DNA from: an uncultured Prevotellaceae bacterium
GTDB lineage: Bacteria; Bacteroidota; Bacteroidia; Bacteroidales; Bacteroidaceae
Direction of reading: 5' to 3'
Length of the DNA: 60,155 bases
NCBI GenBank assembly: GCA_902770635.1
Contig: CACXTX010000009.1
Coordinates: forward strand, 1 to 60,155
This document shows positions 1 to 60,155 of the stretch, in pieces. The position numbers were made by a program, and so were the translations under genes. The notes beneath the pieces are model-generated. The model was given only the letters and a program-made list of their open reading frames with translations, searched no databases and was not told the DNA's origin. The first letter of the stretch is position 1, and each line of letters starts with the position of its first letter.

Positions 1-459
1 ATTTCATCGGAGAATATCGTCGTCGCAGACGCTACACCCATCGACGATAGCGATGCGATGGATACGATGATCGCTACGGAAGAGACGGAAGAGGCTGACA
101 CCTCGTTGTCCGTTCGCAATAACATCGGGCCGTTGCTCAGGCAGCATTGCGAGGAGCCGCAGCTCTACCTGCAGTACGACCTCACCCTGCAGCAACTGGC
201 CACGCAGATAGGCGTCAACCGCTCGTACCTCAGCAAGCACTTCGCCCTGCAGGGCATCACTTACAACACCTATATCAACAACCTGCGTATCCGCCACTTC
301 GTCAGTCTCTGCCAGGAGCGGGTCGCTGCGCACCAGCCCCTGTCCATTCAGCAGTTGTCCCTTGATAGTGGTTTCCGCAGCTACAGCACGTTCAACGGTG
401 CCTTCAAGCAGGTCATGCATACAACGGCGACGGAATGGCTGCGTCTCCTCGCTGAGTAG
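1..459 (+). CDS. AraC-family regulator, C-terminal fragment (5' end outside window)
   Basis: The reading frame is open from the first base and ends at TAG 457-459, so only the last 152 residues are visible. Two helix-turn-helix segments typical of the AraC/XylS DNA-binding domain can be read: LQQLATQIGVNRSYLSKHF and, further on, DSGFRSYSTFNGAFKQ, the second being the conserved recognition region of the family. An acidic, threonine-rich stretch (EETEEADTS) precedes the domain and looks like a linker. The sensor half is cut off, so it cannot be told whether this is a free one-component regulator or the tail of a membrane-bound hybrid sensor. A terminator-like hairpin follows at 540-573, and the neighbours downstream are secreted proteins. 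The domain call is firm; the signal and targets are unknown. Confidence 0.85.
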   Translation: MSSENIVVADATPIDDSDAMDTMIATEETEEADTSLSVRNNIGPLLRQHCEEPQLYLQYDLTLQQLATQIGVNRSYLSKHFALQGITYNTYINNLRIRHFVSLCQERVAAHQPLSIQQLSLDSGFRSYSTFNGAFKQVMHTTATEWLRLLAE

Positions 460-539
460 CGTTGGAGTAGCGGTTTTGGGGCTGTGATAGCTTCGGAATC
501 GTAAAATCTGCTTCAAAATCGTATAAATTTACCGGTAGG

Positions 540-573
540 TTCCCCTTGATTTTCGTTCTTTCAAGGGGAATTT
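540..573 (+). terminator. Hairpin with 10-bp perfect stem, likely terminator
   Basis: The arms TTCCCCTTGA (540-549) and TCAAGGGGAA (561-570) pair perfectly around an 11-base loop and are followed by TTTATTAT. The position, 80 bp after the AraC stop, fits a terminator. The T run is interrupted, and a promoter core starts only 6 bp beyond the stem, so the hairpin could also act on the next transcript. Confidence 0.55.
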
Positions 574-575
574 AT

Positions 576-583
576 TATATTTG
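576..583 (+). promoter_or_regulatory. Bacteroidota -7 promoter core (TATATTTG)
   Basis: TATATTTG matches the TAnnTTTG core used by the primary sigma factor of Bacteroidota. No clear TTTG is seen 19 bp upstream. It would give the secreted-protein gene at 758 a leader of about 165 bases, in which no ORF is visible. Confidence 0.4.
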
Positions 584-757
584 TGCACCAAAAAGGAGAG
601 ATCCTTCTGCCATTCCTAAATTCCTTGGTTCCTTAGAATAGTAAAAAAAGACTCTTCCTTAGCGGGAATATCGGGAAATTGTTGTAAAAAGGGGTATGGT
701 GTAGTTATAGACAAAAGCTTGAAATATTAACATATTTATTAATCAATTTAAAAATAA

Positions 758-2059
758 ATGCTTATGAAAAAAAGATTTCTTTCAATGTTCGCCCTGCTGC
801 TGATGGCAGCGACGGGCGCAATGGCTGCAGACGGCATCGAATGCTCAGCCAGTGATAAGGGCAAAGTGCTGTGCACCGACGGCAGCATCTATGCCAAGGT
901 GAGCGACGTGCCAACAGGCAAGACGGCTGCTGCCATGATTGTCTACATCGACATGGAGAACAAGAACGGCCTGGCACTTGCGTTGAGCGATGAAGGCTCG
1001 ATGACATGGAGCGATGCCATAACGGCTTGCGAAGGCAAGAGTGCTGTCGCCGGTGGCACATGGGTGCTGCCCAGCAAGGAGCAATGGGAGAAAATGGGAG
1101 CCTTGGAATCCGGCGTTGCCACTGCCACTGCCCTGTGCGACGGCTTCAGCAGCGTCGGTGGAACAAACATGCAGAGCGCAGCTTACTGGTCGAGCACAGC
1201 GAACAGTACCAATGCTAATAAAGCTTACCGTTACTACTTCACCACCGGTTTCTACTGGGAGAATAACGTCAATAAAACAGAGAACAACTATGTCCGTGCC
1301 TGCCTCACGTTCAACATATTGGTCGCTCCTCCCACCTATTCCGTCACCCTGGCCGAGGGCACTGAGGATGCCGGCAAGTGGACCATCAGCCCCGCCAAGG
1401 CTGAAGAGGGCGCAACCGTCACCGTCACGTACAACGGCGAGAAGAAGGTAAAGAGCGTCAAGGCCGTGAAGAAGGCGGCGACCATCCCAGTCACCAGCAT
1501 CACGCTCAACAAGACCGCTACCACCATCTCGGCCGGCAATACCGAGACGCTCAGCGTAACCGCAGTGGCTCCCGACAACGCCACGGACAAAACATACACA
1601 TGGAAGACGAGTAACGCATCGATAGCCACCGTTGACCAAGACGGCAAGGTGACCGCCGTAGCCTTAGGAACTGTCATTATCTATGCCGAGGCTAACGACG
1701 GTAGCGGTGTTAAGGGCAGCTGTACCGTTACGGTAAGCAAAGTCGTCACCATCAACCAGAGCGATTGGGGGGAAAGAGGTCAACGTAGTTTCACAAAAGA
1801 CGGTGTCACCGTCTCAGCAGACATGATTGACCCTGAATTCGGCGAACTCGGGGGCAACATAACAATCTCTACCACCCTCGGTATCTTCTCAAAGATTGTT
1901 GTGACGGCCGAAGAGTGCTATGCTTCCGGCACGGGCTGGAGCGGTAACCATTCATCAATGACCTGGGCGGGCATTCCTGCCTCCACAGTCTCTTTCAGAG
2001 GCGAATTTGAGGGCCGGGGCAGCAACCCAACCACCATCGTCTGCACCATCGTGCCGTAG
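758..2059 (+). CDS. Secreted protein with DUF1566-type lectin-like domain and Ig-like (BIG2) domain
   Basis: A signal peptide opens the protein (hydrophobic core FLSMFALLLMAATGAMA, cut near AMA|AD). Residues about 30-190 form a DUF1566/Fibrobacter-major-type module: GLALALSDEG, then WVLPSKEQW, then AYWSST, ending at YVRACLTF. This module is related to those in the next two genes. Residues about 245-325 are an Ig-like BIG2 repeat (VTSITLNKT...ATVDQDGKVTAVALGT). The last 100 residues are not recognised. The start could equally be the second ATG at 764 (MKKRF). The stretch after YWSST is very rich in Asn and Tyr codons and is the part that differs most between family members. The role is unknown; a surface or secreted binding protein is an inference from the domains. 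Confidence 0.8.
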   Translation: MLMKKRFLSMFALLLMAATGAMAADGIECSASDKGKVLCTDGSIYAKVSDVPTGKTAAAMIVYIDMENKNGLALALSDEGSMTWSDAITACEGKSAVAGGTWVLPSKEQWEKMGALESGVATATALCDGFSSVGGTNMQSAAYWSSTANSTNANKAYRYYFTTGFYWENNVNKTENNYVRACLTFNILVAPPTYSVTLAEGTEDAGKWTISPAKAEEGATVTVTYNGEKKVKSVKAVKKAATIPVTSITLNKTATTISAGNTETLSVTAVAPDNATDKTYTWKTSNASIATVDQDGKVTAVALGTVIIYAEANDGSGVKGSCTVTVSKVVTINQSDWGERGQRSFTKDGVTVSADMIDPEFGELGGNITISTTLGIFSKIVVTAEECYASGTGWSGNHSSMTWAGIPASTVSFRGEFEGRGSNPTTIVCTIVP

Positions 2060-2299
2060 AACTGAACGCTCCCCGCTCGGGCTCACACGGGGACACGCTC
2101 ACAGGGGGACAGACCCCCTGTGAGGTAATGGGCCCAGGGCGAGAACGGGAAAAGGACCACTCGGTGCGCCGAGTGATGGCCACAAGGTCGTTTTCTGACT
2201 ACTCGGTGACAACCCCGGCGACGACGACCTGGGCGACGGCGATTGAAAGAACCGAAGGGACGCAAGAAGAAAAAAGAAACAATTAAAAACAATAAGATT
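2060..2299. other. 240-bp GC-rich spacer with two perfect hairpins
   Basis: No gene is seen here. Hairpin 1: CACAGGGGG (2100-2108) pairs with CCCCCTGTG (2114-2122) around ACAGA. Hairpin 2: CACTCGG (2158-2164) pairs with CCGAGTG (2169-2175) around TGCG. Neither is followed by a T run, so they do not look like simple terminators. The spacer is much more GC-rich than the AT-rich gaps elsewhere in the window, as if it were decayed coding DNA or a structured leader of the next gene. Confidence 0.45.
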
Positions 2300-3226
2300 A
2301 TGAGAAAATTAAATCGATTAACAATGACGCTCGTGGCACTGCTCAGCATGACAACGGGCGCATGGGCGCAGACGGAGAACGAAGTCACCGTCACCCCCGT
2401 CACAGACAAGACCAACCAATGGACCTTCACCATGCCCGCCAACGACGTCGAGCTGCAGGTGGAGTACTACGCCGAGAGCCACCTCTTCCTCAGCAAGGAG
2501 GCACTGGCCGACAAGGATAACATCGTCGTGAAGAACGGCGAGACCACCGTAGCGTTCGACGACAACGGCAAGTCGACCAACACCGTCACCGAGGGCAACA
2601 CCGTCACCGCCACCTACACCGGCAAGAAAGTACTCGGCATGACGGTGAAGAAGGGGGGTATAGTCCTCCTGAGTGCCGCCACGAAGGACGATATCGGCAA
2701 GGTGGTGTGCGCCGCAGGCCACCTGCACGAGGCGAAGACCGCCGTGCCCGACGGCTGCACCGCAGTGGGCATCCTGGGCCAAGTGACGGAGACGGGCCAC
2801 GGACTGATTCTCGCCCTGAAGGACGCAGCGCAGCAGACTTGGAACACCATCAACGGCTGGACATCCGTGAATACTTACGCCGGCACCACGCTGAAAGTGC
2901 TGCCCGACGCTGACGCTCGCGGCACCAACCTGACCAGCTACACCACGCTGGGCGAGATCCCCGTGTCGAACTGGGGCGTGGCGAACTATGGGCCCTATTC
3001 GGGTATCTTCCTAAACCTCGACTCGAATAAGGATTACTCGGATGTCTATTTATATGATAACAATGTGAATGCCTACATCACCGGTGCTGGCGGCACGGCC
3101 TTGTCTGGCAATTATATTACTCTTGATGATGACGGAGGAAGTTATGCTTATGATTTCGATGACTCGAGTTATGGACCAACCGGTTATAGCCACTTGAAAA
3201 ATGTCAGGCCAATCATCGCATTCTAA
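2300..3226 (+). CDS. Secreted protein with DUF1566-like module, paralogue of the next gene
   Basis: The start was placed at ATG 2300 because it gives a clean signal peptide (MRKLNRLTMTLVALLSMTTG, cut near AWA|Q); an in-frame ATG 57 bp upstream would add a lysine-rich tail before it. The mature protein (308 residues with signal) begins with a short repeat module (FTMPANDVELQVEY) that recurs in the next genes. From about residue 120 it carries a module starting ILLSAATKDDIGKVVCAAG and containing GLILALKDA, NTINGW and DARGTNLTSY. This module is nearly the same as residues 386-530 of the following protein, but the tails after VNAY diverge sharply (here ending VRPIIAF). The fold resembles lectin-like DUF1566 proteins. 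Function unknown. Confidence 0.75.
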   Translation: MRKLNRLTMTLVALLSMTTGAWAQTENEVTVTPVTDKTNQWTFTMPANDVELQVEYYAESHLFLSKEALADKDNIVVKNGETTVAFDDNGKSTNTVTEGNTVTATYTGKKVLGMTVKKGGIVLLSAATKDDIGKVVCAAGHLHEAKTAVPDGCTAVGILGQVTETGHGLILALKDAAQQTWNTINGWTSVNTYAGTTLKVLPDADARGTNLTSYTTLGEIPVSNWGVANYGPYSGIFLNLDSNKDYSDVYLYDNNVNAYITGAGGTALSGNYITLDDDGGSYAYDFDDSSYGPTGYSHLKNVRPIIAF

Positions 3227-3283
3227 CCCCCTCTCGCGCGTATATAATATAGAAGGTATAAACAACATAAAGAAATACAATAT
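3227..3283 (+). repeat. Duplicated intergenic leader, copy 1
   Basis: The segment beginning CTCTCGCGCGTATAT and running through GTATAAACAACATAAAGA is found again almost unchanged at 5003-5047. Both copies follow the stop codon of a paralogous gene and precede the start of the next, so the duplicated unit was gene plus leader, not the gene alone. Confidence 0.8.
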
Positions 3284-5002
3284 ATGAAAAATTCGATTAA
3301 GAGAGAGCAAAGTCAAGCTTGCTTGAACTTTGCCGAACGGAAGAATTTTCGGCTGAAAGCCAAACATAAGATATTAATGACGCTCGCGCTGCTACTCACG
3401 GCAGTCACGGGCGCGTGGGCGCAGACCGAAACGCTGCTGACCACCATTACGGCAACAGCCAAAGAGCAAGCCAGCTACAGCACGGCGAATGTGGCAACCG
3501 TTTCATTCAGTTATACTGCAGGAGGGAGCTCAGCATACCTTGCTAACTGGGGATGGTGGGGATACGGATGGATAGCAACCGTCACCGCTGCCGAAGGATA
3601 TACCATCACCAAATGTATATTCTATGACGACGCCGATCGTACAGCTACAGACAGCGAAGCTCCCTTTGTAGTAGAAACCACAGAAGAGGATAAGACGCCG
3701 AGAATAAATGGCACACCCATTGATGGTGGCAATATGCAGAGTAAGGGTATAAAAAAGATTGAGGTCTATGGCTACAAGTCCGAGCCCGCCATCGACGTGA
3801 AGTGGGACCCTGCAACCAAGACCGGCACCTTCGAGATGCCCGCCTACGACGTGGAGATAGCTCCCATCTACGCTCCTGTGGCTCAGTGGGCCGAAGTCGA
3901 GACTGTGAAGCAGCTGCCCGCCGCCATTGAGGGAATCTACGCCGAGAGCACCGATGCTATCGTCAAGGCCGGTACCGTAGCCTTCGCCGGAACGAGCACC
4001 GAGGTCAAGCAGGGCACAGTGATGTACGCCGTCACCAGCACCAACGAGGCCCCCGCACTCACCGCATTCAGCGCCGACGTGCCCACAGCCAAGGAGATTA
4101 AGACCGCTGGCGACGTCTATGTATGGTACTACATCAAGGGCGCCGACACCCCCACGGGCCAGGAGGCCACTGCCGAGAACACCTTCAACGACTCGGAAAT
4201 CTGCCCTGAACCCATCACGGTCACCGTGCTCAGCAACAAGTTCGACATCCAGTTCAAGGCCGCCAACGCCAACACCATCGAGGCCGGCAAGGCTACCGTG
4301 AAGGTCGGCGACGAGGCTGCCGAGGTGAAGGAAGGCAAACTGACCGGCGTGAAGATGAACTCGAAGGTTACCGTCACCGCCAAGGATGGCTACAAGTTCC
4401 GCAAGGTGGAGGCCAAGAAGCATGAGGAGGTCACCTATATACTGCTCTCTGCCGCAACCGCTGAGGACATCGGCAAGGTGGTATGCGCCGCAGGTCATCT
4501 GCACACGGCGAAGACCGCCGTGCCCAGCGGCTGCACCGCAGTGGGCATCCTGGGTAAGGTGACATCAACCGGTCACGGCCTGATTCTCGCACTGAAGGAC
4601 GCAAAGGACCAGAACTGGAACACCATCAACGGCTGGGAGTCCAAGACCACTTACGCCGGCACCACGCTGAAACTGCTGCCTGATGATGACGCCCGCGGCA
4701 CCAACCTGACAAGCTACACCGCGCTGGGCGAGACCACCGTATCGAACTGGGCAGTGGCGCAGAAGAGCGACTATGTGCCGATATTCGTGAACCTCGGCTC
4801 GACGACTGGTGACAGTGAAGGCAAGACTTACGACGGCAATGTGAATGCCTATTTCACAGGCGTCGGCGGTACGGAAAGATCTAACAGCTATTGGTCTACT
4901 ACGGAGTCCGATGCCAGCCACGCATGGTACTTCGGCGGTGGTTGTTGGGACGCCAGCAATAAGTCGGGTAGCTTTAGTGTCTGGCCAGTGCTCGGCTTCT
5001 GA
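3284..5002 (+). CDS. Large secreted protein with repeat modules and C-terminal DUF1566-like module
   Basis: A 572-residue protein. The hydrophobic signal segment ([17 protein letters not shown]) sits unusually far in, because the first 26 codons contain a palindromic repeat encoding REQSQACLNFAERK. The neighbouring gene at 5048 has the same signal segment ([11 protein letters not shown]) preceded by only four codons. The central part holds a TFEMPAYDVEIAPIY module and an Ig-like stretch, followed by VKVGDEAAEVKEGK and KDGYKFRKVEAKK. The C-terminal 185 residues repeat the module of the previous gene and finish with SYWSTTESDASHAW...FSVWPVLGF, a recognisable DUF1566/Fib_succ_major ending. No catalytic motif is seen. 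It is probably exported; the binding partner is unknown. Confidence 0.75.
   Translation: MKNSIKREQSQACLNFAERKNFRLKAKHKILMTLALLLTAVTGAWAQTETLLTTITATAKEQASYSTANVATVSFSYTAGGSSAYLANWGWWGYGWIATVTAAEGYTITKCIFYDDADRTATDSEAPFVVETTEEDKTPRINGTPIDGGNMQSKGIKKIEVYGYKSEPAIDVKWDPATKTGTFEMPAYDVEIAPIYAPVAQWAEVETVKQLPAAIEGIYAESTDAIVKAGTVAFAGTSTEVKQGTVMYAVTSTNEAPALTAFSADVPTAKEIKTAGDVYVWYYIKGADTPTGQEATAENTFNDSEICPEPITVTVLSNKFDIQFKAANANTIEAGKATVKVGDEAAEVKEGKLTGVKMNSKVTVTAKDGYKFRKVEAKKHEEVTYILLSAATAEDIGKVVCAAGHLHTAKTAVPSGCTAVGILGKVTSTGHGLILALKDAKDQNWNTINGWESKTTYAGTTLKLLPDDDARGTNLTSYTALGETTVSNWAVAQKSDYVPIFVNLGSTTGDSEGKTYDGNVNAYFTGVGGTERSNSYWSTTESDASHAWYFGGGCWDASNKSGSFSVWPVLGF
3296..3361. repeat. Palindromic repeat forming the 5' end of a coding region
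   Basis: CAAAGTCAAGC (3308-3318) pairs with GCTTGAACTTTG (3321-3332) with one bulged base, and CCGAACGGAAG follows. The same layout, with an AAGCTTGCTT centre followed by CGAAC, occurs between genes at 48999-49040. Compared with the paralogous start at 5048, this adds 22 codons in frame. Confidence 0.7.
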
Positions 5003-5047
5003 CCCTCTCTCGCGCGTATATTATAAAAGTATAAACAACATAAAGAT
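5003..5047 (+). repeat. Duplicated intergenic leader, copy 2
   Basis: Shares CTCTCGCGCGTATAT and GTATAAACAACATAAAGA with 3227-3283. It leads directly into the ubiquitin-domain gene, so that gene appears to have inherited the leader and signal-peptide coding region of its neighbour. Confidence 0.8.
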
Positions 5048-6367
5048 ATGAACAATATGAAACATAAGATATTAATGACGCTCGCACTGCTTATGCTGTC
5101 CGTAAGCATGAGTGCCATGCAGATATTCGTGAAGACGCTGACGGGTAAGACCATCACGCTCGACGTTGAATCTACCTACACCATCTTGAATGTGAAAGGA
5201 ATGATCAAGGACAAAGAGTCGATACCAACCGACAAGCAGAGACTCATCTTCGCCGGCAAGGAGCTTGAAGACTCGAAGACACTGGACGACTACAACATCC
5301 AGAAGGAATCGACCCTCCATCTAATTGTAAAAACCGACGCCGGTCCCACAGTGACCATCAACGACACCAAGACCGAGGCTTCGTTCGAAATGCCAACCAG
5401 CGACGTGACCGTTGACTACGAGCTGGTGCGCGACATGAGCGTGAAGATGCAGGCACAAGTGGGCGACGACCCCGACAAGCAGCCCCGCTACCGCGTGAAG
5501 AAGAACGAGCAGACCGGTAAGTACGAACCCGCAGAAATGGATTACGAACAGGTGATGGCACTCTTCAGCGTCAAAGACCTGATAGAGAATACCACGCTCG
5601 ATAAGCAGAACTACCTCGTCAGCATCTACGCCATCGACGCTGAAGGAAAGCCCACCGGCAACGCCATGGACTTCACCAACTTCACCTTCACCCCCGGACG
5701 CTACTGCGTGACAGCCAGAGCCAACACACTGCTCGAAGAGCCAGTGCCCTACGAGGGCACCACGGCACCCTCCAACATCTTCGAGCTCTACCAGGGCTAC
5801 CAGGTGGTCATCCCAGCCGGCGAGTACGCCACCTACTATAAGGACGAGGCAGTGAGACTGGATGAGAAGGACAAGAACGACATCGAACTCTGCACCATCA
5901 CTGCTGTAGAGGACGGAAAGGCTGTGCTCAGCGACAACTTCGACGCCATGACGGCGAACACACCGTTCCTGCTGAAGAACACAACCACCGAGGAGAAGAC
6001 CATCCTGCTCATCCCATGCAACGAGCCTAACCTGGCCGTAACGGTTGCCAAGGAGTTCAAGGGCACCGAAGGCCCATGCGAAATCTCTGAAGCCCTGATG
6101 GCTACCGGCGACTTCTACGTATGCAACGGCAAGGAGTTCATCAAGGTTCGCGGCGCTGGCACACTGGCTGCCAACAAGGCATACCTCTTTGTCTTCCGTC
6201 GTAGCATCGGCGGCGAAGGCGAAGGAACCACCAGCATCGATAACGTTAACCCTAACCTTAACGATAACGAGGCTACATGGTACGACCTGAACGGACGACG
6301 CCTGCAGGGCAAGCCTAGCCAGAAGGGACTGTATATTAAGAATGGACGTAAAGTCGTGGTACACTAA
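5048..6367 (+). CDS. Secreted protein with an N-terminal eukaryote-like ubiquitin domain
   Basis: Residues 1-23 are a signal peptide ending SMSA. The next residue begins [15 protein letters not shown], so the predicted mature N-terminus is ubiquitin Met1. By hand alignment residues 24-99 (5117-5344) match 55 of 76 human ubiquitin positions, 54 of them in the first 70, with no gaps. Leu8, Ile44, His68 and lysines 6, 11, 27, 33, 48 and 63 are kept; Lys29 is Met. The tail is VKTDAG in place of LRLRGG, so the Gly-Gly needed for E1 activation is absent. [15 protein letters not shown] repeat module follows, then about 250 residues of a Prevotella-type secreted region ([22 protein letters not shown]), and a C-terminal segment YDLNGRRL...[13 protein letters not shown] resembling a type IX sorting tail. 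Bacteroides fragilis secretes a ubiquitin homologue (BfUbb) that antagonises related strains; a similar or host-directed role here is inference. Confidence 0.92.
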
Positions 6368-6388
6368 AGATTAAATATTAAAGATTAA

Positions 6389-7535
6389 ATGAATATGAAA
6401 AAGATATTTTCGATATTAGCACTGGCTCTCGCGGCAATGACCGCGAGCGCCAAAGTGGCAGAAAGCTACAAGCTGACTGTAGGCAAGAGTGAGAAAGGAA
6501 CCGTCATGTTCCTGGTGAACGGCTCGGAAGTGGATGCCGCTGCCGAGGGCACTACCGTGACCATGGAGATTACGCCCGAGGGCGGATACGTGGTTAAGGA
6601 AGTGACCAACTCGCTATATACTGACTGGAACAGCGCACGCGCCGCATCGACCAAACGTAACTTACGACATCGAGATTCCAACGCCCGCCGAGGACAAGAA
6701 GGACGAGGAGAAAGAGGTGACCGACGTGAAGATGGACATGCAGCCGGCAGAGGGCGAGGCACCCACGACCGACCCCACGACGGGCATCACTACCATCCCC
6801 GTTGACATCACCGGCGTAGAGGTGCCCCAGACGGCTCCACAGGAAATCGTCATCGAGGTGGCTGCTTCCACACAGGTGGGCAACAACGTATTCGTAGTAC
6901 GCGAAATCAAGGCCGACGCCTTCAAGACTAACGACGAAAACGTGAAGGTGACAAAGGTCATACTGCCCGACACCGAAGCGCCACTGACCGTGGAGGCCGG
7001 CGCCATGAAGCCCAACGGCGCACCCATTGACGTGCAGACACCGCTGGCACTGCTGGACGACTACGCACTGATGAACACCATGAAGGAGAACTACGAGGCT
7101 AACAAGGTGACTGCCAAGGCTACCGCACCAGATCGCTTCTTTACCTTCTCAAGCGGCGTCGATGTCTTAGTGCCCGAGGGAGTAACCGTATATCGCGCAT
7201 TCAACGAAAACGGCAACATCCGCATCCTACCCATCGAAGAGGCTAACCAGTCGAAGATTATCAAGGCCAACAACGGCGTACTGCTCTCATGCAACGAGAT
7301 GAAGGGCGGAAAGGCCTACGAATTCGTGGCTAACCCCAGCGGTCCCAAGAGCGGCACAAAGCCTGCCACCACCGACGCCAAGAGCTACGAGGGCAACAGC
7401 ATGGTGCCCGTCATCGAGGCTAAGAACTATGCTACCGGACAGTACCTGATTATGAAGGGCAACCAGTTCCACACCATCTCTGCCAACGGCAAGGTGCCCG
7501 CCTGCAAGGCTGTGTTCGATATCAATAAACAATAA
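6389..7535 (+). pseudogene. Secreted protein gene interrupted by a frameshift
   Basis: The first part reads MNMKKIFSILALALAAMTAS, a signal peptide, and continues in frame to about 6650 (NSLYTDWNSARAAS). Coding potential then moves to the next frame, where VTYDIEIPTPAEDKK can be read back to about 6651, and runs without a stop to 7535 (ending CKAVFDINKQ). The total length is one base more than a multiple of three, consistent with a single inserted base near 6645-6660. An intact product would have about 381 residues. The C-terminal half (GQYLIMKGNQFHTI) resembles the ends of other secreted proteins here, and the middle (VFVVREIKADAF) looks like a leucine-rich-repeat cap. A sequencing error is possible. 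Function unknown. Confidence 0.65.
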
Positions 7536-7561
7536 CCAATAACCAATAAATGATAAACGTT

Positions 7562-7851
7562 ATGAAAAAGATATATAGCAAGCTAATAGCAGTGCTGGCA
7601 GTGGTGGCAATGACCACGATGTTCAGCTCCTGCGACAAATTTGGCAACACGGATGGACCAGCCTTGACGAGAGCGTAGTCAAGGTGGACGCCCGTAGCGG
7701 ACTGGTGACGCCCGTGGCTCCCGGTACGGCGATGGTGAAGGCTTATACCGACACCAAAACCGTGCGCCAGGGTGACTACGTCGTCATCACCGTCATAGGT
7801 AAGAGCCTCAGCGTCATCGGCGATGCACTCGACCAGTCGCTGGCTGACTAA
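7562..7851 (+). pseudogene. Remnant of a lipoprotein with an Ig-like domain
   Basis: The 5' end encodes a lipoprotein signal (MKKIYSKLIAVLAVVAM, then MFSSCDK with the lipid Cys) but reaches a stop at about 7678. A different frame downstream encodes SLDESVVKVDARSGLVT, VAPGTAMVKAYTDTKT and VIGKSLSVIGDALD up to TAA 7849-7851, which is the second half of a BIG2-like Ig domain. The two pieces do not share a frame (290 bp in total), and the first half of the Ig domain is missing, so a deletion is more likely than a single-base error. It is the last member of the secreted-protein run and is followed by a strong terminator. Confidence 0.6.
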
Positions 7852-7856
7852 GAAAG

Positions 7857-7940
7857 GATACCAATTTACGCACTATACACGTTAACCCGAGTTAAGTGTA
7901 ACTCTCATAAGCTTCAAAAGGTTAATAATAAATTGGTATC
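7857..7940. repeat. 11-bp perfect inverted repeat around a 62-bp insert
   Basis: GATACCAATTT (7857-7867) is repeated inverted as AAATTGGTATC (7930-7940). Inside lies a smaller imperfect stem (ACACGTTAAC with GTTAAGTGT). The block sits between the last stop codon of the secreted-protein run and its terminator, so it would be a structured 3' untranslated region. Confidence 0.45.
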
Positions 7941-7941
7941 G

Positions 7942-7976
7942 CCTCCCTGCACAGTGAAGTGCGGGGAGGTTTTTTT
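7942..7976 (+). terminator. Strong intrinsic terminator
   Basis: CCTCCCTGCAC (7942-7952) pairs with GTGCGGGGAGG (7959-7969) with one G-U pair, a six-base loop, and seven T residues at 7970-7976. It closes the secreted-protein region. Confidence 0.9.
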
Positions 7977-8036
7977 GAAGCAAAAAGGACACAAGGGGTC
8001 TGTGTGTCATTATCGACTAATTTTCTGAATGGAAAA

Positions 8037-8067
8037 TTTGCAGTAATAGAAAAAAGTCGTATCTTTG
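8037..8067 (+). promoter_or_regulatory. Full Bacteroidota promoter for the partner-switching operon
   Basis: TTTG (8037-8040), a 19-bp spacer, then TATCTTTG (8060-8067) is an exact match to the -33/-7 consensus of Bacteroidota. The start of transcription would be near 8074, about 40 bases before ATG 8113. This also argues against any start codon upstream of 8074. Confidence 0.8.
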
Positions 8068-8112
8068 TACGCATTAATCCCATTCAGTCAGCACGAACAG
8101 ACACTAACAAGG

Positions 8113-9096
8113 ATGAGAAGAGTATTATTCATTGCAATGATGATGATGGTTCAGATGGTGTCAGCACAGGATGAAACCATCGTTTTCACACCTCAGTGGA
8201 CGGCCCAGGCGCAGTTTGCTGGCTATTACGTTGCTGAGGCTAAGGGCTTTTATCGGGAGGCAGGCGTCAAGGTACGCATAGAGCATCCGTCGGTCACGCA
8301 GCCTGCCATGAGCCGCCTGCGCAAGAACGAATGTCAGGCTACCACGCTGCAACTGTGTCAGGCATTGGAGCTGATAGACGAAGGCTTCTCGCTGGTAAAC
8401 ATCCTGCAGACGTCGATGAACAATGCTATGGTTATTGTCTCTGCCAGCGACAAGGACCCGCTGACACAGAAGGGTGCCCGTGTGGGTGTGTGGAGTGTCG
8501 GCTTCGGCCAGTTAGCCATCTGCATGAGCATCAAGGACCATCTGGACTACCAGTGGGTGCGCTTTGCCCATAACGTCAACCTGTTTGCGGCTGGTGCTCT
8601 CGATGCCACGCTGGCCATGAGCTATAACGAGTATTACCAGCTGGTACAGGCGGGTGTCAAGATGACCGACAAGAACGTGTATCGCTTCTGTGACCACGGA
8701 TACAACGTGCAGGAGGACGGCGTCTATATGACCCGTGAATACTATGCCCAGCACCAGGAGCAGGCGCGCCGCTTCGCCCAGGCCAGCAAGAAAGGATGGG
8801 AGTGGGCCGTCAAACATCCCAAGGAGGCACTGGACATCGTGATGCGGTATGTCGATGAGAACCACATAGCCACCAACCGCGTGATGCAGCAGCTGATGCT
8901 CCAGGAGGTGCTTCGCCTGCAGGTGGACCGCGAGTCGAAGAAGCGCGAGTTCCGGTTGCGCCCCGACATGGTGAAGCTGGCCAGTCGCCTGATGGTGGAG
9001 AACCTCATGCTCAGCCGCGAAATAACGTATGACGAAATAGCCATGCCTCGAAACCCCAACACATCAAAGCACCATAACCCTAAGACCTCGAAATGA
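8113..9096 (+). CDS. Periplasmic NMT1/THI5-like substrate-binding protein
   Basis: The start was set at ATG 8113, after AAGG and downstream of the promoter. It gives a signal peptide MRRVLFIAMMMMVQMVSA cut before Q. The rest follows the NMT1/THI5 (ABC transporter SsuA-like) fold: TPQWTAQAQFAGYYVAEAKG near the N-terminus, then FYREAGVKVRI, MSYNEYYQL and a C-terminal helical region. Such proteins bind small aromatic or sulfonate-like ligands. No ABC permease or ATPase is nearby; instead its stop codon overlaps the start of a membrane phosphatase/kinase gene (ATGA). I infer that it delivers a ligand signal to the periplasmic domain of that sensor. The last residues (PRNPNTSKHHNPKTSK) look repeat-derived. 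Ligand unknown. Confidence 0.8.
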   Translation: MRRVLFIAMMMMVQMVSAQDETIVFTPQWTAQAQFAGYYVAEAKGFYREAGVKVRIEHPSVTQPAMSRLRKNECQATTLQLCQALELIDEGFSLVNILQTSMNNAMVIVSASDKDPLTQKGARVGVWSVGFGQLAICMSIKDHLDYQWVRFAHNVNLFAAGALDATLAMSYNEYYQLVQAGVKMTDKNVYRFCDHGYNVQEDGVYMTREYYAQHQEQARRFAQASKKGWEWAVKHPKEALDIVMRYVDENHIATNRVMQQLMLQEVLRLQVDRESKKREFRLRPDMVKLASRLMVENLMLSREITYDEIAMPRNPNTSKHHNPKTSK

Positions 9097-11456
9097 AAAC
9101 AATCATAGCCTATATCCGTCGCAAACTCTCCGTCAGGGTTAGCCTGTGGGTGGTGTTTTTCGCCACCGTTATCTTTATTGCTGCCCTCAGCTTCCTGTTC
9201 TACCAGGCCCGTGAAACCGTACGTCAGGAGGCCATCAGCCGTGCCACACAGATTCTCGACAAGACCTCTTTGCGCGTGGACAGTATCCTGAACCGTGTAG
9301 AGGTGGCTTCCAACATGGTGAAGTGGTTGGTGGAGCGCCATCCCGACAAGGCTGACTCGATGTTCGTGTACAGCCGCAGCATGCTGTTGAACAACCCTGA
9401 CTTCTACAACTGCTCCATCGCCTTCGAACCTGACTATTTCAAAGAGAAAGGCCGATACTTCTCGGCATACACCAAACACGTGGGCGATTCGCTCCGCACC
9501 ATACAGGGCGGCAGCGACAACTACCGGTATTTCTATGTGGACTGGTATCTGTTGCCCAAGCTGCTCGATCGTCCGTGCTGGACGGAGCCTTACTTTGACT
9601 TGGACGTGGCTACCAACACCAGCGAGATGGTGACCAGCTTCTGCCAGACCATCAAAGACGGACAGGGGCAGATGATAGGTGTCATCAACACCAGCCTTTC
9701 CATTACGTGGCTTTCACATACCATCTCTGCTGTCAAGCCCTATCCGCATTCCTACAGCATCATGATCGGCAGGGGCGGTACCTACTTCGTACATCCCGAC
9801 ACGACGAAAATAACCCGCCAGACGATCTTCACACAGACCATCCTTCAGCCTGACACGGCGATGACAGCCCTGGGCAAGGCCATGCAGCAGGGCAAGGAAG
9901 GCATGAAGTACATGAAGATAGACGGCACGGACTGTTACGTGTTCTACAAACCCCTGGGACATACGGGATGCTCGATGGCTATTGTCTGTCCCGAGAGCGA
10001 CATCTTCAGCGGCTTTGACCGTTTGCAACACACCATCATGATCATCGTGGTGGGTGGACTGCTGCTGATGCTCTTCTTCTTCATCCGCATCATTACCCGC
10101 GAGCTGAGGCCTCTCAGACAGTTGGCCCAAGGTGCCGAGACGATAGCCTCCGGTCAGTTTGATGCTGTGTTGCCCGACTTCAAACGCATTGACGAGATAG
10201 GACAGCTGACACAGTCCTTTGGAAACATGCAGCAGTCGCTGGTGAGATACATCGAGGAACTGAAGGACACCACTGCCCAGAAAGCATCGATAGAGAGCGA
10301 CCTGCGCATTGCCAGTGAGATACAGATGGGTATGCTGCCCGAGCACTTCCCCACACGGGAGGAACGCGACGACGTGCAGCTCTTTGCCTCGCTGACTCCT
10401 GCCAAGGAGGTAGGCGGCGACCTCTTCGACTTCTACTTCCGCGACGAGAAGCTTTTCTTCTGCATCGGCGACGTGTCGGGCAAGGGTGTGCCTGCCTCGC
10501 TCTTCATGGCGGTAACACGCTCTACCTTCCGCACCGTGTCGGCTCACGAGTCGATGCCCGACCGCATCGTGACTACGATGAACAAGACGATAGCCGACAT
10601 GAACAAACGAAACATGTTCGTCACCCTCTTTGTCGGAGTCCTCGACCTGCCAACAGGTCGCCTGTACTACAGTAATGCCGGACACGATGCTCCGCTGCTG
10701 GTAGGTGCCGGTGTCGGCGAACTGCCCTGCGACTCGAACATCCCCGTCGGCTTTATGCCCCAATGGCAGTACACGCTGCAGGAGATTACCATTTTCACGG
10801 GAACCACCATCCTGCTCTTCACCGACGGTCTGACAGAGGCGATGGATTCCGATTATGCCCAGTTCAGTATGGAGCGCGTCAACGACGTGGCTATAGCAGC
10901 CCTCGAGAATCAGCAACGCGAGCCACGCCAGCTCATAGAGCAGATGACCAAGGCTGTCCACCGCTTCGTGGGCGATGCCGAGCAGAGCGACGACCTGACC
11001 ATGATGGCCGTACAATACATCAAGGAGCAGAGCCATGTGCTGATGCGTAAGAACATCGTGCTGCGCTGCGACACTCAGGAGTTGCCACGGTTGACGGCCT
11101 TTACCGAAGAGGTATGTGAGGCTGTGGGGCTGTCGCCCGAAGTGGCTGCCCAGATAAGAGTGGCTATCGAGGAGGGTGTGGTGAACGTGATGTACTATGC
11201 CTATCCCGCTGGCAAACAGGGCGATGTGACGATAGAGGCCGCCTCGAACGAGACGCGCCTGAAGTTTACCATCATTGACAGTGGCAAGCCCTTCGACCCT
11301 ACTGTCTATGCGCCTGTCGATACCACGCTGTCTGCCATGGAACGGAAAGTTGGCGGACTGGGCATCCACATCATGCGCCAGAATATGGATTCAATGAACT
11401 ACGAGCGCATTGACAACCTCAATGTGCTGACGCTGAGAAAGAAGATTAAAGATTAA
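9093..11456 (+). CDS. Membrane sensor with HAMP, SpoIIE-type PP2C phosphatase and RsbW-like kinase domain
   Basis: A 787-residue fusion. Residues 17-38 and about 313-335 are membrane segments enclosing a periplasmic region of about 275 residues, probably double-CACHE. HAMP follows (about 335-390, ELRPLRQLAQGAE...IDEIGQLTQSF). The PP2C/SpoIIE domain shows its metal-binding acids: GGDLFDF (Asp443), GDVSGKG (Asp460), FTDGLTEA (Asp578) and SDDLTMM (Asp633-634). The C-terminal 135 residues are a GHKL ATPase of the anti-sigma kinase type, with N-box AIEEGVVNVMYYAY (Asn698), DSGKPFDP and GGLGIHI. Phosphatase and kinase for one STAS substrate thus lie in one chain. The gene overlaps the binding protein by 4 bp and is followed 13 bp later by the STAS gene. 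The regulated output is not in the window. Confidence 0.9.
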   Translation: MKTIIAYIRRKLSVRVSLWVVFFATVIFIAALSFLFYQARETVRQEAISRATQILDKTSLRVDSILNRVEVASNMVKWLVERHPDKADSMFVYSRSMLLNNPDFYNCSIAFEPDYFKEKGRYFSAYTKHVGDSLRTIQGGSDNYRYFYVDWYLLPKLLDRPCWTEPYFDLDVATNTSEMVTSFCQTIKDGQGQMIGVINTSLSITWLSHTISAVKPYPHSYSIMIGRGGTYFVHPDTTKITRQTIFTQTILQPDTAMTALGKAMQQGKEGMKYMKIDGTDCYVFYKPLGHTGCSMAIVCPESDIFSGFDRLQHTIMIIVVGGLLLMLFFFIRIITRELRPLRQLAQGAETIASGQFDAVLPDFKRIDEIGQLTQSFGNMQQSLVRYIEELKDTTAQKASIESDLRIASEIQMGMLPEHFPTREERDDVQLFASLTPAKEVGGDLFDFYFRDEKLFFCIGDVSGKGVPASLFMAVTRSTFRTVSAHESMPDRIVTTMNKTIADMNKRNMFVTLFVGVLDLPTGRLYYSNAGHDAPLLVGAGVGELPCDSNIPVGFMPQWQYTLQEITIFTGTTILLFTDGLTEAMDSDYAQFSMERVNDVAIAALENQQREPRQLIEQMTKAVHRFVGDAEQSDDLTMMAVQYIKEQSHVLMRKNIVLRCDTQELPRLTAFTEEVCEAVGLSPEVAAQIRVAIEEGVVNVMYYAYPAGKQGDVTIEAASNETRLKFTIIDSGKPFDPTVYAPVDTTLSAMERKVGGLGIHIMRQNMDSMNYERIDNLNVLTLRKKIKD

Positions 11457-11469
11457 AAGATATAATATA

Positions 11470-11772
11470 ATGAACGTAACTATTCAAGAACAGAACGACA
11501 ACATAGTTGCCATTTTGGAAGGCAGTCTGGACACGGCTGCTTCCGTAGAAACCGAAAAGGCTATGAGCCCACTTAAAGACGTAGAGGGAAAGGATATCAT
11601 CCTCGACTGTACTGAACTGGAATATATCTCGTCAGCTGGTCTGCGTATCTTCCTCGTCATTCTTCAGAATGCCCAGGAAAAAGGTGGACACGTGTACGTC
11701 AAGGGAATCACCGAAAACGTCCGTTCCATCTTCGCCATCACGGGCTTTCATAACCTTTTCGAATTTATCTGA
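11470..11772 (+). CDS. STAS-domain anti-sigma factor antagonist (SpoIIAA/RsbV type)
   Basis: A single 100-residue STAS domain, the usual length for SpoIIAA/RsbV. The conserved phosphorylation loop reads YISSAGLRIFL, with Ser54/Ser55 as the candidate phospho-site. It is the last gene of the operon and the expected substrate of the phosphatase and kinase domains encoded just upstream. In known partner switching, the dephosphorylated form binds the anti-sigma kinase and releases a sigma factor or other effector. No sigma factor, diguanylate cyclase or other obvious target follows; the next gene is convergent, with a 5-bp gap. Confidence 0.9.
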   Translation: MNVTIQEQNDNIVAILEGSLDTAASVETEKAMSPLKDVEGKDIILDCTELEYISSAGLRIFLVILQNAQEKGGHVYVKGITENVRSIFAITGFHNLFEFI

Positions 11773-11777
11773 ACCGA

Positions 11778-12656
11778 TTAACCCAGCAAGTTAGCGGGAA
11801 GTGTCGGCATGGCACCGTTCTGGGTGCAAACGTATGCTGACACTTCTACGGCTATGCGGTGTGCTTCCTCCATGGGCTTGCCGTTCAGGATAGAGGCACA
11901 GAAGGAACCCGTGAAGGAGTCGCCTGCACCTACCGTGTCGGCTACCGTCACCTTAGGCGTATCCTGGAACGAGGTCAGGCCTGGTGCAAAGACATACGAG
12001 CCATTGGTGCCGCAAGTCAGTACGAGCAACTTCAAATCGTATTCTGCCAGCATCTTCTCGCAAATGCCACGCATATCCAGGTCATCGTAGCCATACATAC
12101 GCTTGATGACGATAAGTTCTTCGTCGTTAATCTTCAGGATGTTGCAACGCTTCAGCGATTCCTCTATCACATTCTTTGAATAGAACTGCTGACGCAGGTT
12201 GATATCGAAGATTTTCAGGCAGTCCTCGGGGGTGTCATCCAAGAACTGGCGGATGGTAGCCCACGACACGACGTTACGCTGTGCCAGAGAGCCGAAGCAG
12301 ACGGCGCGGCAGTTCTTGGCAATATCTGCAATCTCCGGGGTATAGGGAATGTTGTCCCATGCCACGTTCTCCTTAATCTCATAGGCGGGGATTCCTTCTC
12401 CCGAGAGTGTTACCTGTACCGTACCCGTAGGATATTTCACCCTGGGCATCACGTAGTTCAGTCCATGTTCTTTGAGTGCTTCTATCGTCTCGTCGGCTAA
12501 TTTGTCTTCACCCAAGGCACTGATAGCCAGGGTGTTGAGTCCAAACTGTCCGGCATGATAGGCAAAGTTTGCCGGCGCACCACCAAGTTTCTTTCCTTCG
12601 GGAAGTACATCCCATAATGCCTCACCGAGGCCTACTACATAACGTTTGTTAGCCAT
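11778..12656 (-). CDS. Fructokinase (PfkB family)
   Basis: A 292-residue PfkB/ribokinase-fold sugar kinase. The two family signatures are present: GGAPANFAYHAG near residue 25, and DTVGAGDSFTGSF near residue 240 with the catalytic Asp in GAGD. The early Gly-Gly-Ala-Pro-Ala-Asn pattern is that of bacterial fructokinases, which convert fructose to fructose 6-phosphate with ATP. It is the last gene of a minus-strand run behind the MFS transporter (29-bp gap) and a GH32 enzyme, which fits phosphorylation of imported fructose. It probably shares the GH32 promoter at 15611. Confidence 0.9.
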   Translation of the reverse strand: MANKRYVVGLGEALWDVLPEGKKLGGAPANFAYHAGQFGLNTLAISALGEDKLADETIEALKEHGLNYVMPRVKYPTGTVQVTLSGEGIPAYEIKENVAWDNIPYTPEIADIAKNCRAVCFGSLAQRNVVSWATIRQFLDDTPEDCLKIFDINLRQQFYSKNVIEESLKRCNILKINDEELIVIKRMYGYDDLDMRGICEKMLAEYDLKLLVLTCGTNGSYVFAPGLTSFQDTPKVTVADTVGAGDSFTGSFCASILNGKPMEEAHRIAVEVSAYVCTQNGAMPTLPANLLG

Positions 12657-12685
12657 AATATTTATTTATCTTTATTGATTAATCT

Positions 12686-13846
12686 TTAATGTTTTACTTT
12701 CGGAATATACATGAAGAGATAGATCACACCGACAGCCATGACGGCTACGGCACCGGCCTGTCCCATTTCGTCACTGCAGAATCCCATGATCAGTGGGAAT
12801 ACCGTACCACCGAACAAGCCCATAATCATGAGGCCCGAAACCTCGTTTTGCTTGTCGGGCACAGAGAGCAGCGCCTCCGAGAAGGCCATCGAGAAGATGT
12901 TAGAGTTGCCATAGCCTACCAGTGCAATTGCAATATAGAGTACGGTCTTTGTCTCTCCGCTGAACATCAGCACCATGCTGGCAGCCATCAGGATAACGCT
13001 GATGATAAAGAACCAGCGTGTCTTCATGATACGGAGGAAGAACGAACCTGTCAGCGCACCGATGGTACGGAAGATGAAATAGAGCGAGGTGGCAAAGGCT
13101 GCCTCGTTGAGCGTCATGCCCACACGTTCCATCAACAGCTTCGGGGCGGTGGTGTTGGTACCTACGTCAATGCCCACATGGCACATAATAGCCAGGAATG
13201 ACAACAGTACGATGGGCTTGCCCAACAGGCGCAGGCAGTCCATGAACGACGACGACTTGCCTTCGCTCATCTCCTCGTGGATGGGGGTGAACCATAACAG
13301 CAAGGCGGCCAGTACACCTACGATGAAATAAATCATGAAGAGCACACGCCAGTCGTAGCCGAACGAGGGGATGACCTGGGTGGCTCCCCACATAGCCAGA
13401 TAGGGGGCCAGGAAAGAGGCGATAGCCTTGACAAACTGTCCGAAGGTCAGCGTAGAGGCCAGGTTCTTATCGCCGATAATCAACATGGCCAGCGGATTGA
13501 TGCTGGTCTGCATCAGGGCATTGCCGATGCCTAACAGCGAGAAGGCAGCCAGCATGATGCCGAAGGAGTGACCGAAGAGCGGTATCATCAGCGATACCAC
13601 CGTTACTACGAGTGACAGCAGTACGGTGTTCTTGCGGCCTATCTTGTTCATCAGCATACCCGTAGGAACGCTGAAGATGAGGAACCAGAAGAATACCAGC
13701 GAGGGGAAGATGTTAGCTACTGAGTCGGTCAGACCTAAGTCTTCCTTCACATAATTGGAGGCGATGCCCACCAGGTCCACGAAGCCCATGCAGAAGAAGC
13801 AGAGCATCACGGGAATCAGATAAATCGATTTGTTTTGATTACCCAT
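12686..13846 (-). CDS. MFS sugar transporter (FucP/GluP-like), probable fructose importer
   Basis: A 386-residue integral membrane protein with about 12 hydrophobic segments. The sequence between helices 2 and 3 (GMLMNKIGRKNTVLL) is the MFS motif A, and NALMQTSINPLAML matches the FucP/GluP subfamily of sugar-proton symporters. It lies between the GH32 enzyme and fructokinase, which suggests that it carries fructose released in the periplasm across the inner membrane. The Bacteroides thetaiotaomicron fructan locus also contains a fructose MFS transporter. The spacer before it (13850-13900) is a heptamer repeat array with no promoter visible, so co-transcription with the GH32 gene is likely. 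Confidence 0.85.
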   Translation of the reverse strand: MGNQNKSIYLIPVMLCFFCMGFVDLVGIASNYVKEDLGLTDSVANIFPSLVFFWFLIFSVPTGMLMNKIGRKNTVLLSLVVTVVSLMIPLFGHSFGIMLAAFSLLGIGNALMQTSINPLAMLIIGDKNLASTLTFGQFVKAIASFLAPYLAMWGATQVIPSFGYDWRVLFMIYFIVGVLAALLLWFTPIHEEMSEGKSSSFMDCLRLLGKPIVLLSFLAIMCHVGIDVGTNTTAPKLLMERVGMTLNEAAFATSLYFIFRTIGALTGSFFLRIMKTRWFFIISVILMAASMVLMFSGETKTVLYIAIALVGYGNSNIFSMAFSEALLSVPDKQNEVSGLMIMGLFGGTVFPLIMGFCSDEMGQAGAVAVMAVGVIYLFMYIPKVKH

Positions 13847-13849
13847 AAT

Positions 13850-13900
13850 ATTTAATTTTCAATTTTCAATTATCAATTATCAATTCTCAATTCTCAATTT
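13850..13900. repeat. Heptamer array, TCAATTN type
   Basis: Repeats of TCAATTT, TCAATTA and TCAATTC fill the gap between two genes. The last codons of the GH32 gene (Ile-Glu-Asn-stop) lie inside the array, so the repeat supplies its stop codon. Confidence 0.75.
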
Positions 13901-15575
13901 GATAGATTGTGGCTTTTCCTCCCTTTACCTGCAACTTGTTATAGGGCACGCTGGGGAATACCAGGTTGGTCATAGCCATCTTGCCATCGGTGTCGAACAC
14001 CTCGATGCTGCAGCGGTCTATGAAGATGCGCAGCTGTTTAATGACGCCATGCGTAGGAGCCACCGTCGTGCAGGGGAATGCCTCACTGAAACCCACGTCG
14101 CCGCTCTTCGTGCGGTCCATCGTGAATGTCTGCTGTGAGGCATCGTACTTCATCACTACCTGCTCGCCCTTGTCGTTCGAGAGGATGATCTCTGCCTGGC
14201 TCTTCATGTCAACCACAATCTCGCAGGCCTCTGTAGGCTTCTTCACCTTGGCACCACGGAGTGCCAGCATCTCCTTCGAAGGCACTACGCTGACGTAGGT
14301 CTCCTCGCCGGCACGGAACAGTCCGAGGTCGCGGGGGATGGAGTTGGCAGAGCGGAACTGCTTGGTGGGCACCTGGTTGGCATACTGCCAGTTGGACATC
14401 CATGCTAGCACGACATGGCGGTTCTCGGGTGCGTTATAGAACGATACGGTGGCATAGTGGTCCTTGCCATAGTCGAGCCATTTCGTCACCTTCGGCATCG
14501 ACTCGCAGGTGAACTTATGACCATCGAACTGGCCTACGAAATACTGGGTGGCACTTCCGCCGAAGGGACCTCCGGGGTTGATATTACAGATCAGCACCCA
14601 ATTTCTCATTCCTAATTTCTCATTTCTAATTTCGAACAGATCTGGGCATTCCCATACACCGCCGTGATTGCCATACTCCTTGCCGAAGGAACTCTCGTAT
14701 TTCCACTCCTTCAGGTCTTTCGACGAATAGATGCGCATCTCCTGTCCGGCAGCCAGAATCAGGTTCCATGCCTTGATGTCCTCGTTCCAGAACGGACGTG
14801 GGTCGCGGAAGTCTGCCACATCACTGGTGGTCAGCACGGGATTGCCGGCATATTTCTGGAAAGTGCGTCCGCCGTCCTTCGAGAAGGCCAGCGACTGTGT
14901 CTGGTGATGACCTGCCGAGGTGTACATGGCTACCACCTCGTCGCCCTTGATGACGCACGAGCCGCTGAAGATGCTACCCAGCCAGTCGGCCTCGATAGCT
15001 GTGGGCTGTGCCTCCCAATGTATAAGGTCGCGCGAGGTAGAGTGTCCCCACGTCATGTTCTCCCACTGCGATCCGTAGGGGTTCCACTGGTAGTAGAGGT
15101 GCCACACACCATCTTGATAGAACATACCATTTGGGTCATTCATCCATCCGTACTGCGGGGTATGGTGGTAGATGGGACGGAAGTGTTCGCGGTTGGTGGT
15201 GTCGAATTTGGCGGCATACTTCATCTCGCGCCAGCAAACAAACTCACCCACGGCACCCTTCTGACGACGGTCGCCATGAAACTCGATGTCCAGGAGCTTG
15301 GCACCCTTCAGGTCCAGTGGCACATAATAATCGACGCGGTCGATGGCCAGCTTCACGTTCAGCCGTTTCATCATGTCGTTGTCGCCATTCAGCACGGCAA
15401 TGGCTGCAATTTCTTCCGTCTCCTGTACGGGCAGCAGCAGATAGTTCTCGCCCTGCTTCACTTTCAGCATGGCATGCTTGTCACCCAGCACGGTGTACTT
15501 CACCTGTGCCGTTGCTCCCATGAGCATCGTCACTGCTGCCATCATTGTCAATAACAGTTTCTTCATTGTTGTCAT
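13887..15575 (-). CDS. Periplasmic GH32 fructan hydrolase (levanase/inulinase type)
   Basis: The start at 15575 gives a signal peptide (MTTMKKLLLTMMAAVTMLMG, cut after ATA); a longer reading upstream would run through the promoter. The product has 562 residues. After an extra N-terminal domain (about 25-130), the GH32 five-bladed propeller carries all three acids: WMNDPNG (nucleophile Asp147), FRDP (Asp258) and WECPD (acid/base Glu309). The C-terminal beta-sandwich contains CSIEVF. Expected activity is release of fructose from beta-2,6 or beta-2,1 fructans. No lipobox is seen, so it is likely periplasmic. Residues 316-325 (IRNEKLGMRN) are encoded by a heptamer array that looks inserted. Expression is probably driven by the promoter at 15611 and the inverted repeat at 15665. 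Confidence 0.93.
   Translation of the reverse strand: MTTMKKLLLTMMAAVTMLMGATAQVKYTVLGDKHAMLKVKQGENYLLLPVQETEEIAAIAVLNGDNDMMKRLNVKLAIDRVDYYVPLDLKGAKLLDIEFHGDRRQKGAVGEFVCWREMKYAAKFDTTNREHFRPIYHHTPQYGWMNDPNGMFYQDGVWHLYYQWNPYGSQWENMTWGHSTSRDLIHWEAQPTAIEADWLGSIFSGSCVIKGDEVVAMYTSAGHHQTQSLAFSKDGGRTFQKYAGNPVLTTSDVADFRDPRPFWNEDIKAWNLILAAGQEMRIYSSKDLKEWKYESSFGKEYGNHGGVWECPDLFEIRNEKLGMRNWVLICNINPGGPFGGSATQYFVGQFDGHKFTCESMPKVTKWLDYGKDHYATVSFYNAPENRHVVLAWMSNWQYANQVPTKQFRSANSIPRDLGLFRAGEETYVSVVPSKEMLALRGAKVKKPTEACEIVVDMKSQAEIILSNDKGEQVVMKYDASQQTFTMDRTKSGDVGFSEAFPCTTVAPTHGVIKQLRIFIDRCSIEVFDTDGKMAMTNLVFPSVPYNKLQVKGGKATIYQIEN
14600..14632. repeat. Heptamer array inside the GH32 coding region
   Basis: On the coding strand the units AATTAGA, AATGAGA, AATTAGG and AATGAGA follow each other. 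The same units fill gaps at 53612, 56727, 58419 and 58777. The array is in frame and encodes a loop just after the WECPD motif. Confidence 0.8.
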
Positions 15576-15610
15576 GTTTTTAGTTATAATTATTTTGAAT
15601 GATTTTGCTG

Positions 15611-15618
15611 CAAAGTTA
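15611..15618 (-). promoter_or_regulatory. -7 promoter core of the GH32-transporter-fructokinase unit
   Basis: The minus strand reads TAACTTTG, followed by CAGCAAAATC. The susC promoter at 25247 has the same context (TACCTTTG, then CAGCGAAAATC). No TTTG is found 19 bp upstream, which suits a promoter that depends on an activator. The inverted repeat at 15665 begins its core exactly 52 bp upstream. Confidence 0.75.
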
Positions 15619-15664
15619 TCTTTTTTCCCCATTTCATCCTATAACTTATGATACAAAAACTAAT

Positions 15665-15709
15665 AAAAAACGTTCATTGCAACAAATTTACCTGCAATGA
15701 ACGTTTTTT
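15665..15709. promoter_or_regulatory. Operator candidate 3: 16-bp perfect inverted repeat
   Basis: AAAAAACGTTCATTGC (15665-15680) pairs with GCAATGAACGTTTTTT (15694-15709) around AACAAATTTACCT. The core CGTTCA(A/T)TGCAACAAA is shared with 16019 and 25301, and the distance from core to promoter is the same in all three. It could also fold as a terminator in RNA. Confidence 0.7.
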
Positions 15710-15796
15710 TTGTAAAAGCAACATTGTTATAGTCTAAGGGAACAAAACTTCGACTGAAAGGTGTCATGCTGGACAATTACCTCGTGCATAGGGTAT

Positions 15797-15958
15797 TGAA
15801 AAGAGAATGAGGATGTGCCTCCACACATCCTCATTCTTCTTTTCTGAAAACAAAATACCTAACGTAAACTATAACCACTACTAACTTTAAAAACTACTAA
15901 CTATAAAACTACTAACTAACTAAAACAATCTCTTAACACGAAGCACACAATCTTTTAT
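15797..15958 (-). ncRNA. Candidate small RNA of the fructan locus (about 160 nt)
   Basis: A TAnnTTTG core at 15965-15972 with the shared inverted repeat 52 bp upstream points into a stretch with no ORF. About 120 bp later a 14-bp stem (15804-15837) followed by TCTTTTC could end the transcript. The interior has repeated TTAGTTAG/TAGTAGTT units. The alternative is a long first leader of the GH32 gene. No transcript evidence is available. Confidence 0.4.
15804..15837 (-). terminator. Hairpin with 14-bp stem
   Basis: AGAATGAGGATGTG (15804-15817) pairs with CACATCCTCATTCT (15824-15837) around six bases. On the minus strand TCTTTTC follows, a weak U tract. It lies between the second and third operator-promoter pairs. 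Confidence 0.5.
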
Positions 15959-15964
15959 CTGATG

Positions 15965-15972
15965 CAAAAGTA
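15965..15972 (-). promoter_or_regulatory. -7 promoter core facing a gene-free stretch
   Basis: The minus strand reads TACTTTTG, a TAnnTTTG match. It lies 52 bp from the core of the inverted repeat at 16019, the same distance as at the susC and GH32 promoters. Confidence 0.55.
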
Positions 15973-16018
15973 GTTAGAAAATGAGAAGAATACTATAAGT
16001 TATCGTTCTTAGATTAAG

Positions 16019-16063
16019 AAAAATCGTTCAATGCAACAAAAATGCTAGCATTGAACGATTTTT
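16019..16063. promoter_or_regulatory. Operator candidate 2: 16-bp perfect inverted repeat
   Basis: AAAAATCGTTCAATGC (16019-16034) pairs with GCATTGAACGATTTTT (16048-16063). The arms are identical to those at 25301-25346; only the 13-base middle differs. It lies 46 bp beyond the stop of the secreted binding-protein gene, so it may also serve as that gene's terminator. Confidence 0.65.
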
Positions 16064-16109
16064 TAAAGTCGCGATATGTATTACCTCTTTCTACTAACCA
16101 GTAGATGTA

Positions 16110-17036
16110 TTACTTCTTGATGACCTTCTTGCCGTTGACAATGTAAATACCCTTGGCACTGGTGTTGGTGCAGAGTTGGCCGGAGAGGGTATAAACCTTA
16201 TTGTCGGCATGGCTGTCGGTATTCTTAAGCTGTTGAATGCCGGTGGGGTTGTCGGAAGTGACGATGGTGATGTTGGGGCACTTAGCCTTGATGACGTTCC
16301 AGTCCTCATCCCAACGAGCGGCTTCGCTCACGTTGAGCACGGTGGCTTCAGGTGCCAGCTTTGAGGCGAGCAGGGCATAGTCGTCGTAGGACAATGGATG
16401 CCAGTCGCCGTCCCAAGTACACTGGTAGGTTCCCTTGCCAATGGTGCCAGTCACCTTGACTTCGCCAGTCAGCGAGTTATCGGCACAGGCCAGAATACCC
16501 TTGTCATTGACCATGGGACCCTCTAGCTTGATGTCGTCAACATAGAAAGTCTTACCCTCGCCATCTGCTGTCTTTTCAAAAGGCCAGATAGCCAGTACAT
16601 TGTTGCCGCTGTCAGTAATCTTATTGAAATCGGGACCAGCAGCGAACTCGTAAACCAATACCTGCCATCCGTTACCACCGTCGTACCATGCGATACGCTC
16701 TGCATTGTAGGCTCCGTCCTTGCCTTCTAGCTGTACCAGCACATTGTGGGCATCGGCCATCTTCAGACGCATTGTCAAGCGGCGCAGGGCCTTGAAATCA
16801 ACATCGCCTACGGGCAGTGCGGCATTGTGGTGCTCGTCGGCCCAGCCGCCGGGGTTAGCCTTCAGCGTGAACTTCATGCACTTGTTGCCATCTTCTTCTT
16901 CTACTACGGTGGGCTCTGCACGGTTCCAGAAGCCACCGTCACTGCCTACTTCCTTGTCATCGCCATTCCAAAGGATGACTTGTGAAAAACTTGTTGTTGC
17001 TGCGAACAGCATTCCGAGTAAAAATAATTTTCTCAT
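16110..17036 (-). CDS. Secreted carbohydrate-binding-like protein with C-terminal sorting segment
   Basis: Signal peptide MRKLFLLGMLFAATTSFS before Q. Residues about 20-175 look like a beta-sandwich carbohydrate-binding module: VILWNGDDKEVGSDGGFW, aromatic residues at WADEHHN and IAWYDGG, and a closing WPFEKTADGEGKTFYVDDIK. Residues about 185-270 are not recognised. The end (VYTLSGQLC...KGIYIVNGKKVIKK) is the same kind of C-terminal segment seen in the ubiquitin-domain protein and suggests surface delivery. It is the last gene of the SusC-led run and may help bind fructan. No catalytic residues are evident, and the specific binding family cannot be named from sequence alone. Confidence 0.7.
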   Translation of the reverse strand: MRKLFLLGMLFAATTSFSQVILWNGDDKEVGSDGGFWNRAEPTVVEEEDGNKCMKFTLKANPGGWADEHHNAALPVGDVDFKALRRLTMRLKMADAHNVLVQLEGKDGAYNAERIAWYDGGNGWQVLVYEFAAGPDFNKITDSGNNVLAIWPFEKTADGEGKTFYVDDIKLEGPMVNDKGILACADNSLTGEVKVTGTIGKGTYQCTWDGDWHPLSYDDYALLASKLAPEATVLNVSEAARWDEDWNVIKAKCPNITIVTSDNPTGIQQLKNTDSHADNKVYTLSGQLCTNTSAKGIYIVNGKKVIKK

Positions 17037-17139
17037 ACGCTTGAATTACTAGAATGAATAATTATTAATAATGTGTAATGGATGATATGTGATGTAAGAG
17101 GTAAGATGGATGATGTGTAATACCAGCCTCACCTCTTCT

Positions 17140-17205
17140 TACCTCTTACTTCTCACTTCTTTGACCTAAAGATACAAAGCGACTTCGTCGATAACTCACT
17201 TCTTA
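17140..17205. repeat. Composite repeat: heptamer array with GACCTAAAG core
   Basis: ACTTCTC/ACTTCTT units flank a core with GACCTAAAG, CAAAGCGAC and GTCGA. The same core, with small differences, lies inside an array at 40770-40826. Together with the rest of the 173-bp gap (17037-17209) it holds no gene. Confidence 0.6.
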
Positions 17206-17209
17206 CATT

Positions 17210-18838
17210 TTACTGTACTTTCACTTTCACGTCGCTAACGGTGATAGTACCGCCGTAGTTGTTGATGCTCCAGCAGTTCTTGGTGATACCGTAGATGCGG
17301 TTGGTGTAGCATACGTTATCGTTGATGTACATGACGAGCACGGAGTTGTCGGTGTAGATGTCCACCTTGTAGGTGTTGTCAGCAGGACGGGCAAATCCGT
17401 AGCCGTCGATACCGCGGATGAAGCCCTTGCCGTAGATCTTTGTCTCGGTGCCGTCGTTGTTCTTCTGGATGCGGAATCCCTCTTCCTCGAAGTTCACCTT
17501 GCGCCAGTTGTCGTTCTCGGGATTGACGACCATGGTGTAGTAGTACTCAGGGTCTGTGCTGCGTACTACGGAGATGCCGAACTTGTCGGAGTTGCCGGCA
17601 GTCTTGACGGTGAACGAGATGTGGTTGCAGGCACCCAGTCGGTTGTAGAGCACGTAGGCATCGTCGCCAGTGAGTGTGCCGTTGTTATATCCGTTGCTGG
17701 CCATGATGTTCAGGGCTGCATCCTTGGTGTATTTGTCGCCGATGGCGGGCACGGCACCGAGGGTCAGCGTGCCGTCGGCATGCTGGATAATCTTGTGGCA
17801 TACCAGTGCACCGGCCCATGCGGGCTCGCCGTCAGCACCCACGTTGACGTTCTTGTCGAAGAGGGTGGCTCCCTCGCGGATGGGGCACCATCCCCAGATG
17901 TAGCGGTCGGTACCGTCGGAGGCTGTCTTGCCTGCATAGAAGGCACGGGTGTCGAGCACGCCCTCCTTGCCGTCCTGGGGCCAGTGGGCACCCGGGTCGC
18001 TGAAGCAGTCCTTCAGTCCCTGGAAGCTCTTGGCCATCATGTATTTCACCTTACGGCTCCAGTCGGTGCGGTAGCCCTCGCTATAGATGAAGTACCACCA
18101 GTCGCCCATCTTGAAGATGTCGGGGCACTCACACATGCGGTCCCATACCATGTTGAACTGACCTACAAATTCCCAGTTCTTCAGGTCGGTAGATTTGAAG
18201 TCGAGGAACTTCAGCTTGCCGGCAATGACCATGTGCCACAGTCCGTCGTCGGCCTTGAACACCTGAGGATCGCGGAAGTCGGTGCCGGTGTTGTAGTCGG
18301 AACCCTTCAGCGTCCACTGGTAGTCCTTGGTCCATGTCTTGAAGTCGGGCGACGTAGCGCGCAACACCACCTCGCGGACACTGCCAGCCTGGAAGCTGTG
18401 ACCGGTATAATAGATGTAGTACTGCTTGTCGGCCTCGCTATAGACGGCACAACCTGTACCCAGGGCTGCATCGGCATCCATCACGGAAGAACCGGTGGGG
18501 AGGATTTCGCCCAGCGACTCATAGTTGGCGCAGTCGTCGGTGGTCACTGCCCAGAAGGGGTGGTAGGTCGGTCCGTTGTTGACATACTCCTGCAGGTAGA
18601 GCACCTTGAAGTCGCCGGTGTTCTCGTCGTAGAACGGCATGGGGTCGCCGCAACGGCCAATCTGCGGATTGTAGTAAGTCTGCTGGGCATTAGGCTCGGT
18701 GGGGGTGAAAAACTCCGTCGTGCCAGCCCAGTTCTTGTCGGGATCAGGACTATAGGTGTCGTCACTGCAGCTGGTGGCTGCTGCGCACAAGGCGCAGCCC
18801 ACCAGACCGGTATAGAATATATTAAACATCTTTTTCAT
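17210..18838 (-). CDS. GH32-like surface lipoprotein with unusual nucleophile motif
   Basis: A 542-residue lipoprotein: signal MKKMFNIFYTGLVGCALC and lipobox AATSC with Cys24. The propeller region shows FRDPQVF (Asp190) and CECPDIF (Glu237), matching the second and third acidic motifs of GH32. In place of WMNDPNG it has GRCGDPMPFYDE, where Asp65 could be the nucleophile. A C-terminal beta-sandwich follows (ISFTVKTAGNSDKFGISVV). By position it corresponds to the surface GH32 endo-levanase of the B. thetaiotaomicron fructan locus, which cuts long chains outside the cell before import. Whether it is endo-acting or even active is not shown by sequence. It is separated from the glycan-binding lipoprotein gene by 6 bp. 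Confidence 0.8.
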   Translation of the reverse strand: MKKMFNIFYTGLVGCALCAAATSCSDDTYSPDPDKNWAGTTEFFTPTEPNAQQTYYNPQIGRCGDPMPFYDENTGDFKVLYLQEYVNNGPTYHPFWAVTTDDCANYESLGEILPTGSSVMDADAALGTGCAVYSEADKQYYIYYTGHSFQAGSVREVVLRATSPDFKTWTKDYQWTLKGSDYNTGTDFRDPQVFKADDGLWHMVIAGKLKFLDFKSTDLKNWEFVGQFNMVWDRMCECPDIFKMGDWWYFIYSEGYRTDWSRKVKYMMAKSFQGLKDCFSDPGAHWPQDGKEGVLDTRAFYAGKTASDGTDRYIWGWCPIREGATLFDKNVNVGADGEPAWAGALVCHKIIQHADGTLTLGAVPAIGDKYTKDAALNIMASNGYNNGTLTGDDAYVLYNRLGACNHISFTVKTAGNSDKFGISVVRSTDPEYYYTMVVNPENDNWRKVNFEEEGFRIQKNNDGTETKIYGKGFIRGIDGYGFARPADNTYKVDIYTDNSVLVMYINDNVCYTNRIYGITKNCWSINNYGGTITVSDVKVKVQ

Positions 18839-18844
18839 AATGCG

Positions 18845-20239
18845 TTATTTCGTTAAAATGTTGAAAGCATTCGACGTGATTATCTCGATGTTCTTGTGGA
18901 ACTTCTCGGTATAGCCAGGTTCGTAGGTGTAAGAGAACCAGTCGTAGCATCCAGAGCCGATACAGATGATGTGACCCTTGCCGTCGTGGGCAGGATACTC
19001 CCAAGCTACCACGGCACCGTCGCCACCGACACCCAGGATGGTACCACCCGTGCGGGCTTCCCAAGCTCCGTGGTTGTCATAGCCACCCCAGTCTGCTCCG
19101 ATGTGATACTGAGCGGTAGAGTTGGTGATATGATAACCGGCATCGGTGCAATAGACGCGGTTAGGATCGTCGCCGGCAATGATGCCCTGCCAGAGCGGAT
19201 GACTCTGCTGTCCGTTGTACATCATGAAGTCCCAAGGACCACCGCAGGTCTCGGCCTCGAACTCTTTCTGACCCCAGCAGTTGTTTGGTGTGGTCCACTC
19301 ATCGTCACCGGTGACACCGATGAACGAAGGAACATTCGTGGCATAGCGTGTGAAGAAGAACGAACCGCCATTCTCGTAGAACGAACGAAGCTCGTTGAGC
19401 GTGTTCATGGCCTCAGGAGCCTTCAGCACGAACTGGTCGTGACCGTCCACACCACCGTCGTAGTGGAAGTGCCACCACATCACCTTACACTCAGAGAGGT
19501 CGATGGTTCCGGCACGGAGGTCGGCAAACGAAGCATAGAGGGTCTTGGGAACATTGCCCAGCATCCACTGGCAGGCAGCCTTGGCCTCTGGGTCGAGATC
19601 GTCCATGGTAGGAGCACTACCCAGGAACAGGGCGTAAGGCTTGTCGATGGAGATGACCGTCACGGTGTATTCGCTCTCGGCGGAATTGTTGGTTACCTTA
19701 TACTTCACAGGATGTGTGAAGTCCTGAGCAACACCCGTTGCAGGCGATATTGTGGCATTGGCACTATAGGAAATGGTGGGCACCAAGTTGCTCAGGTCCA
19801 TGCCACCAGGCAGATAGACGGTGATGGTCTTCTTCGACTCGTCGATAGAACCCGTATAGATGTCGTTGATGACAAAGCTGTAGATGCGAGCCTCGTCGTG
19901 CATCACATAAAGCGTCCACTCCAGCGATACGTCACCGTTGCGAACAATCAGCGACTTGGCATTGTCCATGTCCAGGGTCTCACCCTGCTTCACGTTACAG
20001 GTAGCACCCTCGGAAAGCGTCAGCTTGCTGACCGTCATGGCCGAGGTCTCATACACCTCCGGCAAGCGAACCACGATGCTGCGAGAGTTCAGGTCGATAT
20101 TACCCTCATAGGCGTCGAGCGATAATGCTTCCACCATGCAGTCGCCAGAGAGCCGGAGGTCGCTGACATGGTCGCTAGAGCACGACCACAGACCGAGGGC
20201 CAGGCAGAGGGCACAGAATATATTGAATATCTTTTTCAT
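18845..20239 (-). CDS. Surface glycan-binding lipoprotein (SusE-position, DUF5018/DUF4960-like)
   Basis: A 464-residue lipoprotein with the signal MKKIFNIFCALCLALGLWSC (Cys20). The start at 20239 was preferred over an ATG 9 bp upstream because the Lys-Lys follows directly. Residues about 35-210 form two Ig-like strand-rich domains (IVVRLPEVYETSAMTVSKL; ITVYLPGGMDLSNLVPTIS). The C-terminal half (LFLGSAPTMDDLDPEAKAAC, WWHFHYDGGVDGH, GGSFFFTRYA) is a DUF4960-type domain, a pairing I associate with the levan-binding protein of the B. thetaiotaomicron fructan locus. It sits directly after susD. The role, holding fructan at the cell surface, is inferred from position and architecture. Confidence 0.75.
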   Translation of the reverse strand: MKKIFNIFCALCLALGLWSCSSDHVSDLRLSGDCMVEALSLDAYEGNIDLNSRSIVVRLPEVYETSAMTVSKLTLSEGATCNVKQGETLDMDNAKSLIVRNGDVSLEWTLYVMHDEARIYSFVINDIYTGSIDESKKTITVYLPGGMDLSNLVPTISYSANATISPATGVAQDFTHPVKYKVTNNSAESEYTVTVISIDKPYALFLGSAPTMDDLDPEAKAACQWMLGNVPKTLYASFADLRAGTIDLSECKVMWWHFHYDGGVDGHDQFVLKAPEAMNTLNELRSFYENGGSFFFTRYATNVPSFIGVTGDDEWTTPNNCWGQKEFEAETCGGPWDFMMYNGQQSHPLWQGIIAGDDPNRVYCTDAGYHITNSTAQYHIGADWGGYDNHGAWEARTGGTILGVGGDGAVVAWEYPAHDGKGHIICIGSGCYDWFSYTYEPGYTEKFHKNIEIITSNAFNILTK

Positions 20240-20248
20240 ATAATTCAT

Positions 20249-20335
20249 AATTTATAATGCATTATTCATAATTCAGAAACGATCAGAAATTCATTACTCA
20301 TTTCTCATTTCTCATTACTCATTTCTCATTTTTAT
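20249..20335. repeat. Short tandem repeats between susD and the binding lipoprotein
   Basis: Units of ATTCATAATT and TCATTTC/TCATTAC (period 7) fill the gap. No promoter core or terminator is visible. Confidence 0.6.
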
Positions 20336-22057
20336 TTACCAGTTTCCACAGTTCTGAATGTAGTTGCCGCGAGCTGCTGACATCTGCACGAACGGTATTG
20401 GCAGGTATTCACCCTTGTTGGCGGTGAATTGAGCATCGCTGTACAGTGCGCAGTTGTCAATCTCCTCAGCATAGTACTTGTTCAGCACGGTGGCAGCATC
20501 GCCCCAGCGAACCAGGTCGAAGAAACGCTCAGACTCCATAGCCAGCTCCAGGCGGCGCTCCATCTTCACAATCTTCACCGTCTCGTCCTTGCTGTAAGAG
20601 CCCTTATACGGGGTGACATACATCTTCACGCCGTAGGTGTTCTGATAGCTGCCTATCATCTGGGTGCTGCCGGCAGCACGCTGGCGAATCTGGTTCACCA
20701 GAGCGATGGCCTGCTCGCTGTTGCCCAGCTGTGCATACGCCTCGGCACGCATCAGCAGCACGTCGGCATAGCGGAACACGATGCGGTTCATGGAAGAAGC
20801 CCAGTAGGAACCCTTGATGAGGTACTCGCCGATGAGTGCTGGATCGACATTCTGTTTCAGCGATACATAGTAGCCATAGACACCACCGGAACGGCTCCAT
20901 ACGCTGGTCTTGTCCATCATGAAGTTCTTGTTGAACATATAAGGCAGACCGGGCATGCCCACTGTCAGGAACAGACGGGGGTCGGCATTGTCGGCATTCA
21001 TGTCATAGTCCTTCTGATTGAACGTGTCAAGCAGAGGCAGACCGTCGGCACCCGTGCGGAAAGCGTTCACCAGGTTCTGTGAAGGCTTGAAGAAGTCGGT
21101 ACCGCCATCGGTAGCGCCGGGGATGTTGGGAGGAATCAGACCGTAGCTCCAGTTCAGGTTACCAAAGGTAGAACCGTCGTTGCGCGAATACTGGATGGCC
21201 CAGATGCTCTCCACCCCGTTCTCAAACTGCTCCTCGGGGCGGAAGTTGTTGTGGATGTCAGCCTCCAGACCATAGTTGGCATAGAGTGTAGGATTGGTAT
21301 ATTCAATGACCTTCTCCAGCTCAGCCTGGTTGATGCTGGTCACCTGGTTGGTGTTCTCATCGTCCTGATGATAAGCCTTGTACAGATAAACCTTTGCCAG
21401 GAAAGCGGCAGCGGCAGCCTTGGTGGGACGACCCTTGTCGGCCTGCTTCTCAGGCAGCACCTTGAAGGCCTCCTCCAGGTCGTTGATAATCAGCTGCCAA
21501 CCCTCGTCGTTAGAGTACTCACGGTTCGACAGGGTGTTGTACTCGTCGTAAGTCAAGTTCTCGTTGACAACAAAAGGAATATGCTTATACAGACGCTTCA
21601 GCAGGAAGTGACCGTATGCACGCAGGAACTTCATCTCGCCTAGGCGCTGCTGCTTCATGTCGAAATCGCTCACGTTCAGCAAGGCAATGGCACTGTTTAC
21701 ACGAGAGAGACTGTTGTACAGACGAACCCACATGTCGTTGATGTTCCAGTTGGTGGTGAGCACACCCTGCTGGATTTCCAGCTGATGGAACACGTCGCCG
21801 TCGCCAGGACCCGAACCGCCCTTGTAGGCATCGTCGGAACGCACCTCAAAGTTCCACATCGAGAACGATGAGTTAATATCTTCTGCTGTGGTGAAGATGG
21901 CATACGCTGATACCACCATAGCCTCAGCATTCTCCGGAGTCTTCACCTGCTCATCGCTCAGCGTTCCCTGCGGCACATGCTTGTCAAGGAAGCTCTCGCA
22001 AGAAGAGAAACCACCGGCGAGACAGATGGAGCAAACTATATATAATAACTTTTTCAT
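20336..22057 (-). CDS. SusD-like fructan-binding outer-membrane lipoprotein
   Basis: A 573-residue lipoprotein: MKKLLYIVCSICLAGGFSSC with Cys20 as lipid anchor; the start at 22057 lies 13 bp after the susC stop. The TPR-like helices and family pattern of SusD are visible, including ESFLDKHVPQG after the Cys, RAYGHFLLKRLYKHIPFV, DADNADPRLFLTVG, FRYADVLLMRAEAYAQLGN, RRLELAMESERFFDLVRWG and a C-terminal YIQNCGNW. SusD proteins form the lid of the SusC transporter and bind the oligosaccharide. The GH32 genes and fructokinase nearby indicate fructan as ligand. Confidence 0.95.
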   Translation of the reverse strand: MKKLLYIVCSICLAGGFSSCESFLDKHVPQGTLSDEQVKTPENAEAMVVSAYAIFTTAEDINSSFSMWNFEVRSDDAYKGGSGPGDGDVFHQLEIQQGVLTTNWNINDMWVRLYNSLSRVNSAIALLNVSDFDMKQQRLGEMKFLRAYGHFLLKRLYKHIPFVVNENLTYDEYNTLSNREYSNDEGWQLIINDLEEAFKVLPEKQADKGRPTKAAAAAFLAKVYLYKAYHQDDENTNQVTSINQAELEKVIEYTNPTLYANYGLEADIHNNFRPEEQFENGVESIWAIQYSRNDGSTFGNLNWSYGLIPPNIPGATDGGTDFFKPSQNLVNAFRTGADGLPLLDTFNQKDYDMNADNADPRLFLTVGMPGLPYMFNKNFMMDKTSVWSRSGGVYGYYVSLKQNVDPALIGEYLIKGSYWASSMNRIVFRYADVLLMRAEAYAQLGNSEQAIALVNQIRQRAAGSTQMIGSYQNTYGVKMYVTPYKGSYSKDETVKIVKMERRLELAMESERFFDLVRWGDAATVLNKYYAEEIDNCALYSDAQFTANKGEYLPIPFVQMSAARGNYIQNCGNW

Positions 22058-22070
22058 AATGGCTGTCGTT

Positions 22071-25000
22071 TTAGAATGATACATTGAGACCGAACGTTAC
22101 GTTAAGAGGAATAGGATAGCCGAAGTTGGCATTCTCCGGATCAACACCCGTAAACTTCTTGCTCTTGATGGTCAGCAGGTTCTGGGCTGACAGATATACA
22201 CGGACACGTGTCATGTAAATTTTCTCCACCAGACTCTTTGGCAAGTTGTAGCCCAACTGGACGGTGCGCAGCTTGGCATAAGAGCCGTTCTCCACGAAGT
22301 AGCTGGACACGCGCTTCTCGTTGTTGTTGTCCATTGTGCTCAGGGCAGGAATGGTAGAACCGGCGTTGTTGGGTGTCCATGCATCGAGTAGTCGCTGACC
22401 CTTGTTCAGGTTCGAAATGTTCAGACCCTGCCACAGGTCGGTCTCACGCTTCAAGTCGGTGATGACGTCAACCCCCTGCACACCCTGCCAGAACATGGTG
22501 AAGTCGAAGTTCTTATATTGCAGGTAGATGTTCAGACCCCATGTGAAGTCGGGAACGGGAGAGTATATCCAGTCTTGGTCGGCCTCGTTGATGACACCGT
22601 CGCCATTGAGGTCCTTCCAGCGGATGCGACCAACACCGGCACCATTCTGTACGGCGTGGTTGTCCACCTCCTGCTGGCTGCAGAAGATGCCGTCATAGAC
22701 GTAGCCTACCTGTGAATACATAGGATGTCCGATGACGCTCTTCACACCATTACCACCGAAGGTTCCGTTGGATGCTACAGTATCGGGCAGCTTCGTCACC
22801 TTGTTGCGATAGGTGCCGATGTTACCAGTGATGTCGTATGAGAACTTGCCAATCTCACCACGATAGCCGAGGTTGAACTCGATACCCTTGTTCTCCACCT
22901 CACCGGCATTGATCCACTGTGAGGCACCCTCACCCATCACACCGATGGCGGGCATATCGACCAGGATGTCGGTGGTCTTCTTGTAATACCATTCGAACGA
23001 ACCGTACAGTGAGTTATGGAACAGTCCGAAGTCGAAACCGAGGTTGGTCTGTGTGGTAGTCTCCCACTTCAGGTCGTCGTTACCCAGACGGGTACGACGG
23101 AAACCGCTGGGCAGCTGCTTGCCACCGTTCGTACCCTCGATGTCATAGCTGGTACCATAGCTCTGTCCGCCAAACTGTGCCTCGCCGTAGTTGCTCTCAT
23201 AGAGCGTGTAGCGGGCAATGACGGGAATCTCCTGGTTACCGGTCTGACCCCATGAGGCACGCAGTTTCAAGTTGTCCAGCCATGTCAGCTTCTTCATGAA
23301 GTCTTCCTGGCTGATGCGCCAACCGGCACTCACTGAGGGGAACGTACCATAGCGGTTGTTCTTACCGAAACGGCTCGATCCGTCACGACGTATCGTGAAG
23401 CTGGCCATGTATTTGTCGTCGTAAGTATAGTTGATCTTACCGAAGAAAGAGGTCAGTGTGAAGCCTTCGCCACCACCGTAAGCCTCCGTCTCGCCCACAC
23501 CGGCGTTAGGCCACATGTAGTCGGGATCCAGTACGGCAAAGTCGTAGCGTTTGCCACTGAAATAGCGGTCGTCCTCGCGGTTCAGCTCTATACCAATCAT
23601 GGCATCACCACGGTGCTTGCCCTTCTCAAGGCTATAGGTGGCAATGGCGTTCCACATCCACTTCACCCAGTGCTCCTGCTTAGGCTCTACGGCATTAGTC
23701 TTGTTGGCCACAGTACCCTCGGTGATGGGATAGGTGAAGATGCGCTGCTCCTTCTGGGCATAGTCCAGACCGAAGGTAGAGCGGATATGGAAATCCTTGA
23801 TGGGGTTGACGTCCAGATAAGCATCACCGAACAGACGCCAGTAGGTATAGCGGTTGTCCTTGTTACGCTCCAGACGGGCCACGGGGTTCTCACGGTCGGG
23901 ATAGCCGCCTACAGGACCGGCAAACTCGCCCTTCGTGGTATATACAGGCAGCGAGGGGTTGAACTGCAGCACGTTCTGCAGGAATCCACCAGGAGCCTGC
24001 ACCTCGCTGGTGCGGTTCAGTGTGAAGTGCTCACCCACAGTCAGCACATCCAGGTCCTTCATCTTCAGCAGCTTGTACTCGGTATTCATACGTGCCGAGA
24101 AACGCTCGAAGTCAGAATGCTTGATGATACCCTTGTTCTTATAATAGCCCAGCGAGAAGAAAGAAGAGCCCTTCTCCGAACCATTGCTCAGCGATACGTT
24201 GTACTGCTGAACCAAGCCCGTGCGGGTAGTCTCCTTGAACCAGTCGGTGTCAGCGGCAGGCGTGGTGCCGGCAGCGTCCAGATACTTGTCCAGGCCGACG
24301 CTGTTCAGCACGGGATTACCCTGTGCGTCATAGCTCCAGTTGAAGTTATATCCCAAGCTGTTACGGTTAGGATCCAAGCCGTCGTTCACGTATGCACCCC
24401 ACAACACCTGTCCGTACTCCTTGGCATTGAGCACTTCCATCTTGTGGGCGTAGGTCTGTACGGAAACGCTGGCGTCGAAGTCAATCTTAATCTTGCCTTC
24501 CTTACCCTTCTTGGTGGTGATGATGATCACACCGTTGGCAGCACGCGAACCGTAGATACTGGCAGAGGCGGCATCCTTCAGCACCTGGATGCTCTCGATG
24601 TCGTTACCATTCAGTTCGTGCATGCCAGACTTCGTGGGCACACCGTCGATGATGTACAGCGGGTCGTTGTTGTTCAGCGTACCCACACCACGGATGCGAA
24701 CCTGGGCAGCACCAGAGGGAGAACCGTCGGCTGAGATGTTCATACCCGGCACACGACCCTGCATGGCCTTCATCGGGTTGTTCTCGTTCTGCTTAGCAAG
24801 CTCGCTGACGCTTACTACCGAAACGGCACCCGTCAGGTCGGCCTTGCGCTGGGTGGTATAACCCGTTACTACCACCTCGTTCAGCGACAGTGCATCCTCC
24901 TGCAGCGTCACCGTCATCCCCTGCTTGGCGGGCTGCTCTTGAGTCAGGTAGCCAATGTAGGAGAATACCAGCGTCTTGCCGGCCTGCACCTTTAACTTGA

Positions 25001-25205
25001 AGTTTCCGTCGAAATCGGTCACCGTACCATTGGTAGTACCTTTCTCCATCACGGTAGCACCAATGACAGGACCCATCGCATCGACTACAGTTCCCGAAAT
25101 CTCCTGTTGCGCGTACATCATAGTACAAAAGGCCAGCATCAGGAAACTCAGTACTCGTCTTTTTGAGACGCTTGCTAATGCAAGAATGAATCTTTTTTGT
25201 TTCAT
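22071..25205 (-). CDS. SusC-like TonB-dependent outer-membrane transporter
   Basis: 1044 residues from the start at 25205, chosen because the promoter at 25247 lies just upstream. Signal peptide (RRVLSFLMLAFCTMMYA). The mature protein begins QQEISGTVVDAMGPVIGATV, a carboxypeptidase-regulatory-like domain of about 80 residues, followed by a TonB-box-like stretch, then the plug (NEVVVTGYTTQRKADLTGAV; VRIRGVGTLNNNDPLYIIDG) and the 22-strand barrel ending FGLNVSF. It imports oligosaccharides with energy from TonB. As the first gene of the susC-susD-binding protein-GH32 run it is the main regulated gene; its promoter lacks a -33 box and carries operator candidate 1. Confidence 0.96.
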   Translation of the reverse strand: MKQKRFILALASVSKRRVLSFLMLAFCTMMYAQQEISGTVVDAMGPVIGATVMEKGTTNGTVTDFDGNFKLKVQAGKTLVFSYIGYLTQEQPAKQGMTVTLQEDALSLNEVVVTGYTTQRKADLTGAVSVVSVSELAKQNENNPMKAMQGRVPGMNISADGSPSGAAQVRIRGVGTLNNNDPLYIIDGVPTKSGMHELNGNDIESIQVLKDAASASIYGSRAANGVIIITTKKGKEGKIKIDFDASVSVQTYAHKMEVLNAKEYGQVLWGAYVNDGLDPNRNSLGYNFNWSYDAQGNPVLNSVGLDKYLDAAGTTPAADTDWFKETTRTGLVQQYNVSLSNGSEKGSSFFSLGYYKNKGIIKHSDFERFSARMNTEYKLLKMKDLDVLTVGEHFTLNRTSEVQAPGGFLQNVLQFNPSLPVYTTKGEFAGPVGGYPDRENPVARLERNKDNRYTYWRLFGDAYLDVNPIKDFHIRSTFGLDYAQKEQRIFTYPITEGTVANKTNAVEPKQEHWVKWMWNAIATYSLEKGKHRGDAMIGIELNREDDRYFSGKRYDFAVLDPDYMWPNAGVGETEAYGGGEGFTLTSFFGKINYTYDDKYMASFTIRRDGSSRFGKNNRYGTFPSVSAGWRISQEDFMKKLTWLDNLKLRASWGQTGNQEIPVIARYTLYESNYGEAQFGGQSYGTSYDIEGTNGGKQLPSGFRRTRLGNDDLKWETTTQTNLGFDFGLFHNSLYGSFEWYYKKTTDILVDMPAIGVMGEGASQWINAGEVENKGIEFNLGYRGEIGKFSYDITGNIGTYRNKVTKLPDTVASNGTFGGNGVKSVIGHPMYSQVGYVYDGIFCSQQEVDNHAVQNGAGVGRIRWKDLNGDGVINEADQDWIYSPVPDFTWGLNIYLQYKNFDFTMFWQGVQGVDVITDLKRETDLWQGLNISNLNKGQRLLDAWTPNNAGSTIPALSTMDNNNEKRVSSYFVENGSYAKLRTVQLGYNLPKSLVEKIYMTRVRVYLSAQNLLTIKSKKFTGVDPENANFGYPIPLNVTFGLNVSF

Positions 25206-25246
25206 TTGCTTTGTTTGTTTGGTTAGTGAAATTAAGATTTTCGCTG

Positions 25247-25254
25247 CAAAGGTA
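25247..25254 (-). promoter_or_regulatory. -7 promoter core of susC
   Basis: The minus strand reads TACCTTTG followed by CAGCGAAAATC, giving a leader of about 35 bases. There is no TTTG 19 bp upstream. The core of the inverted repeat at 25301 starts 52 bp away. Confidence 0.75.
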
Positions 25255-25300
25255 TTCTTAATTATAACCAACGAATGAAAGAGATGTTGCACAGGATGAA

Positions 25301-25346
25301 AAAAATCGTTCAATGCAACAAATTTGTTAGGCATTGAACGATTTTT
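25301..25346. promoter_or_regulatory. Operator candidate 1: 16-bp perfect inverted repeat
   Basis: AAAAATCGTTCAATGC (25301-25316) pairs with GCATTGAACGATTTTT (25331-25346); the middle AACAAATTTGTTAG contains its own palindrome. It lies between the regulator's stop and the susC promoter, so it may both end the regulator transcript and bind the regulator. Confidence 0.7.
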
Positions 25347-25368
25347 GCTATAATAATGAAGTAAACAA

Positions 25369-26916
25369 CTACTTCCTCACGTCGCCGGGCAGCATGCCGT
25401 AGGCTTCCTTGAAACACTTGGTGAAATAGGAGGGGGCGGTGAAGCCTACCTGATAGGCTATCTCGCTGACACTGCGGTCGGTGGTCATCAGCAACCGATA
25501 GGCGCGGTTGAGGCGGGCGGTGCGCAGCAACTCGACGGGGGTGGAACCAGTGACGGACTTCACCTTGCGATAGAGCTGTACACGGCTCAGGTTCATGTCG
25601 GAGGCGAGGTCTTCTACGCTGAGCTCGCTGTTCTCCAGTCGCGACTCTACCACTTCCTTGAGGCGGGTGATAAAGAACGAGCTGGGCACCGATTCGGGAC
25701 TGTCGCCCGCTTGGTTCTCCGTGGCCTGCTGGTCGTCTGGGCTTTCTGTTGTCTCTACGGCTGTGGGTATGTCTTCTGACTCCATGTTCCAAAGGGTGTT
25801 GGCCACACGTTCCTTCTGCATGTTGATTTTGTTGATATGGTAGATATAGAACAGCACGAGGCTGACTACGAGCAGGACGATGACGATGACGGCGAGGGTG
25901 GTGATGGTGCGCTGGCTGTCCAGCTTGTGCAGGTAGTTGTCGGCCTTGAGGTGCAGGCGGTCCAGGTAGTCGGTTTGGCGCAAGATTTCCTCGCTCTGCA
26001 TGAGCAGCGAGCTGGCGTTGTCGCGGGTGACGAGGGCGGCCTGCAGGTGGCTCTCCTTCTGATAGGGCTTGCCGTCGAGGATGTCGATGGCCAGCTGGAG
26101 CACTTTGTCGCCGTGGGTGGGGTAGATGTAGGAGGCGTCGAGAATGGAGTCGCGCACTTGTCGGATGCCACCGTTCTCACCAGGGAGTCCGTCGATGCCA
26201 CAGAACAGGGGGAGTGTCCGGTTGGCTTCCTGGAAAGCGGTACGGGCACCGATGGCACTACGGTCGTTCATGCCGAACACCAGATCCACGGGGGTGTCGG
26301 GGTGGGCGGCGAGCCACTGGCTGACGGCGGTGTGGGCACGTGGCTCGGTCCAGTCGCCCTGCAGACTGCCTACCAGTTGAATGTCTGGTGCATGTTTCAG
26401 GGCGTCAATAAAGCCATTGTGTCGCTCAATGGCGGGGGAGGAGCCTGCCAGACCTTTAATCTCCAGGACGCGTCCTTGTCCTTTCAGGCGGCTGACGACG
26501 TAGTGGCCCATGACGTTGCCCATCTCGTAGTTGTCGGCACCAATGAAGGCGGTGTACTTCTGGGAATTGGTCTTACGCTCGAATACGATGACGGGGATGC
26601 CCTGGTCGAAGGCTCGGTCGATGGCTGGTGAGATGGTTGCCACCTGATTGGGAGCCACAATGAGCAGGTCTATACCACTTTTTATCAGCGAGTCGATTTG
26701 TTCTATCTGTCGCTCGTCGCTATCGTAGGCGGCGGCAAAGCGCAGCTCCACGTTGTCTTGAAGATAGGCTCCCATGCGCAGCTCGGCATTCTGTTTCTCA
26801 CGCCAGATGTCTGCCGAGCATTGGGATATTCCTATCTTGTAATGCTTTCCACCTGACGAACAGGAGGTCAGGGCTATTAGTATAATAATGAGGTATAGGT
26901 TTATCTTTTGCATCAT
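25369..26916 (-). CDS. Membrane regulator: periplasmic sugar-binding domain, one TM, AraC DNA-binding domain
   Basis: 515 residues. Residues 1-19 are an export signal with a lipobox-like LTSC. Residues about 25-310 form a type I periplasmic binding domain of the LacI/ribose-binding class (KIGISQCSADIWREKQNAE, IDLLIVAPNQ, FIGADNYEMG, GMNDRSAIGA, FCGIDGLPGE). A membrane helix follows at 339-358. After an acidic linker, residues 415-515 are an AraC domain with both helix-turn-helix units (VEDLASDMNLSRVQLYRKVK; SEIAYQVGFTAPSYFTKCF). Unlike hybrid two-component regulators such as BT1754, whose similar sensor domain binds fructose, it has no histidine kinase or receiver. It lies between ftsZ (19 bp away) and susC and is the likely activator of the fructan genes; that target assignment is inference. 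Confidence 0.88.
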   Translation of the reverse strand: MMQKINLYLIIILIALTSCSSGGKHYKIGISQCSADIWREKQNAELRMGAYLQDNVELRFAAAYDSDERQIEQIDSLIKSGIDLLIVAPNQVATISPAIDRAFDQGIPVIVFERKTNSQKYTAFIGADNYEMGNVMGHYVVSRLKGQGRVLEIKGLAGSSPAIERHNGFIDALKHAPDIQLVGSLQGDWTEPRAHTAVSQWLAAHPDTPVDLVFGMNDRSAIGARTAFQEANRTLPLFCGIDGLPGENGGIRQVRDSILDASYIYPTHGDKVLQLAIDILDGKPYQKESHLQAALVTRDNASSLLMQSEEILRQTDYLDRLHLKADNYLHKLDSQRTITTLAVIVIVLLVVSLVLFYIYHINKINMQKERVANTLWNMESEDIPTAVETTESPDDQQATENQAGDSPESVPSSFFITRLKEVVESRLENSELSVEDLASDMNLSRVQLYRKVKSVTGSTPVELLRTARLNRAYRLLMTTDRSVSEIAYQVGFTAPSYFTKCFKEAYGMLPGDVRK

Positions 26917-26935
26917 ATTCGATGATAGTAATCTT

Positions 26936-28270
26936 TTACGAGAACTTGATGGTTCCCTGGATGGGCTCCTCACGTTCGGCAAGCTTCTCGCTGTTCTTCT
27001 GGAGGTCTTCACCACCGCTGGCCTGCTGGTAGATACTGTCCAGAATTTCACGGGTACGCTTGTAGGTGGGTGTCTGCTCCACAGCTGAGATGACATCGTC
27101 GTTGTCGAGGTCCTCAGGACGGAACAGGTAGATGTGTGGACGACGCTTGTAGCGCTTGCTGTTGGCGGGGTCGCCATAGAAGCGGCTGCGACGGTCCTGA
27201 CGCTGGGCCTCCTTCTCCTGCTCTTCGGCTATGCGGGTGGCCTCCTCCTGCGTGTTGCGGTGCTGACGGTGGTTGGTCATGCCATCGACGCTGTCGATGC
27301 CGAAGCCGGTAGCGAGGATGGTTACCTTTACCTTCTTGCCTAACTCGGGGTCGGTGGCCAGTCCCCATTTAATCTCGAAGTCGTTACCAAAGCGGGCCAT
27401 GAAGTCGTTGACATCGTTCATCTCCTCCATCATCAGCGAGTCCTTGCCATCCTTGGAACCGGCAAATGAGATGCTAAGCAGAATCTTTTTGGAGTTGAAT
27501 ACGTCGTTCTCGTTGAGCAACGGTGAGTTCAGGGCGTCGTCAATGGCTTTCTTGACACGACCTTCACCCTCGCCAAAACCAGTGGACATAATGGCCACGC
27601 CACCATCCTTGAGCACGGTCTTGACATCGTTGAAGTCGAGGTTGATGAGTCCGTGGACGGTGATAATCTCGGCAATAGACTTGGCAGCGATGGACAGCGT
27701 GTCGTCAGCCTTGCCGAAGGCATCAAGCACGGTGAGCTCGGGGTAGATCTCGCGCAGGCGTTCGTTGTTGATGACTAGCAGGGCATCGACATGCTTCTGC
27801 ATCTCTTCAACACCGTCGAGGGCCTGGTCTATCTTACGGTCGCCCTCAAAACGGAAGGGGATGGTGACAATGCCTACGGTGAGGATGCCCATCTCCTTGG
27901 AGACGCGCGCAATGACGGGTGCAGCACCCGTTCCGGTACCACCACCCATGCCGGCGGTGATAAAGGCCATGCGGGTGCCGTCGTTCAACACCTGCTTGAT
28001 GTCTTCCAGACTCTCCTCTGCGGCCATACGGGCCTTCTCGGGACGGTTACCGGCACCAAGACCTTCCTTGCCCAGTTGCAGATGAACGGGAACAGGGGAG
28101 TCGTTGAGTGCCTGATTGTCGGTGTTGCAGAGTACGAAGGTCACGTCGTGGATGCCCTCGCGATACATGTGGTTGACGGCATTGCCGCCACCGCCTCCTA
28201 CACCAATCACCTTGATGATGCTTTTCTCTCTTTCTGGCTCGCCGAAGTCGAGCAATATGTTATTATCCAT
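26936..28270 (-). CDS. ftsZ: Cell division protein FtsZ
   Basis: 444 residues from ATG 28270 (MDNNILLDF). The tubulin-like GTP-binding loop GGGTGTG is at residues 109-115, preceded by VIGVGGGGGNAVN near residue 22 and followed by NNERLREIYPELTVLDAF (T6/T7 region). The globular domain ends near residue 325, and a long charged linker rich in Glu, Arg and Gln leads to DDVISAVEQTPTYKRTREIL, a likely C-terminal partner-binding segment. FtsZ builds the division ring anchored by FtsA, which is encoded just upstream. It is the last dcw gene here; the fructan regulator follows after 19 bp with no terminator visible. Confidence 0.97.
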   Translation of the reverse strand: MDNNILLDFGEPEREKSIIKVIGVGGGGGNAVNHMYREGIHDVTFVLCNTDNQALNDSPVPVHLQLGKEGLGAGNRPEKARMAAEESLEDIKQVLNDGTRMAFITAGMGGGTGTGAAPVIARVSKEMGILTVGIVTIPFRFEGDRKIDQALDGVEEMQKHVDALLVINNERLREIYPELTVLDAFGKADDTLSIAAKSIAEIITVHGLINLDFNDVKTVLKDGGVAIMSTGFGEGEGRVKKAIDDALNSPLLNENDVFNSKKILLSISFAGSKDGKDSLMMEEMNDVNDFMARFGNDFEIKWGLATDPELGKKVKVTILATGFGIDSVDGMTNHRQHRNTQEEATRIAEEQEKEAQRQDRRSRFYGDPANSKRYKRRPHIYLFRPEDLDNDDVISAVEQTPTYKRTREILDSIYQQASGGEDLQKNSEKLAEREEPIQGTIKFS

Positions 28271-28328
28271 ACTATTTCTATTATCAATTTTCAATTATCA
28301 ACTATCAACTAGCGAATGCGCAGGCCGC

Positions 28329-29783
28329 TTACTCTTCTTCTTCAACAATCTTTTTGCCGAAGTCCTTCAGCCCTCTGAACGCCTTGCTCCAGAAGGAGTT
28401 CTCCTTCTTCTTACGTGCTTCCTCGCGGGCTTTGTTCTCAGCCTCCTCGCGAGCAGCACGCTCTTCTTCCTCACGTTTCAGGCGGGCTTCCTCGTCGGCT
28501 CGTCTGATTTCCTCGGCAGTGCGTACCACTCCGGCAGGAATCTCTGTAGCCTGACGGGCGCGGCGAAGCTCTGCGGCGGCATCCACCTGTGCCTGCTTGG
28601 GTGTGGCAAAGAGGTTGCCGTTGGGGTCGAACTCCTCGCCAGCGCAGTTGATGTCGCCCTTGGCAAGCAGGCCTAACACGGTGTTCATCTTGCCGTCGTG
28701 GGCATTGATGTCGTTGATGCTGGAGGTGATGGTCTGGGTAACGAACTTCGCAATGCGGATTTTATCCACATGGGTGTAGTTGCGGAAGGCCGTCTCGATG
28801 TTCGCCATGTTCGAGCCTCCACCAGTCAGCACGATGCCACCCAGTAGCTTGTCACAATATTCCTCGGGAACCTGGCACCATACGTTGGCAATAATCTCCT
28901 CCATGCGACCCTCGACTATCTCGATGAACTTGCGGACCTCCACCTGACGGTCGGGGTCTATGGAGTACTTCATGTTGTTGTCGATGTCGCTATTTTCAGT
29001 ATAGGCACAGCCGTACTTCAGCTTCATCCGCTCGGCGTCGGCCTCTTCCATCTGCAGGGAGGCAATGTCCTTGGTGATGTTGTTGCCACCGAGGGGAATG
29101 ACGGCAATGTGGCGGAGGATGTTCTTGAAATAGACACTGACGGTAGTGGTGTCAGCACCCATGTCAACGAGGGCACAGCCCGAGCGGCGTTCAGCCTCGG
29201 TGAGTACGCTGTCGGCAAGGGCCAACGGAGCGAGATACATCTCTGCCACATTGATATTAGCCACCTCGAAACAACTGTTGAGGTTCTTGTAGAACGTCTT
29301 ACGTTGCAGGATGTTGAGGAAGTTTCCCTCAAAGTGTGTGCATGGGATGCCTACAGGGTCGAGCTGATACTGTGAGTCCACCTTGTATTCCTGTACCGCA
29401 GCATCGAGAATCTCCAAATCGGGATATTTCATGTTGCGGTTGGCATCCATCAGTTCAATCACCATGTCCTGCGAGATGGGAGTCTCCATAGACAGGTCCT
29501 TGGTGATGACATTGCGAAGAGAGCGAATAGACTGTCCTCCCACACCAACATACACCTGTGTAATGGTTGTCTTGAGTTGCTTCTCCAACTTGTTGACAAT
29601 GCTGGTCAGGCATTGGGCGGTCTTGTCGATGTTGTAAACCACACCCTTACGGATGCATGCAGTGGAATCTTCCTTGACGCAAGCCAGCACTTGGATGCTT
29701 CCGTCGAGGTTCTTCTTTCCTGCAATACCGGTGATCTTGGATGACCCCAGTTCGATAGCTACGATAAAATCCTTTAACGCCAT
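28329..29783 (-). CDS. ftsA: Cell division protein FtsA
   Basis: 484 residues, an actin-like ATPase that tethers FtsZ to the membrane. The start reads FIVAIELGSSKITGIAG, the phosphate-1 motif; CALVDMGADTTTVSVY is phosphate-2 and IVLTGGGSNMANIE the adenosine motif. The last 100 residues are an unusually long Arg/Glu/Ala-rich, probably helical tail (EEIRRADEEARLKREEEERA) ending in WSKAFRGLKDFGKKIVEEEE, which looks like the amphipathic membrane helix. The gap to ftsZ is a heptamer array. Confidence 0.95.
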   Translation of the reverse strand: MALKDFIVAIELGSSKITGIAGKKNLDGSIQVLACVKEDSTACIRKGVVYNIDKTAQCLTSIVNKLEKQLKTTITQVYVGVGGQSIRSLRNVITKDLSMETPISQDMVIELMDANRNMKYPDLEILDAAVQEYKVDSQYQLDPVGIPCTHFEGNFLNILQRKTFYKNLNSCFEVANINVAEMYLAPLALADSVLTEAERRSGCALVDMGADTTTVSVYFKNILRHIAVIPLGGNNITKDIASLQMEEADAERMKLKYGCAYTENSDIDNNMKYSIDPDRQVEVRKFIEIVEGRMEEIIANVWCQVPEEYCDKLLGGIVLTGGGSNMANIETAFRNYTHVDKIRIAKFVTQTITSSINDINAHDGKMNTVLGLLAKGDINCAGEEFDPNGNLFATPKQAQVDAAAELRRARQATEIPAGVVRTAEEIRRADEEARLKREEEERAAREEAENKAREEARKKKENSFWSKAFRGLKDFGKKIVEEEE

Positions 29784-29806
29784 ATTATTATAATGTATTT
29801 AATTCT

Positions 29807-30580
29807 TCATTCTTGATTCTCAATGGTGTGACGGAGTTTCCGTTTCTTACAGATAATCTGGTTTCTGAATTCCAGACTGATATAGGAGTACTTGTTCCAA
29901 CCTGCTTCACTGAGTCCGTAGCGATAGAACTTCTCCAGACGGGTGAACTTTTGTTCCAGGTCGAAGGGCTTGCCGAGATAGACGATATGGTCGCCCACGC
30001 GAGGCACCATCTCGATGGTTCCGTCAGCCAGGACGTTGATTTGCTCTACCTGACTGCGCCACAAGGGGTTGGCCACAAGGAAGTTGCCCACACGGGCGAG
30101 CGACTTCTGCGCATATTTCTTGGTGATGGCACCCGTAGCCACTACAATCTCGTTGGCATAGTGGGTATAGGGCATCATCTCACCATGTTCATCCACATAA
30201 TAGTCTTCCCCATTGTCAGCCTTGACGCGGATGACAGGCATGCGCTGACTCAGTGTGATATGTACACGGCCTGTCTGCGTCTTATAGCATTGGGCGTGCT
30301 CTACAAAGGGGTTTTGCATCAGGGTTTCCTCTATCTTGCGGGTGTTGACGTTCTCCATGACATCGCCCAAAGGGTATAGCTTGGCACGCTGCAACTGGCC
30401 TTTCACCTCGTTGGCGTTCAGGAATCCCATGACAAGTCCGTCCTCGATGTGTATCTTGACCTCATTGCACGTATTGTTCACCTCATCAGGGCGGTTGAAT
30501 GCCGTGATGGCCAGTACCAGATAGACAGCCAGACAGGCGTCGATAAGTACGATAGCGGTTTTTTTCCAGTTGAACGTCAT
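29807..30580 (-). CDS. ftsQ: Cell division protein FtsQ/DivIB
   Basis: 257 residues. One N-terminal membrane segment (AIVLIDACLAVYLVLAITAF) is followed by a periplasmic region with the POTRA-like and beta domains of FtsQ: RKIEETLMQNPFVEHAQCYK and VHITLSQRMPVIRVKADNGE. The position between murC and ftsA is the classical one. FtsQ joins the divisome sub-complex with FtsL and FtsB. Confidence 0.88.
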   Translation of the reverse strand: MTFNWKKTAIVLIDACLAVYLVLAITAFNRPDEVNNTCNEVKIHIEDGLVMGFLNANEVKGQLQRAKLYPLGDVMENVNTRKIEETLMQNPFVEHAQCYKTQTGRVHITLSQRMPVIRVKADNGEDYYVDEHGEMMPYTHYANEIVVATGAITKKYAQKSLARVGNFLVANPLWRSQVEQINVLADGTIEMVPRVGDHIVYLGKPFDLEQKFTRLEKFYRYGLSEAGWNKYSYISLEFRNQIICKKRKLRHTIENQE

Positions 30581-30587
30581 GAAATTT

Positions 30588-30640
30588 ACAATTGGACTAT
30601 TTTACAATTGGACTATTTAACAATTGGACTATTTACAATT
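30588..30640. repeat. 16-bp tandem repeats (CAATTGGACTATTTA units)
   Basis: Three units of ACAATTGGACTATTT(A/T) and a partial fourth lie between murC and ftsQ. The stop codon of murC is inside the last unit. Confidence 0.8.
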
Positions 30641-31996
30641 TAAAAGTTTTGTCATTTCGGGAACCATGTTGTCCAGGTCACCAGCACCCAGTACGATGAG
30701 CACATCGAAGGAATGGTCCTTGATGAACTGCAGCACATCTGCCTTGCGGATGATCTGTTTCTCAATGCCTGGGCGGAGATGGTTATAGATCAACTCGGAG
30801 GTGACACCCTCGATGGGCTGTTCGCGAGCTGGATAGATCTCGGTGAGGATGACCTCGTCGAGAAGGCTGAGTGCATCGGCAAAGTCTTTATAGAAATCGC
30901 GGGTACGCGTGTAGAGGTGAGGCTGGAAGATAGCCGTAATCTTACGGTTCTTGTACAACTCACGGATGCTCTTGGCACTCTGATAAATTTCCTTGGGATG
31001 GTGGGCATAGTCGCTGAGGAACACCAAACGGTCGTTCTTGATCTTGAAATCGAAGCGACGGTCAACACCTCCGTAGGTCTTCAAGCCGTTGCTCAGCTCG
31101 TCGGCAGTACATCCTGCCAACTGGGCCATGGCCATGGCTGCAATACCGTTTTCGATGTTGATGGGCACGGGCTGCCCCAGTGCTACATTCTTCACCGACT
31201 CGATGGGAGAGATGAAGTCGAAGGTAATCTCGCCGTTCTCGATACGGATATTCTCAGCATGGAAATCACCCTCGGTAAGTGCATAGTCGTAACGACGTAC
31301 CCCAGTGGGAATATTTTCCTGCATCTCCAGTCCACGATGGATGATCAATGCTCCTTCGGGCTGGATAAGCTCTGTATAGTGGCGGAAACTCTCCAGGTAA
31401 GCCTCTTTGGTGCCATAGATGTCCAGGTGGTCTGGGTCGGTACTGGTAATCACCGTCATATATGGCGACAACCAGTGGAACGAGCGGTCAAACTCGTCGG
31501 CTTCAATGACCACAAAGTCGGAATCGGAGAGGATATAGTTGGTGCCGTAGTTCTTGGAGATACCACCCAGGAAGGCATTACAGTCAAGATGGCTTTGGTG
31601 CATGATGTGGGCACACATGGTGGACGTGGTGGTCTTACCGTGTGTACCAGCCACACAGAGTCCCTTATGCTGACGTGTCAAGGTGCCTAATACCTGTGCA
31701 CGCTTCTGGATATCGAAACCATGGGCGCGGAAATACTGCAACTCCTGATGGCTCTCGGGAATGGCGGGGGTATAGATGACCAGACAACTGTCAGGCTGTT
31801 TGCATGCAGCAGGAATAGCATTGACATCCTCTGTGTAATGGATGAGCATACCCTCTTTCTCCAACTGCTGGGTGAGAGTGCTGGGGGTCTTGTCGTAACC
31901 GGCTACGACAAGGCCTTTCTTGAGGAAATAACGGGCGATGGCACTCATGCCGATGCCACCGGCTCCTACAAAATATACTGCGTTGATATCTTTCAT
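30629..31996 (-). CDS. murC: UDP-N-acetylmuramate--L-alanine ligase MurC
   Basis: 455 residues from ATG 31996 (MKDINAVYFVGAGGIGMSAI); the N-terminal Rossmann motif GAGGIGMSAIA is typical of MurC. The ATP-binding loop is GTHGKTTTSTM and the central region contains EADEFDRSFHWLSPY; the C-terminal domain has DYAHHPKEI. The enzyme adds L-alanine to UDP-MurNAc, the first step of the stem peptide. It lies between murG and ftsQ, as in other Bacteroidota. Confidence 0.96.
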   Translation of the reverse strand: MKDINAVYFVGAGGIGMSAIARYFLKKGLVVAGYDKTPSTLTQQLEKEGMLIHYTEDVNAIPAACKQPDSCLVIYTPAIPESHQELQYFRAHGFDIQKRAQVLGTLTRQHKGLCVAGTHGKTTTSTMCAHIMHQSHLDCNAFLGGISKNYGTNYILSDSDFVVIEADEFDRSFHWLSPYMTVITSTDPDHLDIYGTKEAYLESFRHYTELIQPEGALIIHRGLEMQENIPTGVRRYDYALTEGDFHAENIRIENGEITFDFISPIESVKNVALGQPVPINIENGIAAMAMAQLAGCTADELSNGLKTYGGVDRRFDFKIKNDRLVFLSDYAHHPKEIYQSAKSIRELYKNRKITAIFQPHLYTRTRDFYKDFADALSLLDEVILTEIYPAREQPIEGVTSELIYNHLRPGIEKQIIRKADVLQFIKDHSFDVLIVLGAGDLDNMVPEMTKLLNCK

Positions 31997-32025
31997 ATCA
32001 CTTATCAATTATCAACTATCAATTC

Positions 32026-33141
32026 TCAATTCTCAATTCGCGAATGCGCCAATTTAATGACTTCTTTAGCAATGATTTCAGCCGAGTTAGGCAGTGCCAT
32101 CTTCAGGATGTTCTCATGAAGGCTCTGCAGCTTGGCATCATCTTTGGCAGTATCAATAGCCAATGGCAACAGAATTTTGGCGGCTTCTACGTCCTTCACA
32201 TAGAGGGCAGCCTGCTTGTTGACCAGTGCCATGGCATTCTTGGTCTGGTGATCCTCAGCCACATTGGGTGAGGGAACCAGAATAACAGGTTTTCCCAGCA
32301 GGCAGAACTCGCTGATGGAACCAGCACCGGCACGGCTGACAACCAAGTCGGCAGCCTTGTAAGCCGCACCCATATCACTGATGAAATCGGTAATGGTGAG
32401 GTTGGGAACATCCTGTCCTTTCATGCGCTCACTGATCTCTGCGCTATAGTATTTCCCAGTCTGCCAAATGAACTGCACATTACTTTGGCGAATGTGGTCC
32501 AGGTGTTGCAGGACACTCTCGTTTAAAGTACGGGCACCCAGACTGCCACCTACGATAAGCACCGTTTTCTTGGTGGGGTCGAAGCCAAAGGAGCGGACGG
32601 CATCCTCATGGCTGATGGTGGTATCGAGCAATTGCTGACGAATGGGATTTCCCGTCATCATAATCTTATCAGCAGGGAAGAAGCGTTCCATACCTTCATA
32701 GGCTACACAAATCTTAGCAGCCTTCTTGGCCAACAGCTTATTGGTGACACCAGCATAGGAGTTCTGTTCTTGCAACAGACAGGGGATGCCCCTAGCTGCT
32801 GCCATATTCAGCGTAGGACCACTGGCATAGCCTCCCACACCGACAGCCACCTGAGGTCGGAAGTCCTTGATGATTTTCTTGGCCATGCGCTGGCTCTGCC
32901 ATATCTTGTAGAGTACCTTGATATTCTTCAGCAGGTTCTTACGGTCAAAGCCCTGAATGGGGAGACCTTTAATCTCATAGCCTGCGGCGGGAACACGCTG
33001 CATCTCCATACGACCTAAAGCGCCTACGAAGAGAATCTTGGCATCAGGACGCAGTGCCTTAACGGCATTGGCTATGGAAACGGCGGGGAAGATGTGGCCA
33101 CCCGTTCCGCCACCACTGATAATAACTCTTAACTCACTCAT
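32026..33141 (-). CDS. murG: UDP-GlcNAc transferase MurG
   Basis: 371 residues from ATG 33141 (MSELRVIISGGGTGGHIFPA); the glycine loop GGGTGGH near the start decides this start codon. The GT28 C-terminal motif appears as VVSRAGAGSISEFCLLGKP. MurG converts lipid I to lipid II on the cytoplasmic face of the inner membrane. A possible internal promoter core (TAATTTTG) lies just upstream at 33168. Confidence 0.96.
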   Translation of the reverse strand: MSELRVIISGGGTGGHIFPAVSIANAVKALRPDAKILFVGALGRMEMQRVPAAGYEIKGLPIQGFDRKNLLKNIKVLYKIWQSQRMAKKIIKDFRPQVAVGVGGYASGPTLNMAAARGIPCLLQEQNSYAGVTNKLLAKKAAKICVAYEGMERFFPADKIMMTGNPIRQQLLDTTISHEDAVRSFGFDPTKKTVLIVGGSLGARTLNESVLQHLDHIRQSNVQFIWQTGKYYSAEISERMKGQDVPNLTITDFISDMGAAYKAADLVVSRAGAGSISEFCLLGKPVILVPSPNVAEDHQTKNAMALVNKQAALYVKDVEAAKILLPLAIDTAKDDAKLQSLHENILKMALPNSAEIIAKEVIKLAHSRIEN

Positions 33142-33167
33142 ATATACCTTATTATTATAGAACCTTG

Positions 33168-33175
33168 CAAAATTA
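33168..33175 (-). promoter_or_regulatory. Possible internal promoter core in front of murG
   Basis: The minus strand reads TAATTTTG in the 62-bp gap between ftsW and murG, one of the longer gaps of the cluster. No -33 box is evident. Confidence 0.3.
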
Positions 33176-33203
33176 CGAATTAAATTTCTTTTCTTAGCAT
33201 ATT

Positions 33204-34442
33204 TCAGCCGATATTTTCTTCTTTCTTCATTTTGGCTGACCGACTGACACTCAGAATAGCCCCAATATAGGCACAATTGATGATGGTAGAAGTACCACCT
33301 TTAGAGATGAGTGGTAGCGGCTGACCCGTTACAGGAGCCAGTCCGACGGCTACCATCATATTAAAGGTAGCCTGAATAACGAGCAACAGTCCTAAGCCCA
33401 AAGCCAAGAAGGCAGGGAAGTTGTTTTCACAGCGACTGGCAATGCGAGCACAGCGATAGAGCAGGATGATGTAGAGGAAGACTACTGCGAAAGCTCCCAG
33501 AATGCCCAACTCTTCTATGATAATGGCATAGATGAAATCGGAGAAGGCTTGTGACAGAAAGTCACGCTCGGTGCTCTTTCCAGGACCTTTTCCGATAACA
33601 CCACTCGACACAATGGCAATATTGGCATGTGCCACCTGTGCATCCTTGTCAAGGTCATATTCCTGGGGGGTAGGTTTGGGTTTTCCAAACTTCATGATAC
33701 GGCTTTTCCAAGTGTCTGCACGATGGAACATCTTCTCAATAGTATTCTTCTTTTTCTTGGGCTGGTCTACCTGTTCAACTTTCGTCAGTTCCTGATTTTC
33801 CCCGGAGGTGTCGTGACCTACTATCATCACCATGGATACGGCGAAAACTACCAGCAGGATAATGACGCCAGCCAACTTACCTAACTGGCGCAAGGGCACC
33901 AGTCCGATGAACATCATCAGGAAGACAACAGCAAAGAGCATGGCTGAGGTGGACAGGTTTTCCAGACCGATGAGGAAGCAGGCGGGCAGGGTAATCCACA
34001 TAATCCACTTGAAGGCATTGCGGTCAGCCCCGTTCTCACGCTGCATAGCGGCTAATATCTGTGCTACGATGAGCACCACTGTACCCTTGGCTATCTCGGA
34101 GGGCTGGAAGGTGAATCCAAACAGGTTAATCCAGCGACCTGCATCACCAATCTTGGTACCCGCCAGGAGTACCCATAGCAAGGTAACAAGGGAGATGACC
34201 ATAAGGAATGGTGTCATCAGCTTGAAATAGCGACAGGGAATGTTAAGTGTTACAATGGCAACTACAGCACCGGCAATGATAGTACCGGTGTGATAGACAA
34301 TAGGACCGATGTAGTTATGACTCTTGTAGGTCAGTCCGCTGGAAGCCGAGAAGACTTCTACAATACTGATCATACAGAGGAAGAAGAACACCATCCAGAT
34401 GACTCTGTCGCCCTTGAAGATATTGCCTATTCTTTTGTTCAT
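33204..34442 (-). CDS. ftsW: Lipid II glycan polymerase FtsW (SEDS family)
   Basis: 412 residues with about ten membrane segments. SEDS signatures are clear: GDAGRWINLFGFTFQPSEIA, GKGPGKSTERDFLSQAFSDF with IIEELG, and GLAPVTGQPLPLISKGGTS. A charged insert of about 70 residues (KVEQVDQPKKKKNTIEKMF and after) sits in the large loop before GKGPGKS. FtsW polymerises glycan strands together with the FtsI transpeptidase encoded upstream in the same run. Confidence 0.95.
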   Translation of the reverse strand: MNKRIGNIFKGDRVIWMVFFFLCMISIVEVFSASSGLTYKSHNYIGPIVYHTGTIIAGAVVAIVTLNIPCRYFKLMTPFLMVISLVTLLWVLLAGTKIGDAGRWINLFGFTFQPSEIAKGTVVLIVAQILAAMQRENGADRNAFKWIMWITLPACFLIGLENLSTSAMLFAVVFLMMFIGLVPLRQLGKLAGVIILLVVFAVSMVMIVGHDTSGENQELTKVEQVDQPKKKKNTIEKMFHRADTWKSRIMKFGKPKPTPQEYDLDKDAQVAHANIAIVSSGVIGKGPGKSTERDFLSQAFSDFIYAIIIEELGILGAFAVVFLYIILLYRCARIASRCENNFPAFLALGLGLLLVIQATFNMMVAVGLAPVTGQPLPLISKGGTSTIINCAYIGAILSVSRSAKMKKEENIG

Positions 34443-34471
34443 TTTTTATTTTTCACTTTTCACTTTTCACT
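34440..34471. repeat. Heptamer array, TTCACTT type
   Basis: Units of TTTCACTT repeat between ftsW and murD. They are the same kind as at 42205-42252. Confidence 0.6.
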
Positions 34472-35802
34472 TACAAAGCCTTAGCCAAGGCTTTGAACTG
34501 CTCCCCACGGTCTTCCATATTCTTGAAGAGATCGAAGCTGGCACAGCAAGGCGAGAGTAATACGGTCATACCGGGCTCTGCCATTTCGTAGCAAGCTTGC
34601 ACACATTCCTTCATAGAATGGGTGTCGCGTACAGGGATGCCCAGTGCGTCGAAATTGTCGTGTAGCTTCTGATTGTCAGCACCGAGGTACACCAGTCCGG
34701 CACACTTTTCCTTGACAAGAGGTATGATGGGTGCATAGTCGTTGCCCTTGTCCTTACCACCAATAATGAGAATGGTCTTGGTCTTCATAGACTCCAGGGC
34801 ATACCAGCAGGCATCTACATTGGTGGCTTTCGAGTCGTTGATATACTGGACACCACGTACGGTACATACTTTTTCCAGACGGTGTTCTACGCCGGGGAAG
34901 TCGCTCAGTGACTGGCGTATTACGTCCTTCTGAATACCGGCGATATTGGTGGCGATACCGGCAGCCAGTGAGTTATAGATGTTATGCTTACCCGTCAGAC
35001 TGAGGGCTTCTTGCTCCATGTTGAAAGGCTCGGGCTTCTCGATTTGATATTTTCCTTCTTCAATATAACCGATAGAACCTTTCTCCTTCAGCTCCGAGAA
35101 GGGGAACTGGATGGCCTTGATGTTGTATTTCTCCAACTCTTTCTTGATGATGGGGTCATCGTTCCAGTAGATGAAAGCATCCTGCGAGGTCTGGTTCTGG
35201 ATGATACGCATTTTGGAGTCCACATAGTTCTGCATCTTGAAATCGTAACGATCCAGATGGTCGGGGGTGATATTCAGCAGGATGGCAATGTTGGCTCGGA
35301 AGTCGTACATGTTGTCCAACTGGAAGGAACTCAACTCGATGATGTAATAGTCGTGTGGATCCTCTGCAACCTGCAAGGCCAGTGAGTTACCGATATTACC
35401 AGCCAGTCCGGCATCGTAGCCGGCTTTCTTGAAGATATGATAGATCAGACTGGTAGTCGTGGTCTTACCATTAGAACCAGTGATACAGATCATCTTGGAG
35501 TGGGTATAACGACCGGCAAATTCAATCTCGCTGATGATATGAATACCCTTCTCCTTGATCTTGATAATCATGGGTGCGGTATCGGGAATGCCAGGACTTT
35601 TGATGATTTCATCTGCATTCAGAATCTTCTCTTCCGTATGCTGACCCTCTTCCCATTCTATCTGATGGTCGTCCATCAACTTCTTGTATCTGTCGTTAAT
35701 CTTCGACATGTCACTGACAAAGACCTCAAAACCTTCTTTCTTGGCCAAGACGGCGGCACCGGCACCACTTTCTCCGGCTCCTAATATGACTATTCTACTC
35801 AT
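34471..35802 (-). CDS. murD: UDP-N-acetylmuramoylalanine--D-glutamate ligase MurD
   Basis: 443 residues. N-terminal RIVILGAGESGAGAAVLAKK, ATP loop ITGSNGKTTTTSLIYH, NITPDHLDRY and the C-terminal DSKATNVDACWYALES with GGKDKGNDY are all MurD hallmarks. It adds D-glutamate to UDP-MurNAc-L-Ala. The gap to mraY is 2 bp, so translation is probably coupled. Confidence 0.97.
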   Translation of the reverse strand: MSRIVILGAGESGAGAAVLAKKEGFEVFVSDMSKINDRYKKLMDDHQIEWEEGQHTEEKILNADEIIKSPGIPDTAPMIIKIKEKGIHIISEIEFAGRYTHSKMICITGSNGKTTTTSLIYHIFKKAGYDAGLAGNIGNSLALQVAEDPHDYYIIELSSFQLDNMYDFRANIAILLNITPDHLDRYDFKMQNYVDSKMRIIQNQTSQDAFIYWNDDPIIKKELEKYNIKAIQFPFSELKEKGSIGYIEEGKYQIEKPEPFNMEQEALSLTGKHNIYNSLAAGIATNIAGIQKDVIRQSLSDFPGVEHRLEKVCTVRGVQYINDSKATNVDACWYALESMKTKTILIIGGKDKGNDYAPIIPLVKEKCAGLVYLGADNQKLHDNFDALGIPVRDTHSMKECVQACYEMAEPGMTVLLSPCCASFDLFKNMEDRGEQFKALAKAL

Positions 35803-35804
35803 CT

Positions 35805-37076
35805 TTATCTAATCTTTAATGTAATAATCGTTAATGCTGCAAGGATGATGGTGGTAATCCAGAATCGAATCGTTATCTTTGATTCATGGAATGGACGATG
35901 CGGCCATCCTTTCAGAATATAGGTACTTGTTTGATCCAGTTGTGAGTCGAGACGACGGAAGGTGTCGTGGATGGGGGTGGCACGGAATACGCGTACTCGC
36001 TTCCCCTTGCGCTTCTGAATCTTGAACCACTGGGTCTGGATGATGACGCTGAGGCTCTCAATGAAGAAGATGCCGCAGAGAATAGGGAGCATCAGCTCCT
36101 TATGGATGATGATGGCACACACACCGATGATTCCTCCGATGGTTAATGAACCGGTATCGCCCATGAATACCTGAGCGGGGAAGGCATTGTACCACAGGAA
36201 ACCAATCATGGCTCCAATGAAGGCACTCAGGAATACTACTAACTCTTGTGAGCCAGGAATATACATGATGTCGAAATAGGCGGAGTAGACAATGTGTGAT
36301 GACACATAGGCAAAGATTAGCAGTGCCACTCCGATAATGGCTGAGTTTCCTGCACACATACCATCCATGCCATCGTTCAGGTTAGCACCATTGGACACGG
36401 CAGTAACCACGATAATGGTCATAATGACAAACAAGATCCAACCTGCGGCCACTTTGTACTTGCCACAGAATGACATGATGTTGGAGTAGTTCAGGTTGTG
36501 GTTCTTGATAAAGGGAATGGTGGTTTGCAGCGACTTGACAGCCTCAGGCTGGTGCTTGATAACGATCTCCTGGTTGGCTTGTGTCTCCGTCATGTTTTCA
36601 CGTACGACAGCGTCTGGACTCAGCCACAGCGTTAGTCCTACGATAAAGCCGATGCTGACCTGCCCGACAATCTTATAAATACCTTTCAGACCTTCCTTAT
36701 TCTTCTTGAAAATCTTGATATAGTCATCCATGAAGCCCAGAAATCCCAGCCATACGGTGGTCACAATCATGAGCAGCAGATAGATGTTACGCATACGACC
36801 TAACAGCAGGACGGGTACGAGGATAGAGACGATGATGATGATACCGCCCATGGTAGGTACACCTTTCTTTTCTGCACCGAACGGGTCTATGCTGACATCA
36901 CGAGCCGTTTCAGAGATGTTACGACGCTTCATCCATTTGATGAAATATTCGCCAAACCATGCCGAGATAATCAGCGACAGGATGAGGGCGAGCAATGAAC
37001 GGAAAGAGATATACGACCAGATGTGTGCTCCTGGGATATCATATTGCTCTAAGAATCTGAAAAGATAGTATAACAC
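35805..37076 (-). CDS. mraY: Phospho-MurNAc-pentapeptide transferase MraY
   Basis: 423 residues with ten or so membrane helices; the best start is GTG at 37076. Catalytic signatures are present: FGAEKKGVPTMGGII, FMDDYIKIFKKNKEG, NDGMDGMCAGNS and MGDTGSLTIGG. It makes lipid I from UDP-MurNAc-pentapeptide and undecaprenyl phosphate. A periplasmic insert (VRENMTETQANQEIVIKH) makes it somewhat longer than the 360-residue E. coli enzyme, which is usual in Bacteroidota. Confidence 0.96.
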   Translation of the reverse strand: MLYYLFRFLEQYDIPGAHIWSYISFRSLLALILSLIISAWFGEYFIKWMKRRNISETARDVSIDPFGAEKKGVPTMGGIIIIVSILVPVLLLGRMRNIYLLLMIVTTVWLGFLGFMDDYIKIFKKNKEGLKGIYKIVGQVSIGFIVGLTLWLSPDAVVRENMTETQANQEIVIKHQPEAVKSLQTTIPFIKNHNLNYSNIMSFCGKYKVAAGWILFVIMTIIVVTAVSNGANLNDGMDGMCAGNSAIIGVALLIFAYVSSHIVYSAYFDIMYIPGSQELVVFLSAFIGAMIGFLWYNAFPAQVFMGDTGSLTIGGIIGVCAIIIHKELMLPILCGIFFIESLSVIIQTQWFKIQKRKGKRVRVFRATPIHDTFRRLDSQLDQTSTYILKGWPHRPFHESKITIRFWITTIILAALTIITLKIR

Positions 37077-37148
37077 GGTTTTATTTGACTATTTGACGAT
37101 TTAACAATTTAACTATTCTCGCATTCAATTGTCCATTAGTGAAATGAT
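37077..37148. repeat. Short tandem repeats between murE and mraY
   Basis: TATTTGAC, ATTTAACA and CAATTGTCCA units in loose tandem. No gene or promoter core is visible. Confidence 0.5.
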
Positions 37149-38609
37149 TCAATTGTCCAATGAGAAGATTTCTCTTACGACCTCTCTGTCGTCAAAATGA
37201 TGCTTGACGCCCTTGATTTCCTGATAGTCCTCATGTCCTTTTCCGGCAATGAGGATGACATCGCCCTTCTCTGCCATCATACAGGCGGTGCGGATGGCTT
37301 CCTTACGATCGACGATAGACACCACCTTCTTCATTTGTTGGGGAGTAAGTCCTGCTAGCATGTCGTTGATGATATCTTGGGGTTCTTCGTTGCGTGGATT
37401 GTCAGAGGTGATAATGACTCGGTCACTCTGTTTGACAGCTTCTTGTGCCATCAATGGACGCTTTCCTTTGTCACGGTTTCCTCCGGCACCGCAGACGGTG
37501 ATGACCTTGCCCTGTTTGCCTTCCAGCACTTCGTGGATGGCATTCAGCACGTTCACCAGTGCATCAGGTGTATGGGCATAGTCCACAATAGCGGTGACAC
37601 CCTCTTGTGAACGGATGGGCTCCAATCTGCCTGCTACACTCTTGAGGGTGCTCATGATGATGAGGATATCTTCTGCTTTCTTCCCCAGCATGATGGCGGC
37701 ACCATAGACGGCCAGCAGGTTGCTGACATTGAACTTACCGATAAACTGGACACCAACCTCATGGCCATTGATTTCGAGGTACATTCCTTCGAAGTGGCAC
37801 TCGATGATATGGGCACGGAAGTCTGCCATGGCTCTGGTAGAGTAGGTCTTCACCTGTGCCTTGGTGTTCTGGACCATCACACTGCCGTTTTTGTCATCGG
37901 CATTGGTAATGGCGAAGGCATCTTTAGGCAGGTTGTCGAAAAAAGCTTTCTTGGCATCGCGATAATTCTCGAAAGTCTTATGATAGTCCAAATGGTCGCG
38001 TGTGAGGTTGGTAAACAGACCACCGGCAAACTTCAGTCCGCCGATACGCTTCTGGGCAATGGCATGACTGGAACATTCCATAAAGGCATATTCGCAGCCA
38101 GCCTCTACCATCTGGTGGAGCAGACGGTTCAGCTCGATGGGGTCGGGGGTGGTGTGGTCTGCTGGAATTGGTTGGCCTTCAATGTAGTTACACACGGTGG
38201 AGAGCAGTCCGCATTTATGTCCGAACTGTCGGAACATATTATATAATAAGGTGGCAATGGTGGTCTTACCATTGGTACCAGTCACACCTACCAGTTTCAG
38301 TTTCAGAGAAGGCTCACCATAGAAGACGGTGGCAACAGGACCGACAGCCTCTTCCGTAGAAGCGACCTGTACGTAGGTGATGCCCTGTTGCTTTTCTTCA
38401 GGCATGTCTTCGCACAATACGGCAATGGCACCCAGTTCCAAAGCCTTGGGAATGAATCGGTGACCATCAGTCTGTGTACCCTTAATGGCCACGAAAAGAT
38501 GACCATTCTCTATCTTGCGTGAGTCAATGTTCACGCCTGTAATCTCTGCCTCTGCATTGCCGACGATGGCAATGGGCTTGACCAATTTAAGCAGTTCGCT
38601 TAGTTTCAT
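37149..38609 (-). CDS. murE: UDP-MurNAc-tripeptide synthetase MurE (DAP-adding)
   Basis: 486 residues. The ATP loop is [18 protein letters not shown], the carbamylated-lysine region [17 protein letters not shown], and the specificity motif [10 protein letters not shown] contains DNPR, which marks meso-diaminopimelate as the amino acid added. The C-terminal [12 protein letters not shown] agrees. It lies between ftsI and mraY. Confidence 0.97.
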
Positions 38610-38635
38610 ACACCTTATTTATAATATATATTATG

Positions 38636-40768
38636 TTATTCTAATATTAATACACACTCGCATCCTTTTACAACGGTCTTACCAGCGGGATAACTCTGCT
38701 TCTTCACTTTACCACGACCGTGCAACTTCACGCGGAATCCGCGACTTTCCAACAAATAGACAGCATCCTTGGCACCCATTCCAACTACGTTGGGCGTGAC
38801 GTTCTCCTTGGTCTGCTCTTCCTGTGTCATACGTTTGTTAATACCTAACTTGCCTAATACATAGTTGGCGTCCTTTATGTTGCCATTCTTGACTTCAGGG
38901 ATGACAACAGATTCCTCGTCATGCGCATCTTTGACACTCATTTTCAGGTTACGGGCCATGACACCCTCGGCAATGTGATGGAAAACGACACCACTCATAC
39001 CGCCACCGGATGCGGGCAGTCCAGATTTCTTCAGACAAACAATACATGAATAGCGAGGATTGTCAGCAGGGAAGTAGCCTGCGAAAGATAGCCAGTATTG
39101 TACGGTTCCACTCTTATAACCAGCCTTACCTTGTGATACCTGGGCAGTACCCGTCTTGCCAGCCACCTTGAAATGCTTAGAACCAGCCTTGCGACCGAGT
39201 CCCTGACTGACAACATGCTCTAAGATGGTCTGCATGGTCTTGATAGCCTTAGGCTTGGCAATTCTTTCCTTGATGACCTCGGGAAGGAATTCTTTGATGA
39301 CATCACCGTTTTTCATCACTTGTTTCACGAAACGGGGACGCATCATCTTACCATCGTTGGCTATGGCATTATAGAAGGTGATGGTGTTGATGGGTGCAAT
39401 CTGTGTCTCATATCCAATGGACATCCAGGGCAACGTGGTGGCATACCAGTTGTCGTCATAGCGTCCGTTCTTCTTGCGGTGTGGCATGCGGATAAGTGGT
39501 GGGCGATAGCCTGGCAGGATGTTCTGCAGCTTCAGGTCCTCGGCAATACCAATGCGCTGTAGCCCCTTGACGTAGCGTTCGGCTTGGTCGTGATAGATCT
39601 TGTCGATAACATGGCTAACACCAATATTGGAACTGACCTCCAGTGTTCGGGCCATGTTGATGTCGCCATAGCCACCGCGACGCCAGTTGTGGTCTTTCAT
39701 CTCTCGGCCATACATGGGCAAAACACCGCATCCAGTACGGATGACGTAGCTGGTATCTATCTTATGTCCGTCAATATTCAGCTCGTCATCAAGAGCCACC
39801 AGGAAGGAAGCCACCTTGAATACGGAACCAGGCTCACATCGGTAGCTGATGGCGCTGTTAACAGTCTCTGCATAGTAGGGATTTCCCTGACTGTCGTAAT
39901 AGCGCTGCATGTTGACAATAGCTTTTACGTCGCCTGTGGCCACCTCCATCAAGATGGCAACACCCATTTCTCCGTTGATTAATTTCAACTCGTCGACCAA
40001 GGCGCGTTCAGCCAGGTCCTGTATGTTCACGTCGATGGTCGTCACGATATCTCCACCGTCAATGGGTAAGGTGACAGGAATGTTCATGTATTTGTTCAGA
40101 ATCTTACGGCGTCCGGTGATACCTGGTGTTCCACGTAGAATCGAGTCATAGGCTAGTTCTAGTCCAAAGTAGGCAGAGTCCTTGGCACCATAAAGCCCCC
40201 CGATGGTGCGCTGAGCCAGCGTGGTGAACGGGCGACGGCGTGCATTGAAGACCTCTTCGTGGAATCCGCTCTTGTATCTGGGCATGTTAAAGAATGGCAG
40301 GCTTTTCACCTCTATATAGGTGTTGTAGTCGATGCGTCGGGGATAGATAGGCCAGTGACGCGCGCCAATGGTGCCATTTCCGTTGACTTTTTTCTTACCT
40401 TTCTCCAATAGTACCTTGAACTCATGTGCCGTATAAGGGAAAATATGGCTGAGCCCCTCGCAGACAGAATCTACTTTCTCGTTCCAGAGAGAGTCGTTCT
40501 CAAAGGCTGCGGCCTGAAAGTCGATATAGACTTTGTATTCTGGGATACTGGTAGCCATCAGCTGACCATCACAACTGAGGATGTTGCCTCGGTTAGGCTT
40601 GACACTGACAGAGTCGCGCTTCAGTCGGTCAGCAACCTCGGTCCAATATTGTTTTTGGGCGGTCATAATGTAGAGGGCTTTGCCTATAACGGCAAAACCA
40701 ATGAGCGTTATTACGATGGCGACAGCCATGTAGCGCGGCATTACTTTATCATTGTCAAACTTGCTCAT
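38636..40768 (-). CDS. ftsI: Division transpeptidase FtsI (PBP3) with C-terminal PASTA domain
   Basis: 710 residues. One membrane segment near residues 14-36, then the PBP dimerisation domain (SVSVKPNRGNILSCDG) and the transpeptidase with Ser315-Val-Phe-Lys318, Ser379-Ser-Asn381 and Lys538-Thr-Gly540. The end (about 650-710, TPNVVGMGAKDAVYLLESRG) is one PASTA domain, common in Bacteroidota FtsI but absent from E. coli. It crosslinks septal peptidoglycan with FtsW. Confidence 0.95.
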   Translation of the reverse strand: MSKFDNDKVMPRYMAVAIVITLIGFAVIGKALYIMTAQKQYWTEVADRLKRDSVSVKPNRGNILSCDGQLMATSIPEYKVYIDFQAAAFENDSLWNEKVDSVCEGLSHIFPYTAHEFKVLLEKGKKKVNGNGTIGARHWPIYPRRIDYNTYIEVKSLPFFNMPRYKSGFHEEVFNARRRPFTTLAQRTIGGLYGAKDSAYFGLELAYDSILRGTPGITGRRKILNKYMNIPVTLPIDGGDIVTTIDVNIQDLAERALVDELKLINGEMGVAILMEVATGDVKAIVNMQRYYDSQGNPYYAETVNSAISYRCEPGSVFKVASFLVALDDELNIDGHKIDTSYVIRTGCGVLPMYGREMKDHNWRRGGYGDINMARTLEVSSNIGVSHVIDKIYHDQAERYVKGLQRIGIAEDLKLQNILPGYRPPLIRMPHRKKNGRYDDNWYATTLPWMSIGYETQIAPINTITFYNAIANDGKMMRPRFVKQVMKNGDVIKEFLPEVIKERIAKPKAIKTMQTILEHVVSQGLGRKAGSKHFKVAGKTGTAQVSQGKAGYKSGTVQYWLSFAGYFPADNPRYSCIVCLKKSGLPASGGGMSGVVFHHIAEGVMARNLKMSVKDAHDEESVVIPEVKNGNIKDANYVLGKLGINKRMTQEEQTKENVTPNVVGMGAKDAVYLLESRGFRVKLHGRGKVKKQSYPAGKTVVKGCECVLILE

Positions 40769-40769
40769 T

Positions 40770-40826
40770 TCTCATTTCTCATTCTTAGACCTAAAGGTCA
40801 AAGCGACCAAAGGTCGAGTTCTCATT
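40770..40826. repeat. Composite repeat: TCATTTC heptamers around a GACCTAAAGGTC core
   Basis: TCATTTC units, then GACCTAAAGGTC and CGACCAAAGGTCG palindromes, then TTCTCATTT. The core resembles the one at 17140-17205. Confidence 0.65.
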
Positions 40827-40830
40827 TACA

Positions 40831-41289
40831 TCATTCTGGAACTTGAATGATGTACGGTGGCTGGTCTGCTTGGTGCAACAAGGAGTCTTTGTTCTGTTTA
40901 AGGATGTCGAGGACATGACTTTCACGACATTTCTCGGTCAGTGTGCTCGATGCGCTGAGGGCCTTGAACTTAGCATCCTTCAGCTGGTTCTCCAGACGGT
41001 CAATGTTCAACATATCCTGTTGGCACTGATAGCGGAAAGCCACATAAATAATGGTGAAGGAGACAATCAGGGTGAAAAGCCATATCTGTGAACGCACAAT
41101 CTCTGCGGTCAACATGTCACCACCCAGAATAGTTCGCAGGTTCAGCTGCGAGGAGGGGTGGGGGTCTTCTTCTCTGGCGGTGTCCTTGATTTTCTGCAAG
41201 GCTTCCTTCAGATGGGTTTCAGAGTCCTCCAAAAATGCATCGTCATCAGGAGCCTCTGTGATTACGTCCTTGATATTGTCTTCTGCCAT
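40831..41289 (-). CDS. ftsL: FtsL-like divisome protein
   Basis: 152 residues. An acidic cytoplasmic N-terminus of about 65 residues is followed by one membrane helix (IWLFTLIVSFTIIYVAF, about 70-86) and a periplasmic coiled-coil start (MLNIDRLENQLKDAKFKALS). Size, topology and the place between rsmH and ftsI identify it as FtsL, although sequence conservation is low. It would pair with FtsB and FtsQ. Confidence 0.8.
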   Translation of the reverse strand: MAEDNIKDVITEAPDDDAFLEDSETHLKEALQKIKDTAREEDPHPSSQLNLRTILGGDMLTAEIVRSQIWLFTLIVSFTIIYVAFRYQCQQDMLNIDRLENQLKDAKFKALSASSTLTEKCRESHVLDILKQNKDSLLHQADQPPYIIQVPE

Positions 41290-41293
41290 ATTT

Positions 41294-42205
41294 CTATATT
41301 TTTTCTGCTATTCTAAGTTTTGCACTGCGACTGCGTGGGTTGCGCTGTTGTTCTTCGTCGGAAGGTATGGTTACCTTATTTACTAGACGGAATGGACTTG
41401 TGACGCGTCCGTAGAAATCTTGTTCTACCTTTCCTTCCACGTTTCCTGCTTTCATCACGTTTTTAACGATTCGGTCTTCCAGGGAATGGTAGGTGATGAC
41501 GCTGAGTCGTCCTCTTTCCCGAAGCAGTTTGGTGGCACCAAGGAGCATGTCACGAAGGGCATCCATCTCATGATTAACCTCTATGCGTAAGGCCTGGTAT
41601 AGTCTGGCCATGTCTTTCTTCTCACGTTCCGAGCGCATCAGGGGCTCTATGACTTCCCCCAGGTCTGCTGTTGTCTGGATGGTCTTGTCACGACGATAGT
41701 CACATACTGCTTTGGCAATGCGTCGGGCATTCTTCATCTCTCCGTAGAGGTAGAACACGTCAGCCAGTTGCTCTTCCGAATAGTCGTTCAGCACGTCAGC
41801 TGCTGTCTGTCCAGCCCGTTTGTTCATTCGCATATCCAGCGGGGCATCAAAACGGAAGGAGAACCCTCGTGTCTCATCATCGAAATGATGACTTGATACA
41901 CCCAGATCTGCCAGTAGTCCGTCAATCTGTTCTACTCCGTAGTATTGCATCCAGTTCGTGATATATCTAAAGTTGCTGCGTACGAAGGTAAATCTATCAT
42001 CGTTGACGATATTTTTCTCCGCATCGGCATCTTGATCAAAGCTGTACAGGTGACCTTTCGGGCTTAGACGGGAAAGAATCTCTTTGGAATGTCCACCGCC
42101 GCCAAACGTTACGTCTACGTAAACGCCGTCGGGCTGGATGTCCAGCCCGTCAACGCTCTCCTGCAAGAGTACAGGTACGTGATATGTCTGAGCGGTTATG
42201 ACCAT
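41294..42205 (-). CDS. rsmH: 16S rRNA m4C1402 methyltransferase RsmH
   Basis: 303 residues. Family signatures: YHVPVLLQESVDGLDIQPDG at the start, the SAM loop VDVTFGGGGHSKEIL, LLADLGVSSHHFDDETRGF, and the end segment ITYHSLEDRIVK. It methylates N4 of C1402 in 16S rRNA. It follows mraZ in the cluster; its start codon lies in a heptamer array. Confidence 0.96.
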   Translation of the reverse strand: MVITAQTYHVPVLLQESVDGLDIQPDGVYVDVTFGGGGHSKEILSRLSPKGHLYSFDQDADAEKNIVNDDRFTFVRSNFRYITNWMQYYGVEQIDGLLADLGVSSHHFDDETRGFSFRFDAPLDMRMNKRAGQTAADVLNDYSEEQLADVFYLYGEMKNARRIAKAVCDYRRDKTIQTTADLGEVIEPLMRSEREKKDMARLYQALRIEVNHEMDALRDMLLGATKLLRERGRLSVITYHSLEDRIVKNVMKAGNVEGKVEQDFYGRVTSPFRLVNKVTIPSDEEQQRNPRSRSAKLRIAEKI

Positions 42206-42252
42206 TCTTCACTTTTCACTTATCACTTTTCACTTATCACTCTTCACTTCTC
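42206..42252. repeat. Heptamer array, TTCACTT/ATCACTT type
   Basis: TTCACTT and ATCACTT units fill the gap between rsmH and mraZ. The stop codon of mraZ is within the array. Confidence 0.7.
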
Positions 42253-42686
42253 ATGAGTTCTTCCAAAGCTTGTCCAAATTCTTCGGGAGTCATCTGTTGC
42301 TCTTCCGTTTTGGAGTTGCTCCATATCTCTATGGTATCACCCATACCAATAAATTTGATGTCCTGTTCGATGGAAGCCATCCGCAGGTAGCGCTTAGGGA
42401 TAAGGAAACGCCCGTTGCCATCAAGTGTCAACAGCTCAACCTCGCTGACAAACTGACGGAATACCTGTTGCTGCTGTTTGTTCCAACGGTTCAGACGGCT
42501 ACGCATGGCATCCATCTGTTCGTTCCATACACTTTCGGGGTAAAGAACGAGGCATGTTTGGAACACATCCTTACGGAGCACCAGACGCTCGTCACCCCCA
42601 CCTTGCAACACTTTGCGGAAAGTTGCAGGCAGGAAGGCACGTCCTTTCGTGTCTATTTTAGCCTCTATATTACCTAAAAAACGCAT
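42237..42686 (-). CDS. mraZ: Transcriptional regulator MraZ
   Basis: 149 residues from ATG 42686 (MRFLGNIEAKIDTKGRAFLP). Two AbrB-like half-domains are visible: the first with KIDTKGRAFLPATFR and the second with LTLDGNGRFLIPKRYL. MraZ forms a ring and represses its own operon by binding spaced TGGGN repeats. Exactly such repeats lie upstream at 42735-42759, so autoregulation of the whole cluster is likely. Confidence 0.96.
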   Translation of the reverse strand: MRFLGNIEAKIDTKGRAFLPATFRKVLQGGGDERLVLRKDVFQTCLVLYPESVWNEQMDAMRSRLNRWNKQQQQVFRQFVSEVELLTLDGNGRFLIPKRYLRMASIEQDIKFIGMGDTIEIWSNSKTEEQQMTPEEFGQALEELMRSEE

Positions 42687-42717
42687 GCGTACTTCTTTAT
42701 ATTGAATTAGTTGGGTG

Positions 42718-42725
42718 CAAAGATA
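42718..42725 (-). promoter_or_regulatory. -7 promoter core of the dcw cluster
   Basis: The minus strand reads TATCTTTG, 32 bp upstream of the mraZ start. The MraZ repeats begin 10 bp further upstream, where a bound repressor would cover the -33 region. Confidence 0.7.
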
Positions 42726-42734
42726 ATCATTTTT

Positions 42735-42759
42735 CCCCACAATCCCCCACAATTCTCCA
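42735..42759 (-). promoter_or_regulatory. MraZ operator: three TGGGN repeats with 10-bp period
   Basis: On the minus strand TGGAG (42755-42759), TGGGG (42745-42749) and TGGGG (42735-42739) are separated by the 5-bp spacers AATTG and GATTG. This is the arrangement described for MraZ binding in E. coli. Confidence 0.8.
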
Positions 42760-42841
42760 CTTTTTTTAGTGAATATTTTTTAAAACAAGAAAACAGGTGT
42801 AATTTTTTGTAGAAAAGTGCTTATATTCACAAAGTTTTTCC

Positions 42842-42849
42842 TAACTTTG
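42842..42849 (+). promoter_or_regulatory. -7 promoter core of the glycine-lipid genes
   Basis: TAACTTTG lies 27 bp before ATG 42876. It faces away from the mraZ promoter, leaving about 115 bp between the two cores. Confidence 0.55.
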
Positions 42850-42875
42850 CAAACTGTTAGTGATGTCTAGGAAAA

Positions 42876-43703
42876 ATGGGACAGATTTCAGAGAAAACCA
42901 TCGATATTGATAGCATTTTGAAAGACAAAATGGGTGCCAAGGCAAAATGGGTGCCTCGTCCGTTAGTGTCTTGGCTGAAGCGTGTCATTCATCAGGATCA
43001 GGTGAATGCCTATCTTTGGGAGTCGCGCGACAAGGTTGGTACCGATTGGTTGGAAGAATGTGTCCGCTATCTGCAAATGACGTTGAAGGTTGAGGGAATG
43101 GAGAACCTGCCTGCCAAGAATGACGGAAAACTCTACACTATCGTGTCAAATCACCCTTTGGGTGGCGCGGACGGTGTAGCTCTCGGAGCCATCATTGGAC
43201 GTCACTTCGACTCCCGTTTCCGCTATTTGGTCAATGACCTGCTGATGAACCTCCCTGGATTGGCACCTCTCTGTATTCCTATCAATAAGACTGGCAAACA
43301 GAGCCGTAACTTCCCTGCTATGGTAAAGGCTGGTTTTGAGAGCGATAACCACATGCTGATGTATCCGGCAGGCATTTGTTCCCGTCGTCAGAAGGACGGT
43401 AGCATCCGTGACATCCCCTGGTCGAAGACGTTTATCCAGAAGAGTATAGAATATCAGCGCGATGTGGTGCCTATTCATTTCAGCGGACAGAACTCTGCGT
43501 TTTTCTATAAACTGGCAAATTTCAGCGATAGATTCCTACCTTTTAACCTGGCCATGCTCTTCCTGGTAGATGAGATGTACAAGAATGTAGGCAAGACCTT
43601 TGAGGTAAGAATTGGTAAGCCGATACCTTGGCAGACTTTTGACAAGAGCAAGACGCCCCAACAGTGGGCACATTATGTGCAAGATATAGTATATAAACTC
43701 TAG
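42876..43703 (+). CDS. PlsC-type O-acyltransferase, GlsA-like (glycine lipid synthesis)
   Basis: 275 residues. The acyltransferase block reads IVSNHPLGGADG (the His/Asp active site of the PlsC superfamily), followed by LCIPINKTGK and MYPAGICSRR. The next gene is a GNAT of the OlsB/GlsB type. In B. thetaiotaomicron GlsB N-acylates glycine and GlsA O-acylates the product to form glycine lipids, important in that species for stress survival and colonisation. The pairing here supports the same role. The stop codon is part of a TCTAG repeat. The alternative is a generic lysophospholipid acyltransferase. Confidence 0.82.
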   Translation: MGQISEKTIDIDSILKDKMGAKAKWVPRPLVSWLKRVIHQDQVNAYLWESRDKVGTDWLEECVRYLQMTLKVEGMENLPAKNDGKLYTIVSNHPLGGADGVALGAIIGRHFDSRFRYLVNDLLMNLPGLAPLCIPINKTGKQSRNFPAMVKAGFESDNHMLMYPAGICSRRQKDGSIRDIPWSKTFIQKSIEYQRDVVPIHFSGQNSAFFYKLANFSDRFLPFNLAMLFLVDEMYKNVGKTFEVRIGKPIPWQTFDKSKTPQQWAHYVQDIVYKL

Positions 43704-43725
43704 TCCATCTAGATATTCTAGTTAG
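43699..43725. repeat. 9-bp TCTAG repeats
   Basis: TCTAGTCCA, TCTAGATAT and TCTAGTTAG follow each other. The same 9-bp units occur inside a coding region at 46241-46312. Confidence 0.75.
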
Positions 43726-43745
43726 AACTGTAATAACTTCAAACA

Positions 43746-44744
43746 ATGGAACAACCCATCATCCAGCCAATCAGTAAGGAATTGCTCAAGAGCGAACTGA
43801 CGCCAGACAAGCAGTTGCGCATGACCAACAAGAGCAACAATGAGATTTATATTATCACGGCTCATGACGCACCAAATGTGATGCGTGAGATTGGTAGACT
43901 GCGTGAGATTGCTTTCCGTGAAGCAGGTGGTGGGACTGGTAAGGAGGTGGATATCGATGAGTTTGATACTTGTGAGAATTGTTACAAGCAACTCATTGTC
44001 TGGAATCCTGATGAAGAGGAGATTATCGGAGGATATCGTTATCTGCCGGGTACCGACTGGGAGTATGACGAGAAGGGCCAGCCCATCCTAGCTACTAGTC
44101 ACATGTTCCATTTCTCAGAAAAGTTTATCAAGGAATATGCTCCGCAGACCGTCGAGCTGGGTCGCTCTTTCGTGGCTTTGCCTTATCAGTCGTCGCGTAT
44201 GGGTGCCAAGAGCCTCTTTGCCTTGGATAACTTATGGGACGGACTGGGTGCACTGACGGTCATTCGTCCCAATGTGCGCTACTATTTCGGAAAGATGACG
44301 ATGTATCCTTCTTATGTGCGCAAGGGACGTGACATGATACTTTATTTCTTAAAGAAGCATTTCGACGACAAGGAACATCTGATTATCCCGATGAAACCGC
44401 TTGAACTGGAAACCAATCCCGCAGAATTGGATGACCTTTTCTGTGGCAAGACGTTCAAGGACGACTACCTGATTCTAAACCGTGAAATCCGTAAACTGGG
44501 CTATAATATTCCACCATTGGTCAATGCATATATGGGTCTCTCTCCTACGATGAAACTTTTCGGAACAGCCATTAACTATGGCTTTGGCGATGTGGAGGAG
44601 ACGGGCATCCTGATTGCGGTCGATGAAATCCTGGAAGAAAAGCGCAAACGCCATATCGACACCTTCATCGCTGCGCATCGCGACGAGTTGGAGATTACTT
44701 CTGGAGCAAACAAACTCATCTATAAAGACAAAGACAAAAACTAA
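43746..44744 (+). CDS. GNAT N-acyltransferase, GlsB-like (glycine lipid synthesis)
   Basis: 332 residues, longer than free GNAT enzymes but normal for the hemolysin/OlsB-like family. Conserved blocks include LREIAFREAGGGTGKEVDID, IVWNPDEEEIIGGYRYLPG, TVELGRSFVALPYQ and PTMKLFGTAINYGFGDVEET. It would transfer a 3-hydroxyacyl group from acyl carrier protein to glycine. It lies 42 bp after the PlsC-type gene; the next gene starts 1 bp after its stop. Confidence 0.83.
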   Translation: MEQPIIQPISKELLKSELTPDKQLRMTNKSNNEIYIITAHDAPNVMREIGRLREIAFREAGGGTGKEVDIDEFDTCENCYKQLIVWNPDEEEIIGGYRYLPGTDWEYDEKGQPILATSHMFHFSEKFIKEYAPQTVELGRSFVALPYQSSRMGAKSLFALDNLWDGLGALTVIRPNVRYYFGKMTMYPSYVRKGRDMILYFLKKHFDDKEHLIIPMKPLELETNPAELDDLFCGKTFKDDYLILNREIRKLGYNIPPLVNAYMGLSPTMKLFGTAINYGFGDVEETGILIAVDEILEEKRKRHIDTFIAAHRDELEITSGANKLIYKDKDKN

Positions 44745-44745
44745 C

Positions 44746-46998
44746 ATGCGCCGACTTTTGTTGTGGTGGGCTCTTTTGCCCGCAGTGGCTCTTGCCCAGA
44801 GCCTCGATTCCCTCCATATCTTGGTTGATGCGGAGGCTGTTTCTTCCGTTCCCCATGTCTATAAGTCTTTTCAGGAGGCTGTTGCTCATCTCAAAGAGGG
44901 TTCTGCTGCCCATCCCATGACGGTGTATCTCCGCCCGGGTGTCTATTGGGTTGACGATCCCGATGACCCTACTGTGAAGGTGGGGAAGGATAGGCGTGAA
45001 CCGTTCGGTATGATGGTCCGCTGTCCGTATCTTCACCTCGTTGGAATGGGTAAAAAACCAGAGGATGTCGTGCTGGCTTCCCAGCGAGGACAGATGCAGG
45101 GAGCCGTGGGCAATTTCACCATGTTCGACTTCTGGGTAAAGACTTTACGGGTAGATAACCTGACGATGGGAAACTATTGCAATGTCGATTTGGTATATCC
45201 TCTGAATCCACGCCTCAATCGCCCCAGGCGCAGCGATGCCATCACGCAGGCTCATGTGGGCTATGTGCATGGCGATAGTCTCATGGCTACGAAGGTTCGT
45301 TTTATCAGTCGCCTGAACCTGAACCCCCTGAATGGAGCAAAGTATTCCTATTATGAAAGTTGTCATTTTGAAAGTACCGATGATGCATTGAATGGAACAG
45401 CCATCTATCACCACTGTGACTTTGACTTCTACGGGCAGAAGCCCTTTTGGAGTACCTTTGGGAAAGGGGCTATGTTCATCGACTGTGATTTCCATCTGAA
45501 AGGAGAGAGCCGCGAGATGTATTTCTGTAAGCAGGGAGGTCCCGTGACGGTTATCGACTGTCGCTATCACGCTCCTTCAGATACCATCTATATCGGATGG
45601 ACGGCTTATCCGCAACCTTGGCTCCGCTGCTATCAGCACAACTTTACCTTGAATGGCAAGCCTTATCTGATTGGCAATCGCCAGCCTGAGAACACTTTGC
45701 AGTCCTCCCTGTTGACTTCCGCTTTACGGGAGGTTCCTTTCTTGGGCATCAGTCAGCATGAGGCTACCTTGCTGACGGGTCAGGACACCCTTCTTCTCAC
45801 AACTCCCGAGCTCGTCACCTGGCATATCCCCGAAGCTTATGCCTCCTATATTTTGGTTCGTCCCGTAAGTGGAGCTTGTGCCTCCGTTATCCCTACCAAT
45901 AATACCGATGAAACGACAGATTTCTGCATTGTTGCTTCCACAGCAGATGGTCGCGAGGCCGCTTGCCATGTGGTGGTCAAACCCTCTATATTACCTCCTC
46001 CTTCTTTCAGGAAACAACCCCGTATCGTTCAGAAAAAGGGTTACCTGCAATTAGACTATCAACTTAATTTGCAGGGTCGTCGTGATGAGTCGCGCATCAC
46101 TTGGTATCGCAACAATATCCCCGTTTCCACCACATATGGTAAGCCCGAGCGTACTTATCAACTAACAGCAGCAGATAAAGGACAACAAATCAGTGCCACC
46201 ATCGAGCCAAAGCATCAGCGGAGCACTTACGGCCCAGCCGTCTCTAGCTCCTCTAGAATATCTAGTCCGTCTAGTCCATCTAGCCCGTTTAGCCTATCTA
46301 GAATCTCTAGCCTTTCCACCGACTTCCACGATTTCCCTTGTCAGTGGCAGCCCATCGTCCGTGAAGGCTATTGGACAGTTGATGGTTTTAAGCCCCAGGA
46401 TACTGCGGATTTTCCTTGGTCTTTCGACCCTCAGAAGCCTATGTGGGAGTACGCAGAAGGCTTTAATGGTGCCGTTGGAATGGGACTTTTGCAGGCTCAG
46501 CGAGGAGCCCGTCTGATGTACACACCGCTGCCTTCCACCTATCATAATATGTCATTGGTGTTACAGGTGGATCCCACCAAGACGGCAGGTCAGGGCTTTG
46601 GTTCTGCCACAGGTCAGTATATGGATGTTTGCCTGAAGTTCGACACCCGCACCTTGACGGGTTATGGCTTGCGAATCATCCGAACCACCAAACATGCAAA
46701 GGCAGTCGACTTCCTGTTGGTTCGTTATCATCAAGGGGTAGTCACTCCTATTTCGGAGGCGGTTTCCTCTACCTGCTATCGTACGGGATGTACTATTTCC
46801 ATTGATTTCATCGGCAATCAGCTTACCGCTCATGTGACTACCAAGACTCCACGTCCGGCTGATTCAACGCTGCCCCATGAAGTGCTGTTGAAAGCCACCG
46901 TGGCTCCCAACAACTTTGGTGGTGTTCACATCCAGCATACTGGCTCTTGCGGTGAGAGCACCACCATGCTGCACCATTTGAAGGTAGATTGGAATTAG
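44746..46998 (+). CDS. Large secreted protein, pectin-lyase-like beta-helix plus C-terminal sandwich
   Basis: 750 residues; the start at ATG 44746 gives signal peptide MRRLLLWWALLPAVALA before Q. Residues about 20-370 look like a right-handed beta-helix of the pectinesterase type (HVYKSFQEAVAHLKEG, TVYLRPGVYW, HLVGMGKKPEDVVLAS, CHFESTDDALNGTAIYHHCD). Canonical pectinesterase catalytic residues are not convincingly seen. A linker of about 25 residues very rich in Ser (about 499-523) is encoded by 9-bp TCTAG repeats. The last 220 residues (CQWQPIVREGYWTVDGFKP, GARLMYTPLPSTYHNMSLVL) resemble a lectin/glucanase-like sandwich. It ends tail-to-tail with dgt, overlapping by 4 bp. A polysaccharide-active role is inference. 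Confidence 0.65.
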   Translation: MRRLLLWWALLPAVALAQSLDSLHILVDAEAVSSVPHVYKSFQEAVAHLKEGSAAHPMTVYLRPGVYWVDDPDDPTVKVGKDRREPFGMMVRCPYLHLVGMGKKPEDVVLASQRGQMQGAVGNFTMFDFWVKTLRVDNLTMGNYCNVDLVYPLNPRLNRPRRSDAITQAHVGYVHGDSLMATKVRFISRLNLNPLNGAKYSYYESCHFESTDDALNGTAIYHHCDFDFYGQKPFWSTFGKGAMFIDCDFHLKGESREMYFCKQGGPVTVIDCRYHAPSDTIYIGWTAYPQPWLRCYQHNFTLNGKPYLIGNRQPENTLQSSLLTSALREVPFLGISQHEATLLTGQDTLLLTTPELVTWHIPEAYASYILVRPVSGACASVIPTNNTDETTDFCIVASTADGREAACHVVVKPSILPPPSFRKQPRIVQKKGYLQLDYQLNLQGRRDESRITWYRNNIPVSTTYGKPERTYQLTAADKGQQISATIEPKHQRSTYGPAVSSSSRISSPSSPSSPFSLSRISSLSTDFHDFPCQWQPIVREGYWTVDGFKPQDTADFPWSFDPQKPMWEYAEGFNGAVGMGLLQAQRGARLMYTPLPSTYHNMSLVLQVDPTKTAGQGFGSATGQYMDVCLKFDTRTLTGYGLRIIRTTKHAKAVDFLLVRYHQGVVTPISEAVSSTCYRTGCTISIDFIGNQLTAHVTTKTPRPADSTLPHEVLLKATVAPNNFGGVHIQHTGSCGESTTMLHHLKVDWN
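46241..46312. repeat. In-frame 9-bp TCTAG repeats encoding a Ser-rich linker
   Basis: Units such as TCTAGTCCG, TCTAGTCCA and TCTAGCCCG follow in frame. They match the intergenic repeat at 43699-43725. Confidence 0.8.
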
Positions 46999-48335
46999 AC
47001 GATAGGCAGCGAGATACCGTTTATCTTCTGGTACACATCCAACGCATAGATGTCTGTCATCCCAGCGATATAGTCGATGACAGACATGATGCGTGTTTCC
47101 AAGTCTTCGCTGTTGATGTCGTACTGCGAACTCACGCGGTCTATCAGCTGTTGTGAATAGTAACGGTCGGGGTGCATCACGGCTTCTGTCATCTGTTCCA
47201 TCAGGGTAGCCATAATCTTATAACCTGACAACTCCACATCCAGCACGGGACGACTGCGATAGATGCGCTCAACGGACAGTTGGGCACAACGCTTGTAGGC
47301 TTTTCCTTGCAGTTCGTTGATGTGGTCAATGAGTGAGCCATCAAAGGTGCCGTTCAGTATCTCGTCTTCGTGTTTTATAAAGGTTTTGACACATTCGTTC
47401 TCCAGTTTGCCAATAACGCAAGCTCGCATGTACACCACCTTTTCGTTGGGGTCTTTCAGCTCTTCATCGGTGATGCGGCGAAGTATCTTCTTCTGGTTCT
47501 CCTCGTCGAAGAAGCCCAGCAGCAAGTCTTCTGTTTCCTGATACGTCAGAATTTTCAGCTTATGGGCATCTTCCAGGTCCATAATCTCATAACAGATGTC
47601 ATCAGCCGCCTCTACCAGATAGACCAGTGGATGACGGGCATAGCGCAGAGGTTCACCCTCCTTGGATTTGCAAATAATACCCATTTCATCGGCAATTCGC
47701 TGGTAGTATTCTAGCTCGCTTTGGAAGAAGCCGAACTTTCCCTTCTTGCTGGTGGCTGACGAGGCATAAGGGTATTTCACGATGCTGGCCAACGTGGAGT
47801 AGGTCATCACGAAACCACCTGTCCGACGGCCCTTGAACTGGTGGGTCAACAGTCGGAAGGCATTGGCATTGCCCTCAAAGTGGGTGATATCGTCCCAGAA
47901 TGCCGGTGAAACCTGCGCCTTCAGCATACTGCCAGCCCCTTCCGTGAAGAATGTCTGGATGGCCTTTTCACCTGAATGACCGAAGGGTGGGTTGCCTAAG
48001 TCATGTGCCAGACAGGCTGTGGACACAATCTGTCCTATCTGTTCGAACATGGTACCTCGCAGCTCAGGGCGCTTCTCCTGAATGATGCGCTGAGCCACGT
48101 CGTTGCCCAGTGACATACCTACACTGGCTACCTCCAGCGAGTGGGTCAGTCGGTTGTGTACAAAGATGCTTCCCGGCAGGGGGAACACCTGTGTTTTGTT
48201 CTGCAGTCTGCGAAAAGGAGCCGAGAAAATCAGTCGGTCGTAGTCGCGCTTAAACTCCGTGCGGTCGTCGTGGCGCTCCGTATGACGGTGCTCTTGTCCC
48301 AGTCGTTTGTTTGATATTAGTTGTGTCCATTCCAT
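46995..48335 (-). CDS. dgt: dNTP triphosphohydrolase (dGTPase-like, HD domain)
   Basis: 446 residues from ATG 48335 (MEWTQLISNKRLGQ). HD-phosphohydrolase metal ligands are present: FVHNRLTHSLEVASVG, then CLAHDLGNPPFGHSGE, and later VEAADDICYEIMDLEDA. The DRLIFSAPFRRLQNKTQVF stretch is typical of dGTPases. It splits dNTPs to nucleosides and tripolyphosphate. It is divergent from the dUTPase gene, so two nucleotide-pool enzymes share a short intergenic region. Confidence 0.93.
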   Translation of the reverse strand: MEWTQLISNKRLGQEHRHTERHDDRTEFKRDYDRLIFSAPFRRLQNKTQVFPLPGSIFVHNRLTHSLEVASVGMSLGNDVAQRIIQEKRPELRGTMFEQIGQIVSTACLAHDLGNPPFGHSGEKAIQTFFTEGAGSMLKAQVSPAFWDDITHFEGNANAFRLLTHQFKGRRTGGFVMTYSTLASIVKYPYASSATSKKGKFGFFQSELEYYQRIADEMGIICKSKEGEPLRYARHPLVYLVEAADDICYEIMDLEDAHKLKILTYQETEDLLLGFFDEENQKKILRRITDEELKDPNEKVVYMRACVIGKLENECVKTFIKHEDEILNGTFDGSLIDHINELQGKAYKRCAQLSVERIYRSRPVLDVELSGYKIMATLMEQMTEAVMHPDRYYSQQLIDRVSSQYDINSEDLETRIMSVIDYIAGMTDIYALDVYQKINGISLPIV

Positions 48336-48465
48336 AACGGCTGCGAAATTACGAATAAAAAATGAGACAGCCAAACGACCTTCTCGTTTTTCCATCAAAT
48401 CTTCCTCGAAATGATAAAAAGATACAAATTCGAGCAAAAATGATGGTTGTTTGCAGATAAATAAG

Positions 48466-48473
48466 TACCTTTG
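48466..48473 (+). promoter_or_regulatory. -7 promoter core of dut
   Basis: TACCTTTG lies 30 bp before ATG 48503. TTG-containing sequence is nearby upstream, but not at the ideal 19-bp spacing. Confidence 0.6.
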
Positions 48474-48502
48474 CACATTATTTATAATAGAACCATTTCG
48501 AA

Positions 48503-48940
48503 ATGATTAAGATTAAGGTAGTAAATCGCGGGCACCAACAGCTGCCTGCATACGCCACTCCGCAGAGCGCGGGCATGGACTTGAGAGCCAATCTGAGTGA
48601 ACCTGTCACCCTGCATCCTATGGAGCGCAGACTCATTCCTACGGGCCTGCATATCGCCCTTCCTGAGGGCTATGAGGCGCAGGTTCGTCCTCGCAGTGGA
48701 CTGGCCTTGAAGCACGGACTGACCGTTCTGAACACCCCAGGTACCATCGATGCTGACTATCGCGGAGAAATCGGTGTGGTGCTCATCAACCTGTCGCAAG
48801 AAGACTTTGTCATCAACGATGGTGAGCGCATTGCCCAGATGGTGATAGCCCGTCACGAACAGGGTGATCTGGTGGTTGTCGAAGAACTGGACCAGACGGA
48901 GCGTGGCGAAGGTGGGTATGGTCACACTGGTGTGAAATAA
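48503..48940 (+). CDS. dut: dUTP diphosphatase
   Basis: 145 residues, a standard trimeric dUTPase. All five motifs are readable: [41 protein letters not shown] and the C-terminal [10 protein letters not shown]. It hydrolyses dUTP to dUMP and keeps uracil out of DNA. In many Bacteroidales dut is followed by the TPR, DUF4292 and M23 genes found here, but an S23-type gene with repeats separates them in this window. Confidence 0.97.
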
Positions 48941-48956
48941 AGGCGGCGCGGTGCGC

Positions 48957-49074
48957 CTAGTGAATAGTGAATAGTGAATAGTGAAGGTCGCGATTAAGTG
49001 AGAACAGAGCTAAGCTTGCTTAAGCTATGTCGAACATGAGCGAGCTCGATGTAAAACATCAATAGTGAATAGGG
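48957..49074. repeat. AGTGAAT heptamers and palindromic core upstream of an S23-type gene
   Basis: About four AGTGAAT units are followed by GGTCGCG, a palindrome centred on AAGCTTGCTT with CGAAC after it (also seen at 3296-3361), GAGCGAGCTCG and one more ATAGTGAAT just before the gene. The inverse units (ATTCACT) stand on the far side of the gene. Confidence 0.8.
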
Positions 49075-49425
49075 ATGGCTGATAGTGTTTTGGCAATTAA
49101 ATCCATAGATTTTGGTGTTCGCGTGGTACATTGCGCTCAATTCTTGCAAAAAGAGAAGAGTGAATTTATCATGTCTAAGCAAATTCTAAGGAGTGGAACC
49201 AGTATCGGTGCAAATATCCATGAAGGTGTTTATGCACAAAGCAAGGCTGATTTCGTTAGTAAATTGAGCATATCTCTAAAAGAAGCAAGTGAGACTTCAT
49301 ATTGGTTGATTCTTCTTAAGAAAACTGATTACTTGACATTAGAAGCATATAATTCACTAAAATCCGATTTGGATGAGTTAATTCGTATGATTATATCATC
49401 GTTGAAAACAGCAAAGAAAGAATAA
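49075..49425 (+). CDS. Four-helix-bundle protein (S23 / 23S intervening-sequence type), copy 1
   Basis: 116 residues. The family core reads ILRSGTSIGANIHEG, then AQSKADFVSKLSISLKEASE and YWLILLKKTDYL, matching the TIGR02436 four-helix-bundle family first found in intervening sequences of 23S rRNA genes. The biochemical role of the family is not established. It shares the RSGTS(I/V)GAN and AQS.ADF..KL blocks with the gene at 56772. It stands between inverted AGTGAAT/ATTCACT arrays, and its base composition is more AT-rich than its neighbours, which suggests arrival by transfer. Confidence 0.88.
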   Translation: MADSVLAIKSIDFGVRVVHCAQFLQKEKSEFIMSKQILRSGTSIGANIHEGVYAQSKADFVSKLSISLKEASETSYWLILLKKTDYLTLEAYNSLKSDLDELIRMIISSLKTAKKE

Positions 49426-49430
49426 AGATT

Positions 49431-51176
49431 ATGGGGACGACAATAAGAAGAATGATAGTGATACTATTCACTATTCACTATTCACTATTCACTAGCCTCG
49501 TTGTGGCGCAAGACACTTCGAGGCGCTACGACAATTTCTTCTTGGAAGCAATCGTACAGCGCGAAAAAGGAAACAGCGATGCGGCTTTCGACCTGCTGCG
49601 CCATTGTGTAGCCATTGACTCTACACGCTCGGAGGCTTATTACTATCTGGCTCAATACCACGGGGCATTGAAGCACAAGGACAAGATGTTGGCCTTGATG
49701 AAAAAGGCTGTCGAACTGGAGCCCGATAACACCACCTATCTCGAGACATTGGCCAATATCTACATCTCCCAGCGTCAGTATGCTGAGGGTATTGAGATGT
49801 TGGAACGATTGTATGACAAAAGTAGGGAGCGCGACGAGGTGCTGGGAATGTTGGTACAACTTTATGAGCAACAGCAAGACTACGACAATGCCATTCGTAC
49901 GCTGAACCGTCTGGAAACCATCGAGGGAAAGAGCGAGCGACTGTCGTTTGCCAAGAGTAGTCTCTTTACGCAGAAAGGCGACAAGAAGGCAGCTATCAGC
50001 GAGATGAAGAAACTGGCTGACCAGTATCCCCATGATAACAACTATCGCTGTCTGTATGCCAATACGCTCTATGTGAACGGCCAACAGAAGAAGGCACTGA
50101 ACATCTATCAGGAGATACTCAGGGACGACCCTGACAACCGTAATGCCAATATGGCCATGCTGGCTCACTATAATGAGCAGAAAGACTCTGTTGCTGCCAA
50201 TCGTGTGATAGAGCAAATACTGCTGAACAGGACGACGACAACGGAAGACCGTGTCACCTTGCTGCGACAGCTGATAGGCGAGAGCGAGCAGGCTGGTGGC
50301 GACTCCACCCGTGTGTTGCAGTTGTTCCATCAGATGCTGGCAATGCCTCAGAGTGATGCAGACCTGGCCCTCTTCTGTGCCACTTACATGAATCTGAAGA
50401 AAATGCCTCAGGACAGCATTGGCAAAGTATTAGAGCAAGCCCTCCGTATAGCACCGGATAACGCTGCAGCGCGTTTGCAGCTGGTCAGCTATGCCTGGCA
50501 GGCAGAGAATCGCGACCGCGTGATAGCCTTGTGCAAGGAGGCTCGCCAGTATAATCCCGATGAAATGGCTTTTTATTACTATCAAGGTATTGCCTATTAC
50601 CAGAACAACCAGTTGGATGATGCTCTGGATGCCTTCCAGAATGGCATTGGAGTCATTACCCCGCAAAGCGACCCTGCCATTGTCAGTGACTTCTATGCTG
50701 TGATGGGTGACATCATGCACCAGAAGGGCATGGACCGTGAGGCTTTTGCAGCTTACGACTCTTGCCTGCAATGGAAGGACGACAACATAGGATGCTTGAA
50801 CAACTACGCCTATTACCTGAGTGTCAAGGGGCAGCAGCTGGACAAGGCAGAGCAGATGTCCTATCGCACCATCAAGGCAGAACCGAAGAATGCTACCTAT
50901 CTGGATACCTATGCCTGGATTCTCTTCATGCAGAAGCGTTACAGCGAGGCCCGCATCTATATCGACCAGACCTTGCAGAACGATTCCGACTCGTCAGCAG
51001 TATTGCTGGAACATGCCGGGGACATCTACTATCATGTAGGCGACGTGGAGAAAGCCCTGTCGTTCTGGAAAGAGTCGCTAACGCGTGCTGTTGCCAGTGA
51101 CGACCGTGAGCTTCAAGGTCCCAGGAGGCAAGTGTTGATTAGAAAAATAAAACTAAAGAAATATCTGAAAGAATGA
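49431..51176 (+). CDS. Exported TPR protein
   Basis: 581 residues. The signal peptide core (VILFTIHYSLFTSLVVA) is encoded largely by four ATTCACT heptamers; the start may be ATG 49431 or 49452, the latter giving a more usual signal. The mature protein is built of TPR helices: DAAFDLLRHCVAIDSTRSEA, YYLAQYHGALKHKDKMLALM, NIYQEILRDDPDNRNANMAM and others up to the C-terminus. TPR proteins scaffold other proteins; the specific partner is unknown. It overlaps the DUF4292 lipoprotein gene by 4 bp (ATGA), and these two with the M23 gene form an operon normally found next to dut. Confidence 0.88.
   Translation: MGTTIRRMIVILFTIHYSLFTSLVVAQDTSRRYDNFFLEAIVQREKGNSDAAFDLLRHCVAIDSTRSEAYYYLAQYHGALKHKDKMLALMKKAVELEPDNTTYLETLANIYISQRQYAEGIEMLERLYDKSRERDEVLGMLVQLYEQQQDYDNAIRTLNRLETIEGKSERLSFAKSSLFTQKGDKKAAISEMKKLADQYPHDNNYRCLYANTLYVNGQQKKALNIYQEILRDDPDNRNANMAMLAHYNEQKDSVAANRVIEQILLNRTTTTEDRVTLLRQLIGESEQAGGDSTRVLQLFHQMLAMPQSDADLALFCATYMNLKKMPQDSIGKVLEQALRIAPDNAAARLQLVSYAWQAENRDRVIALCKEARQYNPDEMAFYYYQGIAYYQNNQLDDALDAFQNGIGVITPQSDPAIVSDFYAVMGDIMHQKGMDREAFAAYDSCLQWKDDNIGCLNNYAYYLSVKGQQLDKAEQMSYRTIKAEPKNATYLDTYAWILFMQKRYSEARIYIDQTLQNDSDSSAVLLEHAGDIYYHVGDVEKALSFWKESLTRAVASDDRELQGPRRQVLIRKIKLKKYLKE
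49463..49494. repeat. ATTCACT heptamers forming a signal-peptide coding region
   Basis: Four units in frame with the TPR gene. They are the inverse of the AGTGAAT units at 48957-49074. Confidence 0.85.
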
Positions 51177-52114
51177 AGACATTACGTTTCTTGACAATGA
51201 CTACCTGCATGGCAGCGTTGGTCTTGGCGACATCGTGTGGCTCGACGAGGGGACTGGGTCGGAGAGGAACCGTCATCCAGAAAACTGAGAAGGCTGCATC
51301 AAAGGCAGGCAAAGTGACTCCTGCCAACCCTGTTGCAGAAACAAAGGGTGTGGAGAAGGTTGACTTGTCGGACTCTATCCAGAGGTTGACTTTCTTACAG
51401 CAGGTGAACGACCATGCTCAACATGCCCGTTTCATTACGTCTAAGGTCAAGTTCTCCATAGAGCTGGGCAGCCAGAATATGACGCTGACGGGTAACCTGA
51501 AGATGAAGCGTGACGATGTCATTCGCTTGCAACTGATGGCTTTCGGTTTCGTGGAGGCGGGTCGCCTGGAACTGACTCCTGACTACGTGATGATTATCGA
51601 CCGTATTAACAAGCAGTACCTGAAAGTGCCTTATTCGCACCTCGACTTCCTGCGCAACAGTCATATCGACTTCTATGTATTCCAGGCCTTGTTCTGGAAT
51701 GAGCTGTTCCAGCCGGGTAAGTCGCGTCTCACCGATAGCCAGCTGAAGAGCTATAATACCGAGGTGGGTTTCGACAATGATGTCGTCGTGGCAATGGAGG
51801 ATGGTAAACTGTCCTATCGCTGGCTCGCTGACCATAACTCGGCACAGGTGAAGATGGCTAACATCATGTACAATGACAGATATCGTGGCAACTACCAACT
51901 GAACTGGGACTATGTGGATTTTAAGAGAAACGACTCGAAGCTGTTCCCCATGACCCATAAGGTGTCGTTTACCGCGCCTCAGAAAGAGATTAAGTTCGAG
52001 ATGATGCTCAACAGTATAGGCAATGAGGATAACTGGGAGCCCCGTACCACATTGTCTGGTAAATATCGTCAGGTGGAGGTCGAAGAGATTCTTCGTCGCT
52101 TCATGGCACTCTAA
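51173..52114 (+). CDS. DUF4292 lipoprotein
   Basis: 313 residues. Lipoprotein signal with lipobox LATSC (Cys22) after MKTLRFLTMTTCMAALV. A Lys-rich linker of about 50 residues is followed by a beta-rich domain of the DUF4292 family, which resembles LolA/LolB-like half-barrels: FITSKVKFSIELGSQNMTL, IRLQLMAFGFVEAGRLELTP, VMIIDRINKQYLKVPY. Possibly it works in outer-membrane lipoprotein or lipid handling; this is inference from the fold. It overlaps the TPR gene by 4 bp. Confidence 0.85.
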   Translation: MKTLRFLTMTTCMAALVLATSCGSTRGLGRRGTVIQKTEKAASKAGKVTPANPVAETKGVEKVDLSDSIQRLTFLQQVNDHAQHARFITSKVKFSIELGSQNMTLTGNLKMKRDDVIRLQLMAFGFVEAGRLELTPDYVMIIDRINKQYLKVPYSHLDFLRNSHIDFYVFQALFWNELFQPGKSRLTDSQLKSYNTEVGFDNDVVVAMEDGKLSYRWLADHNSAQVKMANIMYNDRYRGNYQLNWDYVDFKRNDSKLFPMTHKVSFTAPQKEIKFEMMLNSIGNEDNWEPRTTLSGKYRQVEVEEILRRFMAL

Positions 52115-52123
52115 ACAATAGGA

Positions 52124-53602
52124 ATGAAGCGGATAAGTATCATATTATTATTGCTGGCCTTCACACTGGCTCCACAAGCACAGACGAGGAAAAGCAAGCA
52201 GAAAGCACCGGCTAAGAAGACGGCAGTGCAGCGGAAGAAGAGCAAAACGAGCAAAACAACCGTGACCACCCCCTCTGTGCAATCTCTGCAGAACCAGCGT
52301 CAGAAACTCCAGCAGCAAATCAAGGAACAGGAGAACAAGTTGCGTTCCAACCAGCAGGATGTGAAGAAACGACTACAGAACCTGATGATCCTGAATACGG
52401 AGATAGAAGGGAAACGTCGTTCCATAGACACCATTCGTCGTAATATCGATACGTTGGACGTGGCTATTGAACGACTTTGTGTCCAGCTGGATAACTTGCA
52501 AGAGGAACTGAACGAGTGTAAGCGTCGTTATGTGAAGTCCATGCGTTACCTGCATCGTAACAAGTCGGGCCAGAGTCAGCTGATGTTTATCTTCAGTGCT
52601 GATAACCTGACACAGATGGTTCGTAGGTTGCGTTTCATGCGTGAATATGCGGCCTATCAGCATGTACAAGGTGATGAGGTGAAGACACAACAGGAGGCCG
52701 TCAATAATAAGCTGCAGGAAATCAGTGTTGCCAAGCGTCAGAAGACGCGGCTTCTGGCGCGAGGCGAGCAGGAACGCAGAGCTTTGGAGGGTAAGCAGTC
52801 GGAACAGCAGAATGTGGTGAAGACGTTACAGAAAGAGCAGCGTTCTATCCAGAGCATTATTGCCCAGCAGAAAAAGAAGGATGCTGCCCTGAATGCACAG
52901 ATTGACCGTTTGATAGCCGAGGAGGTGGCTCGCCAGAAGGCGCGTGCTGCCGCGGAGGCCAAACGTCGCGCCGAAGCTGAAGCAGCCAAGAAACGTGCTG
53001 CTGAACAGGCTCGAAAGCGAGCAGAGGAAGCCCGTAAGAAGGCCGAGGAGGAAGCACTGGCTGCTAAGACCAAGGAGGCCCGTGAGGCAGCTCGTCGTCG
53101 AGCTATGGAGCACGCCAAGGAAGAGGAGAATGCCCGTAAGGCAGAGGAAGCAGCGCGTAAGGTTGAGCAGACGTTGCTGACACCTGCCGAGGACTTGCGT
53201 ATCAGTGGAAGCTTCGAGAACAATCGCGGTCGTCTGCCCATCCCCGTTACTGGTGCTTATCGCATCGTCAGCCACTTCGGACAATATAATGTGGAAGGTC
53301 TGCGTAATGTGACCCTCGACAATAAGGGTATCAACATCCAGGGAGAACCGGGAGCACAGGCTCGTAGCATCTTCGACGGAGAGGTCAGTGCTGTGTTCAG
53401 CTTCGGTGGCACCGTGGTGGTCATGGTGCGTCACGGCAGCTATATCTCCGTGTACTGCAACCTGTCCAGCGTCAGTGTCCGTCGTGGTCAAAAGGTGTCT
53501 ATCCGTCAGCCTCTGGGCCGCATCGGACAAGACAACATCCTACAGTTCCAGCTCCGTCGTGAAACGTCGAAACTGAATCCGGAGAGCTGGCTGGGAAGAT
53601 GA
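52124..53602 (+). CDS. EnvC-like murein hydrolase activator (degenerate M23 domain)
   Basis: 492 residues: signal peptide (ISIILLLLAFTLAPQA), long coiled coil (about 45-330, with an Ala/Glu/Lys/Arg-rich segment AEAKRRAEAEAAKKRAAEQA), and a C-terminal LytM/M23 fold (about 365-492). The zinc ligands are lost: the usual G-I-D position reads KGINI, and the H-x-H segment reads LQFQLRRE. This matches EnvC-type activators, which switch on amidases instead of cutting peptidoglycan themselves. The 9-bp gap to DUF4292 indicates an operon. A role in daughter-cell separation is inferred from family. Confidence 0.9.
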   Translation: MKRISIILLLLAFTLAPQAQTRKSKQKAPAKKTAVQRKKSKTSKTTVTTPSVQSLQNQRQKLQQQIKEQENKLRSNQQDVKKRLQNLMILNTEIEGKRRSIDTIRRNIDTLDVAIERLCVQLDNLQEELNECKRRYVKSMRYLHRNKSGQSQLMFIFSADNLTQMVRRLRFMREYAAYQHVQGDEVKTQQEAVNNKLQEISVAKRQKTRLLARGEQERRALEGKQSEQQNVVKTLQKEQRSIQSIIAQQKKKDAALNAQIDRLIAEEVARQKARAAAEAKRRAEAEAAKKRAAEQARKRAEEARKKAEEEALAAKTKEAREAARRRAMEHAKEEENARKAEEAARKVEQTLLTPAEDLRISGSFENNRGRLPIPVTGAYRIVSHFGQYNVEGLRNVTLDNKGINIQGEPGAQARSIFDGEVSAVFSFGGTVVVMVRHGSYISVYCNLSSVSVRRGQKVSIRQPLGRIGQDNILQFQLRRETSKLNPESWLGR

Positions 53603-53611
53603 TATTTAAAT

Positions 53612-53716
53612 TTGAAATTAGGAATTAGAAATTATGATATGCGTATGCGCAGAGTAATAGTGTTAAAGCTTTCTTTCTACAAAGTAATCACAATTTCTAA
53701 TTTCTAATTCCTAATT
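53612..53716. repeat. Inverted AATTAGG/TAATTCC arrays around a 50-bp centre
   Basis: The left array ends AATTAGAAATTATGATATG; the right begins AAGTAATCACAATTTC. The same ends border the S23-type gene at 56772 and the repeat at 58777. The last codons of the M20 gene (Leu-Ile-Arg-Asn-stop) are array sequence. Confidence 0.75.
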
Positions 53717-54765
53717 AAAGAAACGTACGTTTCTATGGCATTTGCAATTTCACTTATGCAAATGAACTCGTCCGCGGAGTGGCTCCGGCTGCTTTCTCCT
53801 GGTCCCAGTTTCATCGATAGGAATGGCATCAGTGCCTGATCACTTAGCGTGGGGGAGCCAAAGGGTACCATGCCCATCTTGATACATTTCTGTACCAGGG
53901 GATTGCCTATTGGAATATGTGAGGATGACAAACGGAAGGAGCGGGCTTTCAGCTCGCTTTTCTTCATGTGTTTTTGCAGGAAGGCGAAGAGGTATTCGTT
54001 CTGATAGTATTCATTGGTACGCACGTCAATGACGAAGTGGCATTCGTCGGGCACCACGTTATGCTGGGTGCCACTGTTAATCACAGTAACCGTCATCTTG
54101 GTGGCACCGAGCAGGGGACTCTCTTTCCTGAAACGGTAGTCGCGCAGCCATACCAGGTCGTCAAGGGCTTCATAGATGGCATTCACACCCTCGTTGCGGG
54201 CAGCATGTCCGCTCTTTCCGCGAGCCACACCGTCAATGACCATCAGTCCCTTTTCAGCAATGGCGGGTTGCATGCCTGTGGGCTCACCCACGATGGCTAC
54301 GTCTATCTTGGGCAGGTGGGGCAGTACCATCGAGAAGCCGTTTGTGCCACTTACCTCCTCTTCGCACGAAGCCAGATATACCACGTTATATGTCCCGTTC
54401 TGCGAGCTTTTGTCTCGCAATATCCGATACACCTGCAGCAGGCTCACCAGACCCCCTCCGCAGTCGTTGGCTCCCAGTCCATAAAGGCGGTCGCCCTCAA
54501 CAACAGGGGTAAAAGGGTCGCGTGTCCACGTAGCCACTGGCTTCACGGTGTCAATGTGTGCATTGAGCAACAGGGTTGGTTTCTCGGGGTTTAGGTCTTC
54601 CTGGATGAGAACATTGTTCCCGATTCGCTGGAAAGGCATTCCCCATTTCCCGATGAAATCGCATAAAATGTCGGCAGCCTGCGTTTCTTCGCGACTAACC
54701 GACGGAGTCTTGATGAGCTCCATCAACAACTCCACCGCATCGTTTGTATATTGCTTTATGTCCAT
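53704..54765 (-). CDS. argE: M20 deacetylase, probable N-acetyl/succinyl-ornithine deacetylase
   Basis: 353 residues from ATG 54765 (MDIKQYTNDAVELL). Dinuclear zinc M20 motifs: LLNAHIDTVKP, LGANDCGGGLVSL, SCEEEVSGTNG (general base Glu) and VGEPTGMQPAIAEKG. The pattern fits the ArgE/DapE group; in Bacteroidota arginine synthesis the substrate is often N-succinyl-ornithine. A promoter core at 54774-54781 is so close that the transcript would begin within a few bases of the start codon. No other arginine gene is nearby, so the substrate is inferred. Confidence 0.82.
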   Translation of the reverse strand: MDIKQYTNDAVELLMELIKTPSVSREETQAADILCDFIGKWGMPFQRIGNNVLIQEDLNPEKPTLLLNAHIDTVKPVATWTRDPFTPVVEGDRLYGLGANDCGGGLVSLLQVYRILRDKSSQNGTYNVVYLASCEEEVSGTNGFSMVLPHLPKIDVAIVGEPTGMQPAIAEKGLMVIDGVARGKSGHAARNEGVNAIYEALDDLVWLRDYRFRKESPLLGATKMTVTVINSGTQHNVVPDECHFVIDVRTNEYYQNEYLFAFLQKHMKKSELKARSFRLSSSHIPIGNPLVQKCIKMGMVPFGSPTLSDQALMPFLSMKLGPGESSRSHSADEFICISEIANAIETYVSLIRN

Positions 54766-54773
54766 AATTGCCA

Positions 54774-54781
54774 CAAAGATA
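54774..54781 (-). promoter_or_regulatory. -7 promoter core very close to the M20 start
   Basis: The minus strand reads TATCTTTG, ending 8 bp before ATG 54765. Transcription starting about 7 bp downstream would leave almost no leader. Confidence 0.5.
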
Positions 54782-54828
54782 CAAAATTATTCCCAATTCT
54801 TTATACCTATTTCTTTGTTTTTTTTAAT

Positions 54829-54876
54829 AGTCTAATCATAATTTCTAATTACTAATTACTAATTTCTAATTTATTT
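54829..54876. repeat. AATTACT/AATTTCT heptamer array
   Basis: Begins CTAATCATAATTTCTAATT and continues with ACTAATT units; same family as at 56727 and 57140. It lies between divergent promoters. Confidence 0.75.
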
Positions 54877-54880
54877 TGTG

Positions 54881-54888
54881 TACCTTTG
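54881..54888 (+). promoter_or_regulatory. -7 promoter core of the acyl-CoA synthetase gene
   Basis: TACCTTTG lies 30 bp before ATG 54918. The heptamer array ends just upstream, and no -33 box is seen in it. Confidence 0.55.
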
Positions 54889-54917
54889 CACCTAATTAAT
54901 ATATAAAGAGAGAAGTT

Positions 54918-56726
54918 ATGCAGACTAATTGCCACATGTCAGTGCTGGTGCACGAACAAGCAAAGAAGTATGGTGACCGCGAAATGCTGATTTATCAGGA
55001 CTTTGGCGGAAAGGAGTGGAAATCATTGTCTTGGAACCAGGTTTCAGCCACCGTCAAACAGGTGTCTAATGCCCTGTTGAACCTCGGTGTGAAGCCTCAG
55101 GAGAACATTGGTATATTCTCACAGAACTCAGTACAGTATATTGAGTGCGACTTTGGTGCATGGGGCATCCGTGCAGTAACCATACCTTTCTATGCTACCA
55201 GCTCTGAGCAGCAGATACAGTTCATGGTGAACGATGCCAAGGTACGCTTCCTCTTCGTTGGCGAGCAGGACCAGTACGAAAAGGCGCGTCGTGCCTTCTC
55301 ACTCTGCCCTACGTTGGAACGTATCATCGTCTATGATCCCATGGTGCATATCTCCACTCATGACCCTAACGCTATCTATTTCCACGACTTCCTGAAACTC
55401 GGTGAGAACCTGCCCCGTCAGACCGAAGTGGAGAAATTGCAGCAGGAAGCCTCCTTCGACGATATTGCCAACATCCTGTACACCAGTGGTACAACGGGCG
55501 ATTCCAAGGGTGTCATCCTGACGCATGGACAGTTCCATGCAGCCTTTGAGGCCAACGACAAGTGTGTGCCTGTAGGTGAAAAGGACCGTGTCATGAACTT
55601 CCTGCCCTATACCCATATCTTCGAGCGTGGATGGGCTATCCTCTCGTTGACGGAAGGTGCCACCATGATTGTGAACACCCATCCTCAGGAGGTACAGCAG
55701 GCCATGCGTGAGACGCATCCCACCTGTATGTCTGCAGTGCCCCGCTTCTGGGAAAAGGTCTATATGGGTGTGATGGATAAGATAGAACATTCCAGTGCTA
55801 TGCAGCGTAAGCTGTTCCGTCATGCACTGGCTGTAGGTCGCAAGCATAACATCGAATACCTCAGCCTGGGTAAGAAGCCCCCTGTGGCTCTGCACCTGGA
55901 GTATGAGATGCTGAACCGCACCGTCTTCTCGCTGGTACGTAAGGAACTGGGACTGGAGAATGCCCATTTCTTCCCCACAGCAGGAGCAGCCGTCTCAGAG
56001 CATGTCGAGGAATTTGTCCATTCCATCGGCATCAACATGATTGTAGGCTACGGCCTCACAGAGTCGTTGGCTACGGTGAGCTGTAACCACCTGGGCAAGC
56101 CCTGGACGGTAGGCAGTGTCGGTATTCCCATCGAAGGCATCAGCATCCGCATTGGAGAGAACGACGAGGTATTGCTGAAAGGCCCGACGATTACCTGCGG
56201 CTACTACAACCGTGAGGACCTGACCAAGGCAGCCTTTACGGAGGACGGCTATTTCAAGACCGGTGATGCCGGTTATATGAAGGATGGTGAGCTCTTCCTG
56301 AAAGAACGCATCAAGGACCTGTTCAAGACCTCCAACGGAAAATACATCGCACCTCAGATGATAGAGTCGAAGCTGTTAGTCGATAAGTTCATCGACCAGA
56401 TAGCCATCATAGCCGATGAGCGCAAGTTCGTCTCAGCCCTCATCATCCCCGTCTATTCGCTGCTGGAAGAGTACGCCCGTGAGCATAACATCCCCTTCAA
56501 GGACCGCGAGCAGCTCTGTGCAGACCCCCGCATCATCCAGATGATGAAGGAGCGCATCGACACCCTGCAGCAACAGCTGGCCCACTACGAGCAAGTCAAG
56601 CGCTTCACCCTGCTGCCTCACCACCTGTCGATGGAGAAGGGAGAACTCACCAACACGCTGAAGATTCGAAGAAGAGTACTCAACGAGAATTATAAGGCTG
56701 AGATAGAAGCTATGTACGAAGAGTAA
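54918..56726 (+). CDS. Long-chain acyl-CoA synthetase (AMP-forming)
   Basis: 602 residues. Adenylate-forming signatures: ILYTSGTTGDSKGVILTHGQ (phosphate loop), MVGYGLTESLATVSC-type acceptor motif (here IVGYGLTESLATVSCN), YFKTGDAGYMKDGELFLKER and the C-terminal lysine region KDLFKTSNGKYIAPQ. The enzyme activates fatty acids with ATP and CoA. It belongs to the FadD/FACS group with the extended linker typical of long-chain enzymes. It appears to be transcribed alone. Confidence 0.95.
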   Translation: MQTNCHMSVLVHEQAKKYGDREMLIYQDFGGKEWKSLSWNQVSATVKQVSNALLNLGVKPQENIGIFSQNSVQYIECDFGAWGIRAVTIPFYATSSEQQIQFMVNDAKVRFLFVGEQDQYEKARRAFSLCPTLERIIVYDPMVHISTHDPNAIYFHDFLKLGENLPRQTEVEKLQQEASFDDIANILYTSGTTGDSKGVILTHGQFHAAFEANDKCVPVGEKDRVMNFLPYTHIFERGWAILSLTEGATMIVNTHPQEVQQAMRETHPTCMSAVPRFWEKVYMGVMDKIEHSSAMQRKLFRHALAVGRKHNIEYLSLGKKPPVALHLEYEMLNRTVFSLVRKELGLENAHFFPTAGAAVSEHVEEFVHSIGINMIVGYGLTESLATVSCNHLGKPWTVGSVGIPIEGISIRIGENDEVLLKGPTITCGYYNREDLTKAAFTEDGYFKTGDAGYMKDGELFLKERIKDLFKTSNGKYIAPQMIESKLLVDKFIDQIAIIADERKFVSALIIPVYSLLEEYAREHNIPFKDREQLCADPRIIQMMKERIDTLQQQLAHYEQVKRFTLLPHHLSMEKGELTNTLKIRRRVLNENYKAEIEAMYEE

Positions 56727-56765
56727 ATTAGAAATTAGGAATTAGTAATTAGAAATTATGATTAC
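56727..56765. repeat. AATTAGN heptamer array, left flank of S23-type gene 2
   Basis: Ends with AATTAGAAATTATGATTAC (56747-56765), which is exactly inverted at 57140-57158 on the other side of the gene. Confidence 0.85.
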
Positions 56766-56771
56766 CTAATT

Positions 56772-57143
56772 ATGCTGGAAAGACGCGAAAATGTAATTGT
56801 AGAGAAGAGTGAGCTATTTGCTGATAGAATCGTGAAGATGCATAAATATCTTTCTAAAAAGAGAGAAGGCAATTCTGATATCTTGAAACAAATCGTCCGT
56901 AGTGGTACCAGTGTTGGAGCAAACGTCTCAGAGAGCAAGTTTGCTCAAAGTGAAGCTGATTTCTTAACGAAGCTCACTATTGCATTAAAAGAGGCAAACG
57001 AAACAAAGTTTTGGCTTAATCGTCTGTATGCTGGAAACTATTTAAATGAAACAGAATATCATTCTATTATAAAAGACTGTGAAGAAATAATAAGTATTTT
57101 AGTAAAAATAACGGGAACATTAAGAAAGAAGGTTCAGAAGTAA
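56772..57143 (+). CDS. Four-helix-bundle protein (S23 / 23S intervening-sequence type), copy 2
   Basis: 123 residues. Core IVRSGTSVGANVSESKFAQS, then EADFLTKLTIALKEANETK and FWLNRLYAGNYL. Family and uncertainty as for the copy at 49075, of which it is a diverged paralogue. It is enclosed by a 19-bp perfect inverted repeat (56747-56765 and 57140-57158), and the stop codon TAA (57141-57143) is supplied by the right repeat. It is AT-rich compared with the acyl-CoA synthetase and RF2 genes on either side, so it was probably inserted between them. Confidence 0.88.
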   Translation: MLERRENVIVEKSELFADRIVKMHKYLSKKREGNSDILKQIVRSGTSVGANVSESKFAQSEADFLTKLTIALKEANETKFWLNRLYAGNYLNETEYHSIIKDCEEIISILVKITGTLRKKVQK

Positions 57144-57294
57144 TCATAATTTCTAATTCCTAATTAAATAAGTTAAGAAAACAAAGGAATAGGGAGTGAA
57201 CATTAGTAATCATAATTTCTAATTTTTAATTTCTAATTCCTAATTTAGTAATCATAATTTCTAATTTTTAATTTCTAATTCCTAATTAAATTAA
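57140..57294. repeat. Right flank of S23-type gene 2: inverted repeat and two tandem 40-bp units
   Basis: GTAATCATAATTTCTAATT (57140-57158) mirrors the left flank. Further on, two tandem copies start AGTAATCATAATTTCTAATT and end TAATTCCTAATT. There is no gene, and no clear TAnnTTTG for prfB. Confidence 0.85.
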
Positions 57295-57296
57295 GT

Positions 57297-58418
57297 ATGA
57301 TCACATCCGACCAACTAAAAGACGTTCTTGACCGCGCTGACGCGCTGTACAAGTACCTGAAGATAGACGAGAAGAAGATGGAGTACGAGGAGGAGGATCT
57401 TCGTACTCAGGCTCCCGATTTCTGGGAAGACCAGAAACGTGCTGAGGAGCAGATGAAGAAGGTAAAGGGCATCAAGAAGTGGCTCGATGGCTATCAGGCA
57501 GTGCGTACTGCTGCTGATGAGTTGCAACTGGCCTTTGACTTCTATAAGGAGGAGATGGTCACGGAGGAAGAGGTGGAAAACGGCTACAAGACAGCCATCC
57601 GCCTGATAGAGGACCTTGAGCTGAAGAACATGCTTCGCCAGAAGGAGGACCCTATGGATGCCGTGCTGAAGATCAACTCCGGTGCCGGTGGTACCGAGGC
57701 TCAGGACTGGGCCCAAATGCTGATGCGTATGTACCAGCGATGGGCTGAGGCACACGACTATAAGGTGTCTATCGCTAACCTGCAGGATGGCGATGAGGCT
57801 GGTATCAAGAGTGTGACGATGCAGATTGAGGGTGGGGAGTTCGCTTACGGCTACCTGAAGAGTGAGAATGGTGTTCACCGTCTGGTGCGTGTGTCACCTT
57901 ATAACGCACAGGGTAAGCGCATGACCTCTTTTGCCTCTGTCTTCGTCTCTCCCTTGGTTGACGACACCATCGAGGTGTATGTGGACCCAGCCAAACTGTC
58001 GTGGGACACCTTCCGCAGCTCTGGAGCAGGTGGTCAGAATGTGAACAAGGTGGAGTCTGGTGTCCGTCTGCGCTATTGGTACACCGACCCCGATACCGGT
58101 GAGGAAGAGGAAATCCTCATTGAGAACACGGAGACACGCGACCAGCCTAAGAACAAAGAGCGTGCTATGGCTCTGCTCCGCTCCCAGCTCTACGATCGTG
58201 CCATGCAGAAACGCCTCGAGGCACAGGCTAAGATAGAGGCAGGCAAGAAGAAGATAGAGTGGGGCAGTCAGATCCGTTCCTACGTCTTCGACGACCGTCG
58301 TGTCAAAGACCACCGCACCAACTACCAGACCTCCGATGTCGATGGTGTGATGGATGGTAAAATCGACGATTTCATCAAGGCATACCTGATGGAATTTCCT
58401 TCGTCTGATGACGAATGA
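57297..58418 (+). CDS. prfB: Peptide chain release factor 2
   Basis: 373 residues, full length. The catalytic GGQ loop is SSGAGGQNVNKVES. The stop-recognition tripeptide, SPF in E. coli RF2, reads SPY here (LVRVSPYNAQGKR). The N-terminus (ADALYKYLKIDEKKMEYEEE) runs through the place where many prfB genes carry an in-frame UGA with programmed frameshift; none is present, so synthesis is not autoregulated that way. RF2 releases at UGA and UAA. A 47-residue membrane protein gene follows after 212 bp of repeats. Confidence 0.96.
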   Translation: MITSDQLKDVLDRADALYKYLKIDEKKMEYEEEDLRTQAPDFWEDQKRAEEQMKKVKGIKKWLDGYQAVRTAADELQLAFDFYKEEMVTEEEVENGYKTAIRLIEDLELKNMLRQKEDPMDAVLKINSGAGGTEAQDWAQMLMRMYQRWAEAHDYKVSIANLQDGDEAGIKSVTMQIEGGEFAYGYLKSENGVHRLVRVSPYNAQGKRMTSFASVFVSPLVDDTIEVYVDPAKLSWDTFRSSGAGGQNVNKVESGVRLRYWYTDPDTGEEEEILIENTETRDQPKNKERAMALLRSQLYDRAMQKRLEAQAKIEAGKKKIEWGSQIRSYVFDDRRVKDHRTNYQTSDVDGVMDGKIDDFIKAYLMEFPSSDDE

Positions 58419-58620
58419 AATTCCAAATGAGGAATGAGAAGTGAGAAATGAGAAATGACGGGCCTTGCCCTAAATGAAAAATGAACAATGAACAAGATTA
58501 ATAATAGAATAATATCAAGATAAATAATAACCACGAGTTGTGAGATGATTGAGAAAGAGAACTGCATTTCTCATTTTTCATTTGCATTTCTCATTTCTCA
58601 CTTCTCATTTCTCATTTAAA
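58419..58620. repeat. Inverted AATGAGA / TCATTTC arrays around a core
   Basis: AATGAGA-type heptamers on the left, GGGCCTTGCCC near the left end, a spacer, then TCATTTC-type units on the right. The two arrays could pair over long distance. Confidence 0.75.
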
Positions 58621-58630
58621 ACTAAGTATT

Positions 58631-58774
58631 ATGAACAAAAAAGTAAATGCCAAGAAAGAAGCTTGGGAGAAGAAACAGGAAGAGAAAGGTAAGAAAGTAG
58701 TAGCATGGATCTTTGGCGGACTCATCGTCCTCGCCATTATCTATCTCATCTGGACATTCTCCATGATGGCGTAA
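58631..58774 (+). CDS. Small single-pass membrane protein, 47 residues
   Basis: ATG 58631 to TAA 58772-58774. The N-terminal half is strongly charged (KKVNAKKEAWEKKQEEKGKK), the C-terminal half one hydrophobic helix (VVAWIFGGLIVLAIIYLIW) and a short tail. It has a plausible start after AAGTATT. No family name is recognised. It lies between prfB and the CYTH gene, isolated by repeat arrays. Coding status rests on the charge/hydrophobic layout and clean start and stop. Confidence 0.65.
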   Translation: MNKKVNAKKEAWEKKQEEKGKKVVAWIFGGLIVLAIIYLIWTFSMMA

Positions 58775-58776
58775 AA

Positions 58777-58910
58777 AAAATTAAAAATTAGAAATTAGGA
58801 ATTAGAAATTGTGATATGTCTAAGTGCAGACATCTTGCACACTATGGTGTGTATATTCCGCCCCGAAAGTAATCATAATTTCTAATTTCTAATTCCTAAT
58901 TCCTAATTTA
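58777..58910. repeat. Inverted AATTAGN / TAATTCC arrays around a 50-bp centre
   Basis: Left array ends AATTAGAAATTGTGATATG, right begins AAGTAATCATAATTTC. The centre carries ATGTCT...AGACAT and CACAC...GTGTG stems. The layout is the same as at 53612-53716. Confidence 0.75.
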
Positions 58911-58913
58911 ACT

Positions 58914-59387
58914 ATGCTTGAAATCGAACGTAAATTCCTGGTCCTCGACGACTCCTACAAGCAGTTGTCGTACGGCAGTAGCCACATCATGCAGGGTTAT
59001 ATCTGCAGTGAGCGTGGTAGGACGGTGCGTGTACGCATAAGAGATGTACGCGCGTACCTTACTATTAAAGGACCTAGTGAAAATAACGGATTGTCCCGTT
59101 ATGAGTTTGAACGCGAGATTCCTTTGGATGATGCGCAGCAGATGCTGCGTTTCTGCGAGCCAGGCGTTATTGACAAGACTCGCTGGCTCGTAAAGTCGGG
59201 ACCTCACACCTTCGAAGTAGATGAGTTTCATGGCGAAAACAACGGTCTTGTAGTAGCCGAGGTGGAGCTCTCCAGTGAGGAGGAAGCTTTTGAAAAACCC
59301 CATTTCATCGGAAAAGAGGTCACAGGTGACCGTCGTTACTATAACAGTCAGTTGCGTGCTAACCCCTATTGTAACTGGCCTAAGTAA
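58914..59387 (+). CDS. CYTH-domain protein (probable triphosphatase)
   Basis: 157 residues. The defining ExExK motif is EIERKF at residues 3-8. Further charged strands line the tunnel: TVRVRIRDVRAYLTIKG, RYEFEREIP, FEVDEFHGENNGLVVAEVEL. It ends with TGDRRYYNSQLRANPYCNWP. Bacterial CYTH proteins hydrolyse inorganic triphosphate or thiamine triphosphate. Tripolyphosphate is also the product of the dgt enzyme in this window, though a link is speculative. Confidence 0.9.
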   Translation: MLEIERKFLVLDDSYKQLSYGSSHIMQGYICSERGRTVRVRIRDVRAYLTIKGPSENNGLSRYEFEREIPLDDAQQMLRFCEPGVIDKTRWLVKSGPHTFEVDEFHGENNGLVVAEVELSSEEEAFEKPHFIGKEVTGDRRYYNSQLRANPYCNWPK

Positions 59388-59437
59388 TCTCTAACCCCTC
59401 ACCTCTCACCCCTTACCCCTTACCTCTCACCTCTTTT
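59388..59437. repeat. Heptamer array, CCCCTTA/CCTCTCA type
   Basis: CTCTCAC, CCCTTAC and CTCTCAC units follow the CYTH stop codon. This is a C-rich variant of the period-7 arrays; the rest of the 150-bp gap holds only the promoter at 59508. Confidence 0.65.
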
Positions 59438-59507
59438 AACATGTTTTCCTAGGTGTAAATTTCGTTAAAAAACCTTTATTGTTTTTCGCTTTCTACCGAA
59501 ATTTTCT

Positions 59508-59515
59508 TACCTTTG
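59508..59515 (+). promoter_or_regulatory. -7 promoter core of the terminal TPR gene
   Basis: TACCTTTG lies 23 bp before ATG 59538. Confidence 0.6.
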
Positions 59516-59537
59516 TCATTGGCTTATATCATTAACT

Positions 59538-60155
59538 ATGACGTGTAAGAGACATTTTGTAGGAATAGCGGCTATGCTTTATAGCCTGTTGGGAGTTGCA
59601 GCAGCACAGCTTCCCGATTCCCTCTTGACTTTTGATAAAGCCTACTATTATAACATTGTAGATATGCCGAAGTCGCTTCAGATTGTGCAGACCATGCGCG
59701 ATAGGAAGATGGCTGCCGACTGGGAACTGGACAGGGCCGAGGCCAACCTCTGGAGTCTTGACCGCCATTACAACAAGGCTTTGAAGCTTTACCAGAAGGT
59801 GTTGGATAATCCCGAGGCTAAAAAGTCGTGGGAAGAAGAGTTGAGTACCCTTTTCCTGGCCTCCTACTGCTATGAGAAACTTAGTGACGAGCGACATCTC
59901 TCCAAGTTGGTGCTCAGGATGCGTGATTTGGCTCAGGAGCACGATGCCAAAGAGTATCTGTGTATGACAGAATATATTCGTGGCAGGCGTATTTATATGA
60001 TGGGTCGGAAGGAAGAAGGCTATGCCATCAGCCTGCAAGCCGCAGAGGATATGAAACACATGGACTATCGATACAAGAACCGTATGCTTTTCGTCTTCTA
60101 TATCAACATCACCAACATGTATATCCATGATGGCAAATACCGTGAGGCTTGGAAG
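59538..60155 (+). CDS. Exported TPR-containing protein, N-terminal part (cut by window end)
   Basis: 206 codons are visible from ATG 59538 and the frame is still open at the edge. A signal peptide (FVGIAAMLYSLLGVAAA before Q) is followed by helical repeats of TPR type (AYYYNIVDMPKSLQIVQTM, ANLWSLDRHYNKALKLYQKV, TLFLASYCYEKLSDERHLSK). In Bacteroidales such N-termini often belong to TPR-type sensors with a membrane segment and a regulator or kinase domain behind, but that part is outside the window. Confidence 0.75.
   Translation, partial: MTCKRHFVGIAAMLYSLLGVAAAQLPDSLLTFDKAYYYNIVDMPKSLQIVQTMRDRKMAADWELDRAEANLWSLDRHYNKALKLYQKVLDNPEAKKSWEEELSTLFLASYCYEKLSDERHLSKLVLRMRDLAQEHDAKEYLCMTEYIRGRRIYMMGRKEEGYAISLQAAEDMKHMDYRYKNRMLFVFYINITNMYIHDGKYREAWK

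What the first reader, a model, noticed from the sequence alone, without database searches (positions are those of the whole stretch)
5048..5344. Exported bacterial ubiquitin at the exact mature N-terminus of a larger secreted protein
Residues 24-99 match human ubiquitin at 55 of 76 positions by hand alignment without gaps, far above what a beta-grasp fold alone would give. The Ile44 patch and lysines 6, 11, 27, 33, 48 and 63 are kept, but the tail lacks Gly-Gly, so it cannot be activated by E1. The predicted signal cleavage (SMSA|MQIF) leaves ubiquitin Met1 as the first residue. B. fragilis BfUbb is the known exported bacterial ubiquitin; here the domain is fused to about 340 further residues and a sorting-type tail, which I do not know to be described. 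It could bind host ubiquitin-handling proteins or act as an antagonist toxin.
Basis: partly seen in the sequence, partly recalled or inferred. Interest (0 to 1): 0.92.

Follow-up and report, generated by a model that had tools for sequence, protein, structure and literature searches.

The report
Ubiquitin head on secreted Prevotella protein
A Prevotella-like bacterium encodes a protein, secreted to judge by its signal peptide, whose free front end is a close copy of the eukaryotic protein ubiquitin, apparently used as an exchangeable head rather than as a protein tag.

Summary
Window 5048-6367 (+) encodes 439 residues: a signal peptide, then ubiquitin from its own Met1 (55 of 76 identical to human; Pfam E 7e-25), then about 340 residues ending in a tail whose kind has 19 matches in this genome. 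The Gly-Gly end is gone. It is not contamination: 14 of 398 genomes sampled from the genus carry a signal peptide-ubiquitin fusion, including near-closed ones. Toxin or antagonist is not my first choice. Ubiquitin is an N-terminal cassette in a tandem array of secreted genes: DNA relatedness to a Ub-less positional relative covers the signal peptide, stops, and resumes just behind ubiquitin; that relative carries another head, and the ubiquitin cassette sits on other bodies in other genomes. It is under purifying selection. In the window's eight-member clade the beta-sheet face (Ile44 patch included) changes as little as the core, which suggests a binding head; looser relatives show no clear bias, and the split was made with hindsight. 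Exported ubiquitins also occur on a Ruminococcus albus plasmid, in an autotransporter and in an IPTL-CTERM protein.

The parts
4991..5094 (+). 5' block: spacer, start and signal-peptide DNA, repeated before other genes of related arrays
   Evidence: blastn 77-97% (the highest over 32-74 bases) to several copies each in L016, L017, L020, L021, L023; partial copies in the window at 3221-3292 and 3362-3393
5048..6367 (+). gene 4 of the array: signal peptide, ubiquitin, body, tail (439 aa)
5048..5116 (+). signal peptide (residues 1-23), judged by eye
5117..5344 (+). ubiquitin domain, residues 24-99, no Gly-Gly
   Evidence: PF00240 E 7.2e-25; 55/76 to human
5345..6364 (+). body (340 aa), found without ubiquitin in L016, L017/L018, L021 and others
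   Evidence: phmmer, blastn; no Pfam family for the window row
6263..6364 (+). C-terminal tail ([28 protein letters not shown] type)
   Evidence: 19 matches in the own genome, itself included; the family profile's end matches the end of 4kca arabinanase, E 5.2e-6
758..2059 (+). array gene 1: signal peptide (by eye), Lcl_C-like stretch (below cut-off), Big_2
2300..3226 (+). array gene 2: signal peptide (by eye) then an FxMPxxDV stretch
3284..5002 (+). array gene 3: secreted by its signal peptide (by eye); shares stretches with bodies of other Ub fusions (L024, L027, L028, L056)
6389..7535 (+). array gene 5, in two overlapping open frames here (6389-6805 and 6606-7535); both parts match one frame in L021

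Best explanation
Ubiquitin serves here as an exchangeable N-terminal head of a secreted, probably surface-displayed, modular protein. Shown by sequence: the domain, its place right behind the signal peptide, loss of the conjugation tail, the change of head between positional relatives with the break at module borders, and purifying selection. Inferred: the protein leaves the cell (signal peptide; recurrent tail; T9SS component GldL in the genome) and is held at, or released from, the surface; the repeated signal-peptide DNA lets neighbouring genes exchange heads; and the ubiquitin head binds a partner through its beta-sheet face, most simply a protein or surface in the gut or rumen (protist, host or rival bacterium). 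It does not work as a covalent tag.
For: Census: 14 of 398 genus genomes, 15 matches. Of 20 rows laid out from the order, 19 begin ubiquitin at Met1 at the end of the signal peptide by eye (L058 with one residue between), 15 of them as Ala|Met. Head change: window vs L016 related at 5004-5094, then from 5347 to 6346 (77.9% over 1049); L016 carries a SusF/SusE-like head there (E 1.2e-5, 26.1 bits, under the cut-off of 27.5). The ubiquitin stretch (hits within 4997-5350, 77.6-85.4%) is related to L019, L020, L024, L026, L028, which have other bodies behind it. Of the loci examined only L029 shares head and body with the window. Selection: 7 clade members, dN/dS 0.26 over 72 codons; dN is 0.068 on the beta-face, 0.075 in core and rest, 0.199 at other exposed positions (dN/dS 0.18, 0.10, 0.62); identity to human 0.91 on the face vs 0.42 elsewhere exposed over 8 members (0 of 20,000 shuffles). 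Clade support 99/99, bootstrap not quite settled. Display: other exported ubiquitins carry an autotransporter barrel (L071, PF03797 102.9 bits), IPTL-CTERM (L051, 33.6 vs 20.5 bits) and choice-of-anchor Q (L073, 38.3 vs 25).
Against: Over 19 rows the Ile44 patch is kept no better than other positions (0.58 vs 0.60; p 0.71), though the Phe4 patch is (0.87, not tested). In 10 rows outside the window's clade the face bias is small (0.63 vs 0.54, p 0.13) and I44 itself is kept in 3 of 10. The face and patch lists are recalled and the face split was drawn after I had seen which positions vary; positions and related sequences are not independent. The window protein matched no tail model at E <= 0.1 and is not among the 5 TIGR04183 matches of its genome. 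No structure, expression or binding data; structure prediction was off.
Confidence: 0.55

Rival explanations
1. Structural filler: ubiquitin is a small, very stable fold that caps the N-terminus of a secreted protein, helps it fold or resist proteases, and binds nothing in particular.
For: Other heads on positional relatives; no preference for the Ile44 patch over 19 rows; the InlB B repeat, a repeat class found elsewhere in such proteins (Flg_new in L026 and L030), is described as resembling a beta-grasp fold (PMC8900821, passages).
Against: In the window's clade the exposed beta-face changes less than the rest of the surface. The window protein itself matches no InlB-repeat family at E <= 0.1.
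Confidence: 0.25
2. Antibacterial toxin of the BfUbb kind, acting on related strains, with the body as carrier or anchor.
For: BfUbb is an exported bacterial ubiquitin without the terminal glycine that inhibits other B. fragilis strains (PMC5705921: abstract, passages, Discussion); same order; the signal peptide ends at Met1 in both.
Against: BfUbb (taken to be L064/L070) is stand-alone and lies outside the window's clade; it has changed L8, K11 and H68, which the window keeps. Immunity genes were not searched for.
Confidence: 0.13
3. Decoy or inhibitor of the ubiquitin system of rumen eukaryotes or host, acting inside their cells.
For: Ile44 patch nearly intact and six of seven lysines kept; BfUbb inhibited ubiquitination in vitro and bound human E1 (PMC3352274, passages incl. 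abstract).
Against: No Gly-Gly and no C-terminal Cys, the residue proposed for the BfUbb-E1 bond; a 340-residue extension. Injection systems were not looked for.
Confidence: 0.06
4. Contamination or misassembly with eukaryotic DNA.
For: Ub DNA has lower GC (0.47) than the rest of the gene (0.56).
Against: Its GC3 (0.71) lies within that of the array genes (0.68-0.76); in-frame fusion to a bacterial body; 14 of 398 genomes, including G117 (1 contig) and G265 (2 contigs).
Confidence: 0.01

Closest known systems
BfUbb (ubb) of Bacteroides fragilis
   Same: Ubiquitin with a signal peptide ending at Met1, exported, no terminal glycine; same order.
   Different: Stand-alone 76 residues ending in Cys, antibacterial; 48/76 to human vs 55/76 here; not in the window's clade; no fusion and no head exchange known to me.
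Eukaryotic ubiquitin
   Same: 55 of 76 residues, Met1 start, Ile44 patch but for V70I, six of seven lysines.
   Different: No Gly-Gly, exported, continued by 340 residues; no E2 match in the genome (where no control rang either).
Ubiquitin family protein of Ruminococcus albus plasmid pRUMAL01 (WP_013483628.1)
   Same: Signal peptide by eye, ubiquitin at Met1, C-terminal extension, no Gly-Gly.
   Different: Bacillota, different body, 66/76 to human; I know of no study of it.
Modular surface proteins of Bacteroidales (BspA-type LRR, List-Bact repeat, Big_2)
   Same: These domain classes occur in the bodies or array neighbours: LRR_5 in L033 and L023, Flg_new in L026 and L030, Big_2 in window gene 1.
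   Different: A ubiquitin head is, to my knowledge, not part of their description.
Polymorphic toxin systems
   Same: Cassette exchange on a conserved scaffold.
   Different: There the C-terminal toxin varies (PMC3482391, abstract start and passages); here the N-terminal head does.

Membership tests
Ubiquitin family (PF00240) | Score over the curated cut-off | tested here: met
   87 bits vs 25.4
Conjugated ubiquitin | C-terminal Gly-Gly | tested here: not met
   residues 75-76 are Ala-Gly and the chain runs on
Conjugated ubiquitin | E2 enzyme in the organism | tested here: inconclusive
   no PF00179 match in the genome, but no control genome rang; E1 not searched
BfUbb | Groups with BfUbb | tested here: not met
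   window in an 8-row clade (99/99) without L070; deep order unresolved
BfUbb | Stand-alone mature 76-residue protein ending in Cys | tested here: not met
BfUbb | Inhibits related strains | not testable with these tools
   needs an agar spot test
T9SS cargo | TIGR04183 (Por_Secre_tail) match | tested here: not met
   no match at E <= 0.1; 5 others in the genome, 4 over the cut-off
T9SS cargo | T9SS in the genome | tested here: met
   GldL, 72.1 bits, 102.6 with its neighbour piece, vs 68.3; other components not searched
Signal-peptide secreted protein | Signal peptide | tested here: inconclusive
   clear by eye in window and relatives; no predictor run
Polymorphic toxin | Variable C-terminal toxin domain with immunity gene | tested here: inconclusive
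   no toxin family among the Pfam matches of the window gene and 19 related proteins; immunity not searched

The most novel reading that the evidence does not exclude
Bacteria of at least two phyla, perhaps independently, have turned acquired ubiquitin into an extracellular display head, put at the free N-terminus of anchored or secreted proteins and traded as a cassette; in rumen-type Prevotella it uses the ubiquitin beta-face to hold ubiquitin-binding proteins of eukaryotic neighbours.
Probability: 0.25. Interest if true: 0.88.

Novelty: new variant of a known kind. Interest (0 to 1): 0.7.

Why it matters
Ubiquitin is taught as a eukaryotic protein tag, with one well-studied exported bacterial exception. 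Here it is a repeatedly used, exchangeable and apparently extracellular domain in a common genus and, in single cases, in other bacterial groups. That would turn BfUbb from an oddity into one member of a wider class and give a natural set of ubiquitins freed from conjugation, in which one can ask which surfaces selection keeps. It also gives a clear example of head exchange in arrays of secreted genes.

Tried and rejected
Toxin or E1 antagonist as the main reading: see rivals. Contamination: rejected on independent and near-closed genomes. Phage carriage: no tblastn match at 1e-5 in 50,697 phage records; 8 IMG/VR loci encode ubiquitin, some exported by eye (L047, L051-L054), some with Gly-Gly and no signal peptide (L048, L050). 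Plasmids: 3 records match, R. albus and two of Pseudoalteromonas at 40-42%. Origin of the domain: the 72-column tree leaves the deep order open, so no donor is named.

The Ile44-patch test over 19 rows came out negative; I then looked at the window's clade alone, so that result is post hoc. Patch, core and face lists are recalled, from no call. Structure of the body: no prediction obtained; the PDB profile search gave one match, in the tail region. Pfam on the body alone: nothing for the window row, and for each of four families one weak member of ten.

Rows left out: L035; L033; L068; L055 (saturated dS); L047-L050 from the bacterial counts; repeats L052, L054, L062-L067, L069; weak hits L040, L041, L043, L044, L045 (and L059, L061 fetched around two of them, not used further). 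L024 runs off its contig. Papers: PMC5705921 (outline with abstract, passages, Discussion), PMC3352274, PMC3482391, PMC1779556 and PMC8900821 (passages); all else search listings.

Full report
Observation. Window 5048-6367 (+) is an open frame of 439 residues. Residues 24-99 are ubiquitin: 55 of 76 identical to human without gaps, 54 of the first 72, PF00240 at E 7.2e-25. Six of seven lysines and L8, R42, I44, G47, K48, H68 are kept; V70 is Ile and LRLRGG is VKTDAG. Met1 of ubiquitin follows the signal peptide directly (by eye).

Not an accident of one assembly. PF00240 is found in 14 of 398 genomes drawn from the genus (15 matches), among them G117 (1 contig) and G265 (2 contigs); in 7 of 399 of the family sample, 5 of 393 of the order sample, 4 of 149 of the genus around G727 and 4 of 247 of the phylum sample. 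The samples overlap; all but that include G000; 6 of the 7 and 3 of the 5 are over the Pfam cut-off. Each of these calls rang in 0 of 14 control genomes. Named relatives of the body are Prevotella or Prevotellaceae assemblies, two of them from water deer omasum by title; RUG names mean rumen by recall.

Anatomy. Of 20 rows from the order that I laid out, 19 start ubiquitin at Met1 at the end of the signal peptide (L058 with one residue between), 15 with Ala before Met1; L035 does not. In 12 of 20 an F-x-M-P-x-x-D pattern starts within 26 residues of position 71. Of 9 further exported rows, 7 have Ala|Met, L073 has Ser|Met and L068 carries ubiquitin far from its signal peptide. None of the 19 order rows has Gly75. 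Bodies differ widely: List-Bact repeats (L026, L030), beta helix (L030), BspA-type LRR (L033), and below the cut-off MBG (L032) and Lcl_C (L023, L056). The window's tail has 19 matches in its genome, itself included, in open frames of 33 to 2842 residues; whether at their ends was not checked. The genome has GldL and 5 TIGR04183 matches, the window protein not among them. Export across the outer membrane is likely but not shown.

A cassette in an array. Genes 758, 2300, 3284, 5048 and 6389 run in one direction, each with a signal peptide by eye, and share stretches with arrays in other genomes (part of the output was cut). The spacer plus signal-peptide DNA (window about 4991-5094) recurs before array genes at 77-97% identity, several copies a locus, and in part before gene 3 of the window. 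Against L016, relatedness covers 5004-5094, stops, and resumes at 5347, two bases past the last ubiquitin codon, to 6346 at 77.9%. L016 has a SusF/SusE-like head there (under the cut-off) and a gene-3 relative directly upstream. L017/L018 likewise have a gene-3 relative directly upstream of the body, with another head; in L021 one more gene lies between. In L019/L056, L020/L027, L026, L028 and L023 the body is present without ubiquitin while ubiquitin sits on another gene of the same stretch. Of the loci examined L029 alone shares head and body with the window. Ubiquitin is thus a movable head; repeated signal-peptide DNA is a plausible anchor for recombination (inferred).

Selection. Among 7 members of the window's clade dN/dS over the 72 codons is 0.26 (ratio of means). 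Split by recalled structure, dN and dS are 0.075 and 0.731 for core and rest, 0.068 and 0.380 for the beta-sheet face, 0.199 and 0.320 for other exposed positions (ratios 0.10, 0.18, 0.62); no test was made on this split. Pairwise values over 8 members run from 0.06 to 0.60. Identity to human on the face is 0.91 against 0.42 elsewhere exposed over 8 members (0 of 20,000 shuffles). That would fit a binding face. Against it: over 19 rows the Ile44 patch is not favoured (0.58 vs 0.60, p 0.71), while core stands at 0.93 and the Phe4 patch at 0.87; 10 other order rows show 0.63 vs 0.54 (p 0.13), with I44 kept in 3 of 10, and 7 further exported ubiquitins 0.82 vs 0.76 (p 0.11). The split was made with hindsight and related rows are not independent.

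Relation to known exported ubiquitin. BfUbb is taken to be L064/L070, from its length, signal peptide, C-terminal Cys and 48/76 identity to human, which equals the 63% of the PMC3352274 abstract; a second genome, G1279, has the same protein (L063). It is stand-alone and falls outside the window's 8-row clade (99/99). The deep order of the tree is unresolved, so one or several acquisitions cannot be told apart. Other exported forms: R. albus plasmid pRUMAL01; L071 with Big_3_5 and an autotransporter barrel; L051, with IPTL-CTERM, and L052 and L054, whose proteins look the same; L073 with choice-of-anchor Q; L047 with a signal peptide and an intact LRLRGG end on an IMG/VR contig, the only exported row seen with the conjugation tail.

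Literature. Ten searches of one open library showed BfUbb papers and, by titles and abstract starts, none on ubiquitin fusions in Prevotella or on R. albus ubiquitin; most subscription journals are not held, and one search listed 20 of 636 papers.

Verdict. A real, recurrent and apparently undescribed variant of exported bacterial ubiquitin: an exchangeable N-terminal head on secreted proteins. Binding head most likely, structural filler next, toxin or ubiquitin-system antagonist less likely.

Noticed in passing
L047:4811-5137 (+): Signal peptide (by eye) followed by a ubiquitin with an intact LRLRGG end and nothing behind it, on an IMG/VR contig; the other ORFs look bacterial or phage-like to me but were not searched.
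   Followed up: partly
L046:7923-8663 (+), R. albus plasmid pRUMAL01: Exported ubiquitin (66/76 to human) in a run of hypothetical genes near a PI-PLC domain gene and a dockerin gene.
   Followed up: partly
L071:4729-6897 (-): Signal peptide, ubiquitin, Ig-like domains and an autotransporter barrel in one protein, in another family of the phylum.
   Followed up: partly
L051, L052, L054: Signal peptide, ubiquitin and an IPTL-CTERM sorting tail (model run on L051 only); three contigs with nearly the same protein.
   Followed up: partly
plasmids NZ_CP077771.1 and CP076682.1: Ubiquitin-like stretches (40-42% identity) inside large repeat proteins of Pseudoalteromonas shioyasakiensis.
   Followed up: no
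window 6389-7535 (+): Array gene 5 lies in two overlapping frames; relative L021 has both parts in one frame. Disrupted gene or assembly error.
   Followed up: partly
L055:4015-5024 (-): The ubiquitin fusion gene of G547 is short and its tail seems to lie in another frame.
   Followed up: no
L022:7324-9697 (-): Neighbouring genes of one kind repeat closely and hold masked stretches.
   Followed up: no
L062/L068 (G1239): A ubiquitin domain at the C-terminal end of a 177-residue frame (residue 102 on), unlike the other rows laid out.
   Followed up: no
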